A DNA stretch of 64,000 nucleotides from Flammeovirgaceae bacterium (lineage in GTDB: Bacteria; Bacteroidota; Bacteroidia; Cytophagales; Cyclobacteriaceae): assembly GCA_015180985.1 (NCBI GenBank), contig CP054185.1, forward strand, positions 310,001 to 374,000, in the 5' to 3' direction. Each line of letters starts with the position of its first letter. Positions within the stretch are counted from its first letter, which is position 1. Of this stretch, positions 1-64,000 are shown one piece after another. Made by a program: the position numbers and the translations under genes. The notes below the pieces were generated by a model that was not told where the DNA came from, did not search any database, and was given only the letters and a program-made list of their open reading frames with translations.

Positions 1-62
1 TACGTGAGGCTGATTTCGCCACGTTTGTTATCCGGAATATCGACACCTTGTATCCTTGCCAT
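1..62 (-). CDS. rpsM: Ribosomal protein uS13, N-terminal fragment
   Basis: The first 20 codons read MARIQGVDIPDNKRGEISLT, the standard S13 amino terminus; the rest lies beyond the left edge of the window. S13 sits in the head of the 30S subunit and contacts tRNA and the 50S subunit. The gene follows rpmJ by 24 bases on the same strand, as expected for the distal part of the spc/alpha ribosomal cluster, which should continue outside with rpsK, rpsD, rpoA and rplQ. Confidence 0.95.
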   Translation of the reverse strand, partial: MARIQGVDIPDNKRGEISLT

Positions 63-86
63 GTTGTATAAGTTATCGTGTTTTGG

Positions 87-203
87 TTATCCCTGGCGCT
101 GTTTAAACCGGGGGTTCTTTTTGTTAATAACATAGAGCTTGCCGTTGCGCCTGATGATTTTGCAATCGGCACTGCGTTTCTTTATGGATGCTTTTACTTT
201 CAT
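87..203 (-). CDS. rpmJ: Ribosomal protein bL36 (zinc-free form)
   Basis: A 38-residue reading frame starting [20 protein letters not shown] and ending FKQRQG is a full-length L36, a small 50S protein that binds 23S rRNA. The zinc-binding version has three Cys and one His; here only the Cys at residue 14 remains and the others are Ser, Asn and Arg, so it should fold without zinc. It lies 12 bases after infA and before rpsM, its usual place. Confidence 0.96.
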
Positions 204-215
204 TGCGTTCAATCC

Positions 216-434
216 TTATTTATACCTGAATACAATTCTTCCTTTTGTCAAATCGTAGGGCGACATCTCAAGCCTTACCTTATCGCCAGGCAATAACCGG
301 ATGTAGTTCATCCGCATCTTGCCTGATATGTGTGCCAGCACTTCGTGTCCGTTTTCCAACTGAACCCGAAACATGGCGTTCGATAACGCTTCGGTTATCG
401 TTCCATCCTGCTCTATCGACTTTTGCTTCGCCAC
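216..434 (-). CDS. infA: Translation initiation factor IF-1
   Basis: A 72-residue protein of one S1/OB-fold domain ([17 protein letters not shown] at the start, GRIVFRYK at the end), the normal IF-1 length. IF-1 binds the 30S A site and supports IF-2 and IF-3 during initiation. The start codon lies inside the last 22 bases of map in another frame, which implies translational coupling. The infA-rpmJ-rpsM order after map is the common arrangement in Bacteroidota and many other phyla. Confidence 0.98.
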
Positions 435-1210
435 TTATACGAATACTTTTCTTCTATATACTGATGTGTTGTTAACACCTCTGTTCTATCTTCCCGTATG
501 GCAACCATGTGCTCAAAATGAGCCGAGGGTCGCCTGTCGGCTGTGCGTATGGTCCATCCGTCACGCTCCTGCACCACGTTTTTAGTACCCATGTTAATCA
601 TGGGTTCAATGGCAAACACCATTCCGGGCACCAGTTTTACGCCTTTGCCCCGTTTACCAAAATTGGGCACCTCCGGATCTTCGTGCAGTTTTTTACCTAC
701 ACCGTGACCCACCAACTCACGCACTACACCGTAGCCAAAACTCTCCACATAGCTCTGTATGGCATAACTCACATCGCCCATCCGGTTTCCGGCCTTAGCC
801 TGTTCAATTCCTTTGAACAGCGATTCATAGGTCCGCTCCAGCAACAACAGCACTTTTTCATCGGCACCTTCCAAAGGATAGGTGTAGGCTGAATCGCTGT
901 GATAGCCTTTGTAGTACACCCCGCAATCAATCGATACCACATCCGCTTCTTTCAGCTCATAACTTGATGGGATTCCATGCACCACCACATCATTTACCGA
1001 AATACACAGCGATGCCGGAAAGGACCCGTTATAGTTTTTGAATGACGGGATACCTCCGTGATCGCGGATAAATTCTTCGGCCACCTTATCGAGTACTGAA
1101 GTTTTGATGCCGGGTTTTATCAGACCAGCCACTTCACCATGAGCTTTGCCCAATATGTGGGCACCCTCTTTGATGATGTGTATCTCCTCTTCAGACTTTA
1201 AGTGAACCAT
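413..1210 (-). CDS. map: Methionine aminopeptidase, type I
   Basis: This 265-residue enzyme removes the initiator methionine from new proteins. The five metal ligands of the pita-bread fold are visible: Asp95 (SIDCG), Asp106 (HSDSA), His169 (GHGVG), Glu202 (IEPMI) and Glu233 (FEHMV), with the conserved His79 in VVHGIP. Length fits type Ia bacterial MetAP with no zinc-finger extension. It begins 7 bases after secY and its end overlaps infA by 22 bases, so it is co-transcribed with the ribosomal protein operon. Confidence 0.98.
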
Positions 1211-1217
1211 TCAGCAC

Positions 1218-2537
1218 TTAAGCCGCAGCAAATTGAGAACGACCTTTCACACGTCCCGATTTCATCATGCCTTCATAATGCCGCATTAACAGGTAGCTTT
1301 CAATCTGCTGCAGGGTATCGAGGATTACCCCCACCATAATCAGCAGTGAAGTGCCACCATAAAACTGGGCAAAATTCTGACCGACACCGGCCCGCACAGC
1401 AAAAGCCGGCAGCACCGCAACAACCACCAGGAACAACGCACCGGGCAGTGTGATTCTTGACAAAACTGTATCGATAAATTCAGCGGTTTGCTTACCCGGC
1501 TTTATCCCGGGTATGAACCCACCGTTTCGTTTCAGGTTATCCGCTATATCATTTGAATTAATGGTAATAGCTGTGTAGAAAAATGTAAATATCAGAATCA
1601 ACGAACCAAACAGCAGGTTATACTGCCAGCTGGTAAAGTCAGAGAACGTTGAACCGATATAGGCCCCAATGTCGCTATCGCGCCAGAAGCCGGCCAGCAA
1701 AGCCGGAATGAACATCAGCGCCTGTGCAAAGATGATTGGCATAACACCGGCTGAGTTTAACTTAAGCGGAATGAAATCGCGTTTGCCGCCATACAGTTTA
1801 TTTCCGATAACCTGTTTGGCATATTGAATAGGTATCCTCCGGGTAGCCTGCGTAAGCATGATTACACCCATTACCACAAAGAACAAGGCCAGCAATTCGA
1901 TAATAAACAGCAAAGCACCCTGCATACCCCGGTTGTTCACCGCTTCATCAATGATGGCGCCCGGGAAACGGCTAACAATACCGATCATGATCAGCATGGA
2001 AATACCGTTACCGATACCTTTATCCGTAATGCGTTCGCCCAGCCACATGCAGAACATGGTTCCGGCAATGAGGATGGTGATGGAAGAGAAATAGAAAAAG
2101 AAGCCGGGATTGGTTATTGCTTCAACAGGTATAGTACCGCGGATATAGCCGTATGATTGGAAGCCCGTGATAAAGATGGTGAGTACGCGGGTCATCTGGT
2201 TGAGGCGCTTCCGGCCGGAGTCTCCCTCCTTCTGTAGCTTTTGAAAATAGGGTACAGCAAACGTGAGCAATTGTACAATAATGGATGCCGATATGTAGGG
2301 CATTATACCCAGTGCAAAAATGGATGCACGGCTGAACGAACCACCGAGGAACGTGTTGAGCAGATCAAAAATACCACCAGAGGCTACATTGCCTGCCAGT
2401 ATTACCGGATCGATACCGGGCAACACGATAAAGGAGCCGAGTCTGAAGATAATCAGAAAACCAATCGTGTTAAGAATCCGGACACGCAGATCTTCAATTG
2501 AGAAAATATTCCGTATGGTGGTAATGAATCGCTTCAT
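1218..2537 (-). CDS. secY: Preprotein translocase channel subunit SecY
   Basis: A 439-residue, very hydrophobic protein with about ten membrane segments. It is the pore of the Sec translocon, moving unfolded proteins across or into the inner membrane with SecE, SecG and SecA. Recognisable pieces include the plug/TM2 region with FDLLNTFLGG, the RLNQMTRVLT loop, and the C-terminal cytoplasmic loop with NLKRNGGFIPGIKPG. It starts 2 bases after rplO, the standard spc-operon position. Confidence 0.98.
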   Translation of the reverse strand: MKRFITTIRNIFSIEDLRVRILNTIGFLIIFRLGSFIVLPGIDPVILAGNVASGGIFDLLNTFLGGSFSRASIFALGIMPYISASIIVQLLTFAVPYFQKLQKEGDSGRKRLNQMTRVLTIFITGFQSYGYIRGTIPVEAITNPGFFFYFSSITILIAGTMFCMWLGERITDKGIGNGISMLIMIGIVSRFPGAIIDEAVNNRGMQGALLFIIELLALFFVVMGVIMLTQATRRIPIQYAKQVIGNKLYGGKRDFIPLKLNSAGVMPIIFAQALMFIPALLAGFWRDSDIGAYIGSTFSDFTSWQYNLLFGSLILIFTFFYTAITINSNDIADNLKRNGGFIPGIKPGKQTAEFIDTVLSRITLPGALFLVVVAVLPAFAVRAGVGQNFAQFYGGTSLLIMVGVILDTLQQIESYLLMRHYEGMMKSGRVKGRSQFAAA

Positions 2538-2539
2538 TA

Positions 2540-2977
2540 TTAAATCTTGGTTGTTGAGCCTCCGGCCTTTTCAATAGCCTTGATGGCGGTTTCAGAGAAG
2601 GCGTGCGCCTGAACATTTACTTTCGCTTTCAGTTCGCCCCGGCCCAGCACTTTCACTTTATCTTTTTTACCTACAATTCCGTTGTCAATCAAAAACTGAA
2701 GGCTGATGTCACTCGATTTGGCCGCCAGGGTTTCGAGTACGTCCAGGTTAACTGCTTTGAAATACTCTTTGTTGTTATTCTTAAAACCGAACTTCGGTAC
2801 GCGTCTCTGCAGCGGCATCTGGCCGCCTTCGAAACCGAATTTCTTGGCGTAACCCGAACGGGATTTAGCCCCTTTGTGGCCGCGACCGGCCGTAGTTCCG
2901 CCCGAGCCTTGTCCGCGCCCGAGCCGCTTATTGGTTTTTACCGATCCTTCTGCCGGCTTCAGTGTATGCAGTTTCAT
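2540..2977 (-). CDS. rplO: Ribosomal protein uL15
   Basis: A 145-residue protein with the usual L15 layout: a Gly/Arg/Lys-rich N-terminal tail (GRGQGSGGTTAGRGHKGAKS) that threads into 23S rRNA and a C-terminal globular domain ending EKAGGSTTKI. It is a late-assembling 50S component. Only 1 base separates it from rpmD, and secY follows immediately. Confidence 0.98.
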   Translation of the reverse strand: MKLHTLKPAEGSVKTNKRLGRGQGSGGTTAGRGHKGAKSRSGYAKKFGFEGGQMPLQRRVPKFGFKNNNKEYFKAVNLDVLETLAAKSSDISLQFLIDNGIVGKKDKVKVLGRGELKAKVNVQAHAFSETAIKAIEKAGGSTTKI

Positions 2978-2978
2978 T

Positions 2979-3158
2979 TTACAGTTCCTTTACAGTAACC
3001 AAGTGATTTACTTTCTGAATCATCCCGGCAATCTGCGGGGTGAGTTCAACTTCTACTGATCTATTTAAACGGCCCAGGCCCAGCGCGCGCAAGGTGCGCT
3101 GCTGTGTCTCCGGTCGCTTAATGTCACTTCGCGATTGCGTAATTTTTACCTTACCCAT
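2979..3158 (-). CDS. rpmD: Ribosomal protein uL30
   Basis: A 59-residue reading frame (MGKVKITQSRSDIKRPETQQ at the start, TVKEL at the end) matches bacterial L30, a small 50S protein. The RTLRALGLGRLNRSVE stretch is the family hallmark. The gene is short and easily missed, but it fills the gap between rpsE (5 bases away) and rplO (1 base away) exactly as in other spc operons. Confidence 0.97.
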   Translation of the reverse strand: MGKVKITQSRSDIKRPETQQRTLRALGLGRLNRSVEVELTPQIAGMIQKVNHLVTVKEL

Positions 3159-3163
3159 GGCTC

Positions 3164-3682
3164 TTATCCGTTAAATACTTTCGACAGTGATACACCGCGG
3201 TTTTTAGCAACGGTAAAAGGATCGCGCATGCTGGTAAGAGCCTTAAAGGTTGCTTTTACCACGTTATGCGGATTGGAAGATCCTTTTGATTTGGCTAACA
3301 CATTATGAATACCGGCACTTTCCAACACGGCACGCATGGCACCTCCGGCAATTACACCGGTACCCGGTGAAGCCGGCTTGAGCAACACCAACCCGCCACC
3401 AAACTTGCCAATGGCTTCGTGCGGCACGGTGCCTTTTGCAATCGGAACTTTAACCAGGTGCTTCTTGGCATCGTCAATGCCCTTGGTTATCGCATCGGTT
3501 ACCTCGTTGGCTTTGCCAAGTCCGTAACCCACTACTCCGTTTCCATCGCCCACAACGACAATTGCAGCAAAACTGAACCTGCGACCGCCCTTTACCACTT
3601 TGGCTACACGCTCAATGGCAACCACGCGTTCTTTCAGATCAATTTCGCTTGCCTTAACCGTACTGATGTTGCTTACTGACAT
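3164..3682 (-). CDS. rpsE: Ribosomal protein uS5
   Basis: A 172-residue protein with the double-stranded RNA-binding N-terminal domain ([20 protein letters not shown], then [15 protein letters not shown]) and the C-terminal domain ([20 protein letters not shown]). S5 is part of the 30S mRNA entry site and affects decoding accuracy. Normal length; it lies between rplR and rpmD. Confidence 0.98.
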
Positions 3683-3704
3683 ACTAATTTTTTTTGTCTG
3701 AAGT

Positions 3705-4055
3705 TTAGAATTTCAATCCGCCCTCGCGGGCACCTTCCGCAAATGCTTTTATATTCCCATGGTACAGATAGCCGTTGCGATCGAACACCACGGTGGTTAC
3801 TCCGGCAGCGATGGCTTTTTCAGCAATCTTTTTCCCGGCATTCTTTGAATTAGCCATATTGAGGGTGGCTTTCTCGCCCAGCTCACGGGTTGACACTGAG
3901 GTTAACGTAACTCCCTTGCTATCGTCAATAACCTGGGCATAGATGCCGGTATTGCTGCGGAATACGGTTAACCGCGGGCGCTCGGCTGTACCTGTTATCT
4001 TCTTGCGGACACCCATCTTAATCCGTGCCCGCCTTGCTGTGTTCTTACCTGCCAT
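3705..4055 (-). CDS. rplR: Ribosomal protein uL18
   Basis: A 116-residue protein with the L18 signature ([20 protein letters not shown]) and C-terminal GREGGLKF-like ending ([10 protein letters not shown]). L18 binds 5S rRNA together with L5 and anchors it on the large subunit. It lies 24 bases after rplF and 22 bases before rpsE. Confidence 0.98.
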
Positions 4056-4079
4056 CGATATCGTATTTACAATTACCTA

Positions 4080-4637
4080 TTATTTAGCAGCTGCCTTACC
4101 GGCTTTTCTGCGAACATATTCACCCACAAACCGGATACCCTTGCCTTTGTACGGTTCCACTTTACGCAGCGATTTGATTTTGGCCGCCACCTGGCCTACC
4201 AACTGTTTATCGATACCTTCCAGTGTAATAGTGGGGTTGCCTCCCTTCTCCTGGGTGGCCTGCACTTTTACTTCCTGCGGAACCGCCAGAAAGATATTGT
4301 GTGAATATCCCAGGCTTAGTTCAAGTACATTGGATTGGGCATTGGCTTTAAAACCTACACCCACCAGTTCCAGTTGTTGCTTATAGCCGTTCTTTACTCC
4401 TTCAACCATGTTGGCAATAAGTGCACGGTATAAACCATGCATGGCCTTGTGGCGCTTTTGCTCCGTGGGCCGCTCAACAATAACCTGGTTGTTTTCCTGC
4501 TTGATTGTAAAATCCGGATCGATAACCTGCGAGAGTTCACCCTTCGGGCCTTTAACGGTTACCTTGTGATTCTCTTTCGAGAATGTAAAGGTAATTCCTG
4601 CAGGGATGTTTATGGGTTGTCTTCCTATGCGCGACAT
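4080..4637 (-). CDS. rplF: Ribosomal protein uL6
   Basis: A 185-residue two-domain L6 protein of the 50S subunit, near the GTPase-associated centre. I chose the internal ATG giving MSRIGRQPINIPAGITFTFS because this is the family's conserved start; an upstream in-frame start would add 13 residues without family similarity and would overlap rpsH. The C-terminal motif GKGIRFVGEYVRRKAGK is characteristic. Confidence 0.97.
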   Translation of the reverse strand: MSRIGRQPINIPAGITFTFSKENHKVTVKGPKGELSQVIDPDFTIKQENNQVIVERPTEQKRHKAMHGLYRALIANMVEGVKNGYKQQLELVGVGFKANAQSNVLELSLGYSHNIFLAVPQEVKVQATQEKGGNPTITLEGIDKQLVGQVAAKIKSLRKVEPYKGKGIRFVGEYVRRKAGKAAAK

Positions 4638-4650
4638 AGCTTCCGTTCGT

Positions 4651-5049
4651 TTAATACACGTAACATAAAACTTCACCCCCTACATTCATTTTGCGGGCTT
4701 CCTTATCGGTAATCACTCCTTTCGAAGTGGATAGGATGGCTACACCCAACCCGTTCATTACCCGGGGCAGGCGGCTGGTGTCAACATACTTGCGCAAGCC
4801 CGGAGTGCTGACGCGCTCAAGCCTGGAAATGGCCGACTCGCGGGTTTCGGGGTTATACTTCAGGGCTATTTTTATTACGCCCTGATTGGCCAGTCCGTCC
4901 TCAAACTTATAATTGAGGATATAGCCTTTATCAAATAACACCTTGGTTATTTCTTTCTTCAGGTTTGACGCAGGAATTTCAACCACCTTGTGGTTTGCCT
5001 TTATGGCATTGCGCAACCGGGTTAAATAATCTGAAATAGGATCTGTCAT
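4651..5049 (-). CDS. rpsH: Ribosomal protein uS8
   Basis: A 132-residue protein beginning [18 protein letters not shown] with the C-terminal motif [10 protein letters not shown] and GEVLCYVY. S8 binds the central domain of 16S rRNA and in E. coli is the autogenous repressor of the spc operon. Here it is the first gene after a 166-base gap that contains a promoter and strong hairpins, so from rpsH onward the operon can be expressed separately. Confidence 0.98.
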
Positions 5050-5084
5050 GTTTCTATTTCTTAGTCTAAAATGCTTTAAATAAA

Positions 5085-5107
5085 GCAGCCCGTTTTAAAC
5101 GGGCTGC
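5085..5107 (-). promoter_or_regulatory. Hairpin in the rpsN-rpsH gap, leader or attenuator
   Basis: An 11-bp perfect inverted repeat with arm GCAGCCCGTTT and a 1-base centre, so a real RNA hairpin would have about 8 GC-rich pairs and a short A/T loop. On the operon strand it is followed by TTTATTT. For RNA reading through from rpsN this resembles an intrinsic terminator or attenuator; for RNA starting at the overlapping promoter it would be part of the 5' end. Function is inferred from shape only. Confidence 0.6.
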
Positions 5108-5137
5108 AAAGATACCTAACAATTTCTGTTATCCAAA
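5107..5137 (-). promoter_or_regulatory. Housekeeping promoter inside the ribosomal operon, upstream of rpsH
   Basis: On the minus strand TTTG is followed by 19 bases and then TATCTTTG, an exact match to the Bacteroidota primary sigma consensus TTTG-N19/21-TAnnTTTG. The predicted start falls a few bases downstream, near position 5101, about 50 bases before the rpsH start codon. The promoter before rplC has the same two boxes and the same 19-base spacing. Confidence 0.75.
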
Positions 5138-5153
5138 CTGTTACCTGGTTTCG

Positions 5154-5172
5154 CCCCGGTTGCCGGCCGGGG
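5154..5172 (-). repeat. GC-rich inverted repeat upstream of the internal promoter
   Basis: A 6-bp inverted repeat (CCCCGG / CCGGGG) with a 7-base loop lies in the 5' half of the untranslated gap after rpsN. It could help end or slow transcription coming from rpsN, or be a protein-binding RNA element. No U-run follows, so I do not call it a terminator. Confidence 0.4.
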
Positions 5173-5215
5173 GACCTTGGTACTCAGCAACCTAATCAAT
5201 ATGTCGTGCCGGTTA

Positions 5216-5485
5216 TTACCAGCTAGCCTTGGTCAACCCCGGGATTTTGCCTGCTGAGGCCATTTCGCGGAAAACATTCCGGCATACGCCAAATTTTCCC
5301 ACGTACCCTTTCGGGCGGCCGGTAAGCTTGCACCGGTTTTTTAAACGCACCGGTGAGGCATTGCGCGGAAGTTTATCAAGCGCTACGTAATCGCCTGCTT
5401 CTTTTAAACTCTTGCGCTTGGCAGCATACAATGCCACCAGTTTTTCCCGTTTGGTTTGCCTTGCTATTACAGATAGTTTCGCCAT
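5216..5485 (-). CDS. rpsN: Ribosomal protein uS14 (long, zinc-free form)
   Basis: An 89-residue S14 with the long-form N terminus and the conserved [20 protein letters not shown] and GLTKASW motifs. The short zinc-binding form has two CxxC pairs; this protein has only two isolated cysteines, so it belongs to the zinc-independent type. S14 is a 30S head protein. It follows rplE by 6 bases; the transcript then runs into a 166-base structured gap. Confidence 0.98.
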
Positions 5486-5491
5486 TCGTTT

Positions 5492-6043
5492 TTAGTTTTT
5501 ATTGGCAAACGGCATCCCGAATGCCTTCAGGAGCTCGTAGCTTTCTTCATCGGTTTTGGCAGTGGTTACGAACGTAATGTCCATCCCGCTGATCTTATTT
5601 ACTTTATCAATGGAAATTTCCGGGAAGATGATTTGTTCCTTTACCCCCAGGGTATAGTTTCCACGACCGTCAAATCCTTTCGGATTCACACCACGGAAAT
5701 CGCGCACACGCGGAAGGGCAATATTCATCAGGCGGTCCATAAATTCATACATCCGGTCGCCCCGGAGGGTAACGCGTACGCCAATGGGCATATCCTCGCG
5801 CAACTTGAAATTCGAAATCGCTTTTTTCGATTTGGTGGCAACAGCTTTTTGGCCGGTGATTGCTGAAATTTCCTCAACCGCCACATCAATCAACTTCTTA
5901 TCGGTTACGGCAACACCCATACCCTTGTTGATGCAGATCTTATCAATCTTAGGTACCTGCATAACCGACTTGTACTGAAACTTTGACTTCAAAGCCGGTA
6001 CAATTTCTTTCTGATACTTTTCTTTTAATCTTGGGGTAGCCAT
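5492..6043 (-). CDS. rplE: Ribosomal protein uL5
   Basis: A 183-residue L5 of the 50S central protuberance that binds 5S rRNA and contacts P-site tRNA. Visible motifs are [26 protein letters not shown] and RDFRGV. I use the ATG in the TGATG overlap with the rplX stop codon rather than the GTG one codon earlier; this overlap implies coupled translation. Confidence 0.97.
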
Positions 6044-6384
6044 CACTTTATAAATTCTCCTGTTTTCTTCGCATAACGTTGAAGCTTGCCTTTTTCATTC
6101 GGCTTTCTTCCAACCCGGGTAGGCTTGCCGCTGGCCGGGTCAACCAACATCAGGTTACTGATGTGTATGGAGCCTTCGGTTTTTTTAATACCGCCTTCGG
6201 GCTTTCCGGCCGAAGGTTTCTCGTGTTTGGTAACTACATTAATCCCTTCAACAATAGCCCGGTTTTTCTGCAGCCACACTTCCAGCACCTTTCCGGTTTT
6301 ACCTTTATCGTCTCCGGCAATAACCTTCACGGTATCGCCTTTACGGATGTGGAGTTTGGGTTGTTTGTTATATTTTCTTTCCAT
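6043..6384 (-). CDS. rplX: Ribosomal protein uL24
   Basis: A 113-residue L24 with the KOW motif near its N terminus ([20 protein letters not shown]), an assembly-initiating 50S protein that binds the 5' part of 23S rRNA. Its last base is shared with the rplE start codon, and it begins 3 bases after rplN. Confidence 0.98.
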
Positions 6385-6387
6385 GAC

Positions 6388-6756
6388 TTAAATCACTTCA
6401 GGTGCCAGTGACACAATCTTCATAAACTGTTTTTCACGCAACTCGCGGGCTACCGGCCCGAAAATGCGGGTACCGCGGGGCTCATCCTGGTTGTTGAGCA
6501 GCACAGCTGCATTATCTTCAAACCGGATGTACGATCCATCCTTTCTGCGGATCTCCTTGGTGGTTCGTACCACTACCGCTTTCGATACGGTACCCTTTTT
6601 TACCTGGCTGGTGGGCATGGCCGACTTAACCGTTACTACGATCTTATCGCCAACGGAAGCATACCGCCTTTTACTTCCGCCCAGTACGTGCATACAAAGC
6701 ACTTCTTTTGCTCCGCTGTTATCAGCTACCGTTAATCGGGTTTCGGTACGTATCAT
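6388..6756 (-). CDS. rplN: Ribosomal protein uL14
   Basis: A 122-residue L14 of standard length, with the family motifs [16 protein letters not shown] near the N terminus and [14 protein letters not shown] near the C terminus. It forms an intersubunit bridge and is the docking point for the silencing factor RsfS. It sits 2 bases after rpsQ. Confidence 0.98.
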
Positions 6757-6758
6757 AC

Positions 6759-7013
6759 TTATTTCGCTTTTTCAACAATCTCAACTAATCTCCAGCGCTT
6801 GTTCTTGCTTAACGGGCGCGTTTCCATAATGCGCACGGTATCACCAATGCCGGCTTCATTTTTTTCGTCATGGGCCATGAACTTGGTGGTTTTGTGAACA
6901 AACTTTTCGTAGATGGGATGCTTAACCTTGCGGTCAACCGCAACGGTTATGCTTTTCTGCATTTTATTGCTCACCACTACGCCAACACGTTCTTTTCTAA
7001 GTTTCCTTTCCAT
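6759..7013 (-). CDS. rpsQ: Ribosomal protein uS17
   Basis: An 84-residue S17, an OB-fold 30S protein that binds 16S rRNA early in assembly. The motif [19 protein letters not shown] and the ending [16 protein letters not shown] are typical. It is 5 bases after rpmC. Confidence 0.98.
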
Positions 7014-7018
7014 AGGAA

Positions 7019-7213
7019 TTATTTTTGAATCTCTTTCGCACGAAGCTCGGTTTGCAGGCGGGCAATCAATTTGCGGGTTTGTTTAATCCGCATGGGATTT
7101 TCAATTGCCGATACCTGATGGGCGAACTTCATTTTTCGCAATGCCTCTTTTTCACTGGCTATTTTTTCAGTGAGTTCCGGTACGCTCAATGCTTTAATGT
7201 CTGTATTCTTCAT
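7019..7213 (-). CDS. rpmC: Ribosomal protein uL29
   Basis: A 64-residue two-helix protein with the L29 motif [21 protein letters not shown]29 sits near the peptide exit tunnel beside L23 and contributes to the docking site for trigger factor and SRP. It follows rplP by 3 bases. Confidence 0.97.
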
Positions 7214-7216
7214 GGC

Positions 7217-7642
7217 TTACTGACCTTCTACGTAATCTCTTCGGACGGTGAATTTGGTTTTAATGGGAAGTTTCCCTTCAGCCAGCCGCAGAGCCTCGCG
7301 TGCTGTGGCAACGCTTACCCCACCGGCTTCGAACAGAATGGTGCCCGGCTTTACAACTGCTACCCAATACTCGGGTGCTCCTTTACCCTTACCCATCCGC
7401 ACTTCAGCGGGCTTTTTGGTTATGGGTTTATCCGGAAATATCCGAATCCACACCTGGCCTTCGCGTTTCATGGCCCGCGTAACAGCCACACGCGCAGCCT
7501 CGAGCTGGCGCGATGTTATCCAGCCGCCCTCCAGACATTTCAGGCCGAACGAACCAAAGGCAATGGTATGACCCCGGGTGGCCATTCCCTTCACCCGGCC
7601 TTTTTGCATCTTTCTGAACTTGGTACGTTTAGGTTGTAACAT
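7217..7642 (-). CDS. rplP: Ribosomal protein uL16
   Basis: A 141-residue L16 beginning [16 protein letters not shown] with the motifs [16 protein letters not shown] and [15 protein letters not shown]. It lies near the A-site tRNA elbow and is needed for peptidyl-transferase assembly. It starts 35 bases after the rpsC stop codon. Confidence 0.98.
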
Positions 7643-7677
7643 GACGTAATACTGTTATCGCGTTCGTTTAAATTCAA

Positions 7678-8457
7678 TTACCGTTTTGATCTGCGCTCGC
7701 CTCCGCGTTCACCCCCGCGGCCTTCACCCCTTCTGCGGCCACCGCGCTCAGATCCGCCACTGCGCTGGCCACTACCCTGCTGTGCGGTTGTGGTGTTGCT
7801 CACAATGCCTACGTTAGGCGACAAATCACGCTTACCGTATACTTCTCCTTTAAAAATCCACACCTTGATACCTATTTTACCATAAACTGTTTGCGCTTCG
7901 GATATGGCGTAGTCAATATCGGCCCGAAGGGTGTGCAACGGAATACGGCCTTCCTTGTATTGTTCAGTACGGGCCATATCGGCACCTGCCAAACGACCTG
8001 ACACCTTTATTTTAATACCTTCAGCTCCCACACGTATGGCCGATGCGATGGCCTGCTTCATGGCGCGCTTATAGGAAATACGGGCTTCAATCTGCTGGGC
8101 GATGGATTCGCCAACAAGTTTTGCATCCAGTTCAGGACGCTTTATTTCGTAAATGTTAATCTGAACGTCCTTGCCGGTTAACTTTTTCAGTTCCTCCTTA
8201 ATTTTATCAACTTCGGTACCGCCTTTACCAATAACAACACCCGGGCGGGCCGTGTGGATGGTTAGGGTAATGCGCTTTAGTGTACGCTCAATAACAATCT
8301 TGGCTATGCCGCCTTTAGGAATACGGGCTTCGATGTACTCCCTGATCTTCTGATCTTCAACCAGTTTCTCGGAGAATGTGTTGCCACCATACCAGTTGGA
8401 GTCCCAACCTCTGATGATGCCCAGACGGAGCCCGATTGGATTTATCTTCTGTCCCAT
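7678..8457 (-). CDS. rpsC: Ribosomal protein uS3 with an Arg/Gly-rich tail
   Basis: The first 205 or so residues are a normal S3: N-terminal domain from [22 protein letters not shown] domain with [14 protein letters not shown], and C-terminal domain ending [11 protein letters not shown]3 forms the mRNA entry tunnel. The protein then continues for about 50 residues of low-complexity Gln/Gly/Ser followed by RGG and GER repeats, giving 259 residues; E. coli S3 is about 233. The ATG overlaps the rplV stop by one base (TAATG). Confidence 0.97.
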
Positions 8458-8924
8458 TATTCCTTAGTTTCTGTTATTGTTGTTTCGGTTTCAGCCGACT
8501 TCTTCAAACTGTCAATTACCAACGTTACGTGGTTTGAACGCTTACGGATGCGGTGTGCCCTGCCCTGCGGAGCCGGGCGGAGCCGCTTTAATATCCTGCC
8601 GCCATCTACCCAGATATCCTTCACATACAGGTCAGCCTCCTCCAATTTGGCATCCTGATTTTTGGCGCCCCAGTTCGATATAGCCGAGAGCAGAAGTTTT
8701 TCAAGCTTTGGCGATCCTACCTTGGGCTCGTACTTCAAAATATTAAGCGCTTTACTTACCCGTTCGCCCCGGATAAGGTCGGCCACCAAACGCATTTTAC
8801 GCGGTGAGGTAGGCACGTTTTTCAACTTGGCCACCACGGGGCCGGTCTTAGCGGCTTCCTTTCTGGCATCGCGCTTTTCGCGTTTTACAACGGATCGTTT
8901 TGTTTTCTTTTCAGTTGTTTCCAT
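8457..8924 (-). CDS. rplV: Ribosomal protein uL22 with an N-terminal extension
   Basis: A 155-residue protein; residues from about 33 on ([20 protein letters not shown] to SNHVTLVID) are the L22 core, whose long hairpin lines the peptide exit tunnel. About 30 Lys/Arg/Glu-rich residues precede the core and a short acidic tail follows it. It overlaps the rpsC start by one base and follows rpsS by 2 bases. Confidence 0.97.
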
Positions 8925-8926
8925 GA

Positions 8927-9217
8927 CTACTTAGCTGCTGGAGTACCCTCATCTTTTCTGTTACCCGAATGACCGCGAAATGTACGCGTGGGTGCAAACT
9001 CTCCCAGTTTATGACCAACCATGTTTTCGGTTACATAAACCGGTATGAATTTATTTCCATTGTGGACCGCAAAGGTATGGCCGATCAGTTCAGGCACTAT
9101 CGTTGACCTTCTTGACCAGGTTTTAATTACCGATTTCTTTCCTGACTTTTCAGTTGCCTCAACTTTCTTCAGCAAGCGAAAGTCACAATACGGTCCTTTT
9201 TTTACTGAGCGTCCCAT
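8927..9217 (-). CDS. rpsS: Ribosomal protein uS19
   Basis: A 96-residue S19 starting [20 protein letters not shown], with the motifs [20 protein letters not shown] and [15 protein letters not shown]. It is a 30S head protein that partners S13. It begins directly after the rplB stop codon with no gap. Confidence 0.98.
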
Positions 9218-10042
9218 TTATTTTTTCCTCCTTGATATAATTAGCCGATCGGAATACTTCTTCGGATGACGGGTCTTTTTGCCTTTAGCATACAACCCCT
9301 TTCTAGAACGCGGGTGTCCACCGGAAGCGCGGCCTTCGCCACCTCCCATCGGGTGATCAACCGGGTTCATGGCCACACCCCGGTTACGCGGCCTTCTTCC
9401 ACGCCAGCGGCTGCGGCCCGCCTTGCCCACGCTTTCGTTCATGTGGTCGGGGTTGGAAACGGCTCCTACGGTTGCCATGCATACTTCCAACACATTGCGC
9501 ATTTCACCCGAAGGCATTTTCAGCGTGGCCAGCCCGTTTTCGCGGGCCAGTAACTGAACGAACGAACCTGCGCTGCGTGCGATGGCTCCGCCCTTGCCCG
9601 GCTTTAATTCAACGTTGTGTACGATGGTACCCAGGGGTATTTTCGACAACGGTAACGCATTGCCTACTTCGGGGGCAACATCGGCACCGGATACAACTTG
9701 TTGACCTGCTTTCAATCCATCCGGAGCGAGTATGTATGATTTATCCCCATCGGCATAATAGAGCAGGGCCACCCTAGCCGAACGGGTAGGATCATATTCA
9801 ATAGATTTTACCGTGGCCGGCACACCATCCTTTTCACGCTTAAAGTCAATGACACGCAATTTCTGCTTGTGCCCACCGCCAATGTAGCGCATGGTCATAC
9901 GACCGTTGTTGTTTCTGCCTCCGGTTTTCTTGCGGGTAACAACCAACGACTTCTCAGGTGTTGCCGAGGTAAGGTCGTCAAAACTCGGGGCGAGTCTGTG
10001 TCGCGTTCCTGGGGTTACCGGTTTTAATTTCTTCAACGCCAT
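9218..10042 (-). CDS. rplB: Ribosomal protein uL2
   Basis: A 274-residue L2, one of the most conserved 50S proteins and required for subunit association and peptidyl-transferase activity. The C-terminal motif [20 protein letters not shown], which includes the histidine implicated in activity, is intact. It is separated from rplW by 11 bases. Confidence 0.98.
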
Positions 10043-10053
10043 CGCTCAATACA

Positions 10054-10341
10054 TTAAACGTTGCTGTAAAAATCAATTACTTCACCACTGGCCAGGGTTA
10101 CGATGGCCTTTTTGTAATTCGGCTTACGGCCTTCCAGAACACCTGCTTTGGTGTAGCGCGACTTACGCTTACCCATTACCCGGATGGTGTTCACCTTTTC
10201 AACGGTTACACCATACTGTTTTTCTACGGCATTCTTTATTTCAACCTTGTTGGCATCAATGGCCACAATAAATCCATACTTGCCCTTTTCGTTCAGGGCG
10301 GAAACCTTCTCGGTGACCAGGGGTTTCTTTAACACGCTCAT
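10054..10341 (-). CDS. rplW: Ribosomal protein uL23
   Basis: A 95-residue L23 with the typical ending of the N-terminal domain (PLVTEKVSALNEKGKYGFIV) and the KVNTIRVMGKRKSR loop. It lines the exit tunnel rim and docks trigger factor and SRP. Its ATG shares one base with the rplD stop codon (TAATG). Confidence 0.98.
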   Translation of the reverse strand: MSVLKKPLVTEKVSALNEKGKYGFIVAIDANKVEIKNAVEKQYGVTVEKVNTIRVMGKRKSRYTKAGVLEGRKPNYKKAIVTLASGEVIDFYSNV

Positions 10342-10973
10342 TATTCTTTATTTAACAGGCTCTCAACCTTGGTTACTGAACTCTCTACGAAAATCAGGCT
10401 GTCGGCATTTATCAAATCGTAGGTATTGATCTGATCAGCCGTAGTAATTTTTGCATTCTTCACATTTCGGCCTGATAGAATGATGTTTTTATTCATTTCC
10501 GGCAACACCAAGAGGGTTTTCTTATCAGCCAATGATAAAGCCGAAAGGAAACTGATATACTGCTTGGTTTTAGCCGATTCAAAAGTAAAATCCTCTAAAA
10601 CAGCTATGGCATTTTCCTTTGCCTTGTAGGTCAGGGCCGATTTGCGGGCCAGATCTTTTACTTTTTTGTTTAACTTAAATGAGTAGTCGCGCGGAACAGG
10701 GCCGAATACCCGGCCTCCGCCTTTGAACTGCGGGTTTTTAATGTTACCGGCTCGCGCCCCGCCTGTACCTTTTTGTTTTTTGATTTTTTTGGATGAGCCG
10801 GCAATCTCGTTGCGCTGCTTCGACTTGTGTGTACCCTGGCGCTGGTTGGCCAGGATGCTCTTTACATCAAGGTAAATAGCATGATCGTTAGGCTCGATGC
10901 CAAATACAGATTCAGGAAGTGAAACCTTCTTTTTGGTTTTCTCTCCGGTATATGTGAACACTGCTACTTCCAT
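10341..10973 (-). CDS. rplD: Ribosomal protein uL4
   Basis: A 210-residue L4 whose extended loop reaches the exit tunnel (KQKGTGGARAGNIKNPQFKG). In E. coli L4 also represses the S10 operon; whether it does here is not visible. I use the ATG in the TGATG overlap with the rplC stop rather than the GTG one codon upstream. Confidence 0.97.
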   Translation of the reverse strand: MEVAVFTYTGEKTKKKVSLPESVFGIEPNDHAIYLDVKSILANQRQGTHKSKQRNEIAGSSKKIKKQKGTGGARAGNIKNPQFKGGGRVFGPVPRDYSFKLNKKVKDLARKSALTYKAKENAIAVLEDFTFESAKTKQYISFLSALSLADKKTLLVLPEMNKNIILSGRNVKNAKITTADQINTYDLINADSLIFVESSVTKVESLLNKE

Positions 10974-11605
10974 CACTTCTGCAGAATTACGGTTGAATTT
11001 TTTGCGCCAGGCACAGAACCGCTCACCACAATGATATTCTGGTCAGGCATTATCTTAACCACTTTCAGGTTCGTCAGCTTTACACGGTCGTTACCCATGC
11101 GGCCCGGGAGGCGTTTTCCCTTAATTACCCGCGAGGCAAATGAAGCGTTACCCATCGAACCGGGAGCGCGTAACCGGTTGTGCTGACCGTGTGTTGCTTC
11201 GCCAACACCACCGAAACCGTGGCGTTTTACCACACCCTGAAAACCACGACCCTTTGAGGTGCCAACGGCATCTACAAAGTCGCCTTCCTGGAATACATCC
11301 TGCACCCGTATTTCTTTTCCTAACTCAACAATACCTTCGAACTCTTTTCTGAAATCACGAAACTCAACAACATTACGCTTAGCCGTTGTGTTTGCTTTTT
11401 TAAAGTGGCCGAGAAGGGCCTTGGGGGTGTTCTTTTCTTTTTTCTCTCCGAAGGCGAGCTGGACAGCACGGTAACCGTCTGTTTCCACGTTTTTTACTTG
11501 GGTGACTACGCAGGGGCCCGCTTCAATAACCGTACAGGCGATATTTTCGCCTTGGGGGCCATAGATGCTGGTCATTCCTACTTTTCGTCCTATAATTCCA
11601 GGCAT
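10973..11605 (-). CDS. rplC: Ribosomal protein uL3
   Basis: A 210-residue L3 beginning [20 protein letters not shown], with the internal tip motif [20 protein letters not shown]. It is an early 50S assembly protein close to the peptidyl-transferase centre. It is the first gene of the operon here: upstream are a leader hairpin, a promoter and then a divergent transporter gene, with no rpsJ, which normally precedes rplC. Confidence 0.98.
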
Positions 11606-11637
11606 GGGTAAAACCTTTTAATGCTTGTTTTTCAGGA

Positions 11638-11660
11638 TTTTGCGCCATTCTGACGCAAAA
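11638..11660 (-). promoter_or_regulatory. Leader hairpin upstream of rplC
   Basis: A 7-bp perfect inverted repeat (TTTTGCG / CGCAAAA) with a 9-base loop lies between the rplC promoter and the start codon, so it would form near the 5' end of the ribosomal operon mRNA. No U-run follows on the operon strand. It may stabilise the mRNA or be a binding site for a ribosomal protein; that is inference. Confidence 0.5.
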
Positions 11661-11667
11661 AGGACTG

Positions 11668-11698
11668 CAAAGATATGAGATAAAGGGTAGTTAGCAAA
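11668..11698 (-). promoter_or_regulatory. Main promoter of the ribosomal protein operon, upstream of rplC
   Basis: The minus strand shows TTTG, 19 bases, TATCTTTG, a full match to the Bacteroidota primary sigma promoter. Predicted initiation is near 11662, giving a leader of roughly 57 bases. Sequence just after the minus-7 box (CAG plus pyrimidines) also resembles the internal promoter before rpsH. Confidence 0.8.
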
Positions 11699-11770
11699 CC
11701 CGCCTTTTAAAATTTTTGGAAGGCCCCATGCCGCTCAGGTAAGTCGGTACAAGCCGCTTGTTTTTGTTAT

Positions 11771-11794
11771 CATTGAGCGCTAAAACACTCAATG
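11771..11794 (+). promoter_or_regulatory. Inverted repeat covering the start codon of the ABC permease gene
   Basis: CATTGAG is repeated in inverted form as CTCAATG, separated by 10 bases, and the final ATG is the permease start codon. In RNA the 7-bp stem would occlude the start codon; in DNA it could be a small operator. It is the only obvious signal before this gene, and no cobalamin riboswitch features are visible. Confidence 0.45.
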
Positions 11795-12787
11795 CGGTAC
11801 GCCTGGCTGCTTCTTTCTCTAATTCTGCTTGTCTTTTTTCTTCTCAACCTGTCGCTGGGAAGCGTATCTGTTCCGCCCCTTGAAACACTGAATGTTTTAC
11901 TGGGTGGAGACCCATCGGTACAAGCCTGGAAAGACATTGTTCTTGAATTCAGACTGACAAAAGCTCTTACGGCTGTTCTGGCCGGGGGGGCACTATCGGT
12001 TAGCGGCCTGTTAATGCAAACTCTCTTTAGAAATCCACTTGCCGGACCTGATGTGCTGGGCCTGAGCTCCGGTGCCAGCCTGGTTGTGGCTGTTGTTGTA
12101 ATGGCCGGTGCACCGTTTTTCTTTTCTGCCCCTTACGCTATTTCGCTTGCGGCAAGCTTAGGATGCCTCTCAGTTTTCATTTTGATGCTATTGGTGGCAC
12201 AACGTTTACGCGATAATGCTTCTTTACTCATTGTAGGGCTTATGGTTGGTGCGGCAACTTCATCGCTGGTTAGTGTTCTGCAATTTGTCAGCCGGGCTGA
12301 AGACCAGCAGTATTACCTCGTTTGGACGTTTGGCAGTATCGGAAGCCTGAATAAACAAGAGGTATCCGCGTTAGCTACGGTTAGCCTGTTAGGAATTGCG
12401 TTGGCTTTTTTTCTGATTAAGTCGTTAAACGCATGGCTGCTGGGTGATACCTATGCACGTAGCCTTGGGGTTAACCCCAATCGGGCAAGAATACTTATTA
12501 TGGTAAGTGCATGCCTGCTTACCGGTACCGTTACTGCCCTGTGTGGGCCGATTGCCTTTGTTGGACTTGCCGTTCCGCACCTTACCCGGTTGTTTATTAA
12601 ATCCAGCAATCATAAACTGCTGATACCAGGCACTGTATTAATGGGCGGATCATTTATGCTGGTGTGTGATAGCCTGGCGCAACTTCCAGGCGTTGCTATG
12701 GTGTTGCCAATTAATGCTGTTACCGCGCTGATTGGCGCACCGGTCGTTATCTGGGTAATTATCCGGTCGAAAAAAATATGGGTTTAA
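11792..12787 (+). CDS. FecCD/BtuC-family ABC importer permease
   Basis: A 331-residue inner-membrane protein with about nine to ten hydrophobic segments. Family motifs are visible: RLTKALTAVLAGGALSVSGL, QTLFRNPLAGPDVLGLSSGA, FWTFGSIG-like VWTFGSIGSLN, and CGPIAFVGLAVPHLTRLF, the last being the coupling region for the ATPase. Such permeases import ferric siderophores, haem or cobalamin across the inner membrane as a homodimer. Its end overlaps the ATPase gene by 10 bases. No periplasmic binding protein or TonB-dependent receptor is nearby, so the substrate cannot be named. Confidence 0.93.
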   Translation: MRYAWLLLSLILLVFFLLNLSLGSVSVPPLETLNVLLGGDPSVQAWKDIVLEFRLTKALTAVLAGGALSVSGLLMQTLFRNPLAGPDVLGLSSGASLVVAVVVMAGAPFFFSAPYAISLAASLGCLSVFILMLLVAQRLRDNASLLIVGLMVGAATSSLVSVLQFVSRAEDQQYYLVWTFGSIGSLNKQEVSALATVSLLGIALAFFLIKSLNAWLLGDTYARSLGVNPNRARILIMVSACLLTGTVTALCGPIAFVGLAVPHLTRLFIKSSNHKLLIPGTVLMGGSFMLVCDSLAQLPGVAMVLPINAVTALIGAPVVIWVIIRSKKIWV

Positions 12788-13761
12788 GCATGGCGTCTGA
12801 TCGAAGTCCATTACTCACAACTGCTAAACTGGATGTGGGGTTTGCCGGTAATCCGGAGATACTGCTATTCGCTAACCTTGACCTTGTTTTGATGCCCGGA
12901 GAACTGGTTTGCTTTATGGGACCAAACGGTATTGGCAAATCAACGCTGCTGCGAACCCTGGCCGGATTGCATAAACCGTTACACGGCACTGTTTCGGTTT
13001 ATGGCACTAAAGCCACTGAACAAACGGTGGCCGTAGTATTAACTGATACGGTAAGCGGTAACCTCACTGCCCTTGAATTGATTACCTATGGCCGCTATCC
13101 CTATCTGGATTGGAGCCTGCACTTAACTCAAGTTGATAAAGACTCCATTGAGGAGGCCATAAGCATAACTCATGTCAGTCATTTGAGGAATAAGAAAATT
13201 TATGAGTTGAGCGATGGCCAGCTACAAATGGTAATGATTGCCCGTGCGCTTGCACAGGAAACACCCATCCTGTTGCTGGATGAACCAACCTCACACCTGG
13301 ACCTGAACAACCGGGTTGAGATTATGAATTTACTCCGCAAAGTTGCCCGCCAAAAAAATAAAGCGGTGCTGGTTGCAACCCACGAACTTGATTTAGCCCT
13401 ACAAACCGCTGACCTGATTTGGTTGACGGGAGAAAATAGGGACCTCTTAACAGGAATTCCGGAGGATCTGGTTCTTGATGGGTCTTTTGACAGGATTTTT
13501 CAACTTAAAGGTTTCGACTTAAAAACCGGGAAAGTTAAGCACGAGGCCTGGCGCGGAGTAACAATAAACCTTGAAGGCAGTGGCCCGGAATACCTGTGGA
13601 CAAAAAATGCGCTGGAGCGAAATGGATTCATAGTTTCACCCGATGCCCCAACCACTGTGCAGATAATTAATCAGCATCAAAACCTAATCTGGGTCATTAA
13701 TCGCAAACCGTGTAGATCAATAAAAGAACTTCTAACGACTCTTGATACCAGTTCAGTTTAG
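12778..13761 (+). CDS. FecE/BtuD-type ABC transporter ATPase with a C-terminal extension
   Basis: A 327-residue ATPase for the adjacent permease. Walker A is GPNGIGKST (residues 48-56), signature LSDGQ (144-148), Walker B ILLLDEP (164-170) and the switch His is His202. The nucleotide-binding domain ends near residue 230. About 95 further residues follow, with no motif I recognise, making the protein clearly longer than the usual 250-270 for this family. A second ATG four codons in would remove the overlap with the permease; either start keeps the whole domain. Confidence 0.92.
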   Translation: MGLSMASDRSPLLTTAKLDVGFAGNPEILLFANLDLVLMPGELVCFMGPNGIGKSTLLRTLAGLHKPLHGTVSVYGTKATEQTVAVVLTDTVSGNLTALELITYGRYPYLDWSLHLTQVDKDSIEEAISITHVSHLRNKKIYELSDGQLQMVMIARALAQETPILLLDEPTSHLDLNNRVEIMNLLRKVARQKNKAVLVATHELDLALQTADLIWLTGENRDLLTGIPEDLVLDGSFDRIFQLKGFDLKTGKVKHEAWRGVTINLEGSGPEYLWTKNALERNGFIVSPDAPTTVQIINQHQNLIWVINRKPCRSIKELLTTLDTSSV

Positions 13762-13775
13762 CTGTACAAAAAACA

Positions 13776-14351
13776 TCACTTAGGTTTAAACCTGCGTTTT
13801 ACTCCTTCCAGTTCTTCCTTAACCCATGACTCACAATTGTCTTCCTTAAATAAGGAATCGGCATTCATTGAAGTCATTTTACTGCCCAGTTCAACTGCTT
13901 TCTTAAAATCAGCGCAGGCCAGGTCGTTATAAAACAAATCGCTATACACCAAGCCGCGGTACATATAGAAATCCGCCTCTCGCGGTTTTAATTCAATTGC
14001 CCGGTTGATGTGCTCAAGGGCTTCGTGGGGCAGGTGATTCATCCAGAGATAATAAGCCATGTTTGATTGGAGGTTGTCATCCTGTACGGAACGCGGATCG
14101 ACAAACGCTTTATCCAGAAAAAACTTGGCTGAATCGTATAGCTGCAGTTGCAGGTACACATTTGCCAATGCGGATAGTACCCAGTAACTGTTGTCGCCTG
14201 CATGATATAGTTGTATTAAGCAGTTCCGGCCGTCCTCGAAACGTCCGTTTTTACAGTGTTTTACTCCCGCCTTAAAAAGTTTAGTTGTATAGCGGTGTGC
14301 ACAACCCGGGCATAAAAGTAAAATCAGCATACAAATCCGCAGCGTACTCAT
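13776..14351 (-). CDS. TPR-containing lipoprotein
   Basis: A 191-residue protein with a lipoprotein signal ending in LCPGC (Cys17), followed by helical tetratricopeptide-like repeats: about residues 65-85 (ALANVYLQLQLYDSAKFFLD), 95-125 (HEALEHINRAIELKPREADF) and 127-155 (YRGLVYSDLFYNDLACADFK). It is probably anchored in the envelope and binds other proteins; no enzymatic motif is seen. It is convergent with the ABC transporter pair with only 14 bases between, and divergent from the glucan phosphorylase gene. Confidence 0.75.
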   Translation of the reverse strand: MSTLRICMLILLLCPGCAHRYTTKLFKAGVKHCKNGRFEDGRNCLIQLYHAGDNSYWVLSALANVYLQLQLYDSAKFFLDKAFVDPRSVQDDNLQSNMAYYLWMNHLPHEALEHINRAIELKPREADFYMYRGLVYSDLFYNDLACADFKKAVELGSKMTSMNADSLFKEDNCESWVKEELEGVKRRFKPK

Positions 14352-14440
14352 CGCATATCAAACGTTTGCGTACTAAACTTATTTGCCGCTTCCCTTAATA
14401 AATTTCAGTTTTTGTACTTTGGCGGCTTGTTTTTACAGTC

Positions 14441-16090
14441 ATGATTCATCTGAACGAATTATTCCCCTACTCTTTTAGTAAAAAGTATTCAAAACCCGTA
14501 GCCTACTTTTCGATGGAATTTGCCATTGACCAGCCGTTGAAAATTTACTCGGGCGGGTTGGGCTTCCTGGCCGGTTCGCACATGCGCAGCGCCTATGAAC
14601 TGAAGCAAAATATGATTGGCATCGGCATCTTGTGGAAAAAGGGTTACTACGACCAGGAGCGCAACGAAGACCAGACCATGCGGGTTAGCTTCAGGAATAA
14701 AGATTATTCATTTTTAACCGATACCGGCATCCTGTTTCCAATTACTATACACGGTTCGCGCGTTTATGTGAAGGCATTTTTACTGAAACCAGAAGTATTT
14801 AAAACGGCACCCATCTTCTTACTTACTACTGATATTGATGATAACGACCACCTGGCGCAGACCATCAGCCACAGGTTGTACGACCCCAACGAAACTACCC
14901 GCGTGGCGCAATCCATTTTATTAGGGATTGGCGGAGCCAAACTGCTGGAAGTACTTGGCCGCGAAACCGACATCTACCACATGAACGAAGGACACTCGTT
15001 GCCGTTGTGTTTCTACCTGCTCGATAAATTCAAAAACATCAATGATGTACGAAAGCGTGTGGTATTTACCACCCACACACCCGAAAAAGCTGGTAACGAA
15101 GAGCACAATATTCCGCTGCTTGAAAGCATGAGTTTTTTTAACGGCTTAACACCACAGGAAGTTGACGAGTATGTTTATCCTGAAAACGGAACGCTGAACT
15201 ACACCTTAACCGCCTTGCGCATTGCTAAAAAGGCCAATGGCGTTTCTCAACTACATGGCGAAGTAGCCCGAAAAATGTGGGAACCCTATAAAGGCATTTG
15301 TGAAATCGGTGCCATTACCAATGCGCAGAACAAAGCCTACTGGCATGACTACATGCTCGATAAAGCGCTGGCAAAAGGCGATGACAAAAAACTGCTGGCC
15401 CGGAAAAAGATGCTTAAACGGAAACTCTTTAGGGTGGTGGCCAACCAAACCGGTAAACTGTTCGATGAAAATGTGCTGACCATTGTTTGGGCCCGGAGAT
15501 TTGCGGGTTACAAACGCGCCAACCTGTTGCTGCGCGACTTTAACCGGTTCAAGGCACTCATTAATAATAAAGAGTTCCCCATCCAGGTTATCTGGGCCGG
15601 CAAACCCTATCCGGAGGATTACACAGCCATCAACATTTTCAATGAGATTTTCTGGAAGACAAAGCCCTTCTCTAACTGCACCGTGCTTACCGGTTATGAA
15701 CTCTGGTTATCCGGACATTTAAAACGCGGTTCGGATGTGTGGCTGAACAATCCGCGGCTTTACCACGAAGCCTCCGGCACTTCGGGCATGACGGCCGCCA
15801 TGAACGGATCGGTTAACGTTTCCATTCCTGACGGGTGGATACCCGAGTTTGCCAAACACGGAAAAAACAGCTTCATTATTCAGCCTGCAGCTGATGATTT
15901 ACCACAGGAAGAAAAAGACAAACAAGAGGCCAGCCACTTGTATGACCTGCTTGAAAACGAAATTATTCCGATGTACTACAAAAGCCCGGCTAAATGGCTA
16001 AAGATAGTGAAGGCCGGAATGAACGATGTACTCCCCTATTTCGATTCGGCACGGATGGCCGATGAGTACTACGAAAAGCTATATAAGTAA
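14441..16090 (+). CDS. Alpha-glucan phosphorylase homologue (GT35) lacking the PLP lysine
   Basis: A 549-residue protein of the short alpha-glucan phosphorylase type. Recognisable parts are YFSMEFAIDQPLKIYSGGLG at the start, DIYHMNEGHS, VFTTHTPEKAGNEEHN, VWARRFAGYKRANLLLRD and EASGTSGMTAAMNGS near residue 441. In active phosphorylases the last motif reads GNMK or SGMK and the Lys carries pyridoxal phosphate; here residue 451 is Thr, encoded by ACG. The reading frame is intact and otherwise well conserved, so this is not a decayed gene. It may be a phosphorylase-like glycosyltransferase or glucan-binding protein; the classical phosphorolysis reaction is doubtful. Confidence 0.85.
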   Translation: MIHLNELFPYSFSKKYSKPVAYFSMEFAIDQPLKIYSGGLGFLAGSHMRSAYELKQNMIGIGILWKKGYYDQERNEDQTMRVSFRNKDYSFLTDTGILFPITIHGSRVYVKAFLLKPEVFKTAPIFLLTTDIDDNDHLAQTISHRLYDPNETTRVAQSILLGIGGAKLLEVLGRETDIYHMNEGHSLPLCFYLLDKFKNINDVRKRVVFTTHTPEKAGNEEHNIPLLESMSFFNGLTPQEVDEYVYPENGTLNYTLTALRIAKKANGVSQLHGEVARKMWEPYKGICEIGAITNAQNKAYWHDYMLDKALAKGDDKKLLARKKMLKRKLFRVVANQTGKLFDENVLTIVWARRFAGYKRANLLLRDFNRFKALINNKEFPIQVIWAGKPYPEDYTAINIFNEIFWKTKPFSNCTVLTGYELWLSGHLKRGSDVWLNNPRLYHEASGTSGMTAAMNGSVNVSIPDGWIPEFAKHGKNSFIIQPAADDLPQEEKDKQEASHLYDLLENEIIPMYYKSPAKWLKIVKAGMNDVLPYFDSARMADEYYEKLYK

Positions 16091-16099
16091 TTTTGCCAG

Positions 16100-16624
16100 C
16101 TACTTTTTAGGTTCGCTTTTCTTTTCGCGGTAGAAATTCAGCGAAACCGAGTTCACACAATAGCGTTTGCCCGTAACGGTGGGCCCGTCATCGAACACGT
16201 GGCCTAAATGCGAACCGCAGTTGGCACACATTATTTCAGTTCGCTCCCAACCGTAAGCCCGGTCAACCTGGTATTTGATTTTGCCTCCCTCAATGGCTTT
16301 ATCAAAACTGGGCCAGCCGCAATCGCTGTCGAACTTCATATCCGAAGTAAACAGCTCGGCATCGCAGGCGGCACAGGCATAAACACCTTTGTCGTTGGTT
16401 TTATAATACTTGCCGGTAAAAGGACGCTCAGTGCCCTTTTCCCGAAGGATGTGGTACTGTTCGGGGGTTAGTATCTTTTTCCATTCCTCTTCGGTTTTAA
16501 AAACCTTCTGCTCGGCAACCACCGGTTTTTCTTTTTCGATGATTCGCGATTTCATGTCTTGCGCAGGCATACAGGAAGTGATTAAAAGTCCAAGTGAAAT
16601 TAATGTGGTCGTTTTAACGGTCAT
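16100..16624 (-). CDS. msrB: Peptide-methionine (R)-S-oxide reductase, lipoprotein form
   Basis: MsrB reduces the R form of methionine sulfoxide in proteins. The domain runs from about residue 43 (FKTEEEWKKILTPEQYHILR) to 165. Two CxxC pairs (Cys84/87 and Cys133/136) bind structural zinc and the catalytic Cys156 is in RYCVNSVSLNF. I chose the ATG that gives MTVKTTTLISLGLLITSC, a lipoprotein signal with the lipid Cys at 18; a longer start would overlap the upstream gene. The enzyme is therefore probably periplasmic and membrane-tethered, repairing envelope proteins. It is convergent with the phosphorylase gene. Confidence 0.93.
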   Translation of the reverse strand: MTVKTTTLISLGLLITSCMPAQDMKSRIIEKEKPVVAEQKVFKTEEEWKKILTPEQYHILREKGTERPFTGKYYKTNDKGVYACAACDAELFTSDMKFDSDCGWPSFDKAIEGGKIKYQVDRAYGWERTEIMCANCGSHLGHVFDDGPTVTGKRYCVNSVSLNFYREKKSEPKK

Positions 16625-16662
16625 CACCGGTACTAACAATTTTTGATTAATAAAGTTGCAGG

Positions 16663-17349
16663 TTACCATCTTTTTACCACCCCGATTGCACCCATGAGCG
16701 CTTTATTTCTAAACCGATCATTGGGTTCAGGAAATTGCTGAACCTCGGTTTCAGTAAAATACTCGGTAAAGTGAAACTGGGCCGCAACTTTAACCGACCA
16801 TTTTTCGGAAAGCAAGTACTTCAGATAAAGTTCTGAGTTGAGGTTTCCTCTATCATTATCGCTGATGAGTAAAGCATTAAACGAGGCCGGTCTGGTTCGG
16901 ATAGGGGTGTTGCGAAATGTACCCGGCTGACTGGCTCCAAAAGAAAAGCCGATAGCGTCAATATTAAAGCCGAGCTGAAACTTTGAGTGTACTGCATACC
17001 GCATGTTGATGAAAAGATTCAGGGAGTTGACCTGCGCCTTTGCCAGCAACACGGTGTCTATGTTTTCTGGTATATTTTCTTTAAAAATCACTAAGGGCCC
17101 CGTACTGCCCGTGGTGAGTTTGGCGGGTGCTGTTTGATAATATTGGTTTGTTCCAAAGTAAGAGGTAAACCGGGCACCAAAACCAACGGCAAATTTCTCT
17201 TTCGATCCTACCTCCCGATCATAGCCTGCCAACAGGCTGACTGTACCCTGGGCATTACCAATGGCTGCTGTAAGGTGAACTTCCTTAACCTGGGTATAGG
17301 CCGCGATGCTTACGCCCAGAAGAAGTGCAGTAAAAACTGATACCCTCAT
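16663..17349 (-). CDS. Secreted outer-membrane-type beta protein, unknown function
   Basis: A 228-residue protein with an N-terminal signal (MRVSVFTALLLGVSIAAYTQ) and alternating hydrophobic/polar strands typical of small Bacteroidota beta-barrels, such as LGFNIDAIGFSFGASQ, LYLKYLLSEKWSVKVAAQFH, and a terminal aromatic-rich end (GVVKRW). It starts 39 bases before msrB on the same strand and may share its transcript. I do not recognise a specific family. A short inverted repeat lies about 42 bases upstream of its start codon. Confidence 0.65.
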   Translation of the reverse strand: MRVSVFTALLLGVSIAAYTQVKEVHLTAAIGNAQGTVSLLAGYDREVGSKEKFAVGFGARFTSYFGTNQYYQTAPAKLTTGSTGPLVIFKENIPENIDTVLLAKAQVNSLNLFINMRYAVHSKFQLGFNIDAIGFSFGASQPGTFRNTPIRTRPASFNALLISDNDRGNLNSELYLKYLLSEKWSVKVAAQFHFTEYFTETEVQQFPEPNDRFRNKALMGAIGVVKRW

Positions 17350-17390
17350 AATTTTAAAACAATGAAATTACCAAACAGGCTACTGTAAAC

Positions 17391-17406
17391 TGTCGGCCAA
17401 CCGACA
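17391..17406. promoter_or_regulatory. Dyad symmetric site between the Crp-type gene and the barrel gene
   Basis: TGTCGG, four bases, CCGACA. Written as TGTCG-N6-CGACA it has the same geometry as a classic Crp operator (TGTGA-N6-TCACA). It lies 5 bases past the stop codon of a Crp/Fnr-family gene and about 42 bases upstream of the next start codon. It may be an operator for that regulator or a weak hairpin; no U-run follows. Confidence 0.4.
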
Positions 17407-17411
17407 TCCGG

Positions 17412-18092
17412 TTACTTAAGCTGGCTTAAATCCCGAATGAGAATTTTCCTTCTGTCAAAGTAAATCAGGTTTTGATCTTTTAATTCGTTAAGGATGGTAG
17501 TAACCGTTTGGCGTGAAGTACCGGTAAGTGCCGCAATATCTTTGTGTGTGAGCTTAGTGGGAATCATCGTCTCAAAGCCCACCTTCTTTCCCTTCCACGA
17601 AGCGGCATCCTTTAAAAATTCAATAATGCGGGTGCGGGCATCTTTAAACACCAGCAACTCCAGCTTTCGTTCCAGCCGCATCAGCCGCAGGCCAACCAGT
17701 TTCAATAAACGGAAGCTTAATTCCTTATCATCCTTCATCAAAGCTTTCAACTCTTCAATGCTAAGCGGGCAAAGCACCGTACTGTTTTCCATGGCCTGCG
17801 CAAAATCCTTGCGCTTTTCTTCACCGGCAAGTGCCAGTTCCCCAAAAATCTCTCCTGTAGTAAGGATGGCACTAACAACTTCTTTTCCGTCATCCAGGTA
17901 ATGACCGATTTTTACCCGTCCTTCAACGACCATATAAATATGACTGGCCTCATCATTGGGGATGTAAATAAACTGATCTTTGTGGTACTGCCTGAACTCA
18001 TGCTTTTCGCCCATCACTTTTGTTTTGTGCGGGCACAATACGTTATACAAATTTACGCTTTCGAAATACCAGAGCGCAGCCGTGTTGCTCAT
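17412..18092 (-). CDS. Crp/Fnr-family transcription regulator
   Basis: A 226-residue protein with an N-terminal cyclic-nucleotide-type beta-barrel (residues 35-125, including GRVKIGHYLDDGKEV and GEIFGELALAGEE), a long dimer helix (LLKLVGLRLMRLERKLELLV) and a C-terminal winged helix with the recognition sequence LTGTSRQTVTTILNELKDQ. The barrel lacks the exact RSxA-type phosphate-binding motif of true cAMP receptors, so the effector is unknown. No N-terminal Cys cluster for an Fe-S centre is obvious. It is divergent from the MOSC gene across 50 bases. Confidence 0.92.
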   Translation of the reverse strand: MSNTAALWYFESVNLYNVLCPHKTKVMGEKHEFRQYHKDQFIYIPNDEASHIYMVVEGRVKIGHYLDDGKEVVSAILTTGEIFGELALAGEEKRKDFAQAMENSTVLCPLSIEELKALMKDDKELSFRLLKLVGLRLMRLERKLELLVFKDARTRIIEFLKDAASWKGKKVGFETMIPTKLTHKDIAALTGTSRQTVTTILNELKDQNLIYFDRRKILIRDLSQLK

Positions 18093-18142
18093 AATCCAAC
18101 AAAAGATTCTTTAAGTTAGCAAAAATTTGAGGCCATAGGTTA

Positions 18143-18940
18143 ATGAAAAAACAAGTCAGCGAAATATGGCTTTATCCGGTTAAGTCGCTTGCCGGTATAC
18201 GGGTAAACCAGGCTAAGGTTATGGAAAAAGGCCTGGAGCACGACAGGCGATTTATGCTGGTTGATGCCGACAACCGGTTTATTACACAACGTGAACATCC
18301 GCACCTGGCTCTTTTTAATACCGAAATGGTTGACAACCAGCTTCGAATAACGCACCGGCTAAGTAAACAGTTCGTAAATCTGGAAATCGCTCCTGAACCA
18401 AAGGCCACCTTTTCAGCCACTATCTGGAATGATACGGTTTCTGTTTCTGAAGTAGACAGCCACTTAAGCGAATGGTTTTCCGATCACTTAAAGTTTCCAT
18501 GCAGGCTGGTGTATTTTCCTGAAAACAATAAACGTCCGGTAGATAGTACTTATGCCATTAACAATGAACAGGTAAGCCTGGCCGATGGCTACCCCTTCCT
18601 TATCATTGGGCAGGCTTCGCTGGATGATCTGAACACCCGCCTGGCTGAGGCGGTCGGAATAAACCGTTTCCGCCCGAATTTCGTTTTCATTGGAGGGCAG
18701 CCATATGAAGAGGACGAGTGGAAAAATTTTTCAATTGGTTACGTCCGTTTTACGGGTGTAAAAAACTGCGCCCGCTGCGTGCTTACTACCGTTGACCCGG
18801 CAACAGGATTAAAAGGCGCTGAGCCCCTCAGAACCCTTTCAGCTTACCGAAGAAAAAACGGTAAGGTTTATTTTGGTCAGAACGTGGTGGCAATTAGTTC
18901 AGGAATTGTTAAAGTTGCAGACTCTATTAATATTGAGTAA
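18143..18940 (+). CDS. MOSC-domain protein (YcbX type)
   Basis: A 265-residue protein with the N-terminal MOSC beta-barrel (EIWLYPVKSLAGIRV, DRRFMLVDADNRFITQR) and the C-terminal MOSC domain (residues 110-260: RFRPNFVFIGGQPYEEDEW, then KNCARCVLTTVDPATG). MOSC proteins handle sulfur or molybdenum cofactor: mARC and YcbX reduce N-hydroxylated compounds, and the Cys in NCARC is the expected Mo ligand region. Only 2 bases separate it from the SCO1 gene. Its presence near IorAB, XdhC and a MocA-like gene fits a molybdenum-cofactor neighbourhood. Confidence 0.9.
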   Translation: MKKQVSEIWLYPVKSLAGIRVNQAKVMEKGLEHDRRFMLVDADNRFITQREHPHLALFNTEMVDNQLRITHRLSKQFVNLEIAPEPKATFSATIWNDTVSVSEVDSHLSEWFSDHLKFPCRLVYFPENNKRPVDSTYAINNEQVSLADGYPFLIIGQASLDDLNTRLAEAVGINRFRPNFVFIGGQPYEEDEWKNFSIGYVRFTGVKNCARCVLTTVDPATGLKGAEPLRTLSAYRRKNGKVYFGQNVVAISSGIVKVADSINIE

Positions 18941-18942
18941 GC

Positions 18943-19584
18943 ATGCGTGAACAGTTAATTTATTTCATTGTTGTACTATTTCTCTGGAGCTGTCAGGCAG
19001 AAAAAGAAAAGCCCCTTCCCATCTTCGGCCACCGCGAAGTAGTGGTTAATGAAGTTAACGGACAAAAGGTGGTAGACACAGTATATCACACCATTGCCGA
19101 TTTTGAATTTGTTAACCAGGATAGCGCGCTGGTTACCAACAGAACTTTTGAAAACAAAATTTACGTAGCCGATTTCTTCTTTACCTCCTGCCGTACCATC
19201 TGCCCGAAAATGAAAACGCAAATGCTGCGCGTGTACGACTCTATTCAATCTATGCCCGATGTACTCATCCTTTCGCACACCATCGACCCGGAACACGATG
19301 ATGTTGCCCGCCTGCACGATTTTGCCGAACGGCTCGGAGTGAGCAGCGCCAAATGGCATTTTGTTACCGGTGAACAGGATAAGATTTACGACATCGCACA
19401 AACCAGTTACTTTGCCACCGCTATGGTGGACAAATCCGAACCGGATGGTTTTATTCACAGCGGTGCCTTTCTGCTTATCGACAAACAGCGAAGAATACGC
19501 GGTAAGTACGATGGCACGATGGAGGAAGATGTAAACCGGTTAATCAAAGACATTAAGCGATTGCGCCAGGAGTATGGAACGTAA
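18943..19584 (+). CDS. SCO1/SenC/PrrC-family copper chaperone, lipoprotein
   Basis: A 213-residue thioredoxin-fold protein. The signal ends in LWSC (lipid Cys17). The copper-binding/redox motif is TSCRTICP with Cys83 and Cys87, and the third ligand is His172 in GFIHSGAF. These proteins deliver copper to the CuA site of cytochrome oxidase or act as periplasmic thiol reductases. It overlaps the following cytochrome c gene by 11 bases, so both are likely made together. Confidence 0.93.
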   Translation: MREQLIYFIVVLFLWSCQAEKEKPLPIFGHREVVVNEVNGQKVVDTVYHTIADFEFVNQDSALVTNRTFENKIYVADFFFTSCRTICPKMKTQMLRVYDSIQSMPDVLILSHTIDPEHDDVARLHDFAERLGVSSAKWHFVTGEQDKIYDIAQTSYFATAMVDKSEPDGFIHSGAFLLIDKQRRIRGKYDGTMEEDVNRLIKDIKRLRQEYGT

Positions 19585-19999
19585 TTATTGGTTGTTGCTC
19601 ACCAGCCTGCTGTTTGTGGGGTGCGGGCATTCGCAGGAAAAAAATAAGTTCACCAACTACTACCGGCAGGGCGAACAACTCTACATTAAACACTGCAGCA
19701 ACTGCCACCAGCCCAACGGCACCGGGCTCGGCCGGGTGTATCCGCCTCTTCATCAATCCGATTACATGAAGAACAACTTTAAAGCTGTTATCTGCCTGAT
19801 GAAAAACGGGATAGACGGACCCTTACTCGTTAACGGGAAGGAATTCAACCAGGCCATGCCGGGCGTACCCACACTAACTGATTTGGAGATTGCCGAAATC
19901 GCCACTTACATCTACAACTCGTGGGAACATAAACGCGGTTTGGTTGATGTAGCAGAGGTAAGTAACGTGCTTCGCGAATGTACTTCTACTTTAAACTGA
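19574..19999 (+). CDS. Monohaem cytochrome c lipoprotein
   Basis: A 141-residue protein with lipoprotein signal (LLFVGC, Cys17), one haem c attachment motif CSNCH (residues 41-45) and a likely axial ligand Met95 in NQAMPGVP. Class I fold with ending helix EIAEIATYIYNSW. It would sit on the periplasmic face of a membrane as an electron carrier. It overlaps the SCO1 gene and its end overlaps the convergent DUF2141 gene by 14 bases. The next plus-strand genes encode a periplasmic-type Mo hydroxylase, for which it is a plausible electron acceptor. Confidence 0.93.
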   Translation: MERNYWLLLTSLLFVGCGHSQEKNKFTNYYRQGEQLYIKHCSNCHQPNGTGLGRVYPPLHQSDYMKNNFKAVICLMKNGIDGPLLVNGKEFNQAMPGVPTLTDLEIAEIATYIYNSWEHKRGLVDVAEVSNVLRECTSTLN

Positions 20000-20396
20000 T
20001 GGATTGTTTGGTGTTGCTTTTAACCGTAAACCGTGCATCCTCAAATGCGGGCGGCCCGAATGTTCCCCGCGCATTGTTCGAAAACCCGTAAGGCTCGCGG
20101 GGGATGCCCATGAAATTTGAATCCAGCTTTTTGTTGTTGTTTATATCGTGGTAACAACTGATGGCATATTCGCCTGGTTCGAGATTATCAAACGTTACAT
20201 GCATGTTGTTTCCGGTAACTGCAACTTCGCGTACGGCCTTGTGCTTTTTCATAAAATCAGCCGAATTGTTGTAGAGGGCCATCCGGATGGAGCCTTTAAT
20301 AACCTTAATATCCGAAACTGTTACTTCAAGCGTGTGCTGGGCCAAGGTGCATCCACAGTAAACCATAAACCCTAAAATCACTATCAAAAACTTCAT
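19986..20396 (-). CDS. DUF2141 secreted protein
   Basis: A 136-residue protein with a signal peptide (cleavage likely after CTLAQ) and the DUF2141 features: LEVTVSDIKVIKGSIRMALY, DNLEPGEYAISCYHDINNN and GIPREPYGFSNNARGTFGPP. The fold is predicted to be an immunoglobulin-like beta sandwich in the periplasm or at the surface; function unknown. It is convergent with the cytochrome c gene and overlaps it by 14 bases. Confidence 0.87.
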   Translation of the reverse strand: MKFLIVILGFMVYCGCTLAQHTLEVTVSDIKVIKGSIRMALYNNSADFMKKHKAVREVAVTGNNMHVTFDNLEPGEYAISCYHDINNNKKLDSNFMGIPREPYGFSNNARGTFGPPAFEDARFTVKSNTKQSISLK

Positions 20397-20523
20397 TTAT
20401 CAGCCGTTTACCACTAAAAATTAACCATTCCCGTTAATCGAATCCGTTAACAAATTTTTTACAAACCCGGTGTCCGGCAATTTCGTAACTTTCATCACTT
20501 CCTGAAAAAAACCTTTACTCCTC

Positions 20524-20982
20524 ATGGCAACAATCAAACTTAAAATCAACAAGAAAACGTATTCGCTGGAGGCCGATCCCAACATGCCCCTGCTTTGGGC
20601 CCTGCGCGATCTGGCCGGGCTTACCGGCACCAAGTATGGCTGCGGTATTGCCCAATGCGGTGCCTGTACGGTTCACCTTAATGGCGCAGCAGTCCGCTCC
20701 TGCTCCCTGCCAGTTTCTGCGGTTGGCGATAGTGAAGTGACCACCATTGAAGGCTTATCGAAAAACGGTGATCATCCGGTACAGAAAGCCTGGGAAGAAG
20801 TGGATGTAATGCAGTGTGGTTACTGCCAGGCCGGCCAAATCATGACGGCTGCCGCGTTGTTAAATCAAAATCCAAACCCAAGCGATGCGGATATATACAA
20901 TGCGATGAACGGCAACATTTGCCGGTGTGGCACCTATCTGCGTATTCGCGAAGCCATTAAACTGGCCGCAGGCATGAAATAA
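20524..20982 (+). CDS. iorA: Molybdenum hydroxylase [2Fe-2S] subunit, IorA type
   Basis: A 152-residue protein with two [2Fe-2S] clusters. The plant-ferredoxin cluster uses Cys40, 45, 48 and 60 ([15 protein letters not shown]), and the second uses Cys98, 101, 133 and 135 ([15 protein letters not shown]). It passes electrons from the molybdenum site of the large subunit to an external acceptor. There is no FAD subunit gene, as usual for isoquinoline-1-oxidoreductase/aldehyde oxidase types that donate to cytochromes. It has no signal of its own and probably crosses the membrane bound to IorB. Confidence 0.94.
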
Positions 20983-21016
20983 CAGGTTCTGATTGTAAAC
21001 CCGAAAAACACCCATT

Positions 21017-23218
21017 ATGGAAATTATTAAAACTCATTATAACAGACGATCTTTTTTAAAGGTATCGGCTGCTGCTGGCGGAGGTATGGTTATCGGCTTT
21101 AACTGGCTGATGTCGTGTGCGCCATCGCAGGAAAAAGCCGGGCTCGCCATGCCCGATGAATGGTTCGACATCAACGCGTTTTTGAAAATCGGAAACAACG
21201 GAGTGGTAACTATTTTTTCGCCCAACCCCGAAATCGGACAAAATGTAAAAACATCCATGCCCATGATTGTTGCTGAAGAACTGGATGTGGACTGGGGCAA
21301 CGTGTTGGTTGAACAGGCGCCCCTCAACACCGTAAAATATACACGGCAGCTGGCGGGCGGCAGTCAGTCCATTCGGCAAGGATGGAAATCGCTGCGTATT
21401 GCCGGGGCTTCGGCCAGGCGTATGCTCATGGAAGCAGCCGCCAAACAATGGCAGGTACCGGTTTCCGAACTCGCCACCGATAACGGTGTCATCAAACATG
21501 CTACCGGAAAAACAATCGGTTATGGCGAAGTGGCCGCGCAGGCTGTTTCAATTCAGGTGCCTGAAGAAGTACAACTTAAAGAGCCGAAAGATTTCAAGAT
21601 CATCGGTAAACCAACGAAAAATGTTGATGGCAAAAAGGTTATCAAAGGTGAACCGTTATTCGGACTTGATATACAACGCGAGGGCATGCTGATAGCTATG
21701 ATCGTACATGCACCCGCCTTCGGCATGCGGCCCAAATCGGTGGATGACTCAGCGGCCCGATCCATGCCGGGAATAAAAGATGTTTTCATCATCAACTCAT
21801 TACCCGATGGCATTGAACCGCAATGGTCGGATGTGAATGCTTTTAGAGAACTGGTGGTACTTGTTGGCGACAACACCTGGAATGTAATGCAGGCTAAAAA
21901 AGCGTTGAACATTGAATGGGAAACTGTTTCAGCGCCCATGGACACCACCAGCTACGACAAAGCCCTGTCGGATCTGCTGGAGAAAAAGGCTGATACACCT
22001 GCACGCAAAGACGGCAATCCGGATGAAGCTTTTAAAAAAGCGGCTAAAATTATTGAACGCACTTACTCAGCTCCCTTCCTGGCGCATAACACCATGGAAC
22101 CGATGAATTTCTTTGCGCACGTTACAGCCGATGGTGCCGAACTGATTGGCCCGATACAAACGCCCGAATTTTTACGCAAAACGGTTGCGGCAGTTACCGG
22201 ATTGCCGGAAGACAAAGTAACCATTAACATGACGCGACAGGGAGGTGGCTTTGGAAGAAGATTATACGGGCACTTTGGTGTTGAAGCAGCCGTGATTTCC
22301 AAACGCGTGAATGCTCCGGTTAAAGTGGTATACACCCGCGAAGACGACATGACCCAGGGCACCTACCGACCTGCTTATAAAGTGAAGTACCAGGCAGCCA
22401 TTGATAAGAACAATAAACTAATTGGACTGAAAATACGTGGAGCCGGCATTCATGAAAGCCCGGTGTTTGCTAACCGGTTCCCGGCCGGAGCTGTGGATAA
22501 TTACCTGGTGGAAAATCATGCGCTCGAATCGAATATATCCACGGGCGCCTGGCGAGCACCCCGATCCAATTTTATGGCCATAGCTGAACAGTGTTTTCTT
22601 GATGAAGTGGCCGAAGCCCTGGGCAACGATCCGATTGACTTCCGGTTGGAACTGTTGGATCGCGCAGCCACCAATCCGGTGGGTACTAACAACGATTACG
22701 ATGCCGCCCGCTATGCCGGGGTACTTAAACTGGTAAAAGAAAAATCGGGTTGGAGCGAAAAGAAAAATGGCGTACACCGCGGGGTGTCGGCCTACTTCTG
22801 CCACAACAGTTATGTGGCCCAGGTGCTGGATATTGTAATGAAAAACTCAAAGCCCGTTATCCAGAAAGTATGGTGCGCGGTTGACTGTGGCATTGTGGTG
22901 AATCCGGAGGGTGCCAGGAATCAACTTGAAGGCGGAATTGTAGATGGCCTCGGCCATACCCTGTATAGCGAGATGACCTTTACCAACGGCAAACCCGACC
23001 AGAACAACTTTCATAACTACAAACTGATCCGCAACAGCGAGGCCCCGCTGGAAATTGAATGCTTCTTTGTTGACAACGGAGTTGAACCTACTGGTTTGGG
23101 CGAACCCGGTCTGCCACCGGCTGGTGCAGCGCTGGCCAACGCCCTGTATGCTGCAACCGGAAGGCGCCTAACCAATCAACCGTTCTACAAAGACGAGATG
23201 GCCATAAGCCCGATGTAA
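21017..23218 (+). CDS. iorB: Molybdopterin-binding large subunit, IorB type
   Basis: A 733-residue xanthine-oxidase-family catalytic subunit. The N terminus has a twin-arginine leader (NRRSFLKVSAAAGGGMVIGF). Cofactor-contact motifs are NMTRQGGGFGRRLYGHFG, TGAWRAPRSNF, and GLGEPGLPPAGAA, where Glu696 is the catalytic base. It should hydroxylate an aldehyde or N-heterocycle with water as oxygen source in the periplasm; the substrate cannot be told from sequence. It begins 34 bases after IorA and is closed by a strong terminator. Confidence 0.94.
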   Translation: MEIIKTHYNRRSFLKVSAAAGGGMVIGFNWLMSCAPSQEKAGLAMPDEWFDINAFLKIGNNGVVTIFSPNPEIGQNVKTSMPMIVAEELDVDWGNVLVEQAPLNTVKYTRQLAGGSQSIRQGWKSLRIAGASARRMLMEAAAKQWQVPVSELATDNGVIKHATGKTIGYGEVAAQAVSIQVPEEVQLKEPKDFKIIGKPTKNVDGKKVIKGEPLFGLDIQREGMLIAMIVHAPAFGMRPKSVDDSAARSMPGIKDVFIINSLPDGIEPQWSDVNAFRELVVLVGDNTWNVMQAKKALNIEWETVSAPMDTTSYDKALSDLLEKKADTPARKDGNPDEAFKKAAKIIERTYSAPFLAHNTMEPMNFFAHVTADGAELIGPIQTPEFLRKTVAAVTGLPEDKVTINMTRQGGGFGRRLYGHFGVEAAVISKRVNAPVKVVYTREDDMTQGTYRPAYKVKYQAAIDKNNKLIGLKIRGAGIHESPVFANRFPAGAVDNYLVENHALESNISTGAWRAPRSNFMAIAEQCFLDEVAEALGNDPIDFRLELLDRAATNPVGTNNDYDAARYAGVLKLVKEKSGWSEKKNGVHRGVSAYFCHNSYVAQVLDIVMKNSKPVIQKVWCAVDCGIVVNPEGARNQLEGGIVDGLGHTLYSEMTFTNGKPDQNNFHNYKLIRNSEAPLEIECFFVDNGVEPTGLGEPGLPPAGAALANALYAATGRRLTNQPFYKDEMAISPM

Positions 23219-23253
23219 AAAAAAATAATACCTCCAAACGGAATTTCTTTGGT

Positions 23254-23290
23254 AAAAATACCCCTATCAGATTAGGGGTATTTTTATTTT
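23254..23290 (+). terminator. Intrinsic terminator after iorB
   Basis: A 13-bp perfect stem (AAAAATACCCCTA / TAGGGGTATTTTT) with a 6-base loop is followed by TATTTT. It ends the iorAB transcript and isolates it from the subtilase gene. Confidence 0.9.
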
Positions 23291-23409
23291 CTTTTGATTT
23301 TCAGCAAAACATCAGAATAGTCATTCAGTCCTTTACTTCTGTAAAGATTTTTATTTGGTGGATTAGTTTAAATTCGCTTCATCTAAACTTTTACTAAACC
23401 CTAAAACCT

Positions 23410-24801
23410 ATGCAGTTAAAACGTTCCTTAAAGCTGTCAGGTATGATTGTACTGATAGCCGTGACATCGTGCGTTGATGAAAATGTAATTACGCAGGATG
23501 TAAGCATCCAAAAGTCCGGTTCGCAACCGAAGTATGTTCCGGGCGAAGTGCTGATCAAATTCAAATCCACCGGTCAGGAAGGTGCGCGTGCAAAGTCTGA
23601 GGCCCTGGCATTAATCGGGGCCGAGGTACTTGAAACCATCGCTACGCCAGCCATGGAGACAGAAATGGCCCGTAAAGGTGCAACAGGTGATTTGGTTCTT
23701 GTTCATTCTGCGCTTGAAACCATGGAAGCAATTAATGCGCTTCGGAAGTTACCAGAAATTGAGTACGCTGAACCCAATTGGATTTACACACATTTTGCCA
23801 CTTCCAATGATCCTTATTACACCAATGGTTCACTGTGGGGCATGTATGGCGATGCTACCTCACCATCCAATCAGTTTGGAAGCCAGGCCGGTGAAGCCTG
23901 GGCGGCCGGTAATGTCGGTTCTAATTCGGTTTGGGTAGGCATTATTGACGAAGGGTACATGTACACGCATACCGACCTTTCTGCCAATGCGGGTAAGAAT
24001 CCGGGTGAAGTTGCCGGCAACGGTATTGACGATGATGGTAATGGATATATTGATGATGTATACGGATGGGATTTTGCCGGTGGCAACAATACCGTATTTG
24101 ATGGACTTAGCGATGACCACGGAACACACGTTGCCGGAACTATCGGTGGTGTTGGCGGCAATGGCACCGGTGTTGCCGGTGTGGTTTGGACCGTTAAAAT
24201 GATGAATGCTAAATTTTTGGGCAGTAACGGTGGTACTACTGCCAATGCCATAAAATCTGTTGATTATTTCACCGACCTGAAACAACGCCACAACCTTAAT
24301 TTGGTTGCTACCAACAACTCCTGGGGAGGTGGCGGCTTTTCACAAGGATTATATGATGCCATTGAGCGGGCTAACCAGGCCGGAATCCTGTTTATTGCTG
24401 CAGCAGGTAACAGCACCAACGATAATGATGCAAGTCCATCTTATCCGGCTTCGTATAATAACAGTAACATTATAGCTGTTGCGTCCATTGACAGTAATGG
24501 TGCCCTGTCAAGTTTCTCCAACTGGGGAGCCACAACTGTTGATCTCGGTGCGCCAGGTCGTGGAATTGTTTCCACTGTGCCTGTACGCTCAAGAGGACAA
24601 ATTGTATCCGGATATTCCAGCTACAGCGGTACGTCCATGGCAACACCTCACGTTTGTGGTGGTGCAGCACTGTACGCGGCTTCTCATCCAGGGGCAACGG
24701 CCTCTCAGATAAAGAATGCCATTATGAACAGCACGGTTGCCACTTCTTCCTTAAGCGGTAAAACAGTTACCGGTGGCCGCCTGAATGTAAGTGGTTTCTG
24801 A
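23410..24801 (+). CDS. Subtilisin-like serine protease (S8), lipoprotein
   Basis: A 463-residue protease. A lipoprotein signal ends in AVTSC (Cys21), followed by an inhibitor-like propeptide (PGEVLIKFKSTG to EYAEPNW, about residues 42-125) and the S8 catalytic domain. The triad is Asp180 (GIIDEGY, with Glu where Thr or Ser is usual), His237 (DDHGTHVAG) and Ser409 (SGTSMATPHVCGG); Asn334 is the oxyanion residue. A calcium-loop-like stretch GNGIDDDGNGYIDD lies at 203-216. No type IX sorting tail follows. It stands alone between two terminators. Confidence 0.94.
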   Translation: MQLKRSLKLSGMIVLIAVTSCVDENVITQDVSIQKSGSQPKYVPGEVLIKFKSTGQEGARAKSEALALIGAEVLETIATPAMETEMARKGATGDLVLVHSALETMEAINALRKLPEIEYAEPNWIYTHFATSNDPYYTNGSLWGMYGDATSPSNQFGSQAGEAWAAGNVGSNSVWVGIIDEGYMYTHTDLSANAGKNPGEVAGNGIDDDGNGYIDDVYGWDFAGGNNTVFDGLSDDHGTHVAGTIGGVGGNGTGVAGVVWTVKMMNAKFLGSNGGTTANAIKSVDYFTDLKQRHNLNLVATNNSWGGGGFSQGLYDAIERANQAGILFIAAAGNSTNDNDASPSYPASYNNSNIIAVASIDSNGALSSFSNWGATTVDLGAPGRGIVSTVPVRSRGQIVSGYSSYSGTSMATPHVCGGAALYAASHPGATASQIKNAIMNSTVATSSLSGKTVTGGRLNVSGF

Positions 24802-24818
24802 AAAACAAAGCCAACTTT

Positions 24819-24853
24819 AAAAGCCCTGATGCAGTCCGTCAGGGCTTTTTTTT
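24819..24853 (+). terminator. Intrinsic terminator after the subtilase gene
   Basis: An 11-bp stem (AAAAGCCCTGA / TCAGGGCTTTT) with a 9-base loop and a continuing run of T residues, 18 bases after the stop codon. Confidence 0.93.
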
Positions 24854-24868
24854 ATCTTTAAAATCGCC

Positions 24869-25183
24869 ATGTTTAAACCTTCAGCAATACTAATAGCACT
24901 TGTATTTATCGGAAGTTGTAATACCTCACAGGTATCTTCTGCCAGCATCACCGCAGTGGGTTTACTGTTTAAACCAGAGTTCACCTCCTATATGTACGGA
25001 ACTCATGCCCTGGAAGAATCCCGAAAGAATAAGCACTATGCCTTAACCAGTTCAACCTGCAACCTGGACAATTATGTAAATAAAACCGTTCGTGTAAGAG
25101 GAAAACGCATACAGGGATACTCTTTAAGCGGAGGGCCACAATTAATAGAAGTTATTTCTGTTGAAATAATTAAGCCTCAATAG
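24869..25183 (+). CDS. Small lipoprotein, unknown function
   Basis: A 104-residue protein with a lipoprotein signal (ILIALVFIGSC, Cys17). The mature part ends in an OB-fold-like strand pattern (NYVNKTVRVRGKRIQGYSLS, then PQLIEVISVEIIKP) seen in small periplasmic proteins. No family can be named. It begins 16 bases after the terminator and is followed by xdhC after 37 bases. Confidence 0.65.
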   Translation: MFKPSAILIALVFIGSCNTSQVSSASITAVGLLFKPEFTSYMYGTHALEESRKNKHYALTSSTCNLDNYVNKTVRVRGKRIQGYSLSGGPQLIEVISVEIIKPQ

Positions 25184-25220
25184 ACTTCGTTTAACTTAGT
25201 TGATTAAGTAAATTCAACTT

Positions 25221-26405
25221 GTGAAAGAACTGAAAGCCATTGTAACAGCCTTCAGGGCTACAGACTACAGCATACGCAAAGCCGCCCTGGCCACCGTGGT
25301 ACGTGTACACGGCTCATCGTACCGGAGCCCCGGGGCCCGCATGCTCATAACCGATGACGGCAAATGGACAGGCTCCATCAGCGGGGGCTGCCTGGAGGGT
25401 GATGCCCTGCGAAAAGCACGGCAGGTGATGATAGACGGAAAACCGCTGACCGTTACGTACGACACCCGCGAAGAGAGCAACCAAAACCTCGGCATCGGCT
25501 TGGGCTGCAACGGGGTAATTGATGTACTTATCGAACCAATCGAACCTTCATCACCACACAATCCAATACTGCTGTTTGAAAAGATCATCAGTCGGAATGA
25601 ACCCGTGCTGCTGGCCACAGCCTGCAAAGGAAAATCAACGGGCTGCAAACTACTGATGGATGAATTCAAGCAGATCCTTTTTAACACGTTTAACCAGGAT
25701 ATCACCGGTTTAATCACTGAAGACTTATCGGCTTTGACAAATAACCGCGCCAGCCGGATAGAGACCTATACCGACACCGATGTCTTCCTCGAACTTATTC
25801 AACCCGCCATTTCACTTATCATTTTTGGCGGGGGCTTCGATGCCCGGCCGGTAAGCGAATTGGCCAAAACGCTGGGCTGGAGTGTACAGATAACCGATGA
25901 ATGCGTGGCCCACATTGCCCCCGTGTTTTTTCCTACTGCCGACAGGCTTTCGCTCTGCCAGCGGGAATTCATTGAGCGCGATTTTTCCATTACTAACTAC
26001 ACTGCCTGCATACTCATGTCGCACAATTATGAATATGACCGTGATGTGCTGAAGAAACTTTTGAAAACAAAAACTCCCTATATCGGTATGCTTGGTCCGC
26101 GCAAACGTTTTGAAAAAATGCTGGACGAATTTGAAAAGGAGGGTCTCACCCTGAACGCTGACGATCTGCACCGCATTCATTCCCCAATTGGACTGGATAT
26201 CGGTGCCGAAACACCGGATGAAATTGCCGTATCGATCATAGCCGAAATTCAAAGCAAGTTCACCAATCGTTCTGGCGGGTTTTTAAAATACCGCAGCAGC
26301 CCCATCCATCAGCGCGACACGAATAGCGACCAGATTTTCAAGCAGGTGTTTCTGGAGGATGCTCAGGGAGTCAAGCCCAGCAAACTAAAAACTTCAGGAC
26401 GCTGA
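25221..26405 (+). CDS. xdhC: XdhC/CoxI-family Mo-hydroxylase maturation factor
   Basis: A 394-residue protein with the N-terminal XdhC/CoxI domain (VRVHGSSYRSPGARMLITDD, SGGCLEGDALRKAR, residues 20-100) and a C-terminal Rossmann domain (LIIFGGGFDARPVSELAKTL, MSHNYEYDRDVLKKLL, YIGMLGPRKRFEKML). XdhC proteins bind Mo cofactor, promote its sulfuration and insert it into xanthine-oxidase-family enzymes such as IorB. The start is GTG. It follows a helper-gene logic with iorAB upstream and a MocA-like gene downstream, but a DUF559 gene has come in between. Confidence 0.93.
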   Translation: MKELKAIVTAFRATDYSIRKAALATVVRVHGSSYRSPGARMLITDDGKWTGSISGGCLEGDALRKARQVMIDGKPLTVTYDTREESNQNLGIGLGCNGVIDVLIEPIEPSSPHNPILLFEKIISRNEPVLLATACKGKSTGCKLLMDEFKQILFNTFNQDITGLITEDLSALTNNRASRIETYTDTDVFLELIQPAISLIIFGGGFDARPVSELAKTLGWSVQITDECVAHIAPVFFPTADRLSLCQREFIERDFSITNYTACILMSHNYEYDRDVLKKLLKTKTPYIGMLGPRKRFEKMLDEFEKEGLTLNADDLHRIHSPIGLDIGAETPDEIAVSIIAEIQSKFTNRSGGFLKYRSSPIHQRDTNSDQIFKQVFLEDAQGVKPSKLKTSGR

Positions 26406-26410
26406 AGTAA

Positions 26411-26860
26411 ATGGCCCGTGTGAATGAAATGACCCGTCTTGCCAGGGAGTTGCGCAAACAACAAACACCCCAGGAAACGCTGTTATGGCAAAAATTACGT
26501 AACCGAAAATACCATAACCTGAAGTTCCTGAGGCAGCACCCGATAGTTTACGATAAGCAAAGGGGTAATTTGAAATTCTTTATTGCTGATTTTTATTGTG
26601 CTGAACTCCGCCTAATCATTGAAGTGGATGGCTTGATTCACCAATTTCAAAAGCACTATGATCAAAACCGCGATGCTATTTTGCGCGACCTGCGAATACA
26701 AGTCATCCGGATAAGAAATGAAGAGCTAGCGGATGTTGATGCGGTTCTTAAAAAGTTGACAAGCACAATACAGGCAACTCTCCCCCCGGCCCCCTCTCTG
26801 CAAGGCAGAGAGGGGGTGTCCGAACGCAGTGAGGACGGGGGTGAGGCAAATATGTTTTAA
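26411..26860 (+). CDS. DUF559 (Vsr-like fold) endonuclease-domain protein
   Basis: A 149-residue protein. Residues 5-115 form a DUF559 domain of the PD-(D/E)xK nuclease fold: RKQQTPQETLLWQKLRNRKY, FLRQHPIVYD, IADFYCAELRLIIEVDG with Asp60 and the Glu71-Val-Asp73 pair as likely metal ligands, and VIRIRNEEL. Residues 123-145 (LPPAPSLQGREGVSERSEDG) are simply the translation of a 69-bp palindromic repeat, so the C terminus is repeat-derived. DUF559 genes often stand alone in genomes next to such palindromes. It starts 5 bases after xdhC. Confidence 0.88.
   Translation: MARVNEMTRLARELRKQQTPQETLLWQKLRNRKYHNLKFLRQHPIVYDKQRGNLKFFIADFYCAELRLIIEVDGLIHQFQKHYDQNRDAILRDLRIQVIRIRNEELADVDAVLKKLTSTIQATLPPAPSLQGREGVSERSEDGGEANMF
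26777..26845 (+). repeat. 69-bp palindromic repeat, copy 1
   Basis: The core is a 12-bp inverted repeat, CCCCCTCTCTGC / GCAGAGAGGGGG, around AAG. A second small hairpin (GTCC / GGAC) follows, and imperfect outer arms CTCTCCCCC / GGGGGTGAG enclose both, giving a possible three-way structure. It differs from copy 2, 210 bp downstream, at 4 of 69 positions, all G in this copy and A in the other. It is translated as the C-terminal residues 123-145 of the DUF559 protein. Confidence 0.93.
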
Positions 26861-26895
26861 ATCTGTGTTAGAACCGCGTGTTAATCATTGACATT

Positions 26896-26903
26896 TATCT
26901 TTG
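26896..26903 (+). promoter_or_regulatory. Candidate minus-7 box before the MocA-like gene
   Basis: TATCTTTG matches TAnnTTTG and lies about 70 bases upstream of the first possible MocA-like start codon, between the two repeat copies. No convincing TTTG box is found 19-21 bases upstream, so support is limited. Confidence 0.3.
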
Positions 26904-26965
26904 GTTAGCTATCCTTTTAAAATCAAGTATGGTAAATTGAAAAAGCGCTTTAACTCGCTAAAAAA

Positions 26966-27664
26966 TTGAAAAACAAAATTCAAAAGACTCTCCCCCCAAC
27001 CCCCTCTCTGCAAAGCAGAGAGGGGGTGTCCGAACACAGTGAGGACGGGGGTGAGTCAACTGTTATACCGATAATCATCCTTGCTGCCGGCCCTTCTTCC
27101 CGGCTTGGTCAACCCAAACAGCTTTTGCAATTGCAGGGTGAACCCCTTATCCATCGAATAACCCGATACGCCAGTGAAAGCAACACCGGCCCTGTGGTGG
27201 TTGTGCTGGGTTCACAGGCTAAAAAAATACAACAAGCAATTACCGATCTGCCCGTACACATCTGTGTTCATACCGATTGGAAAAAAGGTATGGGCAGTTC
27301 CATAAAGGCAGGTTTAAAGTTTGTTGAGAAAAAGTTTCCGGCTGCCGCAGCCACTATCCTGTCGGTGTGCGACCAGCCGTTTCTGGAGGCCGGTCATTTC
27401 ATGAGTCTCAGCAATGCTTTCAGAAAAAAAAGAAGCGAAATTATTGCTTCGAAATATGCAGGAACATTCGGGGTTCCGTGCCTCTTTGGTAAACGCTTTT
27501 TTTCTTCCCTCGAAAAATTGCGCGATGACCAGGGAGCCAAATCAGTATTGGAAGTGCATCGGAATGAAATCGCTTTTATTTCCTTCACGAAGGGTAACGT
27601 TGATGTTGATACGGCAATGGATTGGGAAAAAGTACAAACCCTGATTTCATCAAAACCTTACTAA
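26966..27664 (+). CDS. MocA-like molybdenum cofactor nucleotidyltransferase with repeat-derived N terminus
   Basis: From residue 34 on this is a MobA/MocA-type NTP transferase: IIILAAGPSSRLGQPKQLL is the nucleotide-binding motif, then WKKGMGSSIKAGLK, SVCDQPFL and GNVDVDTAMDWEKV. MocA adds CMP to molybdopterin for xanthine-oxidase-family enzymes, fitting iorAB and xdhC. Residues 8-30 are the translation of repeat copy 2. There is no in-frame ATG; translation must begin at TTG (position given), at the GTG inside the repeat at 27017, or elsewhere. The repeat probably replaced the original start region, so the exact N terminus is uncertain. Confidence 0.85.
   Translation: MKNKIQKTLPPTPSLQSREGVSEHSEDGGESTVIPIIILAAGPSSRLGQPKQLLQLQGEPLIHRITRYASESNTGPVVVVLGSQAKKIQQAITDLPVHICVHTDWKKGMGSSIKAGLKFVEKKFPAAAATILSVCDQPFLEAGHFMSLSNAFRKKRSEIIASKYAGTFGVPCLFGKRFFSSLEKLRDDQGAKSVLEVHRNEIAFISFTKGNVDVDTAMDWEKVQTLISSKPY
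26987..27055 (+). repeat. 69-bp palindromic repeat, copy 2
   Basis: Second copy of the same element, same orientation and same reading phase relative to its host gene. The 12-bp arms CCCCCTCTCTGC / GCAGAGAGGGGG are intact around AAA. It is read as residues 8-30 (LPPTPSLQSREGVSEHSEDG) of the MocA-like protein. The 210-bp offset from copy 1 is a multiple of three. Confidence 0.93.
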
Positions 27665-27810
27665 GCCGGTTTCATTCAATTCATACTTTGGTTGTGTCAT
27701 TCTGATTCAATGGGGTATCCATCAGCCACGTAATAAACATGTAAAACCTGCCGGTAAAAGTTAAAAAATTCGGGTGAACCGAAGGCCTGTGATCCTTATC
27801 CCTACAAGCT

Positions 27811-27818
27811 TATATTTG
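27811..27818 (+). promoter_or_regulatory. Minus-7 box directly before the WG-repeat gene
   Basis: TATATTTG matches TAnnTTTG exactly and ends 6 bases before the start codon. Initiation would fall at or next to the ATG, so the mRNA may be leaderless. No good upstream TTTG box is seen. The preceding 146 bases after the MocA-like gene hold no gene or hairpin that I can recognise. Confidence 0.45.
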
Positions 27819-27824
27819 CGCGCC

Positions 27825-29942
27825 ATGCGATTAGTTACCATACTGCTTGTTTTTCTTACGCATATAACACAGGCGCAGGCTAATGCTTTTCAACAGTTTG
27901 AGGAAGGCGGGGAAATCGGGCTGCGCAACAGCCAAGGCGTTGTGGTAATCCCGGCAAGGTACGAAGCACTCGGCTGGAGCGATCATTCATTCTCGCTGAT
28001 TACAACCGTTACCGGCTACAAACTGGATGGAAAATGGGGACTCATCAACACCTCGAATCAACGAATTACACCACCTGAATATGACGGGCTGGTACCCGCA
28101 GACAGCCGGCACATTCTGGCTGTAAAACAATCACCGGTAACTTTCCGAATTAAAACCGGCTGCCTATCGGCCAATGGAAAAATCATCATCCCGTTTGACT
28201 ATACCGGTATTAAACTCCATGGCCTGCGGGCTATAACCTACAGCCTTGACAAAGACAATCAATTAAAATACGGACTGATTGACCTGGAGAACAACACTAT
28301 ACTGCCAGCCTTGTACCAAAATATCTATCCATTGGGAAGCCTGCGGTATGCCGTGCAAAATACATCCGGTAAAACCGCTTTGTTTACAGAAAACGGAAAA
28401 GCGATTACCAGTTTTGTAATCGACAGCATTGGCCCGCTGCAAAATGATCGGGCTGTTTACTATCAGGACGGCCGGCAGGGCCTGATAAACCGTGATGGCA
28501 CAATGATAAAAGATGCCATTTATCGCGAAATCAAATCAGAAAACTACAACTGGTATGGAAGGCTCTCTGACGAGTGGATGGTACTTTCTTCCTCAAATAC
28601 CATTGCCAAAAGACTGGCAGGTGATTCACTTGTCGGGCTAAGCGATGGACGATTCAAACTCGTTACCACACATGGAACAGAACTGCTGGATGAACAGCTT
28701 AATCCGGTAACCACCAAACGGTTCAACTCCATTTCCGGCTTCAGCAACGGTATGGCTGTTTTCTCGGATGGAGATAAAAAGGGTATCATCCGAAGTAACG
28801 GCACGATAGTTTTGCCGGCCGCATATCATGAAGTCGCCATCGGCAGCACCCATCTCTTCGTTGCCGAAAATTTTTCTGGCACCCTTAAATGGTCACTCTA
28901 CAATTCAACCGGCCAACGCGTAACAAAAAAAAACTATGCGCAGATTGGCGAACTCAATGAACACCTCTTTTGGGTTACCGAAAACGGGTACCAGGGCGCT
29001 ATCAACAAACTTGGTGATGAACAGATTGCCTGTGTGTTCGACAGCCTGTTGGAAACGAAAGGCAGCCTGGTGGTTGTAAAGTTCAGGGGGCAGTATGGCA
29101 TCATTTCTGAAAAAGAAGAATGGATTGTAACACCACAGCGAAATCCTATCCGATTGATTACCAGCGATCGCTTCCTTGAAAATTCGGGTAACCTGATAAC
29201 CCTGAAAACCTTGGGTGGAACTATTTTGTATTTCACTACGAACAAAATTGAAGTTGAGCAAGAAAAATTAACCGAGCATCTTTCAGACGGTGGGAAATGG
29301 ATTATCAACATGAATGGACAAATCATCTCACGTGAACTGCCCCCTTCTGAACAAACTGAGTTGGTATGGCCGGCCACCGAAGGTTATCGGATGATAAAAC
29401 GCAACGGCCGCTACGGCTTTATTGATAACCAGGCCCGGCTGATGATTCCCAACCGCTACGAAGAAGCCAAACCATTCAACGAAGGACTGGCGCCCATTAA
29501 AATCCGCAACAAGTGGGGATTTATTAACCACGATGACAAAATTGTGGTGCAACCGGTGTATGAAAGCGTTTCCTCATTCGAAGCCGGTTACTGCCGGGTA
29601 AAACTGAACGGAAAATACGGACTGATTAATAAAACAGGAGAACAGGTTTTGCCAACCCGTTACGATGAACTGACTGTACTGCCGGGCGGGAGAATTCTGT
29701 TAAAGTCGGATGGCTCGTTTGGCCTGAGTAGCCCGCATGGCGATGTATTGCTTTTTCCGAAATACGATGTGGTAACTGATTTAAATAATGGCTTTGTTAT
29801 TGTGGCGCAGCAAGGAAAATACGGACTGGTTGATTTGAAGGGCCTTACCACCATTCCGCTTATGTACGATTATCTTTTTTTCAATCCGGCAGCCGGTACT
29901 TACGTGGGCCTTGTAAAAAAATCGTGGGAAGAAATAAAGTAA
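27825..29942 (+). CDS. WG-repeat protein, secreted
   Basis: A 705-residue protein. I chose the ATG giving MRLVTILLVFLTHITQAQA, a signal peptide; an earlier in-frame start adds 17 residues upstream of it and would lie before the promoter box. The rest is a chain of about fifteen WG/KWGLI-type repeats of roughly 45 residues, for example KWGLINTSNQRITPPEYDGL, RYGFIDNQARLMIPNRYEEA, KWGFINHDDKIVVQPVYESV and KYGLINKTGEQVLPTRYDEL. These beta-rich repeats probably bind proteins or glycans at the cell surface; function unknown. It is convergent with floA. Confidence 0.88.
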   Translation: MRLVTILLVFLTHITQAQANAFQQFEEGGEIGLRNSQGVVVIPARYEALGWSDHSFSLITTVTGYKLDGKWGLINTSNQRITPPEYDGLVPADSRHILAVKQSPVTFRIKTGCLSANGKIIIPFDYTGIKLHGLRAITYSLDKDNQLKYGLIDLENNTILPALYQNIYPLGSLRYAVQNTSGKTALFTENGKAITSFVIDSIGPLQNDRAVYYQDGRQGLINRDGTMIKDAIYREIKSENYNWYGRLSDEWMVLSSSNTIAKRLAGDSLVGLSDGRFKLVTTHGTELLDEQLNPVTTKRFNSISGFSNGMAVFSDGDKKGIIRSNGTIVLPAAYHEVAIGSTHLFVAENFSGTLKWSLYNSTGQRVTKKNYAQIGELNEHLFWVTENGYQGAINKLGDEQIACVFDSLLETKGSLVVVKFRGQYGIISEKEEWIVTPQRNPIRLITSDRFLENSGNLITLKTLGGTILYFTTNKIEVEQEKLTEHLSDGGKWIINMNGQIISRELPPSEQTELVWPATEGYRMIKRNGRYGFIDNQARLMIPNRYEEAKPFNEGLAPIKIRNKWGFINHDDKIVVQPVYESVSSFEAGYCRVKLNGKYGLINKTGEQVLPTRYDELTVLPGGRILLKSDGSFGLSSPHGDVLLFPKYDVVTDLNNGFVIVAQQGKYGLVDLKGLTTIPLMYDYLFFNPAAGTYVGLVKKSWEEIK

Positions 29943-29959
29943 AAGGGGCCGAAGCCCCT
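29936..29959 (-). terminator. Intrinsic terminator of the floA transcript
   Basis: On the minus strand AGGGGC, a TTCG tetraloop and GCCCCT are followed by TTTACTTTATTTC. The T-rich tail overlaps the end of the convergent WG-repeat gene. The stem could also serve the plus strand, but there it lacks a T-run. Confidence 0.8.
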
Positions 29960-29970
29960 CTGTTATATAC

Positions 29971-30966
29971 TTAATCTTTCTTCGGTGCATTGCTTGACCC
30001 CTTCCCTGAATCAGAAATGGATTGCCGCATGCCCGTATCGGCCTGCACGTTTTGCATCCGGTAGTAATCCATCACACCCAGGTTGCCTTTAATGAAGGCT
30101 TCGGCAATGGCTTTCGGAATCTCGGCTTCGGCCTGAATAACATTGGCGCGCGCTTCCTGCGCTTTTGCTTTCATTTCCTGTTCCAGCGCAACGGCCATGG
30201 CGCGTCTTTCTTCCGCCTTTGCTTCGGCTACTTTCAAATCGGCCGAGGCCTGATCGATCTGTAGCTTGGCACCAATGTTAGCGCCAACATCCACATCGGC
30301 AATATCAATCGAGAGAATCTGGAAGGCCGTACCTGCGTCAAGCCCCCTTGATAGAACAACTTTCGAAATTTTATCGGGATTTTCCAGCACTTCCTTGTGC
30401 GACTTGGCCGAACCAATAGCGGTAACAATACCTTCGCCAACACGGGCCAGGATGGTATCCTCACCGGCACCACCCACCAGTTGCTGAATGGCAGCCCGTA
30501 CCGTGACCCGTGCAATGGCAATGAGCTGGATACCATCGGCAGCAACAGCCGCTACTTTGGGTGTGGTGATCACCTTGGGGTTAACCGAAATCTGAACGGC
30601 TTCAAACACATCACGTCCTGCAAGATCAATAGCCGTAGCCTGCTTGAAATCAAGATGGATGTTTGCTTTCTCTGCAGAAATCAGCGCCCGGATAACATTT
30701 GGCACATTACCACCGGCCAGGTAGTGTGTTTCTAATTCGGTAGAAGTGAGTTTCAACCCGGCCTTGGTTGCCGTAATCAGCGACTCAACAATGACCCGCG
30801 GTGGCACCTTACGAATGCGCATAAAGACCAGTTCGAACAACCCCACGCGCACCCCGCTGAACAGGGCGGTAATCCAAAGGTTAATGGGAACAAAGTAGAG
30901 GAAAATAAAAAACAGGATTATCCCTGCAAAAACAACAAACAAGAGTGCTACACCTTCTAATTCCAT
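29971..30966 (-). CDS. floA: Flotillin-like membrane scaffold protein FloA
   Basis: A 331-residue protein with an N-terminal membrane hairpin (residues 5-45), a SPFH/YqfA domain with the motif [40 protein letters not shown], and a C-terminal Ala/Glu-rich coiled coil ([20 protein letters not shown]). FloA builds membrane microdomains of ordered lipids. It is 17 bases downstream of an NfeD-type gene, the standard partner in bacteria. Confidence 0.95.
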
Positions 30967-30983
30967 AGATTAATAAGTTTAGG

Positions 30984-31448
30984 TTAAGGGATTGGTTCTA
31001 CCAAAATATCATTCGACTGAATCTGAACAACTTTCACTTTCGAGCCTGCTGCAAGATAGTCGCCATTGGTTTTTACTTCAAAAATTTTCCCGTCAAATTC
31101 TGCTGTTCCCATCGGCCGCAGAGCCGAAACGGCCACTCCTTCATTGCCGGGCTTTAAGGCCTGCGTCACACCTTCGTTTACCTTGCTTTCGATGCTGGTT
31201 TTCAGCGAAAACCGCTTCCAGGCGCCCTTTCTGAAACTCAGGTAGAGGGCCAGCGCAAAACCAACGGTTGAGGCAATGAGTGTATAATTACCGACTTCAC
31301 TGCCAAATTGCCCGTAGCTGAAGGCAATACCCACAATCAAAAAAACTAGGCCCAGTATACCCACCACTGTAGTACCCGGAATAAAAACTACCTCCACAAT
31401 CAGCAGGGTTAATCCGACAGCAATAAGCGCAATAACAACCAAAGCCAT
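30984..31448 (-). CDS. NfeD-like membrane protein
   Basis: A 154-residue protein with about three hydrophobic segments (residues 1-75, starting LVVIALIAVGLTLLIVEVVF and PGTTVVGILGLVFLIVGIAF) and a C-terminal OB fold (NEGVAVSALRPMGTAEFDGK, VKVVQIQSNDILVEPIP). This is the short NfeD1b class, lacking the protease domain. It is co-transcribed with floA, and the two are expected to interact in the inner membrane. Confidence 0.93.
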   Translation of the reverse strand: MALVVIALIAVGLTLLIVEVVFIPGTTVVGILGLVFLIVGIAFSYGQFGSEVGNYTLIASTVGFALALYLSFRKGAWKRFSLKTSIESKVNEGVTQALKPGNEGVAVSALRPMGTAEFDGKIFEVKTNGDYLAAGSKVKVVQIQSNDILVEPIP

Positions 31449-31519
31449 AATTTTCTTTAAAGTTTAAAACGGAACCGAAGGTAATGCAATTCGGTGAATT
31501 GATCGACTTTGTTTACGTT

Positions 31520-32995
31520 TCAATATGCCTGCGCAAACAACACCCTACGCGTTGATGGTTTGCCTGAATATACACAAGTGCCGGGTTCTTCCGGTGAATC
31601 GAGCGGGATACACCGTATGGTAGCCTTAGTTTGTTCTTTAATGGCTGCCTCGGTTTCTTTGGTTCCGTCCCAGTGAGCCGACACAAACCCGCCCTTCTCA
31701 CTGATTACCCTTTTAAATTCATCAAACGAATCAACGGGGGTTGTCATTTGCTTATGGAAAGCAAATGCCCGTTTATAAATGTTTTTTTGAATTTCATCGA
31801 GCAATAACACCACGTTAACCGCCACCTGATCAACCGGCATCACGTGTTTTTCTTTGGTATCCCTGCGGGCAACTTCCACGGTTCCGTTCTCCAAATCGCG
31901 TGGACCAAGTGCAAGCCGCACCGGTACGCCCTTCAGTTCCCACTCGGCAAATTTAAAACCCGGCTTTTGGGTATCGCGGTCGTCAAACTTTACGGTAATG
32001 TTATGCCTGCGCAGGTCTTGTGTAATTTGGTTTACCTTTTCACGAATAGCCGCCAGTTCCGTTTCGTTCCGGAATATCGGCACAATTACCACCTGGATGG
32101 GCGCCAGTTTCGGGGGAAGCACCAGTCCATCGTCATCGGAGTGTGCCATAATTAATGCCCCCATCAGACGTGTACTCACGCCCCATGAAGTACCCCAAAC
32201 GTATTCCAGTTTTCCTTCTTTGGTGGCAAACTGTACATCAAAGGCCTTGGCAAAATTCTGCCCGAGGAAGTGCGAAGTACCTGCCTGTAATGCTTTACCA
32301 TCCTGCATCATCGCTTCGATGCAATAGGTATCAACCGCGCCCGGAAATTTCTCCCCTTCCGATTTCTTGCCCTTTACCACCGGCAACGCCATAAACTTTT
32401 CGGCAAACTCGGCATACACGTCAAGCATCTGAAGTGTTTCATGAACCGCCTCCTGTGCAGTAGCATGAGCCGTATGACCTTCCTGCCATAAAAACTCGGC
32501 AGTACGAAGGAACAACCGTGTACGCATCTCCCAGCGCACAATATTGGCCCACTGATTAATGAGTATCGGTAAATCGCGGTACGATTGAATCCATTTTTTG
32601 TAGGAGTTCCAAATAATGGTTTCAGAAGTTGGCCTGACGATCAGTTCCTCTTCCAGTTTAGCCTCCGGATCAACAACAACGCCTTTTCCGTCTTCCGAAT
32701 TTTTTAGCCGGTAATGGGTAACGATGGCGCATTCTTTGGCAAAACCTTCAACATGATCCGCTTCCCGCGCCAGAAACGATTTAGGTACAAACAGCGGAAA
32801 GTAAGCATTCACATGGCCTGTTTCCTTGAACATCGCATCAAGGGCCTGTTGCATTTTTTCCCAAATGCTGTAACCGTACGGTTTTATCACCATACAGCCC
32901 CGCACATCCGAATGCTCCGCTAAATCGGCTTTTTTTACTAACTCATTGTACCACAGCGAGTAATCTTCACTTCGGGTTGGAATATCCTTGGCCAT
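31520..32995 (-). CDS. proS: Prolyl-tRNA synthetase (archaeal/eukaryote-like type)
   Basis: A 491-residue class II synthetase that charges tRNA-Pro. Motif 2 region is visible as [20 protein letters not shown] with [20 protein letters not shown], followed by the anticodon-binding domain ([31 protein letters not shown]) and the zinc-like C-terminal domain with CIP...TCVYSGKPS, ending in the characteristic Tyr. The length and the lack of the INS editing domain place it in the short type 3 group. Confidence 0.96.
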
Positions 32996-33031
32996 CTCTG
33001 GTATAATTATTGTCGCATTTTAAACAGTCGG

Positions 33032-33039
33032 CAAATATA
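33032..33039 (-). promoter_or_regulatory. Minus-7 box upstream of proS
   Basis: TATATTTG on the minus strand, 36 bases before the proS start codon. The upstream box is weak (TTTC at 18 bases). The start would be about 30 bases before the ATG. Confidence 0.5.
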
Positions 33040-33105
33040 CGGGAGGTTCTTCTTCAAGAAAGTAAAGGCTGCCGTTTTTGGCTGATTTTTGTAATTTTAG
33101 AAGAA

Positions 33106-33113
33106 TACTTTTG
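33106..33113 (+). promoter_or_regulatory. Candidate minus-7 box upstream of the Trp/Tyr-rich protein gene
   Basis: TACTTTTG matches TAnnTTTG 42 bases before the start codon. TTTTTG runs occur upstream but not at the standard 19-21 base spacing. Confidence 0.4.
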
Positions 33114-33155
33114 CTGGCTTTTACGTTAATACATGAGGATTAAAACCGGAAACTG

Positions 33156-34148
33156 ATGAAAGCGCACATAGGATTTTGGATGCTGGTGCTACCCGTTGTG
33201 GTCTTGGCCCAGGAAAGTGATGATCTGTATTTCCGCTCGAAAGACAGGCAGAAGGTAATGACTACGGAGAGTTATGTAAGCAATTACGATAACTTTAAAC
33301 GGCAGCATTTTCCTGAAGCGTATAATCAGGACAATAACCAGAACCCTACCGACAGCTATTCGGCAAGGCAAATAAATCCGGAATATGTTGCGCGGGCCAG
33401 TTCGGAACAGGCCAGTGAAGATGAGCAGAACTATTTTATCGAAGGCTACACTCCGGCAACAACCAGCACCACCAACTATTACAGTGGCTCGTCCTTTAAT
33501 AACGGCTGGAACACCGGCTGGTACACACCCGGATGGTACGGACCGGCTCGTTTCAACAACTGGTACAGCCCATATTATAGTTTTTATGATCCCTGGATGA
33601 GCCCCTTCTGGGGCTATGGCCCGGGTTGGAACTACGGCTATAGCAACTACTGGTCGCCATGGGGAAGCGGGTGGAACATAATGATTGGCTATTCGTGGGG
33701 TAACTCGTGGGGCAACAACTTCTGGGGTCCCTCCTGGTTGTACTGGAATTATCCGTACTACTATTATGGCAGCACCGAAAGAACCCGTATTAATTACGGT
33801 AAACGCCCTTCGGCAAATGCAGTTGTGGCAGGCGATGTGCGAAATCACTATCCAAACAACGTAAGAAACCAGGCCATTAATAATTCCAGTGGCCGCACGC
33901 GCGCTAATGATGAGTATTACGTGAGGCCAAGTCGAAGACCGGTAAATGATGGTACCAATACCTCTTCGGGTGAAACCTTTAACCGTACCCGCACTTACCC
34001 TCGCGACTCTTATACCAGTCCAACCCGCAGTACCAGCTATCCATCAAGCAGACCGAGCTATACACCATCAAGAAGTAGTTCGTTTCCATCGGGTGGTACG
34101 CGAAGTAGTGCACCATCTTCCGGAAGTCGTTCACGCGGAAGAGATTAA
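33156..34148 (+). CDS. Secreted Trp/Tyr/Gly-rich protein, unknown function
   Basis: A 330-residue protein with a signal peptide (MKAHIGFWMLVLPVVVLAQ). Residues 30-105 are polar with an Asn/Asp/Gln bias. Residues 115-207 hold about 15 tryptophans and many Tyr, Gly, Asn and Pro residues, in units like GWYTPGWYGP, NSWGNNFWGPSWLYWNYPYY. The last 120 residues are rich in Ser, Arg, Thr and Pro (SRPSYTPSRSSSFPSGG). No folded domain is recognisable; the composition suggests an adhesive or phase-separating surface protein, which is inference. It is followed after 21 bases by an outer membrane protein gene. Confidence 0.75.
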   Translation: MKAHIGFWMLVLPVVVLAQESDDLYFRSKDRQKVMTTESYVSNYDNFKRQHFPEAYNQDNNQNPTDSYSARQINPEYVARASSEQASEDEQNYFIEGYTPATTSTTNYYSGSSFNNGWNTGWYTPGWYGPARFNNWYSPYYSFYDPWMSPFWGYGPGWNYGYSNYWSPWGSGWNIMIGYSWGNSWGNNFWGPSWLYWNYPYYYYGSTERTRINYGKRPSANAVVAGDVRNHYPNNVRNQAINNSSGRTRANDEYYVRPSRRPVNDGTNTSSGETFNRTRTYPRDSYTSPTRSTSYPSSRPSYTPSRSSSFPSGGTRSSAPSSGSRSRGRD

Positions 34149-34169
34149 CCACTAGCGTATTTTACTTTC

Positions 34170-35723
34170 ATGAACGGTAAGGTTTTAGGCTACCTCACGG
34201 CAATCGTATTGTGCCTGCCCCATCTGGCGGCTGCCCAAGGGTTTATTGAAAATGCCTTGTTATTCAGCCGCACCCGGCCCGGTGGAAGCGCGCGCATCCA
34301 GGCCTTGGGTGGCGCCCAGGTTGCCCTCGGTGGAGATTTCAGTTCGGCCTTGTCGAATCCGGCAGGCCTGGGCATGTATAACCGTTCGGAATTTACCTTT
34401 TCACCGGCCCTGAATGCTTATAATACTTCGGCCACACACCTGGATAACTCAACGAATGATTCAAAAAATGTTTTTAATGTGCCCGGGTTGAGTTACGTTT
34501 TTAACAGTCCAAAAAACACCACGGGCTACATCGGAGGATCGTTCGGCATCAGCATGGCACGAACCAACGACTTTAACCGGACTTTTACCTATGCCGGCAC
34601 GGATAACCTGTCTTCCATTGTTGACTGGTTTATTGAGGATGCTTATGGATTTACGCCCGAACAGTTGCCCGACCCGTACGCCTCCATTCCTTTACTCAAC
34701 TACGATTACAGTACAGGTCAAAGCTACCTGACTTTCCTGATCAATACCCTGGCTGACGATCAGGGCAACACCACCCCGGTTATGCCCGATGATTACATCG
34801 AGTATTACTCCGAACTGGAGCCTATACCCGGTGAAACCCGTACACTCGATCGGATTGAGCAGGTTTCGGTAAAAGGAAGTCAGTACCAGTGGTCGCTTGC
34901 GTATGGCGGTAATTATAATGATAAGTTGTTTTTCGGGGCCAACATCGGTATTACTTCGCTGCGGTATACTTTCAAACGAAAATACCGCGAACAGGATTTT
35001 GATTTCAGCGATGACCCCTCGTACAATCCATTAGACTACCTGGAACTGGAAGAGAGAATTACTATTGATGGTTCGGGCTTAAATCTTACATTGGGTTTGA
35101 TCTACCGCCCGGCAGATGTTGTACAATTGGGTATGGCGCTGGTAACGCCTACCTACTACCAGCTTACCGATTCCTACACTTCGGTGGTACGCACCTTGTG
35201 GAACGACAGTCGCGCGTTTATCGAAGAAGAATCCGCTCAGCCACTCGTATCCGAATACAGCCTGACCACCCCGTTGAAACTCAGTCTGGGTACAGCCGTT
35301 TTTCTTGGCAGTTATGGATTTATTGCCGGGGATGTTGAGTTCGTGAATTACGGAAAAGCAAAGTATCGATCCGATATCAGCGGCATCTCCTTTTCACCGG
35401 ATAACGAAGGCATCCGTGAATTTTTTACCAACACAGTCAATTACCGTATAGGCGCAGAGTTTCGCTATGAGAAACTGCGCTTGCGTGCGGGGTATAACAT
35501 CCAATCCAATCCGCTGCGGGATAACGATTCCAATCTGAGCATAAAAACACTTAGTGCCGGCATTGGCTTGCGCCTGAGTAAATTCTTTACCGATCTGACA
35601 TGGTTAACCTCAACCGGGGAAAGTTTTTACAGTCCGTATTTATTTCAGGATGGTACCGGCCCGCTGGTTAAACTGGATAATACGGTAAACTCGCTTATGC
35701 TAACTGTTGGTTTTACCTTCTGA
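34170..35723 (+). CDS. OmpP1/FadL-type outer membrane protein
   Basis: A 517-residue protein with signal peptide (cleavage near LAAAQG) and the N-terminal family hallmark RPGGSARIQALGGAQVALGG followed by SALSNPAGLGMYNRSEF. The rest is amphipathic beta strands, ending VNSLMLTVGFTF with a terminal Phe, the usual barrel insertion signal. FadL-like porins take up hydrophobic compounds; the substrate is unknown. The end overlaps the convergent aroK gene by 24 bases. Confidence 0.88.
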   Translation: MNGKVLGYLTAIVLCLPHLAAAQGFIENALLFSRTRPGGSARIQALGGAQVALGGDFSSALSNPAGLGMYNRSEFTFSPALNAYNTSATHLDNSTNDSKNVFNVPGLSYVFNSPKNTTGYIGGSFGISMARTNDFNRTFTYAGTDNLSSIVDWFIEDAYGFTPEQLPDPYASIPLLNYDYSTGQSYLTFLINTLADDQGNTTPVMPDDYIEYYSELEPIPGETRTLDRIEQVSVKGSQYQWSLAYGGNYNDKLFFGANIGITSLRYTFKRKYREQDFDFSDDPSYNPLDYLELEERITIDGSGLNLTLGLIYRPADVVQLGMALVTPTYYQLTDSYTSVVRTLWNDSRAFIEEESAQPLVSEYSLTTPLKLSLGTAVFLGSYGFIAGDVEFVNYGKAKYRSDISGISFSPDNEGIREFFTNTVNYRIGAEFRYEKLRLRAGYNIQSNPLRDNDSNLSIKTLSAGIGLRLSKFFTDLTWLTSTGESFYSPYLFQDGTGPLVKLDNTVNSLMLTVGFTF

Positions 35724-36215
35724 AGATTTCAATAATTGAAGAAGTTTCGGCAAATCAGCATCAGTAACCTGATAAGTTGCCCGCTGATAAATTTTTTTTC
35801 GTTCATGAAGCAAATGCTGCAGTGTTTCGTTGATTGAATTGGCCGATTTCAGCAGCGGACGCTTTAATGCCTCCTTACTATTCATACGGGAAACCAACAT
35901 ATCAACGGGCACATCGAGAAATATTGATACACCGTTACGATTCATAAATTCGATTCCATCATAAAAACAAGGCGTTCCTCCACCGGTGGCCATTACAAAA
36001 GACGGATTTTGATCTGACAACTGACGCAATGCAACCGCCTCGGCCTGACGAAAATAGGGTTCGCCTTTCCGCTCAAAAACTTTTTTAATAGGCTCACCTT
36101 CCTGCTGTTCAATTTCAGCATCCAGGTCAATGAACGGTATTTTTAGCTTCTCGGCCAGCGCCCGGCCCAACGTGGTTTTTCCGGCCCCCGGCATCCCGAT
36201 AAAGTAAATTTTCAT
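35700..36215 (-). CDS. aroK: Shikimate kinase
   Basis: A 171-residue P-loop kinase for the fifth step of chorismate synthesis. The Walker A motif is GMPGAGKTT (7-15), the shikimate-binding residues appear in DLDAEIEQ, FRQAEAVAL and TGGGTPC, and the lid carries RPLL. Normal length. It follows the BT_3928-type gene by 3 bases on the same strand and its end overlaps the porin gene. Confidence 0.95.
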   Translation of the reverse strand: MKIYFIGMPGAGKTTLGRALAEKLKIPFIDLDAEIEQQEGEPIKKVFERKGEPYFRQAEAVALRQLSDQNPSFVMATGGGTPCFYDGIEFMNRNGVSIFLDVPVDMLVSRMNSKEALKRPLLKSANSINETLQHLLHERKKIYQRATYQVTDADLPKLLQLLKSSEGKTNS

Positions 36216-36218
36216 GGC

Positions 36219-37349
36219 CTATTGCGCTAAGCGGATGACCTGGGCAGCATCCGGTGTATCGTTATGATGCCACATGCCTTTTACCGTGCCGTTTACCCAT
36301 AATGTTAAACCCGGGTTGGAGCGAACAATGGTTTTAAGTACGGTGGCATCGGCAAAATAATAAGGAACAGCCAGCTGATGCTCATGCCTGAAAATTTCAA
36401 ATTCAGTTTCGGGCGAGGCAGTCAGTGCCAGCACATCCACCTTCGCGTCAAGCGCCTGAATAAGTGCACGAATCCGCTCGATATTCGTAACCGATGCCTG
36501 ATTTACATTGTAAATAACGATAATGAGTTTTGCACCCTGAAAAGTTTGCTGTGTTACCGTTTGTCCTTCCTGATCGGTAACGGCATAGTCGGTAATTTTG
36601 GGCCGGTCGCCTTGCCGAACCACCTTATCCTTCCGGTCAACAAACTGGTAGGTTGAGTCTACCCGATTCAATTCGTCCATTGTCAGTTCAACAAGCTGAC
36701 CTTTTGTTTTATAAATGAACGTCATCACCACGCTGTCGCGCTTGGCACCGGGGGGCAATGTCATCTGTTCAGGAATATTGTTTCCGATTTTGTATGCCCT
36801 GAAATCAATAAACGGCAAATGGCGGATGGCATAAATGCCCAGAAAGAAGCTTATAGCCGTTACGGCAAGGATAACCACATGACCTTCGCGTGTGCGAAAT
36901 ACCGGATCATACTTCTTACGGTACCAGAACAAATGAAGGATAAAAACAATCAGGATTAAATCCTTGTAAAACGATTGCCACGGAGTAAGTTTTATCGCAT
37001 CGCCAAAGCAGCCGCAATCGGTAACCTTGTTGAAGATGGCTGAATAGCCTGTAAGGAACGTGAAGAAAATAATCAGTACCAGCAACACGGTGGTGGTCAG
37101 TTTCATGCGGTAATTGATCAGCACAGCCACGCCCAGCACCACTTCAAGCACAATAAGGATAAGTCCGATTTCCAGCGCAAAAGGAATAAACACCCGAAAG
37201 AACGAACCAAAATCAACAGCAAATACTTCAAAGTACTCCTCGAGTTTAATTTCAGTACCCACCGGATCATTTAGTTTTATCAGGCCCGAAAAAATAAAAA
37301 GCCCGCCTACCAGGTATCGTGAAAACTGATCGATGAATTTTCGTATCAT
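36219..37349 (-). CDS. BT_3928-type DoxX/MauE membrane protein with thioredoxin-like tail
   Basis: A 376-residue protein with four membrane helices of the DoxX/MauE type (residues 10-150) including GGLFIFSGLIKLNDPVGTEI and the NKVTDCGCFGDAIKLTPWQS motif with a Cys112-Gly-Cys114 pair, then one more helix near 165, then a C-terminal thioredoxin-like domain (KLIIVIYNVNQASVTNIERI). That domain has no CxxC, so any redox role would rest on the CGC pair. It is a Bacteroidota-specific family of unknown function, set between DUF1599 and aroK in one operon. Confidence 0.88.
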   Translation of the reverse strand: MIRKFIDQFSRYLVGGLFIFSGLIKLNDPVGTEIKLEEYFEVFAVDFGSFFRVFIPFALEIGLILIVLEVVLGVAVLINYRMKLTTTVLLVLIIFFTFLTGYSAIFNKVTDCGCFGDAIKLTPWQSFYKDLILIVFILHLFWYRKKYDPVFRTREGHVVILAVTAISFFLGIYAIRHLPFIDFRAYKIGNNIPEQMTLPPGAKRDSVVMTFIYKTKGQLVELTMDELNRVDSTYQFVDRKDKVVRQGDRPKITDYAVTDQEGQTVTQQTFQGAKLIIVIYNVNQASVTNIERIRALIQALDAKVDVLALTASPETEFEIFRHEHQLAVPYYFADATVLKTIVRSNPGLTLWVNGTVKGMWHHNDTPDAAQVIRLAQ

Positions 37350-37362
37350 GATTTATAAATTC

Positions 37363-37908
37363 TTAACCGTTGGCCGATAACAAAATCAACGCAAACACTG
37401 CGTAATTGATCATATCCTGATAGTTAGCTTTAACACCCTCGCTTATCAGGGTATTGCCTTCATTGTTTTCAATCTGCTTAACCCGATGCAACTTCATCAG
37501 GATAATATCGGTAATGGAAGAAACCCGCATGTCGCGCCAGGCTTCACCGTAATCATGGTTTTTGTTTTTCTGTAAATCGAACGTTTCGTGTATCACCTCA
37601 TCGTACATCGGTTCAATTTCCGCAGCACTTAATTCAGTTTTGGTACTTCTCTCCAGTTTAAGCTGAATCAGAGCAATAACACAATAATTAATTATGCCGA
37701 TAAATTCATCGGTAATCGGGTCGTTAATTTTTTGCACGCCCTTTTCCTGTATGCTACGGATGCGCTGCGCTTTGATAAAAATCTGGTCGGTAATGGATGG
37801 CAGCCTCATTACACGCCAGGCTGTGCCGTAATCTTTTGTCTTTTGTAAGAACAAGGCTTTGCAGGTGGCAATGACGTTTTTATATTCGGATTCAGTTCTT
37901 TCGTGCAT
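37363..37908 (-). CDS. DUF1599 protein with an internal duplication
   Basis: A 181-residue cytoplasmic protein consisting of two copies of the same unit: residues about 7-83 (KTKDYGTAWRVMRLPSITDQ) and 103-178 (KNHDYGEAWRDMRVSSITDI). Both retain the DYG-x-AWR-x-MR core and the INYxVxALI end. DUF1599 is also called nucleotide modification associated domain 1. Its role in the cell is not established. The start codon abuts the folP start codon on the other strand with no base between them. Confidence 0.9.
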   Translation of the reverse strand: MHERTESEYKNVIATCKALFLQKTKDYGTAWRVMRLPSITDQIFIKAQRIRSIQEKGVQKINDPITDEFIGIINYCVIALIQLKLERSTKTELSAAEIEPMYDEVIHETFDLQKNKNHDYGEAWRDMRVSSITDIILMKLHRVKQIENNEGNTLISEGVKANYQDMINYAVFALILLSANG

Positions 37909-38781
37909 ATGAATTCAGCGGGGCAAAATAAGGTATTTTCAACGAACAAAACACTGAACGTGGGCGGGCGGCTGCTTACATTGGATACTCCGCTGGTAAT
38001 GGGCATACTGAATGTAACGCCCGACAGTTTTTATGATGGCGGAAGGTTTACCGAAGAAGCATCCATCCTTAAACAGGTTGAAAGAATGATCAGCGAAGGT
38101 GCAACCATCGTTGATGTAGGCGGTTATTCATCCCGACCGGGCGCAACTGATGTTTCATCTGACGAAGAAGCCGGGCGAGTAATTCAAGCCCTACAAGTCA
38201 TCCGTAAAGAATTTAAGGACTTGATTATTTCTGTTGACACGTTTCGCTCGGCTATCGCCCGGCAAGCTGTGGCCGAAGGTGCTGATATGATAAACGACAT
38301 ATCAGGGGGAGAACCGGACAAGGCCATGTTCGAAACCGTTGCTGATTTAAATGTTCCCTACATCTGCATGCACATGAAGGGCACGCCCCAAACCATGAAC
38401 ACGTTGGCCTCGTATGAAAACCTCTTAACGGAAATTACGACTTGGTTTTCGAACAAACTGGCAACCTTGAGTGCACATGGTGTGAAAGACGTTATTATTG
38501 ATCCGGGCATTGGTTTTGCCAAAACGGTTGAGCATAATTTCGAATTACTCTCCAGGCTACACCTGCTCAGCATGTTGGGCAAGCCGATGCTCATTGGGTT
38601 ATCCCGCAAGTCCATGATTTGGCGTACCCTGAATACCTCACCCGAATGGGCATTGAACGGAACCACTGCGTTGAATATGGTCGCCTTGCTAAAAGGGGCC
38701 TCTATCCTGCGCGTACACGATGTAAAAGAAGCAGTCGAACTAATCACATTATTTTCAAAACTCAACCACGAATCTGCTTAA
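37909..38781 (+). CDS. folP: Dihydropteroate synthase
   Basis: A 290-residue TIM-barrel enzyme that joins p-aminobenzoate to dihydropterin pyrophosphate in folate synthesis. Motifs are GILNVTPDSFYDGG (33-45), GYSSRPGA, SVDTFRS, INDISGG, MHMKGTPQTM, DPGIGFAKT and GLSRKSMI. I use the ATG directly adjacent to the divergent DUF1599 start; a GTG two codons earlier would overlap it. cdaA follows after 31 bases. Confidence 0.95.
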   Translation: MNSAGQNKVFSTNKTLNVGGRLLTLDTPLVMGILNVTPDSFYDGGRFTEEASILKQVERMISEGATIVDVGGYSSRPGATDVSSDEEAGRVIQALQVIRKEFKDLIISVDTFRSAIARQAVAEGADMINDISGGEPDKAMFETVADLNVPYICMHMKGTPQTMNTLASYENLLTEITTWFSNKLATLSAHGVKDVIIDPGIGFAKTVEHNFELLSRLHLLSMLGKPMLIGLSRKSMIWRTLNTSPEWALNGTTALNMVALLKGASILRVHDVKEAVELITLFSKLNHESA

Positions 38782-38799
38782 CCAGAAACGGTAGTTTAG

Positions 38800-38807
38800 T
38801 ACATTTG
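38800..38807 (+). promoter_or_regulatory. Minus-7 box directly before cdaA
   Basis: TACATTTG matches TAnnTTTG and ends 5 bases before the cdaA start codon, so a transcript from it would be leaderless or nearly so. No clear TTTG box lies upstream in the end of folP. Confidence 0.4.
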
Positions 38808-38812
38808 TATTC

Positions 38813-39655
38813 ATGATTTTCCTTTTCAAGATAGGGTTTCTGGATGTTACGTGGGTTGACTTTATTGACATTGCCCTGGTGAGTGTGCTGCTTTACCAGG
38901 TGTACAAACTGATACGCGGCAGCATTGCCGTTAACATCTTTCTGGGCATCCTTGCGCTATACCTTATATACCTGATTGTTCGTGCCGCCCAGATGGAACT
39001 ACTGGCCACCATTCTGGGCCAGTTTATGGGTGTAGGCGTGCTGGCCATGATCATTTTGTTTCAGCCCGAAATCCGGAAGTTTCTGTTGGTCATCGGCCGA
39101 AGCACCGAGTTCCGCGACAACATTTTTAAAAATCTGGCTAATTGGCGTACCGATTACCACGATGATTTTGATGTTCGCGAAGTGATTGAAGCTGTTAAAA
39201 CCCTTAAAGGTACACGCACCGGAGCGCTGATTGTTTTCTCGCGCGATACCGAACTTAAATTTTATGCCGAAACCGGTGAGCCACTGGATGCCGAGGTTAC
39301 CAAACCACTCCTGCTTTCTATTTTTAATAAAAACAGTCCGTTACACGATGGAGCTGTAATTATTTACAAAGGACGCATTAAAGCCGCCCGATGCGTTTTA
39401 CCCGTTAGCGAAAACGATAACCTGCCTCCTCATTTCGGCATGCGCCACCGGTCAGCCATCGGTATGTCGGAAAGTACCGATACGTTGGTAATGGCCATCT
39501 CTGAAGAAACGGGCCGGCTGATATTGGCGCGGAACGGAAAATTTCTGCGCGGCCTTAAACTCAGGCAGGTTGAACAAAAAATACTGGAATTCCTGCACGC
39601 TACCGAGCCTGCCAACTGGGATGAAGTTCCCCAGGATGAAGAGGTGCAGGCCTGA
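38813..39655 (+). CDS. cdaA: Diadenylate cyclase CdaA
   Basis: A 280-residue membrane enzyme that makes the second messenger cyclic di-AMP from two ATP. Three hydrophobic segments (residues 12-85) are followed by a DAC domain with the catalytic Asp-Gly-Ala at 179-181 (LHDGAVIIYKG) and Arg-His-Arg at 211-213 (GMRHRSAIGMSE). Bacteroidota commonly encode cdaA next to folP. Its stop codon abuts that of the convergent kbl gene. Confidence 0.95.
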   Translation: MIFLFKIGFLDVTWVDFIDIALVSVLLYQVYKLIRGSIAVNIFLGILALYLIYLIVRAAQMELLATILGQFMGVGVLAMIILFQPEIRKFLLVIGRSTEFRDNIFKNLANWRTDYHDDFDVREVIEAVKTLKGTRTGALIVFSRDTELKFYAETGEPLDAEVTKPLLLSIFNKNSPLHDGAVIIYKGRIKAARCVLPVSENDNLPPHFGMRHRSAIGMSESTDTLVMAISEETGRLILARNGKFLRGLKLRQVEQKILEFLHATEPANWDEVPQDEEVQA

Positions 39656-40849
39656 TTATTTTAGTACACCCAGTTCTTTACCAACCTCCGTAAATGCCTG
39701 AATGGCTTTATCGAGATGGTGTTTTTCATGAGCAGCCGATAACTGTACACGGATACGGGCCTGCCCTTTGGGAACCACCGGGAAGAAAAAGCCTATAACG
39801 TAAATTCCCTTTTCCAGAAGTTTGTCGGCAAACTGCTGGGCTAATGGCGCGTCATAAAGCATTATAGGAACAATCGGGTGCTCTCCGGGCTTGATGTCAA
39901 AACCGGCTCTTGTCATTTCACTGCGAAAGTATTTAGTATTTTGTTCAAGCTTATCGCGCAACGCAGTCGTCTCATTCAGCATATTAAATACTTCAATGGA
40001 TGCACCCACAATGGAGGGCGCCAGCGTATTGGAAAATAAATAGGGCCGCGACCGTTGGCGCAGTAATTCGATAATTTCTTTTTTACCCGAGGTAAAGCCA
40101 CCCGATGCACCACCCAATGCTTTGCCGAGGGTTCCGGTAATAATATCAACACGGTGCATAACACCCCGGTACTCCGGTACACCGCGCCCGGTCTTACCAA
40201 GAAAACCCGTTGAATGGCATTCATCTGTCATCACCAGCGCTTTATACGTATCGGCCAGGTCACAGATTTTATCCAACTGGGCAATGGTTCCATCCATCGA
40301 AAAAGCACCATCAGTAACAATCATAATTTGCTTAGCACCAGCAGCCCGTGCATCTTTCAGTTGCTTTTCCAAATCAGCCATATCGTTGTGCTTATACCGA
40401 TAGCGCATGGCTTTGCACAACCTCACCCCGTCAATAATGGAGGCGTGGTTCAGTTCATCCGAAACGATGGCATCCTCGGCACCCAGCAGGGGTTCAAACA
40501 CGCCACCGTTCGCATCGAAAGCTGCTGCATATAATATCGTGTCATCCATGCCGAGGAATTGCGAAATTTTTTGCTCCAGTTCCTTATGAATGTCCTGCGT
40601 TCCGCAGATAAACCGCACAGACGACATACCAAAGCCGTGCGTGTCAATGGTGCGCTTGGCGGCAGCAATCACCCGCGGGTGCGATGAAAGCCCCAGGTAA
40701 TTGTTGGCACAAAAATTAATGACCTGCTTGCCGCCCTGGATGGTGATGTCAGCACCCTGTGGAGAGGTAATGATGCGCTCTTTTTTATAGAGGCCGGCTT
40801 CGCGGATGGCGGCTAATTCTTTTTCGAGGAAAGGTTTTAAGGTATACAT
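39656..40849 (-). CDS. kbl: Glycine C-acetyltransferase (2-amino-3-ketobutyrate CoA ligase)
   Basis: A 397-residue alpha-oxoamine synthase that splits 2-amino-3-ketobutyrate with CoA to glycine and acetyl-CoA. The PLP lysine is Lys243 in [29 protein letters not shown] and [16 protein letters not shown] are family motifs. It is divergent from a threonine dehydrogenase gene across 118 bases, so the two together form the threonine-to-glycine pathway. Confidence 0.95.
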
Positions 40850-40880
40850 GCTGACGGGTTACGTTTTTTAATGACGGGAG

Positions 40881-40888
40881 CAAAGTTA
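40881..40888 (-). promoter_or_regulatory. Minus-7 box upstream of kbl
   Basis: TAACTTTG on the minus strand, 31 bases before the kbl start codon, in the intergenic region shared with the threonine dehydrogenase gene. An upstream box at standard spacing is not clear. Confidence 0.4.
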
Positions 40889-40942
40889 TACGCTTCCGGC
40901 AAAACTGACTGTTGTTATTGACTCAAAAGCATTAAAATTACC

Positions 40943-40950
40943 TAACTTTC
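40943..40950 (+). promoter_or_regulatory. Weak minus-7 box upstream of the threonine dehydrogenase gene
   Basis: TAACTTTC (last base differs from TAnnTTTG) lies 17 bases before the start codon, with ATTG 22 bases upstream. The spacing is slightly long, so the call is tentative. Confidence 0.3.
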
Positions 40951-40967
40951 GGGCTGTTGGGTAACGC

Positions 40968-41927
40968 ATGAAGACACAAAAAATTCTGGTAATCGGGGCC
41001 GGGGGCCAACTCGGGTCGGAGTTGGTTCAGGGCCTTTGGAAGTTATACGGTAAGGAAAATGTTTTCGCCACGGATATAAAGGATCCACAGGGAATTCTAT
41101 CGCAAGGAAATTTCGAAATACTGGATGTACTTAAACAAAAACACCTTTTCGAGTTCATCCAGAAAAACAGCATAACCCAGGTCTATCACCTTGCCGCAGT
41201 GCTTTCGGCTACGGGCGAAAAAAACCCGAAGTTTGCCTGGCACCTGAATATGGACGGACTGATCCATGTGCTGGATGCAGCCGTTGAGTTTAAACTGGAC
41301 AAGGTGTATTGGCCCAGTTCCATTGCCGCCTTCGGGCCAACAACACCGAAACAAAACACCCCGCAGGACACCACCATGGACCCGACCACCATTTACGGCA
41401 TAACTAAACTTGCCGGTGAACGGTGGTGCGACTGGTATTTTCGTAACAAAGGCGTGGATGTTCGAAGCCTTAGGTACCCGGGCCTGATCGGCTACAAAAC
41501 CAAACCCGGTGGCGGCACCACCGATTATGCGGTTGATATTTTCTTTAAAGCCCTCACCGATAAAAAATTTGATTGTTTCCTAAAAGCCGATACCTACCTG
41601 CCCATGATGTACATGGACGATGCCGTAAAGGCAACCCTGGATTTAATGGAAGCACCGGCCGAAAAAGTAAAAATCCGATCGAGTTATAATATTTCGGCAA
41701 TGAGTTTTTCACCGGCTGAAATCGCAGCTGAAATAAAAAAACACATCCCCGAATTCACCATCACTTACCAGCCTGATTTCCGGCAGGCAATCGCTGACAG
41801 TTGGCCCAAATCCATTGACGACTCGCGGGCTCGCCAGGACTGGAACTGGCAACACCGGTTTGGATTAAAGGAGATGACAAAAGAAATTCTGGAGCACCTG
41901 CCTGCCCTGTTGGCACAAGAGGCATAA
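40968..41927 (+). CDS. L-threonine 3-dehydrogenase, short-chain (epimerase-like) type
   Basis: A 319-residue extended short-chain dehydrogenase. The NAD-binding motif is GAGGQLGSELV (10-20), and the catalytic pair is Tyr143 and Lys147 in TIYGITKLAGERW, with Ser118 in WPSSIAAFGP. The LRYPGLIGYKTKPGGGTTDY segment is typical of UDP-galactose-epimerase-like threonine dehydrogenases, which oxidise threonine to 2-amino-3-ketobutyrate. The divergent kbl gene supplies the next enzyme. Confidence 0.92.
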   Translation: MKTQKILVIGAGGQLGSELVQGLWKLYGKENVFATDIKDPQGILSQGNFEILDVLKQKHLFEFIQKNSITQVYHLAAVLSATGEKNPKFAWHLNMDGLIHVLDAAVEFKLDKVYWPSSIAAFGPTTPKQNTPQDTTMDPTTIYGITKLAGERWCDWYFRNKGVDVRSLRYPGLIGYKTKPGGGTTDYAVDIFFKALTDKKFDCFLKADTYLPMMYMDDAVKATLDLMEAPAEKVKIRSSYNISAMSFSPAEIAAEIKKHIPEFTITYQPDFRQAIADSWPKSIDDSRARQDWNWQHRFGLKEMTKEILEHLPALLAQEA

Positions 41928-41933
41928 TACCGA

Positions 41934-43049
41934 TTACCTGGCTACAACAAACCGCACCACCTGCGTAAACGTTGCTGCGTTATACCTTATCAGGTAAACA
42001 CCAGGGATCAGGGGTTGCTCGAACTGAATTTCACCGTTTACCCGGCTGGCCGAAACGTCCTTAAGTAGGGCGCCCACCTGGTTAAAAAACTGAATTCGGT
42101 CGCCATCGGCCGGAGAAAAGTTCATATGAAGTATAACCCGCTCACCCGAAGCGGGATTCGGAGTTACCCAAAGTATTCTTTCACCCTGATATACCACGGA
42201 TACCGGGCCGAAGTATTCGAACGAACCGTCAAGGTCAACAGCTTTTAGGCGGTAGTAGTTTGTACCCAGCAGCGGGTGATCATCGGTAAATTCATACTCT
42301 CTAAGCGAGTGAGTATCATATCCGGCACCCCGTATTTCACCTAAATCTTTAAACGATAAATTTCCAACCGCGCGCTGAATAACAAACTTGTCGAAGCCCT
42401 CCTCTTTTTCGGTAGCCCACGTCAGGACAATTTGATTGCCACTTGACTCTGCAATAAAATAAAGCAAGGTTACCGGCAGCGTGGGGTTATACCCATTTTC
42501 ATCAAAACCGGTTGGCCCAGTAAACCCTCCACCGGGTTCACAATAAGGTAACGGACCAGCAGGATACGGATTACAGCCAGCGCCTCCGCCCCGTGCAATC
42601 TCTACGCCACAAATATTTAGTCGGTCGGGTGTTCCACCGGTAATATCAACGGTGCCCCCTGTTTCAACTATTAATGTATATCCGCAACCGGATGTGGAGC
42701 CCAAATTAAGCTTACTGTCAATACTAAGTAAACCACCATTTTTAACTACAATATTGCTGTTAATGGTTACCTGCCCGGGGGCGGAAATACGTAGCGTTCC
42801 TAACACTTCAATGCGTGTACCCGTCCAGGTATCGGGGTTACTGTCGAAATTTAATGTAACGCCAACCGGAACCACAATAATAGAAGCACTGCCGGCCGTA
42901 CCGCCTTCTATGCAAGTCGGGGGCGATGCATTGACCCAGTTAATAGTACCCGAGCCGCTGATGGTACAGGTTTGGGAAAGAACCGGACCAATAGCGGAAG
43001 TGATTAGCAAGGGGATAGCTAAAATGAGGCGGATGTCCGTTAATCGCAT
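41934..43049 (-). CDS. Secreted protein with type IX sorting tail
   Basis: A 371-residue protein with signal peptide (cleavage near VLSQT), a Thr/Gly/Ile-rich parallel-beta-like region (residues 30-165; RIEVLGTLRISAPGQVTINS), a short fibronectin-like domain (195-285; IVLTWATEKEEGFDKFVIQR, NYYRLKAVDLDGSFEY) and a C-terminal type A sorting domain (residues 295-371: WVTPNPASGERVILHM, GVYLIRYN, VVRFVVAR). It should leave the cell by the type IX system whose channel SprA is encoded further along. The actual function of the repeat region is unknown. Confidence 0.88.
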   Translation of the reverse strand: MRLTDIRLILAIPLLITSAIGPVLSQTCTISGSGTINWVNASPPTCIEGGTAGSASIIVVPVGVTLNFDSNPDTWTGTRIEVLGTLRISAPGQVTINSNIVVKNGGLLSIDSKLNLGSTSGCGYTLIVETGGTVDITGGTPDRLNICGVEIARGGGAGCNPYPAGPLPYCEPGGGFTGPTGFDENGYNPTLPVTLLYFIAESSGNQIVLTWATEKEEGFDKFVIQRAVGNLSFKDLGEIRGAGYDTHSLREYEFTDDHPLLGTNYYRLKAVDLDGSFEYFGPVSVVYQGERILWVTPNPASGERVILHMNFSPADGDRIQFFNQVGALLKDVSASRVNGEIQFEQPLIPGVYLIRYNAATFTQVVRFVVAR

Positions 43050-43153
43050 AAAAAGCCAACTAAACCGCCCACTAATGTATTTTTTTACTCAAAAGTAACC
43101 TCTATGTTTAGATTTTGTATTACGCTCCGGCAAAATCCGAAGTTCAAAATACC

Positions 43154-44593
43154 ATGAGCGCCATTAAAAAACTTGCAGGCGAAACAGCTCTTTACGGATT
43201 GGGCACCATTGTTCCACGCCTGTTTAATTTTTTGCTGTTGCCGTTGCACACCGCTGTGTTTGCCCCCGAGGCCTATGGTGTTATCACCTATCTCTATGCG
43301 TTTGTGGCATTCATCAACGTAGTGTATATGTGGGGTATGGAAACCGCGTACTTCCGGTTTGCCACCAAACCGGGTGCCGATGCAGTACAGGTGTTTAATC
43401 TCGCACAAACGGTTGTTGTTACCATCAGTTTTTCCTTCTCCTTATTATTTATTGCATTTAAGTTTCCAATAGCCTCTTATCTCAATATAAACGGTAATGA
43501 GCACTATGTTACCTGGCTTGCCGGCATCATGGCTATTGATGCACTGGTAGCCATCCCTTTTGCACGATTACGCTTAGAAAAAAAACCAAAAACGTTTGCG
43601 GCTGCAAAAATCACAAGTGTGGCACTGTTGCTGATATTGAACTACTACTTTCTAAAAGTGAACTACCAAGAAGAAATAGGTATAGGGTACGTCTTCCTGG
43701 CTAACCTAATGGGCAATGCGGTACTCATAATCTTTTTTGTAAAACAGTTGGCAGCATGGAGGCCCGCCTATCACCGCGAAATTACACCGGCCATGTTTCG
43801 CTACGCCTACCCGGTAATGCTTACCGGTGTGGCCGGCATGGTTAACGAAATGTTTTCGCGCATTACCTTAGAATGGTGGCTGCCGGAAAATTTTTATCCG
43901 GGAAAACCTTCAGCCTATGCCTTAGGTGTTTTCGGGGCTTGCTACAAATATGCTGTATTTATGAGCCTCGCTGTGCAGGCTTTTCGGTTCGCAGCCGAAC
44001 CGTTTTTCTTTTCGCACGCACAGGATAAACACTCGCCCAACCTGTTCGCGCGGGTCAATCATTACTTTGTTATTGCCGGCTGTCTCATTCTGCTGGGGGT
44101 AAGTCTTAACTTAGACCTGCTGAAGTATATTCTGGGCGATCCACAGTATTGGGAAGGCTTAGTGATCGTTCCTATTCTGTTAACCGCTTATCTCTTCCTG
44201 GGTATTTACTATAATTTATCGGTTTGGTTTAAACTAACCGATAAAACTTATTTTGGAACACTGTTTTCCGTTGGCGGGGCAGTTATAACTGTCGCAGCCA
44301 ATTATATGCTTATTCCTGTTTTAGGGTATGTCGGCAGCAGCATAGCCGCGCTGCTCTGTTACGTAAGCATGACGATAGCCTGTTATAAAACGGGGCAAGC
44401 GTACTTTCCTATACCATACCGCATCGGTAAATCGCTACTCTATATAGTAGTTGCACTGGTCCTTATCTACATCGGTACCTGGATACCGATTGAAAGGTAC
44501 TGGTTAGCCATGCTTTTCCATAACAGCCTGGTGCTTGGGTATGGCGGGCTTGTATATTTTTTAGAACGATCCGCAGCCCAACCAACCGTATAA
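43154..44593 (+). CDS. Lipopolysaccharide/oligosaccharide flippase of the MOP superfamily
   Basis: A 479-residue protein with about 12-14 membrane segments (Wzx/RfbX-like), beginning MSAIKKLAGETALYGLGTIV. It likely flips lipid-linked sugars across the inner membrane. I chose the ATG because it starts the conserved first segment; a longer reading frame from a TTG 13 codons upstream has no family similarity. The downstream TPR, DUF4292 and EnvC-like genes also act in the envelope. Confidence 0.9.
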   Translation: MSAIKKLAGETALYGLGTIVPRLFNFLLLPLHTAVFAPEAYGVITYLYAFVAFINVVYMWGMETAYFRFATKPGADAVQVFNLAQTVVVTISFSFSLLFIAFKFPIASYLNINGNEHYVTWLAGIMAIDALVAIPFARLRLEKKPKTFAAAKITSVALLLILNYYFLKVNYQEEIGIGYVFLANLMGNAVLIIFFVKQLAAWRPAYHREITPAMFRYAYPVMLTGVAGMVNEMFSRITLEWWLPENFYPGKPSAYALGVFGACYKYAVFMSLAVQAFRFAAEPFFFSHAQDKHSPNLFARVNHYFVIAGCLILLGVSLNLDLLKYILGDPQYWEGLVIVPILLTAYLFLGIYYNLSVWFKLTDKTYFGTLFSVGGAVITVAANYMLIPVLGYVGSSIAALLCYVSMTIACYKTGQAYFPIPYRIGKSLLYIVVALVLIYIGTWIPIERYWLAMLFHNSLVLGYGGLVYFLERSAAQPTV

Positions 44594-44625
44594 ACAAGAA
44601 ACTCAGCGAGGTACTGAAAATTCAC

Positions 44626-44633
44626 TAATTTTG
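44626..44633 (+). promoter_or_regulatory. Candidate minus-7 box upstream of the TPR gene
   Basis: TAATTTTG matches TAnnTTTG 35 bases before the TTG start codon of the TPR protein. No good TTTG box is found at 19-21 bases. Confidence 0.35.
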
Positions 44634-44668
44634 GCATCCGGTTTGGATACCCGAAAGCAAACAACCCA

Positions 44669-46426
44669 TTGAAGCTGTACATCAATTTGCTATTGTTACT
44701 CTGCGCTGTACTGTGCAGTACCCCTGGCGTTTCACAAAAAAGAAAGCGAACCGATACCCCTTCGCTGGCCGGTGTAAAATCGCGCGAAGCTGAATTTTAT
44801 TTTACCGAAGCTGAAAAATATTTTATCCTGGAGGACTACTCCAAAGCGCTGGACTACTACCAAAAAGTACTGGAGATAAATCCGGAAAATGCAACCGTGC
44901 ATTACAAAATTGCCGATGTACTTTCAAGGGGTAATCGTACTGACGATATGCTGCGTGCTTCCGTAAGCATTGAGCAGGCACTGAAGTTGGAACGCAAAAA
45001 CAAATACTTTTACCTCCTTGGGGCCAACATCTATATGGGGCTCTCACGGCATGAGCGTGCTGCCCAATTATTTGAGGGCATGCTGCACGAGGTACCTAAT
45101 ACGCAAGAGTACCTGTATGAACTGGCCGTGATTTATCAATATGCCGGTAAACCCGAAGAAGCCATTAAGGCTTACAACCGGGCTGAAACTTTTTTTGGCA
45201 TTAACGAAACCTCCTCTCTTCAAAAGCAACGGCTTTATCTGGAATTGGGCAAAACAAAAGAAGCAATAACCGAGGGAGAAAAATTGCTGCAGGCATTTCC
45301 GGATGAGGAACGACTGGCCACGGGCGTTGCCGAAAACCTGTCACAGTACAATTTTAAAACACAGGCCATTACCCTCCTTGAAAAATTTACTGCCGACAAT
45401 GCCGTTGCACCTCATGCTTCGATGTTCCTGGCAGGGCTCTACCGCGATACCAACCAGGAAGACAAAGCCCGTAAATTATTGCGCAATGTATTTGACGATC
45501 CGGAAGTTGACCTGACCAACAAACTGGTGGTTTTAAGTGCATACAATGAAGAATTAAACCAATTACGTTCAAAGAATGCCACCGACCCGGCTAAGGAAAC
45601 CTTTGCCCTCGAACTACTAGCCCATCTAAAAAACAATTATCCGGATGAACCCAATGTATTCATACTGGGTGGCGACCTGTACCTGGCCGTTGGAAAAAAT
45701 AACGAAGCCAGAGAAGAATATCAGAAAGCCGTACAATCGGGTGAAGTAAACTTCGAAGTATGGCAAAACCTGTTGTACATCGAAATGCAGGCCGGTAATT
45801 GGAATGCCGTGATCAGTCATACTGAAAAGGCCCTGGAGTATTACCCCAACCAGGCCATGTTGTACTATTTCCGCGGAACAGCTTTTCTTCAGAGAAGAAA
45901 TTACCGTGACGCCATTGGTACCCTGGAGCAAAGTAAAAAACTGGCTGCCGCCAACCCGGCCATGACGGCCGAAATTAACAGTATGCTGGGCGATGCATAC
46001 AATGCGGTTAAAGATTATGCCAAATCCGATATGGCCTATGAAGATGCCCTCGCGTTTAATCCAAACAACGATGTGGTGTTAAACAACTATAGTTATTTCC
46101 TTGCCCTTCGAAAGGCCAACCTGGAACGAGCCGAAAAACTGGCTGCCCAGTTAATCAGAGATCATCCGGATAACCCAACCTACCTGGATACCTATGCCTG
46201 GGTATTGTACGCCCGCCAGAAATACAAAGAAGCACGCAAAGTGATGGAGCGCTTCATTTCAGGCGGACAGGCTAATGCCACACACTTCGAACACTATGGC
46301 GACATCCTTTTTCAACTTGGTGAAGTGGCTACTGCAGTGAAGCAGTGGGAAAAGGCCCGACAATTGCTGCAGGCGCCCAGTGAAGCACTCAATAAAAAAA
46401 TAGCCGACCGTAAATTATATGAATAA
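44669..46426 (+). CDS. Periplasmic TPR-repeat protein
   Basis: A 585-residue protein made almost wholly of tetratricopeptide repeats (for example ILEDYSKALDYYQKVLEINP, RHERAAQLFEGMLHEVPNTQ, NYRDAIGTLEQSKKLAAANP, RAEKLAAQLIRDHPDNPTYL). The signal peptide requires the TTG start at the given position, since no in-frame ATG precedes the mature part. TPR stacks hold protein complexes together. The stop overlaps the DUF4292 start by 8 bases, so it heads a coupled envelope gene group. Confidence 0.88.
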   Translation: MKLYINLLLLLCAVLCSTPGVSQKRKRTDTPSLAGVKSREAEFYFTEAEKYFILEDYSKALDYYQKVLEINPENATVHYKIADVLSRGNRTDDMLRASVSIEQALKLERKNKYFYLLGANIYMGLSRHERAAQLFEGMLHEVPNTQEYLYELAVIYQYAGKPEEAIKAYNRAETFFGINETSSLQKQRLYLELGKTKEAITEGEKLLQAFPDEERLATGVAENLSQYNFKTQAITLLEKFTADNAVAPHASMFLAGLYRDTNQEDKARKLLRNVFDDPEVDLTNKLVVLSAYNEELNQLRSKNATDPAKETFALELLAHLKNNYPDEPNVFILGGDLYLAVGKNNEAREEYQKAVQSGEVNFEVWQNLLYIEMQAGNWNAVISHTEKALEYYPNQAMLYYFRGTAFLQRRNYRDAIGTLEQSKKLAAANPAMTAEINSMLGDAYNAVKDYAKSDMAYEDALAFNPNNDVVLNNYSYFLALRKANLERAEKLAAQLIRDHPDNPTYLDTYAWVLYARQKYKEARKVMERFISGGQANATHFEHYGDILFQLGEVATAVKQWEKARQLLQAPSEALNKKIADRKLYE

Positions 46427-47171
46427 CCGGGCACGCCTGTGGTTTTTAGTCGTTTCGGTATTGCTGGCTTCGTGCAGCAAAAAAGCCGTTCCACTTACCG
46501 GAGGCTCACCCAAGGAATCATTGGCCATTGAAGAGATCGACTTCGACTATTTTCATGGCAAAGCCCGCATGGTTTTGAAGGATGGAAACAAAGAACGCGA
46601 AGTAAAAGCCAACATCCGCGTACGCAAAGACAGTGTCATCTGGATGAACTTTACCGTAATCGGAGTGCAGGGCGGCCGGGTACTAATTAATAAAGACAGC
46701 ATTACGGTTATCAGCAATGTGGACAAAGAGTATTACGTTTTTGATTATACCGAACTTTCAAAACAATTTAACTTCAACGTAACCTACCAGGTTATTCAGT
46801 CGGCTTTTCTGGGCAACCTGCTGATTACCCGCAACGAAGCGGATGAAGTAGAACAGAAGAGCGCTACCTTCCTCCTCAAACAATCCTCCGGAACGGTGGA
46901 CGTTCTTAATTATATCAGTGCAACCACCATGAAAATTCAGAAGGTGGAGTTAAAAGAAAACAATACGCACAACACCTTAACGATTAACTACGGAAATTTT
47001 CAACCGGTGGGTAATAAAGTCTTTCCGTACAACGGCACCATTACTCTGCTCTACAAATCGCCAACCGGGCTGCTCAACACAACCATTATTTTTGAGTACA
47101 ATAAGGCCGAAGTAGGCGATAAGGAATTAAAGTTTCCATTCAACATTCCGAAGAAGTATGATCGCAGGTAA
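46419..47171 (+). CDS. DUF4292 lipoprotein
   Basis: A 250-residue protein with a lipoprotein signal (VVSVLLASC, Cys19) and the DUF4292 pattern: HGKARMVLKDGNKEREVKAN, IRVRKDSVIWMNFTVIGVQG, GRVLINKDSITVISNVDKEY. The beta-rich fold resembles LolA/LolB-type lipid-handling domains, so a role in carrying lipoproteins is possible but not shown. It overlaps genes on both sides, by 8 and 14 bases. Confidence 0.88.
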   Translation: MNNRARLWFLVVSVLLASCSKKAVPLTGGSPKESLAIEEIDFDYFHGKARMVLKDGNKEREVKANIRVRKDSVIWMNFTVIGVQGGRVLINKDSITVISNVDKEYYVFDYTELSKQFNFNVTYQVIQSAFLGNLLITRNEADEVEQKSATFLLKQSSGTVDVLNYISATTMKIQKVELKENNTHNTLTINYGNFQPVGNKVFPYNGTITLLYKSPTGLLNTTIIFEYNKAEVGDKELKFPFNIPKKYDRR

Positions 47172-48351
47172 AGGTTTACTGGGCGCATGCCTGCTTTCGG
47201 TACTCCTGTTTTCTGCCGGGGCCCAGCACAAAAACAAAGCGCAGCTTCAAAAAGAAAAACAGCAACAACTCGAAAAAATCAAAGAGGTTGAAAAAATCCT
47301 GTCTGAAACCACGGTAAAAAAAAAGAATACCCTGGGCGAACTCAATGCCATTAACCAGCGCATCCGCATCCAGGAAGAACTCATCCACTCCATCAAGGAA
47401 GAAATCAACCTGCTCAATAAAGAAATTGCCGATAACAACGGCATTATACTGGCCCTCGAAGAAGATTTAGTAAAATTGAAGGACGAATATGCACGCATGC
47501 TGTTTGCTGCTCAAAAAGCCAACAACAGCGCTACCCGGTTAACCTTTCTGTTTTCAGCGCAAACCTTTGACCAACTGGTTATGCGCCTGCGTTACATGAA
47601 GCAATACGGTGAAAAAAGAAAACTGCAGGCCGAAGCCATTACGCGCGTACAGGAAGAAATCATCGGGCAAACCCGGCAAATTGAATCCAAGCGAACCGAA
47701 AAAAATACCCTGCTCAGCGATGAGTTGAAAGAAAGCAACCAACTGGCCGACCTTAAAAAGAAACAAAACCAGGTCGTTAAATCGCTGGAAAAGGAAGAGA
47801 AATCATTAAAAAAAGATCTGGAAGAAACCCGCAAAGCCGTTGCGCGACTTGATAAAATGATTAGCGACCTTATTAAAGAGGAAATGGAACGTGCAGCGCG
47901 CGAAGCCCGGGCCAAAAGCAATACCAGCGCAAACCTGGCACTTTCCGCAACCTTTGAAGAAAACCGAAGAAAATTCCCCTGGCCCGTAACTGGTTTTGTT
48001 TCCATGGGCTTTGGCCGGCAAAATCACCCTGTATTAAAAGGCGTAGTGGTAGACAACCAGGGGCTCACCATCCAGACTAAAGGGGGCGAAAAAGTAAAAA
48101 CCATCTTCGATGGCGTAGTGCGCGAAGTAGCCGACCTGAAGATGATTGGGCTAACGGTGCTTATCAGTCATGGCGAATATTACTCAGTATATGCCGGGCT
48201 GCGCGAAGTATTTGTGCGCAAAGGCGACCGGGTAACCACCAACCAGGAAATTGGTGAGGTGCTTTCGAACAGTGAAGGTATTTCAGAACTGCGTTTCCAG
48301 ATACGCAAAAATACCACCGCCCTGGACCCCCAGCAGTGGCTTCGGAACTGA
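47158..48351 (+). CDS. EnvC-like murein hydrolase activator, degenerate M23 domain
   Basis: A 397-residue protein with signal peptide (ending SAGAQ), a long coiled coil (residues 20-245, mostly Lys/Glu/Gln) and a C-terminal LytM fold (275-397: FPWPVTGFVSMGFGRQNHPV, VLISHGEYYSVYAGLREVFV). In active M23 enzymes a His and an Asp hold zinc in HxxxD; here the place reads LKGVVVDNQG without the His, so the domain is probably not catalytic. Like E. coli EnvC it likely activates amidases during division. It overlaps DUF4292 by 14 bases. Confidence 0.9.
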   Translation: MIAGKGLLGACLLSVLLFSAGAQHKNKAQLQKEKQQQLEKIKEVEKILSETTVKKKNTLGELNAINQRIRIQEELIHSIKEEINLLNKEIADNNGIILALEEDLVKLKDEYARMLFAAQKANNSATRLTFLFSAQTFDQLVMRLRYMKQYGEKRKLQAEAITRVQEEIIGQTRQIESKRTEKNTLLSDELKESNQLADLKKKQNQVVKSLEKEEKSLKKDLEETRKAVARLDKMISDLIKEEMERAAREARAKSNTSANLALSATFEENRRKFPWPVTGFVSMGFGRQNHPVLKGVVVDNQGLTIQTKGGEKVKTIFDGVVREVADLKMIGLTVLISHGEYYSVYAGLREVFVRKGDRVTTNQEIGEVLSNSEGISELRFQIRKNTTALDPQQWLRN

Positions 48352-48397
48352 TTAATCCAGCCGTCATTATTGATTTTTTCGTTCAACTGATTACTTC

Positions 48398-48405
48398 TAT
48401 CTTTA
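48398..48405 (+). promoter_or_regulatory. Weak minus-7 box upstream of tatA
   Basis: TATCTTTA with TTTT 19 bases upstream, 18 bases before the tatA start codon, a near match to TTTG-N19-TAnnTTTG. Two mismatches make it tentative. Confidence 0.3.
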
Positions 48406-48423
48406 CCCGCTAAATCTTACGTT

Positions 48424-48633
48424 ATGAACGCAATGCTGTTGTTTGGAATGCCCGGTGGCGCTGAATGGATCATCATCGCCCTGGCTGTGCTGATTTTCTT
48501 TGGGGCAAAAAAAATTCCTGAGTTTGCCAAAGGCTTAGGCCGGGGCATCCGCGAGTTTAAAGATGCCGTGAAGGATGTTAAAAAAGAAGTAGACGAAGCC
48601 GGCAAGGAAGTACCTAAAAAAATCGAGGAGTAG
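48424..48633 (+). CDS. tatA: Twin-arginine translocase subunit TatA
   Basis: A 69-residue protein with one membrane helix (AEWIIIALAVLIFF) after a short periplasmic end, the hinge FGAKKIPEFAKGLGRGIREF and a charged amphipathic helix and tail. TatA forms the pore that moves folded proteins with twin-arginine leaders, such as IorB in this window. tatC is not in the window. The gatA start codon follows immediately after its stop. Confidence 0.94.
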   Translation: MNAMLLFGMPGGAEWIIIALAVLIFFGAKKIPEFAKGLGRGIREFKDAVKDVKKEVDEAGKEVPKKIEE

Positions 48634-50067
48634 TTGTTGAGCCCCTACGCAACCTTTCGCGACTTACAACACGATCTGATTAACGGCACTCTTACCTGCA
48701 GAAGCCTGGTGGCGCACTACCTGCAGAACATCAACTCAAACGCACACCTCAATGCCTTTCTGAGTGTTTACGAGGAAGAAGCATTAACCCGTGCAGACGA
48801 TATTGACAGAAAAATAAAAAACGGCACTGCCGGAAAACTGGCGGGCCTGGTAGTCGGTATCAAAGACATGCTCGCCTATGCCGGCCATCCCCTGCAAGCC
48901 GCCAGTAAAATTCTTAAGGGCTATAAACCGCCTTACAACAGTACCCTTGTTCAGCGATTGCTGGATGCCGATGCGCTCATCATCGGGCGGCAAAACTGCG
49001 ATGAATTCGGCATGGGGTCATCCAATGAAAATTCGGCTTTTGGAAAGGTGCTCAACGGGTTGGATACCAACCGCGTGCCGGGTGGTTCCTCAGGAGGCTC
49101 GGCTGTTGCCGTGCAAATGGATATGTGCAGGATTTCGCTGGGCTCTGATACGGGCGGCTCCGTTCGCCAGCCCGCTGCTTTTTGCGGAGTTATCGGACTT
49201 AAACCCACCTATTCACGCATATCGCGATACGGCCTGGTTGCGTATGCCTCCTCCTTTGATTGCATTGGCATTATCGGCACTCATCCGGAAGATATCGCAC
49301 TTGTACTGGAAGTGGTGGCGGGCAATGATGACTACGACAGCACCGTTTCCAGTTCAACGGTTCCGAGTTATTCCCTGCTTATTCAGCAAAAACAGGAGCA
49401 GCCATTCACCATCGGTTACATACAGGAAACTTTACAAGCCGATGCCCTTCAGCCTGAAATCCGCGATGCCGTTGCTGGTACAATCGAAAAACTAAAAGCG
49501 CAGGGCCATGCCGTTAAACCGGTAACGTTTCCCTATCAGGATTATCTGTTGCCCACGTACTACATACTGGCAACAGCCGAGGCCAGTTCAAACCTTTCGC
49601 GTTATGATGGTGTGCGTTACGGATATCGCGGGCAGGCCGCATCAGATTTGGATTCGCTTTACAAAAAAAGCCGCTCCGAAGGTTTCGGCAACGAAGTAAA
49701 ACGCAGAATACTGCTCGGTAATTTTGTGTTGACATCCGATTTTTATGATTCGTATTACACCAAAGCCCAACAGGTGCGCAGGTTAATTCGCGAATCAACC
49801 CGGCAACTACTCACTGAAGTAGATGTACTGCTAACGCCTGCCACACCCACCACTGCCTTTCCGGTGAACCAACCCACAAAAGATCCGGTTGAAACATACC
49901 TGGCCGACATTTTTTCCGTTCAGGCCAATGTGGCCGGTGTTCCGGCTATTTCCGTACCTTGCGGTAAGGATGAAGCCGGTTTACCCATTGGATTACAGGC
50001 TATAGCCAATGATTTTATGGAAGATAAGCTGCTTCGGTTTGCTACCCTGATTAGTAAATTAAATTAA
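48634..50067 (+). CDS. gatA: Asp/Glu-tRNA amidotransferase subunit A
   Basis: A 477-residue amidase-signature enzyme that releases ammonia from glutamine for correct Gln- and Asn-tRNA charging. The Ser-cisSer-Lys triad is visible as Lys77 (GIKDML), Ser152 (PGGSSGGSA) and Ser176 (SDTGGSVRQP). No ATG is available; translation starts at one of two successive TTG codons directly after the tatA stop. gatB and gatC are not adjacent. Confidence 0.94.
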   Translation: MLSPYATFRDLQHDLINGTLTCRSLVAHYLQNINSNAHLNAFLSVYEEEALTRADDIDRKIKNGTAGKLAGLVVGIKDMLAYAGHPLQAASKILKGYKPPYNSTLVQRLLDADALIIGRQNCDEFGMGSSNENSAFGKVLNGLDTNRVPGGSSGGSAVAVQMDMCRISLGSDTGGSVRQPAAFCGVIGLKPTYSRISRYGLVAYASSFDCIGIIGTHPEDIALVLEVVAGNDDYDSTVSSSTVPSYSLLIQQKQEQPFTIGYIQETLQADALQPEIRDAVAGTIEKLKAQGHAVKPVTFPYQDYLLPTYYILATAEASSNLSRYDGVRYGYRGQAASDLDSLYKKSRSEGFGNEVKRRILLGNFVLTSDFYDSYYTKAQQVRRLIRESTRQLLTEVDVLLTPATPTTAFPVNQPTKDPVETYLADIFSVQANVAGVPAISVPCGKDEAGLPIGLQAIANDFMEDKLLRFATLISKLN

Positions 50068-50069
50068 CC

Positions 50070-51494
50070 GTGAGAAGTATTGGGCTAAGTGTAATGCTGA
50101 TTTTTTTGCTGACGGTCTTCGGGCAGGCACAGTCGGTCATTGCCGATACGCTGGAAATGGAAACAGCCGCAGTGGGCTGGTTATACACTGATACGGCTGC
50201 CTACTCTTATTATGCACTTCCGTTTGACATCGAATATATTCCGGGCGATGATGCACCGGCCCTGATAAAAGAACGACTTACCTTAATCCGTCAAACGATT
50301 CCTCTTCACTACAACGAACGGGTGCATGCTTTCATTAATTATTTTACTGTGCGCGACCGGGAATACACACGCATGGTGGCCCGCAGAAGAAACCTTTATT
50401 TCCCGCTCTTCGAAAAATACCTGGCTCACTACAAGTTGCCCGATGAATTAAAATACCTGGCCATCGTTGAATCGGGCTTAAATCCAAAAGCTGTTTCGCG
50501 GGCACGGGCTGTCGGGCTTTGGCAATTCATGTATTCCACCGGCCGGCATTACGGCCTGCAGGTTGACTGGTATGTTGACCAGCGGATGGACCCGGAAAAA
50601 TCAACCGATGCGGCATGTCGCTACCTGCGCGATCTCTACAGCCTGTTTAACGACTGGGAACTGGCCCTGGCTGCTTACAACGCGGGCCCCGGCAATGTAA
50701 AAAAAGCCATCAGGCGCTCAGGCTATAAGCGGTCATTCTGGGAAATCTATCCCTACCTGCCGCGCGAAACCCGTTCGTACGTGCCGCAATTTGTTGCGAT
50801 ACTATATACCATGAATTACCTGGCCGAACATAATTTCAACAACCAGGAAAGTGAATCGCTGCCGCCTTACGATACACTGCTGCTATCGAAATTTTTGCAC
50901 TTTGAAACTTTTGCAAACCTAACAGGCACGTGCCTGGAGGATATGCAAAAACTAAATCCGGAATATACGCGCAATGCTGTGCCGGACGCAGCACGTGCTT
51001 ACTCAGTAAAAATTCCCTCCGTTATTGTAGAAGAATTGACTCAGAACCGAAACGCTATTCTTGATTCCGCATCGAAAGCCGGCAAAAGAGAAATCCTGTC
51101 ACTCGCTCAGGCAACGGATGCGGGCATCTACGGCCGCAACCGTGTAGTTTATTACGTTAAAACGGGCGATGTGCTGGGCTCCATTGCCCAGCGCTACCGC
51201 GTGCGGGTGGCCGACATCCAACAATGGAATAACCTTTCAGGCACAACCATACGCACAGGCCAGCGGCTCATCATCTGGACAAAGCCACCGGTTAATTCAC
51301 CGGCTGTAGCGGCTAACTCTAATCCGGCACCACAGCCGTTGGCGGATACCAAAATTTATACCGTACAACCGGGCGATACGTTGTGGTTAATCGCACGGAA
51401 ATTTGAAGGACTCACCATCGAAAAAATTAAAGCACTCAATAACCTCAACTCAAATACCATTAAACCCGGCCAAACGCTTATCTTATCACGGTAA
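50070..51494 (+). CDS. mltD: MltD-like lytic murein transglycosylase with two LysM domains
   Basis: A 474-residue periplasmic enzyme that cleaves glycan strands of peptidoglycan. After a signal peptide (end near GQAQS) the SLT domain has the catalytic Glu134 in YLAIVESGLNPKAVSRARAV and GLWQFMYSTGRHYGL. Two LysM repeats bind peptidoglycan: YVKTGDVLGSIAQRYRVRVA and YTVQPGDTLWLIARKFEGLT. The start is GTG, 2 bases after gatA. Together with the EnvC-like factor it makes this an envelope-remodelling block. Confidence 0.93.
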   Translation: MRSIGLSVMLIFLLTVFGQAQSVIADTLEMETAAVGWLYTDTAAYSYYALPFDIEYIPGDDAPALIKERLTLIRQTIPLHYNERVHAFINYFTVRDREYTRMVARRRNLYFPLFEKYLAHYKLPDELKYLAIVESGLNPKAVSRARAVGLWQFMYSTGRHYGLQVDWYVDQRMDPEKSTDAACRYLRDLYSLFNDWELALAAYNAGPGNVKKAIRRSGYKRSFWEIYPYLPRETRSYVPQFVAILYTMNYLAEHNFNNQESESLPPYDTLLLSKFLHFETFANLTGTCLEDMQKLNPEYTRNAVPDAARAYSVKIPSVIVEELTQNRNAILDSASKAGKREILSLAQATDAGIYGRNRVVYYVKTGDVLGSIAQRYRVRVADIQQWNNLSGTTIRTGQRLIIWTKPPVNSPAVAANSNPAPQPLADTKIYTVQPGDTLWLIARKFEGLTIEKIKALNNLNSNTIKPGQTLILSR

Positions 51495-51553
51495 GGTTCA
51501 AAATTATCCGGTGACTTCCCACCAATCGCGCATTATATTGTAAACTTGCAGTC

Positions 51554-52648
51554 ATGAAGTTCGCAGCGTTTGCCTGTTTAGTTGTACTTGCGGTTTCCTG
51601 CAATACAAAAAACAATCCGGAGTACCTGCCCGTAGCAACCGGCAAGCCGGGCGACATGATTCTGATTATGGATTCAGTACAATGGAAAGGCCCGCTGGGA
51701 AGCGAGCTGCGAAAAATTTTTAAAGCCGAGATACCCGGCTTGCCCCGTGAAGAGCCGATGTTTAACCTCATTTATGTACATCCACGCAAGGGTTCAACCC
51801 TGCTTACACAAATACGAAACCTGGTTTATGTGTTTACACTTGATGCAGAGACACCGGGCGCTAAAATTTTGAAAGAAGGGTTCGATGCCGAAACACTTTC
51901 GCGCATTGAAACCGATACCAGTTTTTTTGTTTCCACAGCTACCGATGAATACGCCCGCGGCCAGGAGGTGATGTACCTGTTTGGTAAGAATGAAAAGAGT
52001 TTGATTAAGCACCTGCAGGAAAATGCACAGTACATCCGCAACTTTTTTAACGATATTGAAAAGAAGCGCGCAGTGGCCGCCCTTACCGGAACATCTTCAA
52101 CAAAAGCATTAACCGAATTCTTAAAGAAAGAAAACGGAATTGAAATACGGGTGCCGTTCGGTTTTAAAGTAGCCGATAAACAACCCGATTTTGTGTGGCT
52201 TCGGCAAATGGATGCCAAAGCCGATAAAAGTGTGTTCATCACCTGGAAACCGTACGAAAGTGAATACCAGTTTTTGCCCGACAGCCTGGTGAGCTGGCGA
52301 GACAACATATTAAAACACTACATCTTCGAAGACCCCGACAACCCCGATAGTTTTGTGGTTACCGAAACCACCGTGCCTTTTAAACCGGTTACCGCACGGC
52401 AGTTAACATTTAATAATTCATTCGCGATGGAACTCCGTGGACTTTGGAAAACCAATACCAACACCATGGGCGGGCCGTTCATCAGTTATGCAGTGGCCAA
52501 CCGGCAAACAGGACTTATTTATTATCTGGAAGGATTTTGTTACAGCCCCGGTAAAGACCAACGCGAAACCATCCGCGAACTGGAAGCCATTCTCTCCACG
52601 TTCAAAGTAAGCGACTCCAAATCCGCTGCAAACACGGGTAAACCGTAA
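51554..52648 (+). CDS. DUF4837 lipoprotein
   Basis: A 364-residue protein with lipoprotein signal (LVVLAVSC, Cys16) and the DUF4837 pattern: PVATGKPGDMILIMDSVQWK, FNLIYVHPRKGSTLLTQIRN, FGFKVADKQPDFVWLRQMDA and the C-terminal MELRGLWKTNTNTMGGPFIS. Found almost only in Bacteroidota; function unknown. It follows mltD by 59 bases and precedes the maeB promoter. Confidence 0.88.
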   Translation: MKFAAFACLVVLAVSCNTKNNPEYLPVATGKPGDMILIMDSVQWKGPLGSELRKIFKAEIPGLPREEPMFNLIYVHPRKGSTLLTQIRNLVYVFTLDAETPGAKILKEGFDAETLSRIETDTSFFVSTATDEYARGQEVMYLFGKNEKSLIKHLQENAQYIRNFFNDIEKKRAVAALTGTSSTKALTEFLKKENGIEIRVPFGFKVADKQPDFVWLRQMDAKADKSVFITWKPYESEYQFLPDSLVSWRDNILKHYIFEDPDNPDSFVVTETTVPFKPVTARQLTFNNSFAMELRGLWKTNTNTMGGPFISYAVANRQTGLIYYLEGFCYSPGKDQRETIRELEAILSTFKVSDSKSAANTGKP

Positions 52649-52682
52649 GGTATTGCAACAGGCCAATCGTTTCTTTTTAGGA

Positions 52683-52711
52683 TTGTTTTCTCCTATCCTA
52701 TACTATATTTG
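52683..52711 (+). promoter_or_regulatory. Promoter upstream of maeB
   Basis: TTG, 18 bases, TATATTTG; the minus-7 box is an exact match and the upstream box matches three of four bases. The start would be near 52717, giving a leader of about 14 bases. Confidence 0.6.
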
Positions 52712-52730
52712 ATTTCATTAATCCACACGT

Positions 52731-55007
52731 ATGTCGCTCAAAATACGTAAACAGGAAGCACTCAACTACCACATGCAGGGCCAGCCCGGTAAGATTGAAG
52801 TTGTGCCAACAAAAATGCTTAGCTCCCAACTTGATCTGGCCTTAGCCTACTCGCCCGGTGTGGCCGAACCCTGCAAGGAAATTGCGGTTAACAAAGAAGA
52901 AGCCTACAAGTACACGTCCAAAGGCAACCTGGTGGCCGTTATCTCCAATGGCACAGCCGTACTTGGTTTAGGCAACATCGGAGCCGATGCGGCTAAACCG
53001 GTAATGGAAGGCAAAGGTGTGCTCTTTAAAAAATTTGCCGGCATTGATGTATTTGATATTGAAATTGACGAAACCGATCCGGATAAATTTATTCACATCG
53101 TTAAATCGCTTGAGCCCACCTTTGGAGGCGTTAACCTCGAAGACATTAAAGCGCCTGAGTGTTTTAAAATTGAACAGGTGCTGCGGGAAAAAATGAATAT
53201 CCCCGTAATGCACGATGACCAGCACGGAACAGCCATCATTTCGGGTGCCGCTTTGTTAAATGCGCTTGAGCTGGTCGGAAAAAAAATCAACGAAATAAAA
53301 CTGGTGATAAACGGGGCCGGTGCGGCTGCCGTAAGTTGTACGCGCCTGTATTTTCAACTGGGCGTGAAACCGGAAAACACCGTGATGTGCGACAGCCGCG
53401 GAGTAATACGTAAAGACCGACCCGACCTGGACTCCATAAAAGCCGAGTTTGCCACAGCCCGCAACATAAATACCCTGCAGGAAGCCATGAACGGTGCCGA
53501 TGTATTCGTAGGGCTAAGCAAAGCCGATGTATTGACCCCGGCCGACATTAAGGCCATGGCAGCCGACCCGATTGTGTTTGCCCTGGCAAATCCCAATCCG
53601 GAAATTGATTACGAAGTCGCCCGTAAATCACGGCCCGACCTCATTATGGCTACAGGCCGATCGGACCATCCCAACCAGGTAAATAATGTATTGGGCTTTC
53701 CGTACATATTCCGCGGAGCACTCGATGTGCGCGCAACCGAGATTAACGAAGAAATGAAACTGGCGGCCGTCTACGCACTGGCCAAACTGGCCAAAGAACC
53801 GGTACCCGATATGGTGGTGAAAGCGTATGGCGATGACAAGTTATCGTTTGGAAGAAATTACCTCATACCCAAACCCCTCGACCCCCGCCTCATTACAGCC
53901 ATCTCACCTGCTGTTGCCAAAGCCGCGATGGACTCGGGCATGGCTAAAATACCCATTACCGACTGGGGCGCCTACCACCAGCAACTGCTAAACCGGATAG
54001 GTATTGACCAGAAACTGATGACACGCATAATTGATCGCGCCAAGAAAGACCCCAAGCGTGTTGTATTTTCAGAGGCCCATCACCATAAAATTTTAAAAGC
54101 TGCACAAATTCTGCAGGACGAAGGCATTGCCAAACCCATTTTGCTGGGTGATAAAAATGAAATTGAAAACCTGATTAAAGAACACAAACTCGAACTGGAC
54201 TGCCCCATCATCAGCACCTTGGATGAGCACGAAAAATGTAAAACCTTTGCCGAACTACTGCATCAAAAAAGGCAACGCAAAGGATTAACGTATCGCGATT
54301 GCCTTCAACTAATGCGCGACCGAAACTATTATGGCGCCATGATGGTGGAGACCGGAGAAGCTGATGCCCTGGTAAGTGGCTTAACCAAAGATTACCCCAA
54401 AACCATTCTCCCCTCGTTGCAAATAATCGGTATGGCTCCGGGTGTAAGCCGCGTGGCCGGCATGTACATTATTTTAAACAAACGCGGCACCTACTTTTTT
54501 GCCGATACAACCGTTAATTTGAATCCGAACACCGAGGAGTTGGTGGATATCATCGGGCTTACCGCCCGCGGAGTGCGTTTCTTTGATATGGAACCCCGCG
54601 TTGCGGTACTCTCCTATTCAAATTTCGGTTCATCAAAAGGCGAAGTACCCGAAAAAACAAGCGAAGCCGTTAAGCGTGCACGCCAGAAATTTCCTGACCT
54701 GGTAATTGATGGCGACATCCAGGCTAACGTGGCATTGAATACTGAAATCCAAAAAGAAAACTACCCGTTCAGCGCCCTGGCTAATGAAGGTGCCAACACC
54801 CTTATTTTTCCGAACCTGGCTTCAGGTAACATTGCCTACAAGTTGCTGATGGAAATTGGTGGGGCCGAAGCCATCGGCCCGATACTGTTGGGTATGAAAA
54901 AGCCGGTTCATGTGTTGCAGTTGGGCAGTTCCATTCGCGAAATAGTAAACATGGCCGCGATTGCCGTAGTGGATGCTCAGTTGTATGCACAGCACGATCA
55001 TTTGTAG
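52731..55007 (+). CDS. maeB: NADP-dependent malic enzyme with phosphotransacetylase-like domain
   Basis: A 758-residue two-domain protein. Residues 1-425 are a malic enzyme ([70 protein letters not shown]), turning malate to pyruvate, CO2 and NADPH. The rest resembles phosphotransacetylase ([40 protein letters not shown]) and in characterised MaeB proteins is regulatory, binding acetyl-CoA, rather than catalytic. Length fits the family. It has its own promoter. Confidence 0.95.
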
Positions 55008-55061
55008 GATTTCAGTTTGTAGATTGTAGATTTACCTGAATTCTGTAATCAGACTAGTACA

Positions 55062-55655
55062 ATGATCTCCTTTCTTAAAGGTACCCTTGTTCAGAGAGAT
55101 CCTACCCATGTGGTAGTTGATGTAAATGGCGTTGGCTATCATGTAAACATTTCCGTTCAAACCTACGCGGATATTAAAGACAAAGCCAGCACCGTCATCC
55201 ACACACATTTAGCCATACGCGAAGACGCCCATGTGCTTTACGGCTTTAGTACCGAGGGCGAGAAAAAACTCTTTCAGCAACTCATATCCGTTAACGGAGT
55301 TGGCCCCAGCACAGCCATTGTTATGCTTTCGTATATGTCGGCCAATGAATTACGGCAGGCCATTGCCCGGGAAGACGACCAGGCGTTACAGCGGATAAAA
55401 GGAATTGGCGGTAAAACCGCCCAGCGGGTAATAATTGAATTAAAAGACAAGGTCAGGAAGGAACTCCACGAAGATGTGAAGCAGCCAATTTCCGGCATCG
55501 GGCACAATACCTTGCGAAGCGAAGCGTTATCTGCTTTAATCACCTTAGGGATAACCCGAAGTGCAGCTGAGAAAAGTGTGGATGCGGTCCTGAAAAGATC
55601 AGGAAATACGATTACTTTGGAGGATTTAGTGAAACAAGCACTTAAAAACGCCTGA
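55062..55655 (+). CDS. ruvA: Holliday junction branch migration protein RuvA
   Basis: A 197-residue DNA-binding protein with the N-terminal OB fold (MISFLKGTLVQRDPTHVVVD), tandem helix-hairpin-helix motifs (LISVNGVGPSTAIVMLS and LQRIKGIGGKTAQRVIIELK) and the C-terminal domain III that contacts RuvB. It recognises four-way junctions in recombination. sprA follows after 14 bases. Confidence 0.96.
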   Translation: MISFLKGTLVQRDPTHVVVDVNGVGYHVNISVQTYADIKDKASTVIHTHLAIREDAHVLYGFSTEGEKKLFQQLISVNGVGPSTAIVMLSYMSANELRQAIAREDDQALQRIKGIGGKTAQRVIIELKDKVRKELHEDVKQPISGIGHNTLRSEALSALITLGITRSAAEKSVDAVLKRSGNTITLEDLVKQALKNA

Positions 55656-55669
55656 GTCACACCCAGACC

Positions 55670-58600
55670 TTGAACCGATTGAAGTTACTCGCAGCTATAG
55701 CTTATGTCCTGCTTGCGGCAGGCCCTGCCGTTATTTCAGCAAGCGCTCAGCAGGATACCACACAACAATCCTACCGGCCCAGCCGCAGACCTACTTTTCA
55801 GTTACGCGACCGGTATGGTGATCCTTTCTCCAACACCACCACCCTCTCGCCCTTATTTCTTAAAGAACCAACCCAAGTCAGCTACGACATTGAACTGGAC
55901 TCAACCCTTAACTACACCCTTTATGAAAAAATCGGTAACCTGAACTACCGGCCGGTTACTACCATGTCGTTCGAAGAGTTTAACGCTTACCAGGAACGGC
56001 AGCTATTAAAAAGTTACTGGCAGGGTAAGTCGCGTAGTCAGCTGGGCGAAAGCCCCGTCAGCAACCGGGGGTTTGCTCCTAAAATTTTTATCAGCCCCGT
56101 ACTCGACCGGATTTTTGGAGGCAGCTATGTGGAGCTGATACCCCGGGGATTCGTTACACTCGATTTTGGAGCCTCCTTTCAACGCATCAACAATCCAAAT
56201 ATACCCATCCGCCAACAGCGAAACGGGGGCTTTGAGTTCGATCAGCAAATCAACATGAGCGTAATCGGTAAGGTGGGCGAAAAACTTGCTGTAAGCGCCA
56301 ACTTCGATAACAACAATTCTTTTGACTTTCAAAACAATATGAAGGTGGAGTACACCGGGTTCAAGGAAGACATTCTGAAAAAACTGGAGATTGGTAACGT
56401 AAGCCTGCCGCTGAATAATTCCCTCATTCAGGGGTCGCAAAACCTGTTTGGCGTTAAAGCACAATTGCAGTTTGGTAAAATGTATGTAACCACTATTGCT
56501 TCCACACAACGTGGTAAGGTTTCTTCCATTGACATTCCCGGAGGCAACCAGGGGCAGGGCAGGCCTTTTGAAATTATTGCTTCCAACTACGATGAAAACC
56601 GCAATTTTTTCCTGGGTCATTTCTTTCGCGATAACTATGAAGAATGGCTGAAAAACCCACCCCAGATTTACTCCGGTGTAAATATAACCCGCGTTGAAGT
56701 GTACCTTCTTAACAGAAATAACGATACCCAAACCCTGCGCAACATTTTAGGGCTTATGGATCTGGGTGAAGGCTCGCGCGTATATAACAATAATGTACAA
56801 GCACGGGTACCCGGACCAAACGTAAACACGGCTAATGATTTGAGCCAGGTCTTTACACTATCGGGGGCTGACCGTGACGCCCAGGCAATTAATAATGTGC
56901 TTGAAAATGTACTCTACGGTTCCGGTGCTTTGGTTAACGGAACGGATTATGAAAAAATAACCAGTGCCCGTAAACTTAACCCCACCGAGTTTACCTTTCA
57001 CAAACAATTAGGCTACATAACGCTGCTGCGAAAACTACAAAACGATGAAGCACTTGCGGTAGCCTACGAGTACACCTACAACGGGCGCACCTATAAAGTT
57101 GGCGAACTAACAGAGGATTACGCCAGCCGCCCGGATAACGAAGTTATTTTTTTAAAACTGCTGCGCCCCCGTAAAATAGCCATCCGCGATGCCCAGCAAC
57201 GGATAATTCCTACCTGGGATTTAATGATGAAGAATATTTACACCTTAAACGTATCGCAACTCTCACGCGAAGGATTCCAACTTCGCATCGTTTATCGCGA
57301 TGACCGTACCGGCATTGACAACCCGCAACTCCAGGAAGGCGTGAACGTCCGGAACCGGCAACTTATTGAAATATTTGGGCTCGATCGGCTAAACCCGGTT
57401 AACGATTTACAACGTGATGGCAATTTCGATTTTGTGGAGGGGCTTACTATTAACGTGCAAAACGGAATGATAATATTTCCATTTGTTGAACCCTTCAACA
57501 CCGCACTTCGCAAAGCCTTTACAGGCGAACCTCAGGAAGATTTTTTAATTAACAAATATGTTTACGACACCCTGTATCGCACTACCAAAGCCGATGCCGA
57601 ATTGCTTACCACCAAGAATAAATTTTTTCTGGTAGGAACCTATGTAGCCGGTTCATCTAAAGAAATACTTATCCCCGGATTTGGCGTATCACAGGGTTCA
57701 GTGCGAATCTATGCCGGAGGGACACCTTTAATGGAAGGCGTTGACTATACCGTAGATTATACCTTCGGGCGTGTTACGATTTTAAATGATGCCATTTTAA
57801 ATTCCGGTAAAAACATTAGTGTACAGTATGAGCAGGCCGACCCGTTTGCATTCCAGACCCGGTCATTACTGGGTACCCGTTTTGACTACAAACTAAACGA
57901 TGATGTTAATTTCGGGTCCACCCTGCTGTATTACAATGAGCGGCCACTCATTACCCGTAACCTGATTGGCACCGAACCGGCACGTAACCTGCAATACGGA
58001 TTTGATTTTAATGTGCGCAAAGAAAGCCGGCTGTTAACCAAACTGGTGGATGCGTTGCCGGGCATCCAAACCAAAGAAAAATCATCCTTCAACTGGAGCG
58101 GTGAATTTGCCCAGCTGTTACCCGGAACATCAAACAAAGTACAAGGCCAGGGCACCGGCTATATCGATGACTTTGAAAATACGGCTACTCCTTTTTCATT
58201 AATGAACCCGGCCAGTTGGAAACTTGCGGCAACCCCCCGTACAGCCGACAACCGGTTTGACCCCGCCAACGGTGCCCTAAATGATATCCGAGCGGGTTTT
58301 AAGCGTGCCAAGCTGGCCTGGTATATTGTTGACAACCAGTTTTACCGCGATGGCGGACAGTTTAAACCACCCAATATTTCAAGTACTGATTTACAAAACC
58401 ATTACGTACGGGCTGTTGGCCCACAGGAAATTTTTCCGCTCCGTAACCAGACACAGGGAAACTTCTTTGAAACTATTTTCGATGTGGCCTACTACCCTGC
58501 CGAACGCGGACCATTTAACTATGATACACAAAACCTAAACCCGGCTACGGGTGACTTCACCAATCCGGCCGACCGCTGGGCAGGAATTACCACCGCCATC

Positions 58601-61600
58601 CGCACCGAAGTGGACTTCGACAAAGCCAATATTGAATACGTTGAATTCTGGCTGCTCGATCCGTTCATTAACTACACTGAAAACGGAAAAATTATTGACG
58701 GCAAGTTTAACGACTTTAATACCACCGGTGGCAAACTAATTTTTCATCTCGGCAGCATTAGCGAAGACATTATGCGGGATGGCAAACATGCCTTTGAAAA
58801 CGGCCTGCCACCCGATGGCGATGTAACCAAAGCCACCGAAAACAATTGGGGTTTTGTAACCAATCAGCAATACATAACCAATGCATTCGATAATTCTTCT
58901 TCATCACGAACGAACCAGGATGTAGGACTGGACGGTGTGCGAAACGACCAGGAACCTGTTAAGTTTCAGGATTTCTTAACCGAAGCGGCAGGCGCGCTTA
59001 CCTCCGATCCGCTAACCGTACTTCAGGCCGACCCCTCAACCGATAATTTTGTTTACTTTTTCGGAAGCCAATTAGATGCCCGTAATGCCAAAGTGCTTGA
59101 ACGTTACAAAAATTTTAACGGCACCGATGGCAATACCCCCATTACCGGCAACTCCGATATCGCCCGGTTCGGAAGCCCGTATCCGGACAACGAAGACCTG
59201 AATGCCGACAATACCCTGAGCGAGCTGGAAGAGTATTACGAATACAGCATTAACCTGAAACCCGGTGAGCTGGAAATCGGAAAAAAATACATTGCCGACA
59301 AGATTACCACCACAGCAACCGGTAGTTCCGACCTGGTAACCTGGTACCTGTTTCGCATACCGGTTCGAAATTTTGAGGGGCGCTTTGGCAACATTGACGG
59401 TTTCAAATCCATTCGGTACGCCCGCATGGTGCTTACTGAATTTCAACAACCCGTGGTGTTGCGGTTTGCCAATTTCAGAATGATCGGCAGCCGGTGGAGA
59501 AGGTACCTGGCCAGTCTGGAAGAAGCCGGATTGGTACCCGACAGCGAACCTGACTTTGACAATTTTACCGTTTCAGTGGTAAACATTGAAGAGAACGCTG
59601 CGCCTGATCCGGCTGGCAATAAATCGCCCTATGTAGTACCTCCCGGCATTGTGCGCGACCGGGACAATACCTCCTCGGTTCCGCGCCAGCTTAATGAACA
59701 ATCCATACAGGTGTGCATCGACAACCTGAAAGACGGTGATGCCCGGGCGATTTATAAGAATGTAGAAATGGACTTCTTCAACTACGGCCGGATTAAAATG
59801 TTTGTGCATGCCAACAGCGAATCGGACGATGACGACATGGTGGTTTTTATGCGCCTGGGTACTGATTTCGACCAGAACTACTACGAGGTTGAGTTACCGT
59901 TAAAAATCACTAAACCTGCCAACACCCAGGACCCGCGGGCCATCTGGCCGGAAGAAAATGAATTTAATTTTGATCTGGATAACCTGTACGCTTTAAAGGC
60001 CGAACGCGACCGGGTAAAATTTCCACTGCCTTTGGCGTATCCGTTGGAAGGACCCCGCATTATCGGCAGGCATGGCTTCCGCATCGTGGGGCGACCCGAC
60101 CTGAGCAGTGTACGCACCATTATGATTGGCGTGCGTAATCCGCGCACGGCTGATAAGCGTGCTCACTCGGTGTGCATTTGGGCAAACGAACTTCGCCTGA
60201 CAGACTTTGACCGCACGGCAGGATGGGCCGTAAATACCGCACTCGGTGTAAAACTTGCCGATTTTGCAACGGTATCCACCTCGGTGCGCTACACTACTTT
60301 CGGCTTTGGTAGCGTAAGCTCAAAAATCAGTGAGCGCACCCGCGAAGAAACCACCGCATTTGATATTACATCCAGTATCAATGTTGATAAACTATTGCCG
60401 GGTAATCATGGCATTGTAATACCCTTGCTGCTAAGTTATCAAACAACCACCATCAACCCCAATTACGATCCGGCCAATCCGGATCAGCGATTGGATGCCG
60501 CTCTTAAATCATTCTCGAGCGATGCCGAACGAAATGCTTACCTGAATATTATCCGCGACAGTGAGGTGCGTAGGGCAATTAATTTTACAAACGTCAGGAA
60601 AACCAAAGTCAAACCCGATGCCCGATCAAACCTGTGGGACATTGAAAATTTTTCATTCAGTTACCGGTATAGCGAAATTACCCGGAGAAACTTTACTATT
60701 GCTGATTTTCTGAAACAGGATTATGGTGGCTCCATCGCTTACAATTTTGCTCCGAAAGGAGCCGGGATTGAACCGTTTAAAAAATCAGAAGGTTTAAAAT
60801 CACCGTATTTAAAATTCATTAAGGATTTCAACTTTAGTTTATTACCCAACAACATTGCTGTGCGGGGCGACCTGGATCGGTCCTTCTCACGAACCATTTA
60901 CAGAAACTCGCTTTCCGATTCAGAGCCCAACTACCTTAAGTACTTTACCTTTAACCGGTTGTACAACCTGCAGTGGAACCTTTCAAAAAACCTGTCGCTT
61001 ACCTATGCCGCCCGGGCCAACGCCATTATTGACGAACCCGAGGGTGACATCAACACCAAAGAAAAACGCGATAGCATAATGACTAACCTGAAGAAATTCG
61101 GGCGGATGAAAAATTTCGATCAAAGCGTAACCATCAACTACACCCTTCCGCTTGACAAATTCCCGGTTACCGACTGGCTGGGTGCAGACTACCGTTACCA
61201 GGTTAACTACAACTGGAAAGCCGGGCCGTTTAACAAACCCGATAACCAGGTTAAACCGGGTGAACAGGATTTACCCGACAGCCTGGACTTTAAAAACACC
61301 ATCCAAAACAACCGCGACCAAACCCTTACCGGCCTTATTGATCTGGTAAAACTGTATAACAAAGTGGGGTTCTTAAAGAAAATCAACACACCGCCCAAAC
61401 CCCCGGCACGCCAGCCCACCCAACCTGATACCACCAAATCCGCACCACCCCTGGTAAAAGGATTTTTACGGCTGCTTATGTCGTTACGATCAGTTAATGG
61501 AACGTACACCATTATTGAAGGTACAATATTACCAGGCTTCGAACCAACAACGCGCTTTCTGGGGATGGACAGGCAGTGGGATGCGCCCGGCTGGGGGTTT

Positions 61601-62821
61601 GTTTTTGGAAGTCAGAATCCGGATATCCGGTTTAAGGCGGCACAAAACGGATGGCTCACCAACTCCACTTCATTAACAGCACCCTTCACGCAATCGGTAA
61701 CCCGGGCCATTAGCGCACGAGCCAATATTGAGCCCTCGCCCGATTTAAAAATTCAACTTGATGTTAAAAAAGATGTGACCGATGCTTACCAGGAAATATT
61801 CCGGTTTGATAATGTAATGAACGATTATATATCGCTTAACCCCAGTCGTACCGGCAGCTATAAAATTTCAACCATCGCCATTAAAACAACATTTCGCTCC
61901 GATAATAACGACCTGGCGTCTTCAGTCTTCAGGCAATTCGAACAAAACCTGGATGACATTACCAATCGTTTCAGAGCCATTACCGGAAATGAATATGATA
62001 CCATCGGCCAGGATGTGATAATCCCTACCTTTATTGCAACCTATACCGGAAAAGATGTAAACAAAGTAAGCCTCAGTCCCTTCCCGAAAAACCCGTTACC
62101 CAACTGGCGTTTGGATTATACCGGATTAACTAAAATAAAAAGCATTGGCGATAAATTTCAATCGGTAACCATCTCCCATGCCTACACTGCGTCCTATGGC
62201 GTAATGAACTACTCCAATTCATTGCAGTACGGAGGTATCGATACCGTAGGTATTAACATACCGATTGAAAAATACAACAACGGAATATTCTCGTACCCTA
62301 ATGCCAGCGGTCAGATAATTCCCATTTACGTTATCAGCCAGGTAATGATTTCGGAACAATTTGCGCCATTGATTGGGATAAACCTGCGCACGAAAAGCCG
62401 GTTTACGGCACGGGCAGAATACAAAACCAAACGCGACTTAGCCCTCAACATTTCAAACGCGCAAATTACCGAGGTAAACACCAAAGACGTTTCTGTTGAG
62501 ATCGGCTATACAAAAAACAACATGCGGCTGCCGTTTAAATCGGAAGGGCGCACCATTGTACTGAAAAACGATGTAACCTTCAGAATGAACCTTACCGTGT
62601 CCGATCAGTCAACCATCCAGCGGAAAATCAACGAATTAAATGTGCTCACCAACGGCAACATCAACTTTCAGTTACGACCCAACATCAGTTATGTGGTTAA
62701 CCAGCGGTTAAACATCCAGGCCTACTTTGAACGCACCATCAACGAACCGCTGGTTTCCAACTCCTTCCGCAGGGCAACCACCCGCTTTGGCTTCCAGGTA
62801 CGGTTTAGCCTTGCCCAATAA
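55670..62821 (+). CDS. sprA: Type IX secretion translocon SprA
   Basis: A 2383-residue outer-membrane protein, the size expected for SprA/SOV, the 36-strand barrel that is the channel of the type IX secretion system. A signal peptide (cleavage near SASAQ) is followed by the SprA N-terminal region, then domain-scale beta-rich stretches, for example [20 protein letters not shown], the [20 protein letters not shown] plug-type repeat, and a C-terminal barrel end [14 protein letters not shown]. The system secretes adhesins and enzymes with sorting tails and powers gliding in many relatives. The start must be TTG since no ATG precedes the signal peptide. It is likely co-transcribed with ruvA. Confidence 0.96.
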
Positions 62822-62858
62822 TTATACAGGCCGCCTCATCCGCATTACACAATTGTAT

Positions 62859-62866
62859 TAACTTTG
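62859..62866 (+). promoter_or_regulatory. Minus-7 box upstream of gcvH
   Basis: TAACTTTG matches TAnnTTTG 20 bases before the gcvH start codon. The upstream box is not clear. Confidence 0.4.
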
Positions 62867-62886
62867 AGACTTTAACTTTCAATGCT

Positions 62887-63267
62887 ATGAACATTCCTTC
62901 CGAACTGAAGTACACCAAAGACCACGAATGGATAAAACTTGAAGGCACAACAGCCACCGTAGGCATTACCGATTTTGCCCAGGGCGAATTGGGCGATATC
63001 GTTTATATTGATATTACCACCGTTGGCCAGGATGTAAACCAACACGATATTTTTGGAACCGTGGAGGCCGTAAAAACCGTTTCGGATTTATACATGCCCG
63101 TAAGCGGCAAAGTACTTGAGGTCAACCCGGCTTTGGAAGCCAACCCCGAAAAAGTAAACGCGGATCCGTATGGCGAAGGGTGGATGGTAAAAGTAGAGGT
63201 AAAAAATCCGGCTGATGTTGCCGCGTTGCTTTCAGCCGAACAGTATAAAGAACTTATCGGAAAGTAA
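62887..63267 (+). CDS. gcvH: Glycine cleavage system H protein
   Basis: A 126-residue lipoyl carrier of the glycine cleavage system. The lipoylated residue is Lys63 in [12 protein letters not shown], with the family motif [12 protein letters not shown] near the start. It shuttles the aminomethyl group between the P, T and L proteins. lipA, which makes the lipoyl group, lies directly downstream, and threonine breakdown upstream in the window yields its substrate glycine. Confidence 0.96.
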
Positions 63268-63306
63268 GTTGTTTAAGTACATGCGGTGAAGCATGTTTAA
63301 CCCGGC

Positions 63307-64000
63307 ATGATCGAATTACCCACCATAGCGCCCCCGGCTAACCGAAAGCCCAACTGGCTTCGGGTTAAATTGCCCGTGGGCCCTGAGTACGCCAAAGTGC
63401 GCAGGCTTGTGGATGAACATAAACTGCACACCATCTGCGAAAGCGGCAACTGCCCCAACATGGGCGAATGCTGGGGTGCAGGCACAGCTACGTTCATGAT
63501 CCTCGGCAACATTTGTACGCGCAGCTGCACGTTTTGTGCAGTAGCCACCGGCCGGCCAACCGAGTACGACACAGAAGAACCACGAAGAGTTGCCGAAGCC
63601 ATTAAAACCATGGGGGTTAAGCATGCTGTTATTACTTCGGTTAACCGCGATGAACTGAAAGACCGGGGCGCTGAAATCTGGTACCAAACGGTTGTACAAA
63701 CAAAACAACTCAGTCCGGCAACAACCATTGAAACGCTGATACCCGATACGAAGGGAAACTGGGATGCTCTTTACCGGATGATTGAAGGCGGCCAGGAAGT
63801 GGTGAGCCACAATATGGAAACCGTGGAACGCCTGTACCGGATGGTACGCCCGCAGGCAAAATACGAGCGCAGCCTGGAACAACTTAAACGCATACGCGAG
63901 GCCGGCAAGCGAACCAAATCGGGTATTATGCTGGGTGTAGGCGAAACCAAAGAAGAAGTATTCAAAGCGATGGATGACCTGGTTGAGCACGGGTTGTTGA
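63307..64000 (+). CDS. lipA: Lipoyl synthase, N-terminal part
   Basis: The first 231 residues of LipA, a radical SAM enzyme that inserts sulfur into octanoyl groups on proteins such as GcvH; the reading frame runs off the right edge. The auxiliary cluster uses Cys44, 49 and 55 ([12 protein letters not shown]) and the radical SAM cluster Cys70, 74 and 77 (CTRSCTFC). TSVNRDEL matches the usual TSVDRDDL-type motif. I chose the ATG giving [20 protein letters not shown]. It is 39 bases after gcvH. Confidence 0.96.

Follow-up and report, generated by a model that had tools for sequence, protein, structure and literature searches.

Palindromic repeats that lie in frame within protein-coding genes are represented by the Rickettsia palindromic elements (RPE). 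These elements are named in PMC5656822 and PMC3767692, and translated palindromic repeats are also described for enterobacteria (RUs; PMC2759123). The DUF559 unit considered here resembles RPE and RU in that its palindromes are read in frame in coding genes (copies 1 and 2 of the window, which is the whole 64,000-nucleotide stretch of DNA that was analysed, and the palindromes in UvrA and GcvT of the same genome). RPE and RU, however, occur in other taxa and have other sequences, and no linked nuclease gene was found in their descriptions.

A linked gene is common to this unit and the REP/BIME repeats with their RAYT (TnpA-REP) proteins (PMC3733652, PMC8266576), in which dispersed imperfect palindromes accompany one gene thought to be their mover. 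In the DUF559 unit the linked gene encodes a Vsr-like nuclease and not an HUH (Y1) transposase, and the elements are often intragenic and translated.

EDxHD homing endonucleases share with the unit a related nuclease domain, the location of the gene in host genes and same-site horizontal transfer. I-Bth0305I is the type of this family according to reviews (PMC3943268), and a DUF559 gene was placed in the family in a genome paper (PMC9403480). As far as the work of Taylor et al. (2011) is cited in these two papers, I-Bth0305I comes from a phage group I intron, has additional DNA-binding regions and acts on a target nearly 60 bp long, whereas the DUF559 unit has no evident intron or intein, encodes essentially the nuclease domain alone and is bounded by palindromes. 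Inteins and intein-borne homing endonucleases are similar in being in-frame nucleases in conserved proteins with a sporadic distribution. In contrast, the DUF559 inserts (~150 aa) leave little room for splicing blocks and presumably are not spliced out.

Translated palindromes (RPE, RU), REP–RAYT pairs and EDxHD homing endonucleases are known separately. Their combination, a non-splicing association of a nuclease with palindromes over several phyla, appears to be new; no description of a palindrome link was found in the literature searched on DUF559. The locus in the window is probably a homing-like selfish unit, made of a nuclease and palindromic ends, which travels with neither intron nor intein and survives by remaining translatable. 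Such a unit would supply a candidate function for the widespread but functionally uncharacterised DUF559 family, and it would offer dispersed C/T–G/A palindromes lacking an explanation both a candidate origin and a candidate mover.

The DUF559 unit between xdhC and mocA

The DUF559 (Vsr/EDxHD-like) nuclease gene (26411–26860, 149 aa) is preceded by xdhC (25221–26405; PF13478 and PF02625) and followed by a mocA/MobA-like nucleotidyltransferase ORF (26966–27664; PF12804, E = 6.9e-36), all on the forward strand. This order was proposed in a sequence-only reading of the DNA, and Pfam confirms the identity of DUF559 (PF04480, E = 1.7e-25, 89.4 bits at a cut-off of 20.6), of XdhC and of the MobA-like NTP transferase. 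The same reading held that xdhC and mocA belong together; in most congeners the two genes are directly adjacent with nothing between them.

The two 69-bp copies reported earlier, 210 bp apart in the same orientation, were recovered with 65 of 69 identical positions in the best register (26777–26845 and 26987–27055). The full repeat extends over 101 nt at 86% identity (26749–26849 and 26959–27059), and copy 2 therefore also includes a duplicate of the final ~11 nuclease codons (26959–26992, forward strand, 5' of palindrome copy 2). The peptides encoded by the duplicated nuclease 3' end are KKLKNKIQKTL and KKLTSTIQATL. Palindrome copy 1 (26779–26851, forward strand) consists of outer C-rich/G-rich arms, an inner hairpin (26790–26816) and a small second hairpin; copy 2 occupies 26989–27061 of the same strand, with the inner hairpin at 26999–27027. 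The inner perfect inverted repeat, closed by a 3-nt loop, has the 12 bp claimed for both copies only in copy 1, and copy 2 has 13 bp. Folding compared with dinucleotide shuffles gave z values of −5.2 (copy 1) and −5.5 (copy 2), which 0 of 200 shuffles matched.

Both palindromes are translated as the sequence-only reading had stated: copy 1, read on the forward strand as TLPPAPSLQGREGVSERSEDGGE, forms residues 123–145 of the DUF559 protein, and copy 2, read in the mocA frame, forms residues 8–30 of the MobA-like protein. The first ~30 codons of the mocA ORF (listed from TTG) are element-derived, the extension being absent in most relatives, and the PF12804 domain begins at residue 37. By eye, the ~109-bp spacer between the copies (26850–26958) has no similarity to the mocA start or the DUF559 body, which disfavours a tandem duplication as the source of both copies. 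Rfam gave no match in positions 25000–28500, and PADLOC gave only weak matches, to restriction-type models.

The xdhC–mocA junction is found in different states among relatives. In G153 it is filled by DUF559 and one palindrome, which share one frame with mocA. G150 retains only a scar, in which the beginning of the nuclease and the end of the palindrome are left; G017, which belongs to another genus, has a truncated nuclease with the palindrome end, and the junction is empty in most congeners. The junction seen at copy 2 (nuclease 3' end, palindrome, mocA) occurs once in G153, and copy 2 corresponds to the element/mocA junction retained there. The window copies look like one 3' terminus and a second, partial copy of that terminus, not like two flanking insertions. 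The window nuclease is 76% identical to that of G153, similar to the neighbouring genes; by this identity, recent movement of the window copy is not indicated, and the insertion, shared with G153, is old. The unit would have been inserted at the xdhC–mocA junction before the lineages of the window and G153 separated, and it would have been lost, bar the scar, in G150, with the second, partial copy of its 3' end present in the window.

The host genome, a single contig of 3.38 Mb, contains two DUF559 genes, and both sit at palindromes. The second gene (C1:806607-806927) forms an in-frame N-terminal fusion with a HutF-like enzyme, so named on the basis of sequence, and a palindrome read as PSPRPSGTPLPRERGGGEG joins its 3' end, in frame, to the HutF-like part. 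A search with the 69-bp element itself gave a near-local result, namely the two close copies and three weak relatives. The palindrome class is dispersed: its pattern occurs at 15 sites as against 0 for a reversed-pattern control, three of them at the two DUF559 genes and 12 solo. Translated solo palindromes lie in frame within UvrA, at the C-terminus of GcvT and ahead of QueG.

The near-local distribution of the exact 69-bp sequence could be explained by a mere local duplication that chances to be translated and has no wider meaning. This is scarcely credible, being contradicted by the association at independent loci, by the other DUF559 gene present in this genome and by the arrangement shared with G153.

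Palindromes at DUF559 genes and the kinship of the nuclease

The palindrome class is of the pyrimidine-purine type CCCCTCTCC..GGAGAGGGG, and pyrimidine-first hairpins were counted. The family set comprised 60 DUF559 loci from the window's family with up to ~10 kb of flank per side. The GTDB set comprised 78 loci obtained in a separate scan (Bacteroidota, Cyanobacteriota, Chloroflexota, Pseudomonadota, Myxococcota, Patescibacteria, Latescibacterota, Planctomycetota). The scan used five closer sequences, because 19 diverse DUF559 sequences gave too variable an alignment.

In the family set, part of which had been inspected before the hairpin class was set, a palindrome lies at ≤300 bp from 22 of the 60 DUF559 genes as compared with 6 of 1200 control positions. 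The GTDB set, whose five query sequences come from palindrome-flanked loci and may favour palindrome-bearing clades, gave 38 of 78 genes against 23 of 1220 control positions. Hairpin density within 300 bp of the gene is 0.95/kb (family set) and 1.71/kb (GTDB set), falling to 0.0099/kb and 0.0234/kb, respectively, beyond 1 kb; for near versus far pyrimidine-first hairpins, p = 2e-20 and 7e-23. Direct repeats flank 22 of 59 DUF559 genes (4 of 295 control positions). The longer flanking repeats have only local copies in G059; in G124 their remote copies are one long copy (86%) and short pieces, of which some lie at that genome's other DUF559 gene. A perfect-arm palindrome is absent within 300 bp of about half of the DUF559 genes, and none of the 15 viral-contig genes examined has a palindrome.

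At the level of the 148 family genomes, a strong DUF559 match is present in 22 of 27 palindrome carriers and in 55 of 121 others (p = 0.001). All eight genomes with at least seven palindrome copies have such a match; G021 and G097 carry palindromes without it. The palindrome class, if not the exact element, is widespread and associated with DUF559, as the proposal of a selfish unit had supposed. None of the outcomes that the sequence-only reading named as refuting it was observed in full.

Alternatively, the palindromes could be REP- or MITE-like sequences moved by a RAYT/IS200-type Y1 or another transposase, the DUF559 gene being a repeatedly captured passenger. Y1_Tnp is present in 26 of 27 palindrome-carrying genomes and in 95 of 121 others (p = 0.03), and solo palindromes outnumber nuclease-linked ones, as the 12 of 15 sites in the host genome illustrate. 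However, the only Y1 gene of this genome with a listed position (one of two matches) is >600 kb from the nearest palindrome found, and DUF559 is the gene consistently enclosed by palindromes in many genera and phyla. The palindrome type also follows the nuclease clade, which argues against a passenger: one clade has CCCCTCCTT-type arms and the rest mostly TCTCC-type arms (p = 1e-9, shared ancestry being ignored). Movement by a transposase is considered unlikely.

The nuclease itself is conserved at E22, D60, E71-D73-G74, H77 and D84, of which E22, D60, E71, D73, H77 and D84 are invariant in 19 homologues. Going by the EDxHD name, the acidic and histidine residues are presumably catalytic. A profile of 19 members matches 3hrl (E = 2.2e-32), an endonuclease-like protein of Neisseria, in agreement with the N. 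gonorrhoeae locus described below, and 3r3p (E = 2.3e-7), the mobile-intron homing endonuclease I-Bth0305I. By profile similarity, I-Bth0305I is the nearest characterised enzyme to the DUF559 nuclease. The likeness to RAYT transposases drawn in the sequence-only reading finds no support, since the nuclease is not an HUH transposase and, among characterised enzymes, stands closest to a homing endonuclease. The central proposal of that reading, that a Vsr-like nuclease and palindromes make up a selfish unit which entered a pair of Mo-cofactor genes, is well supported by the genome-wide and cross-phylum association, by the adjacency of xdhC and mocA without the unit in most congeners, and by gain, decay and horizontal transfer of the units.

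VsrA, a DUF559 protein of Caulobacter, has a proposed role in mismatch repair (PMC12907096); DUF559 functions may therefore differ, and not all members need be selfish. This proposal and the Vsr-like fold would suit a VSP-like nuclease serving the host in the repair of mismatches or hairpins that arise at palindromes, with the linkage produced by repair-induced duplication round its own gene. A repair gene would not predict in-frame insertion in unrelated enzymes, filled/empty polymorphism at the same site or insert-specific horizontal transfer, and this explanation is regarded as improbable.

Residence in proteins, transfer and a possible homing mechanism

Many DUF559 domains are located inside long open frames. 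In-frame inserts occur in LeuRS, IleRS, MetRS, ValRS, MetH, UDP-sugar epimerase, HsdR, HsdM, N6-MTase, HisF and other hosts. Pfam places host domains on both sides of the insert in HsdR, MetH (3 of 10 proteins scanned), IleRS and others; the other host names (LeuRS, MetRS, ValRS, HsdM etc.) are based on sequence and partly on Pfam. The insertion places are variable loops and linkers, and the translated palindromes are themselves Pro/Ser/Gly/Glu linkers (e.g., LTPSPSPQERG). In LeuRS the inserts are ~150 codons long, nearly all of it DUF559 and linkers, and a Pfam scan of ten further fusion proteins revealed no splicing domain. The HsdR of G031 (L115, ORF of 1334 aa) contains, besides its DUF559 insert, several more translated palindrome-like peptides, for example FPSDGGVSASSGRGG.

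Several of these hosts are restriction-modification proteins, and the PADLOC matches, though weak, are to restriction models. In-frame fusions could accordingly be viewed as chimeric enzymes selected for an added function (e.g., phage defence in HsdR/HsdM), with the palindromes as recombination debris. The hosts, however, also include LeuRS, IleRS, MetRS, MetH, UDP-sugar epimerase and HisF, and the fusions are scattered among close relatives, which makes selected chimeras very improbable.

LeuRS is occupied at two sites, site 1 in G158, G149, G161 and G137 and site 2 in G065 and G154; scars remain in G148 and G156, and other relatives have no trace. Elements of both sites form a single clade in the nuclease tree. 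In one pair of relatives, G158 and G149, other than the window copy, silent third positions are equal at 136 of 144 places in the insert (94%) and at 482 of 791 in the host gene (61%; p = 4.5e-18, flanks slightly raised), which implies that the insert recently passed from one species to another at an identical position in LeuRS. Such same-site transfer, as read from silent positions, is a hallmark of homing, and the pattern, which is the strongest evidence for mobility, is hard to obtain by descent. A direct repeat is not evident at the LeuRS junctions, where the empty-site relatives are only ~80% identical and a target-site duplication or a clean boundary is therefore unreadable.

In MetH the insert occupies one and the same linker in Cytophagales, Flavobacteriaceae, Raineya and a Chloroflexota bacterium. 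Three changes on the nuclease tree, forced by the starred branches, are required to account for these inserts, and by this topology the MetH-linker insertions are independent. At the 5' junction of queG in genus g1 (L321-L336), there is either nothing, a solo palindrome (as in the host genome) or a DUF559 unit. The queG 5' end is a hotspot, and the DUF559 unit there has a palindrome type different from the solo one.

Co-occurrence in several phyla, in-frame residence, filled, empty and scar states, one insert-specific transfer and kinship with a homing endonuclease are direct observations. Under the proposed homing-like mechanism, the nuclease would break an uninterrupted target or a palindrome, and repair from an element-bearing copy would insert the unit. 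The palindromes could serve as recognition or end sequences, as recombination homology and as a stop-free spacer. With a C/T-only arm in front of a G/A-only arm, TAA, TAG and TGA are all impossible and every frame is stop-free, so that the unit can live within coding sequence without splicing. This property may be the reason why the C/T–G/A composition recurs. Solo palindromes would be remnants or non-autonomous derivatives of the unit.

A broader interpretation is offered tentatively: selfish elements of one class, embedded in proteins and not spliced, could occur in multiple phyla. Each would consist of a minimal EDxHD nuclease bounded by stop-free pyrimidine-purine palindromes, would home from gene to gene and from species to species, and would be maintained as a translated insertion in essential enzymes. 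Solo palindromes of this class might account for some orphan repeats, possibly including BoxC of E. coli. If the interpretation is true, homing-type nucleases can spread without an intron or intein by means of translatable ends, and they leave permanent peptide insertions in core enzymes, aminoacyl-tRNA synthetases and MetH among them.

E. coli K-12, a standard laboratory strain with ycjD and ~19 palindromes, would make the question testable. The ycjD gene (L172:3001-3556, sapF-ycjD-fabI) belongs to DUF559; its 3' end continues into a degenerate SPSP-type palindrome, and a full 44-bp palindrome lies ~180 bp 3' of it. This palindrome was found in 5376 of 5426 E. coli genomes (median of 19 copies per genome) and ycjD in 3365 of 5426 complete genomes. 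The two look like the same system as the DUF559/palindrome units, from which ycjD differs in being intergenic. The 44-bp palindrome is possibly the published BoxC repeat (56 bp, 32 copies; PMC2267715). The sapF–fabI interval (L289, L290, L291, L296, L297) was rejected as a clean empty site, since the ycjD-less strains inspected have an RND/MFS efflux operon there, that is, an allelic replacement.

Two further loci were noted. On a plasmid of Synechocystis sp. B12 (L174:2331-4855), the in-frame peptides SPLAPSPKGEG and LPSPVGEG bound a DUF559 gene whose neighbours are a DUF1156 fragment and a hypothetical protein; the DUF559 gene looks as though it had interrupted a DUF1156 gene. In Neisseria gonorrhoeae (L176:2860-3900), the palindrome-encoded peptide RPLSLWERVRERA precedes the DUF559 gene, and near-identical repeats of ~280 bp, with two palindromes each, are located 3' of it.
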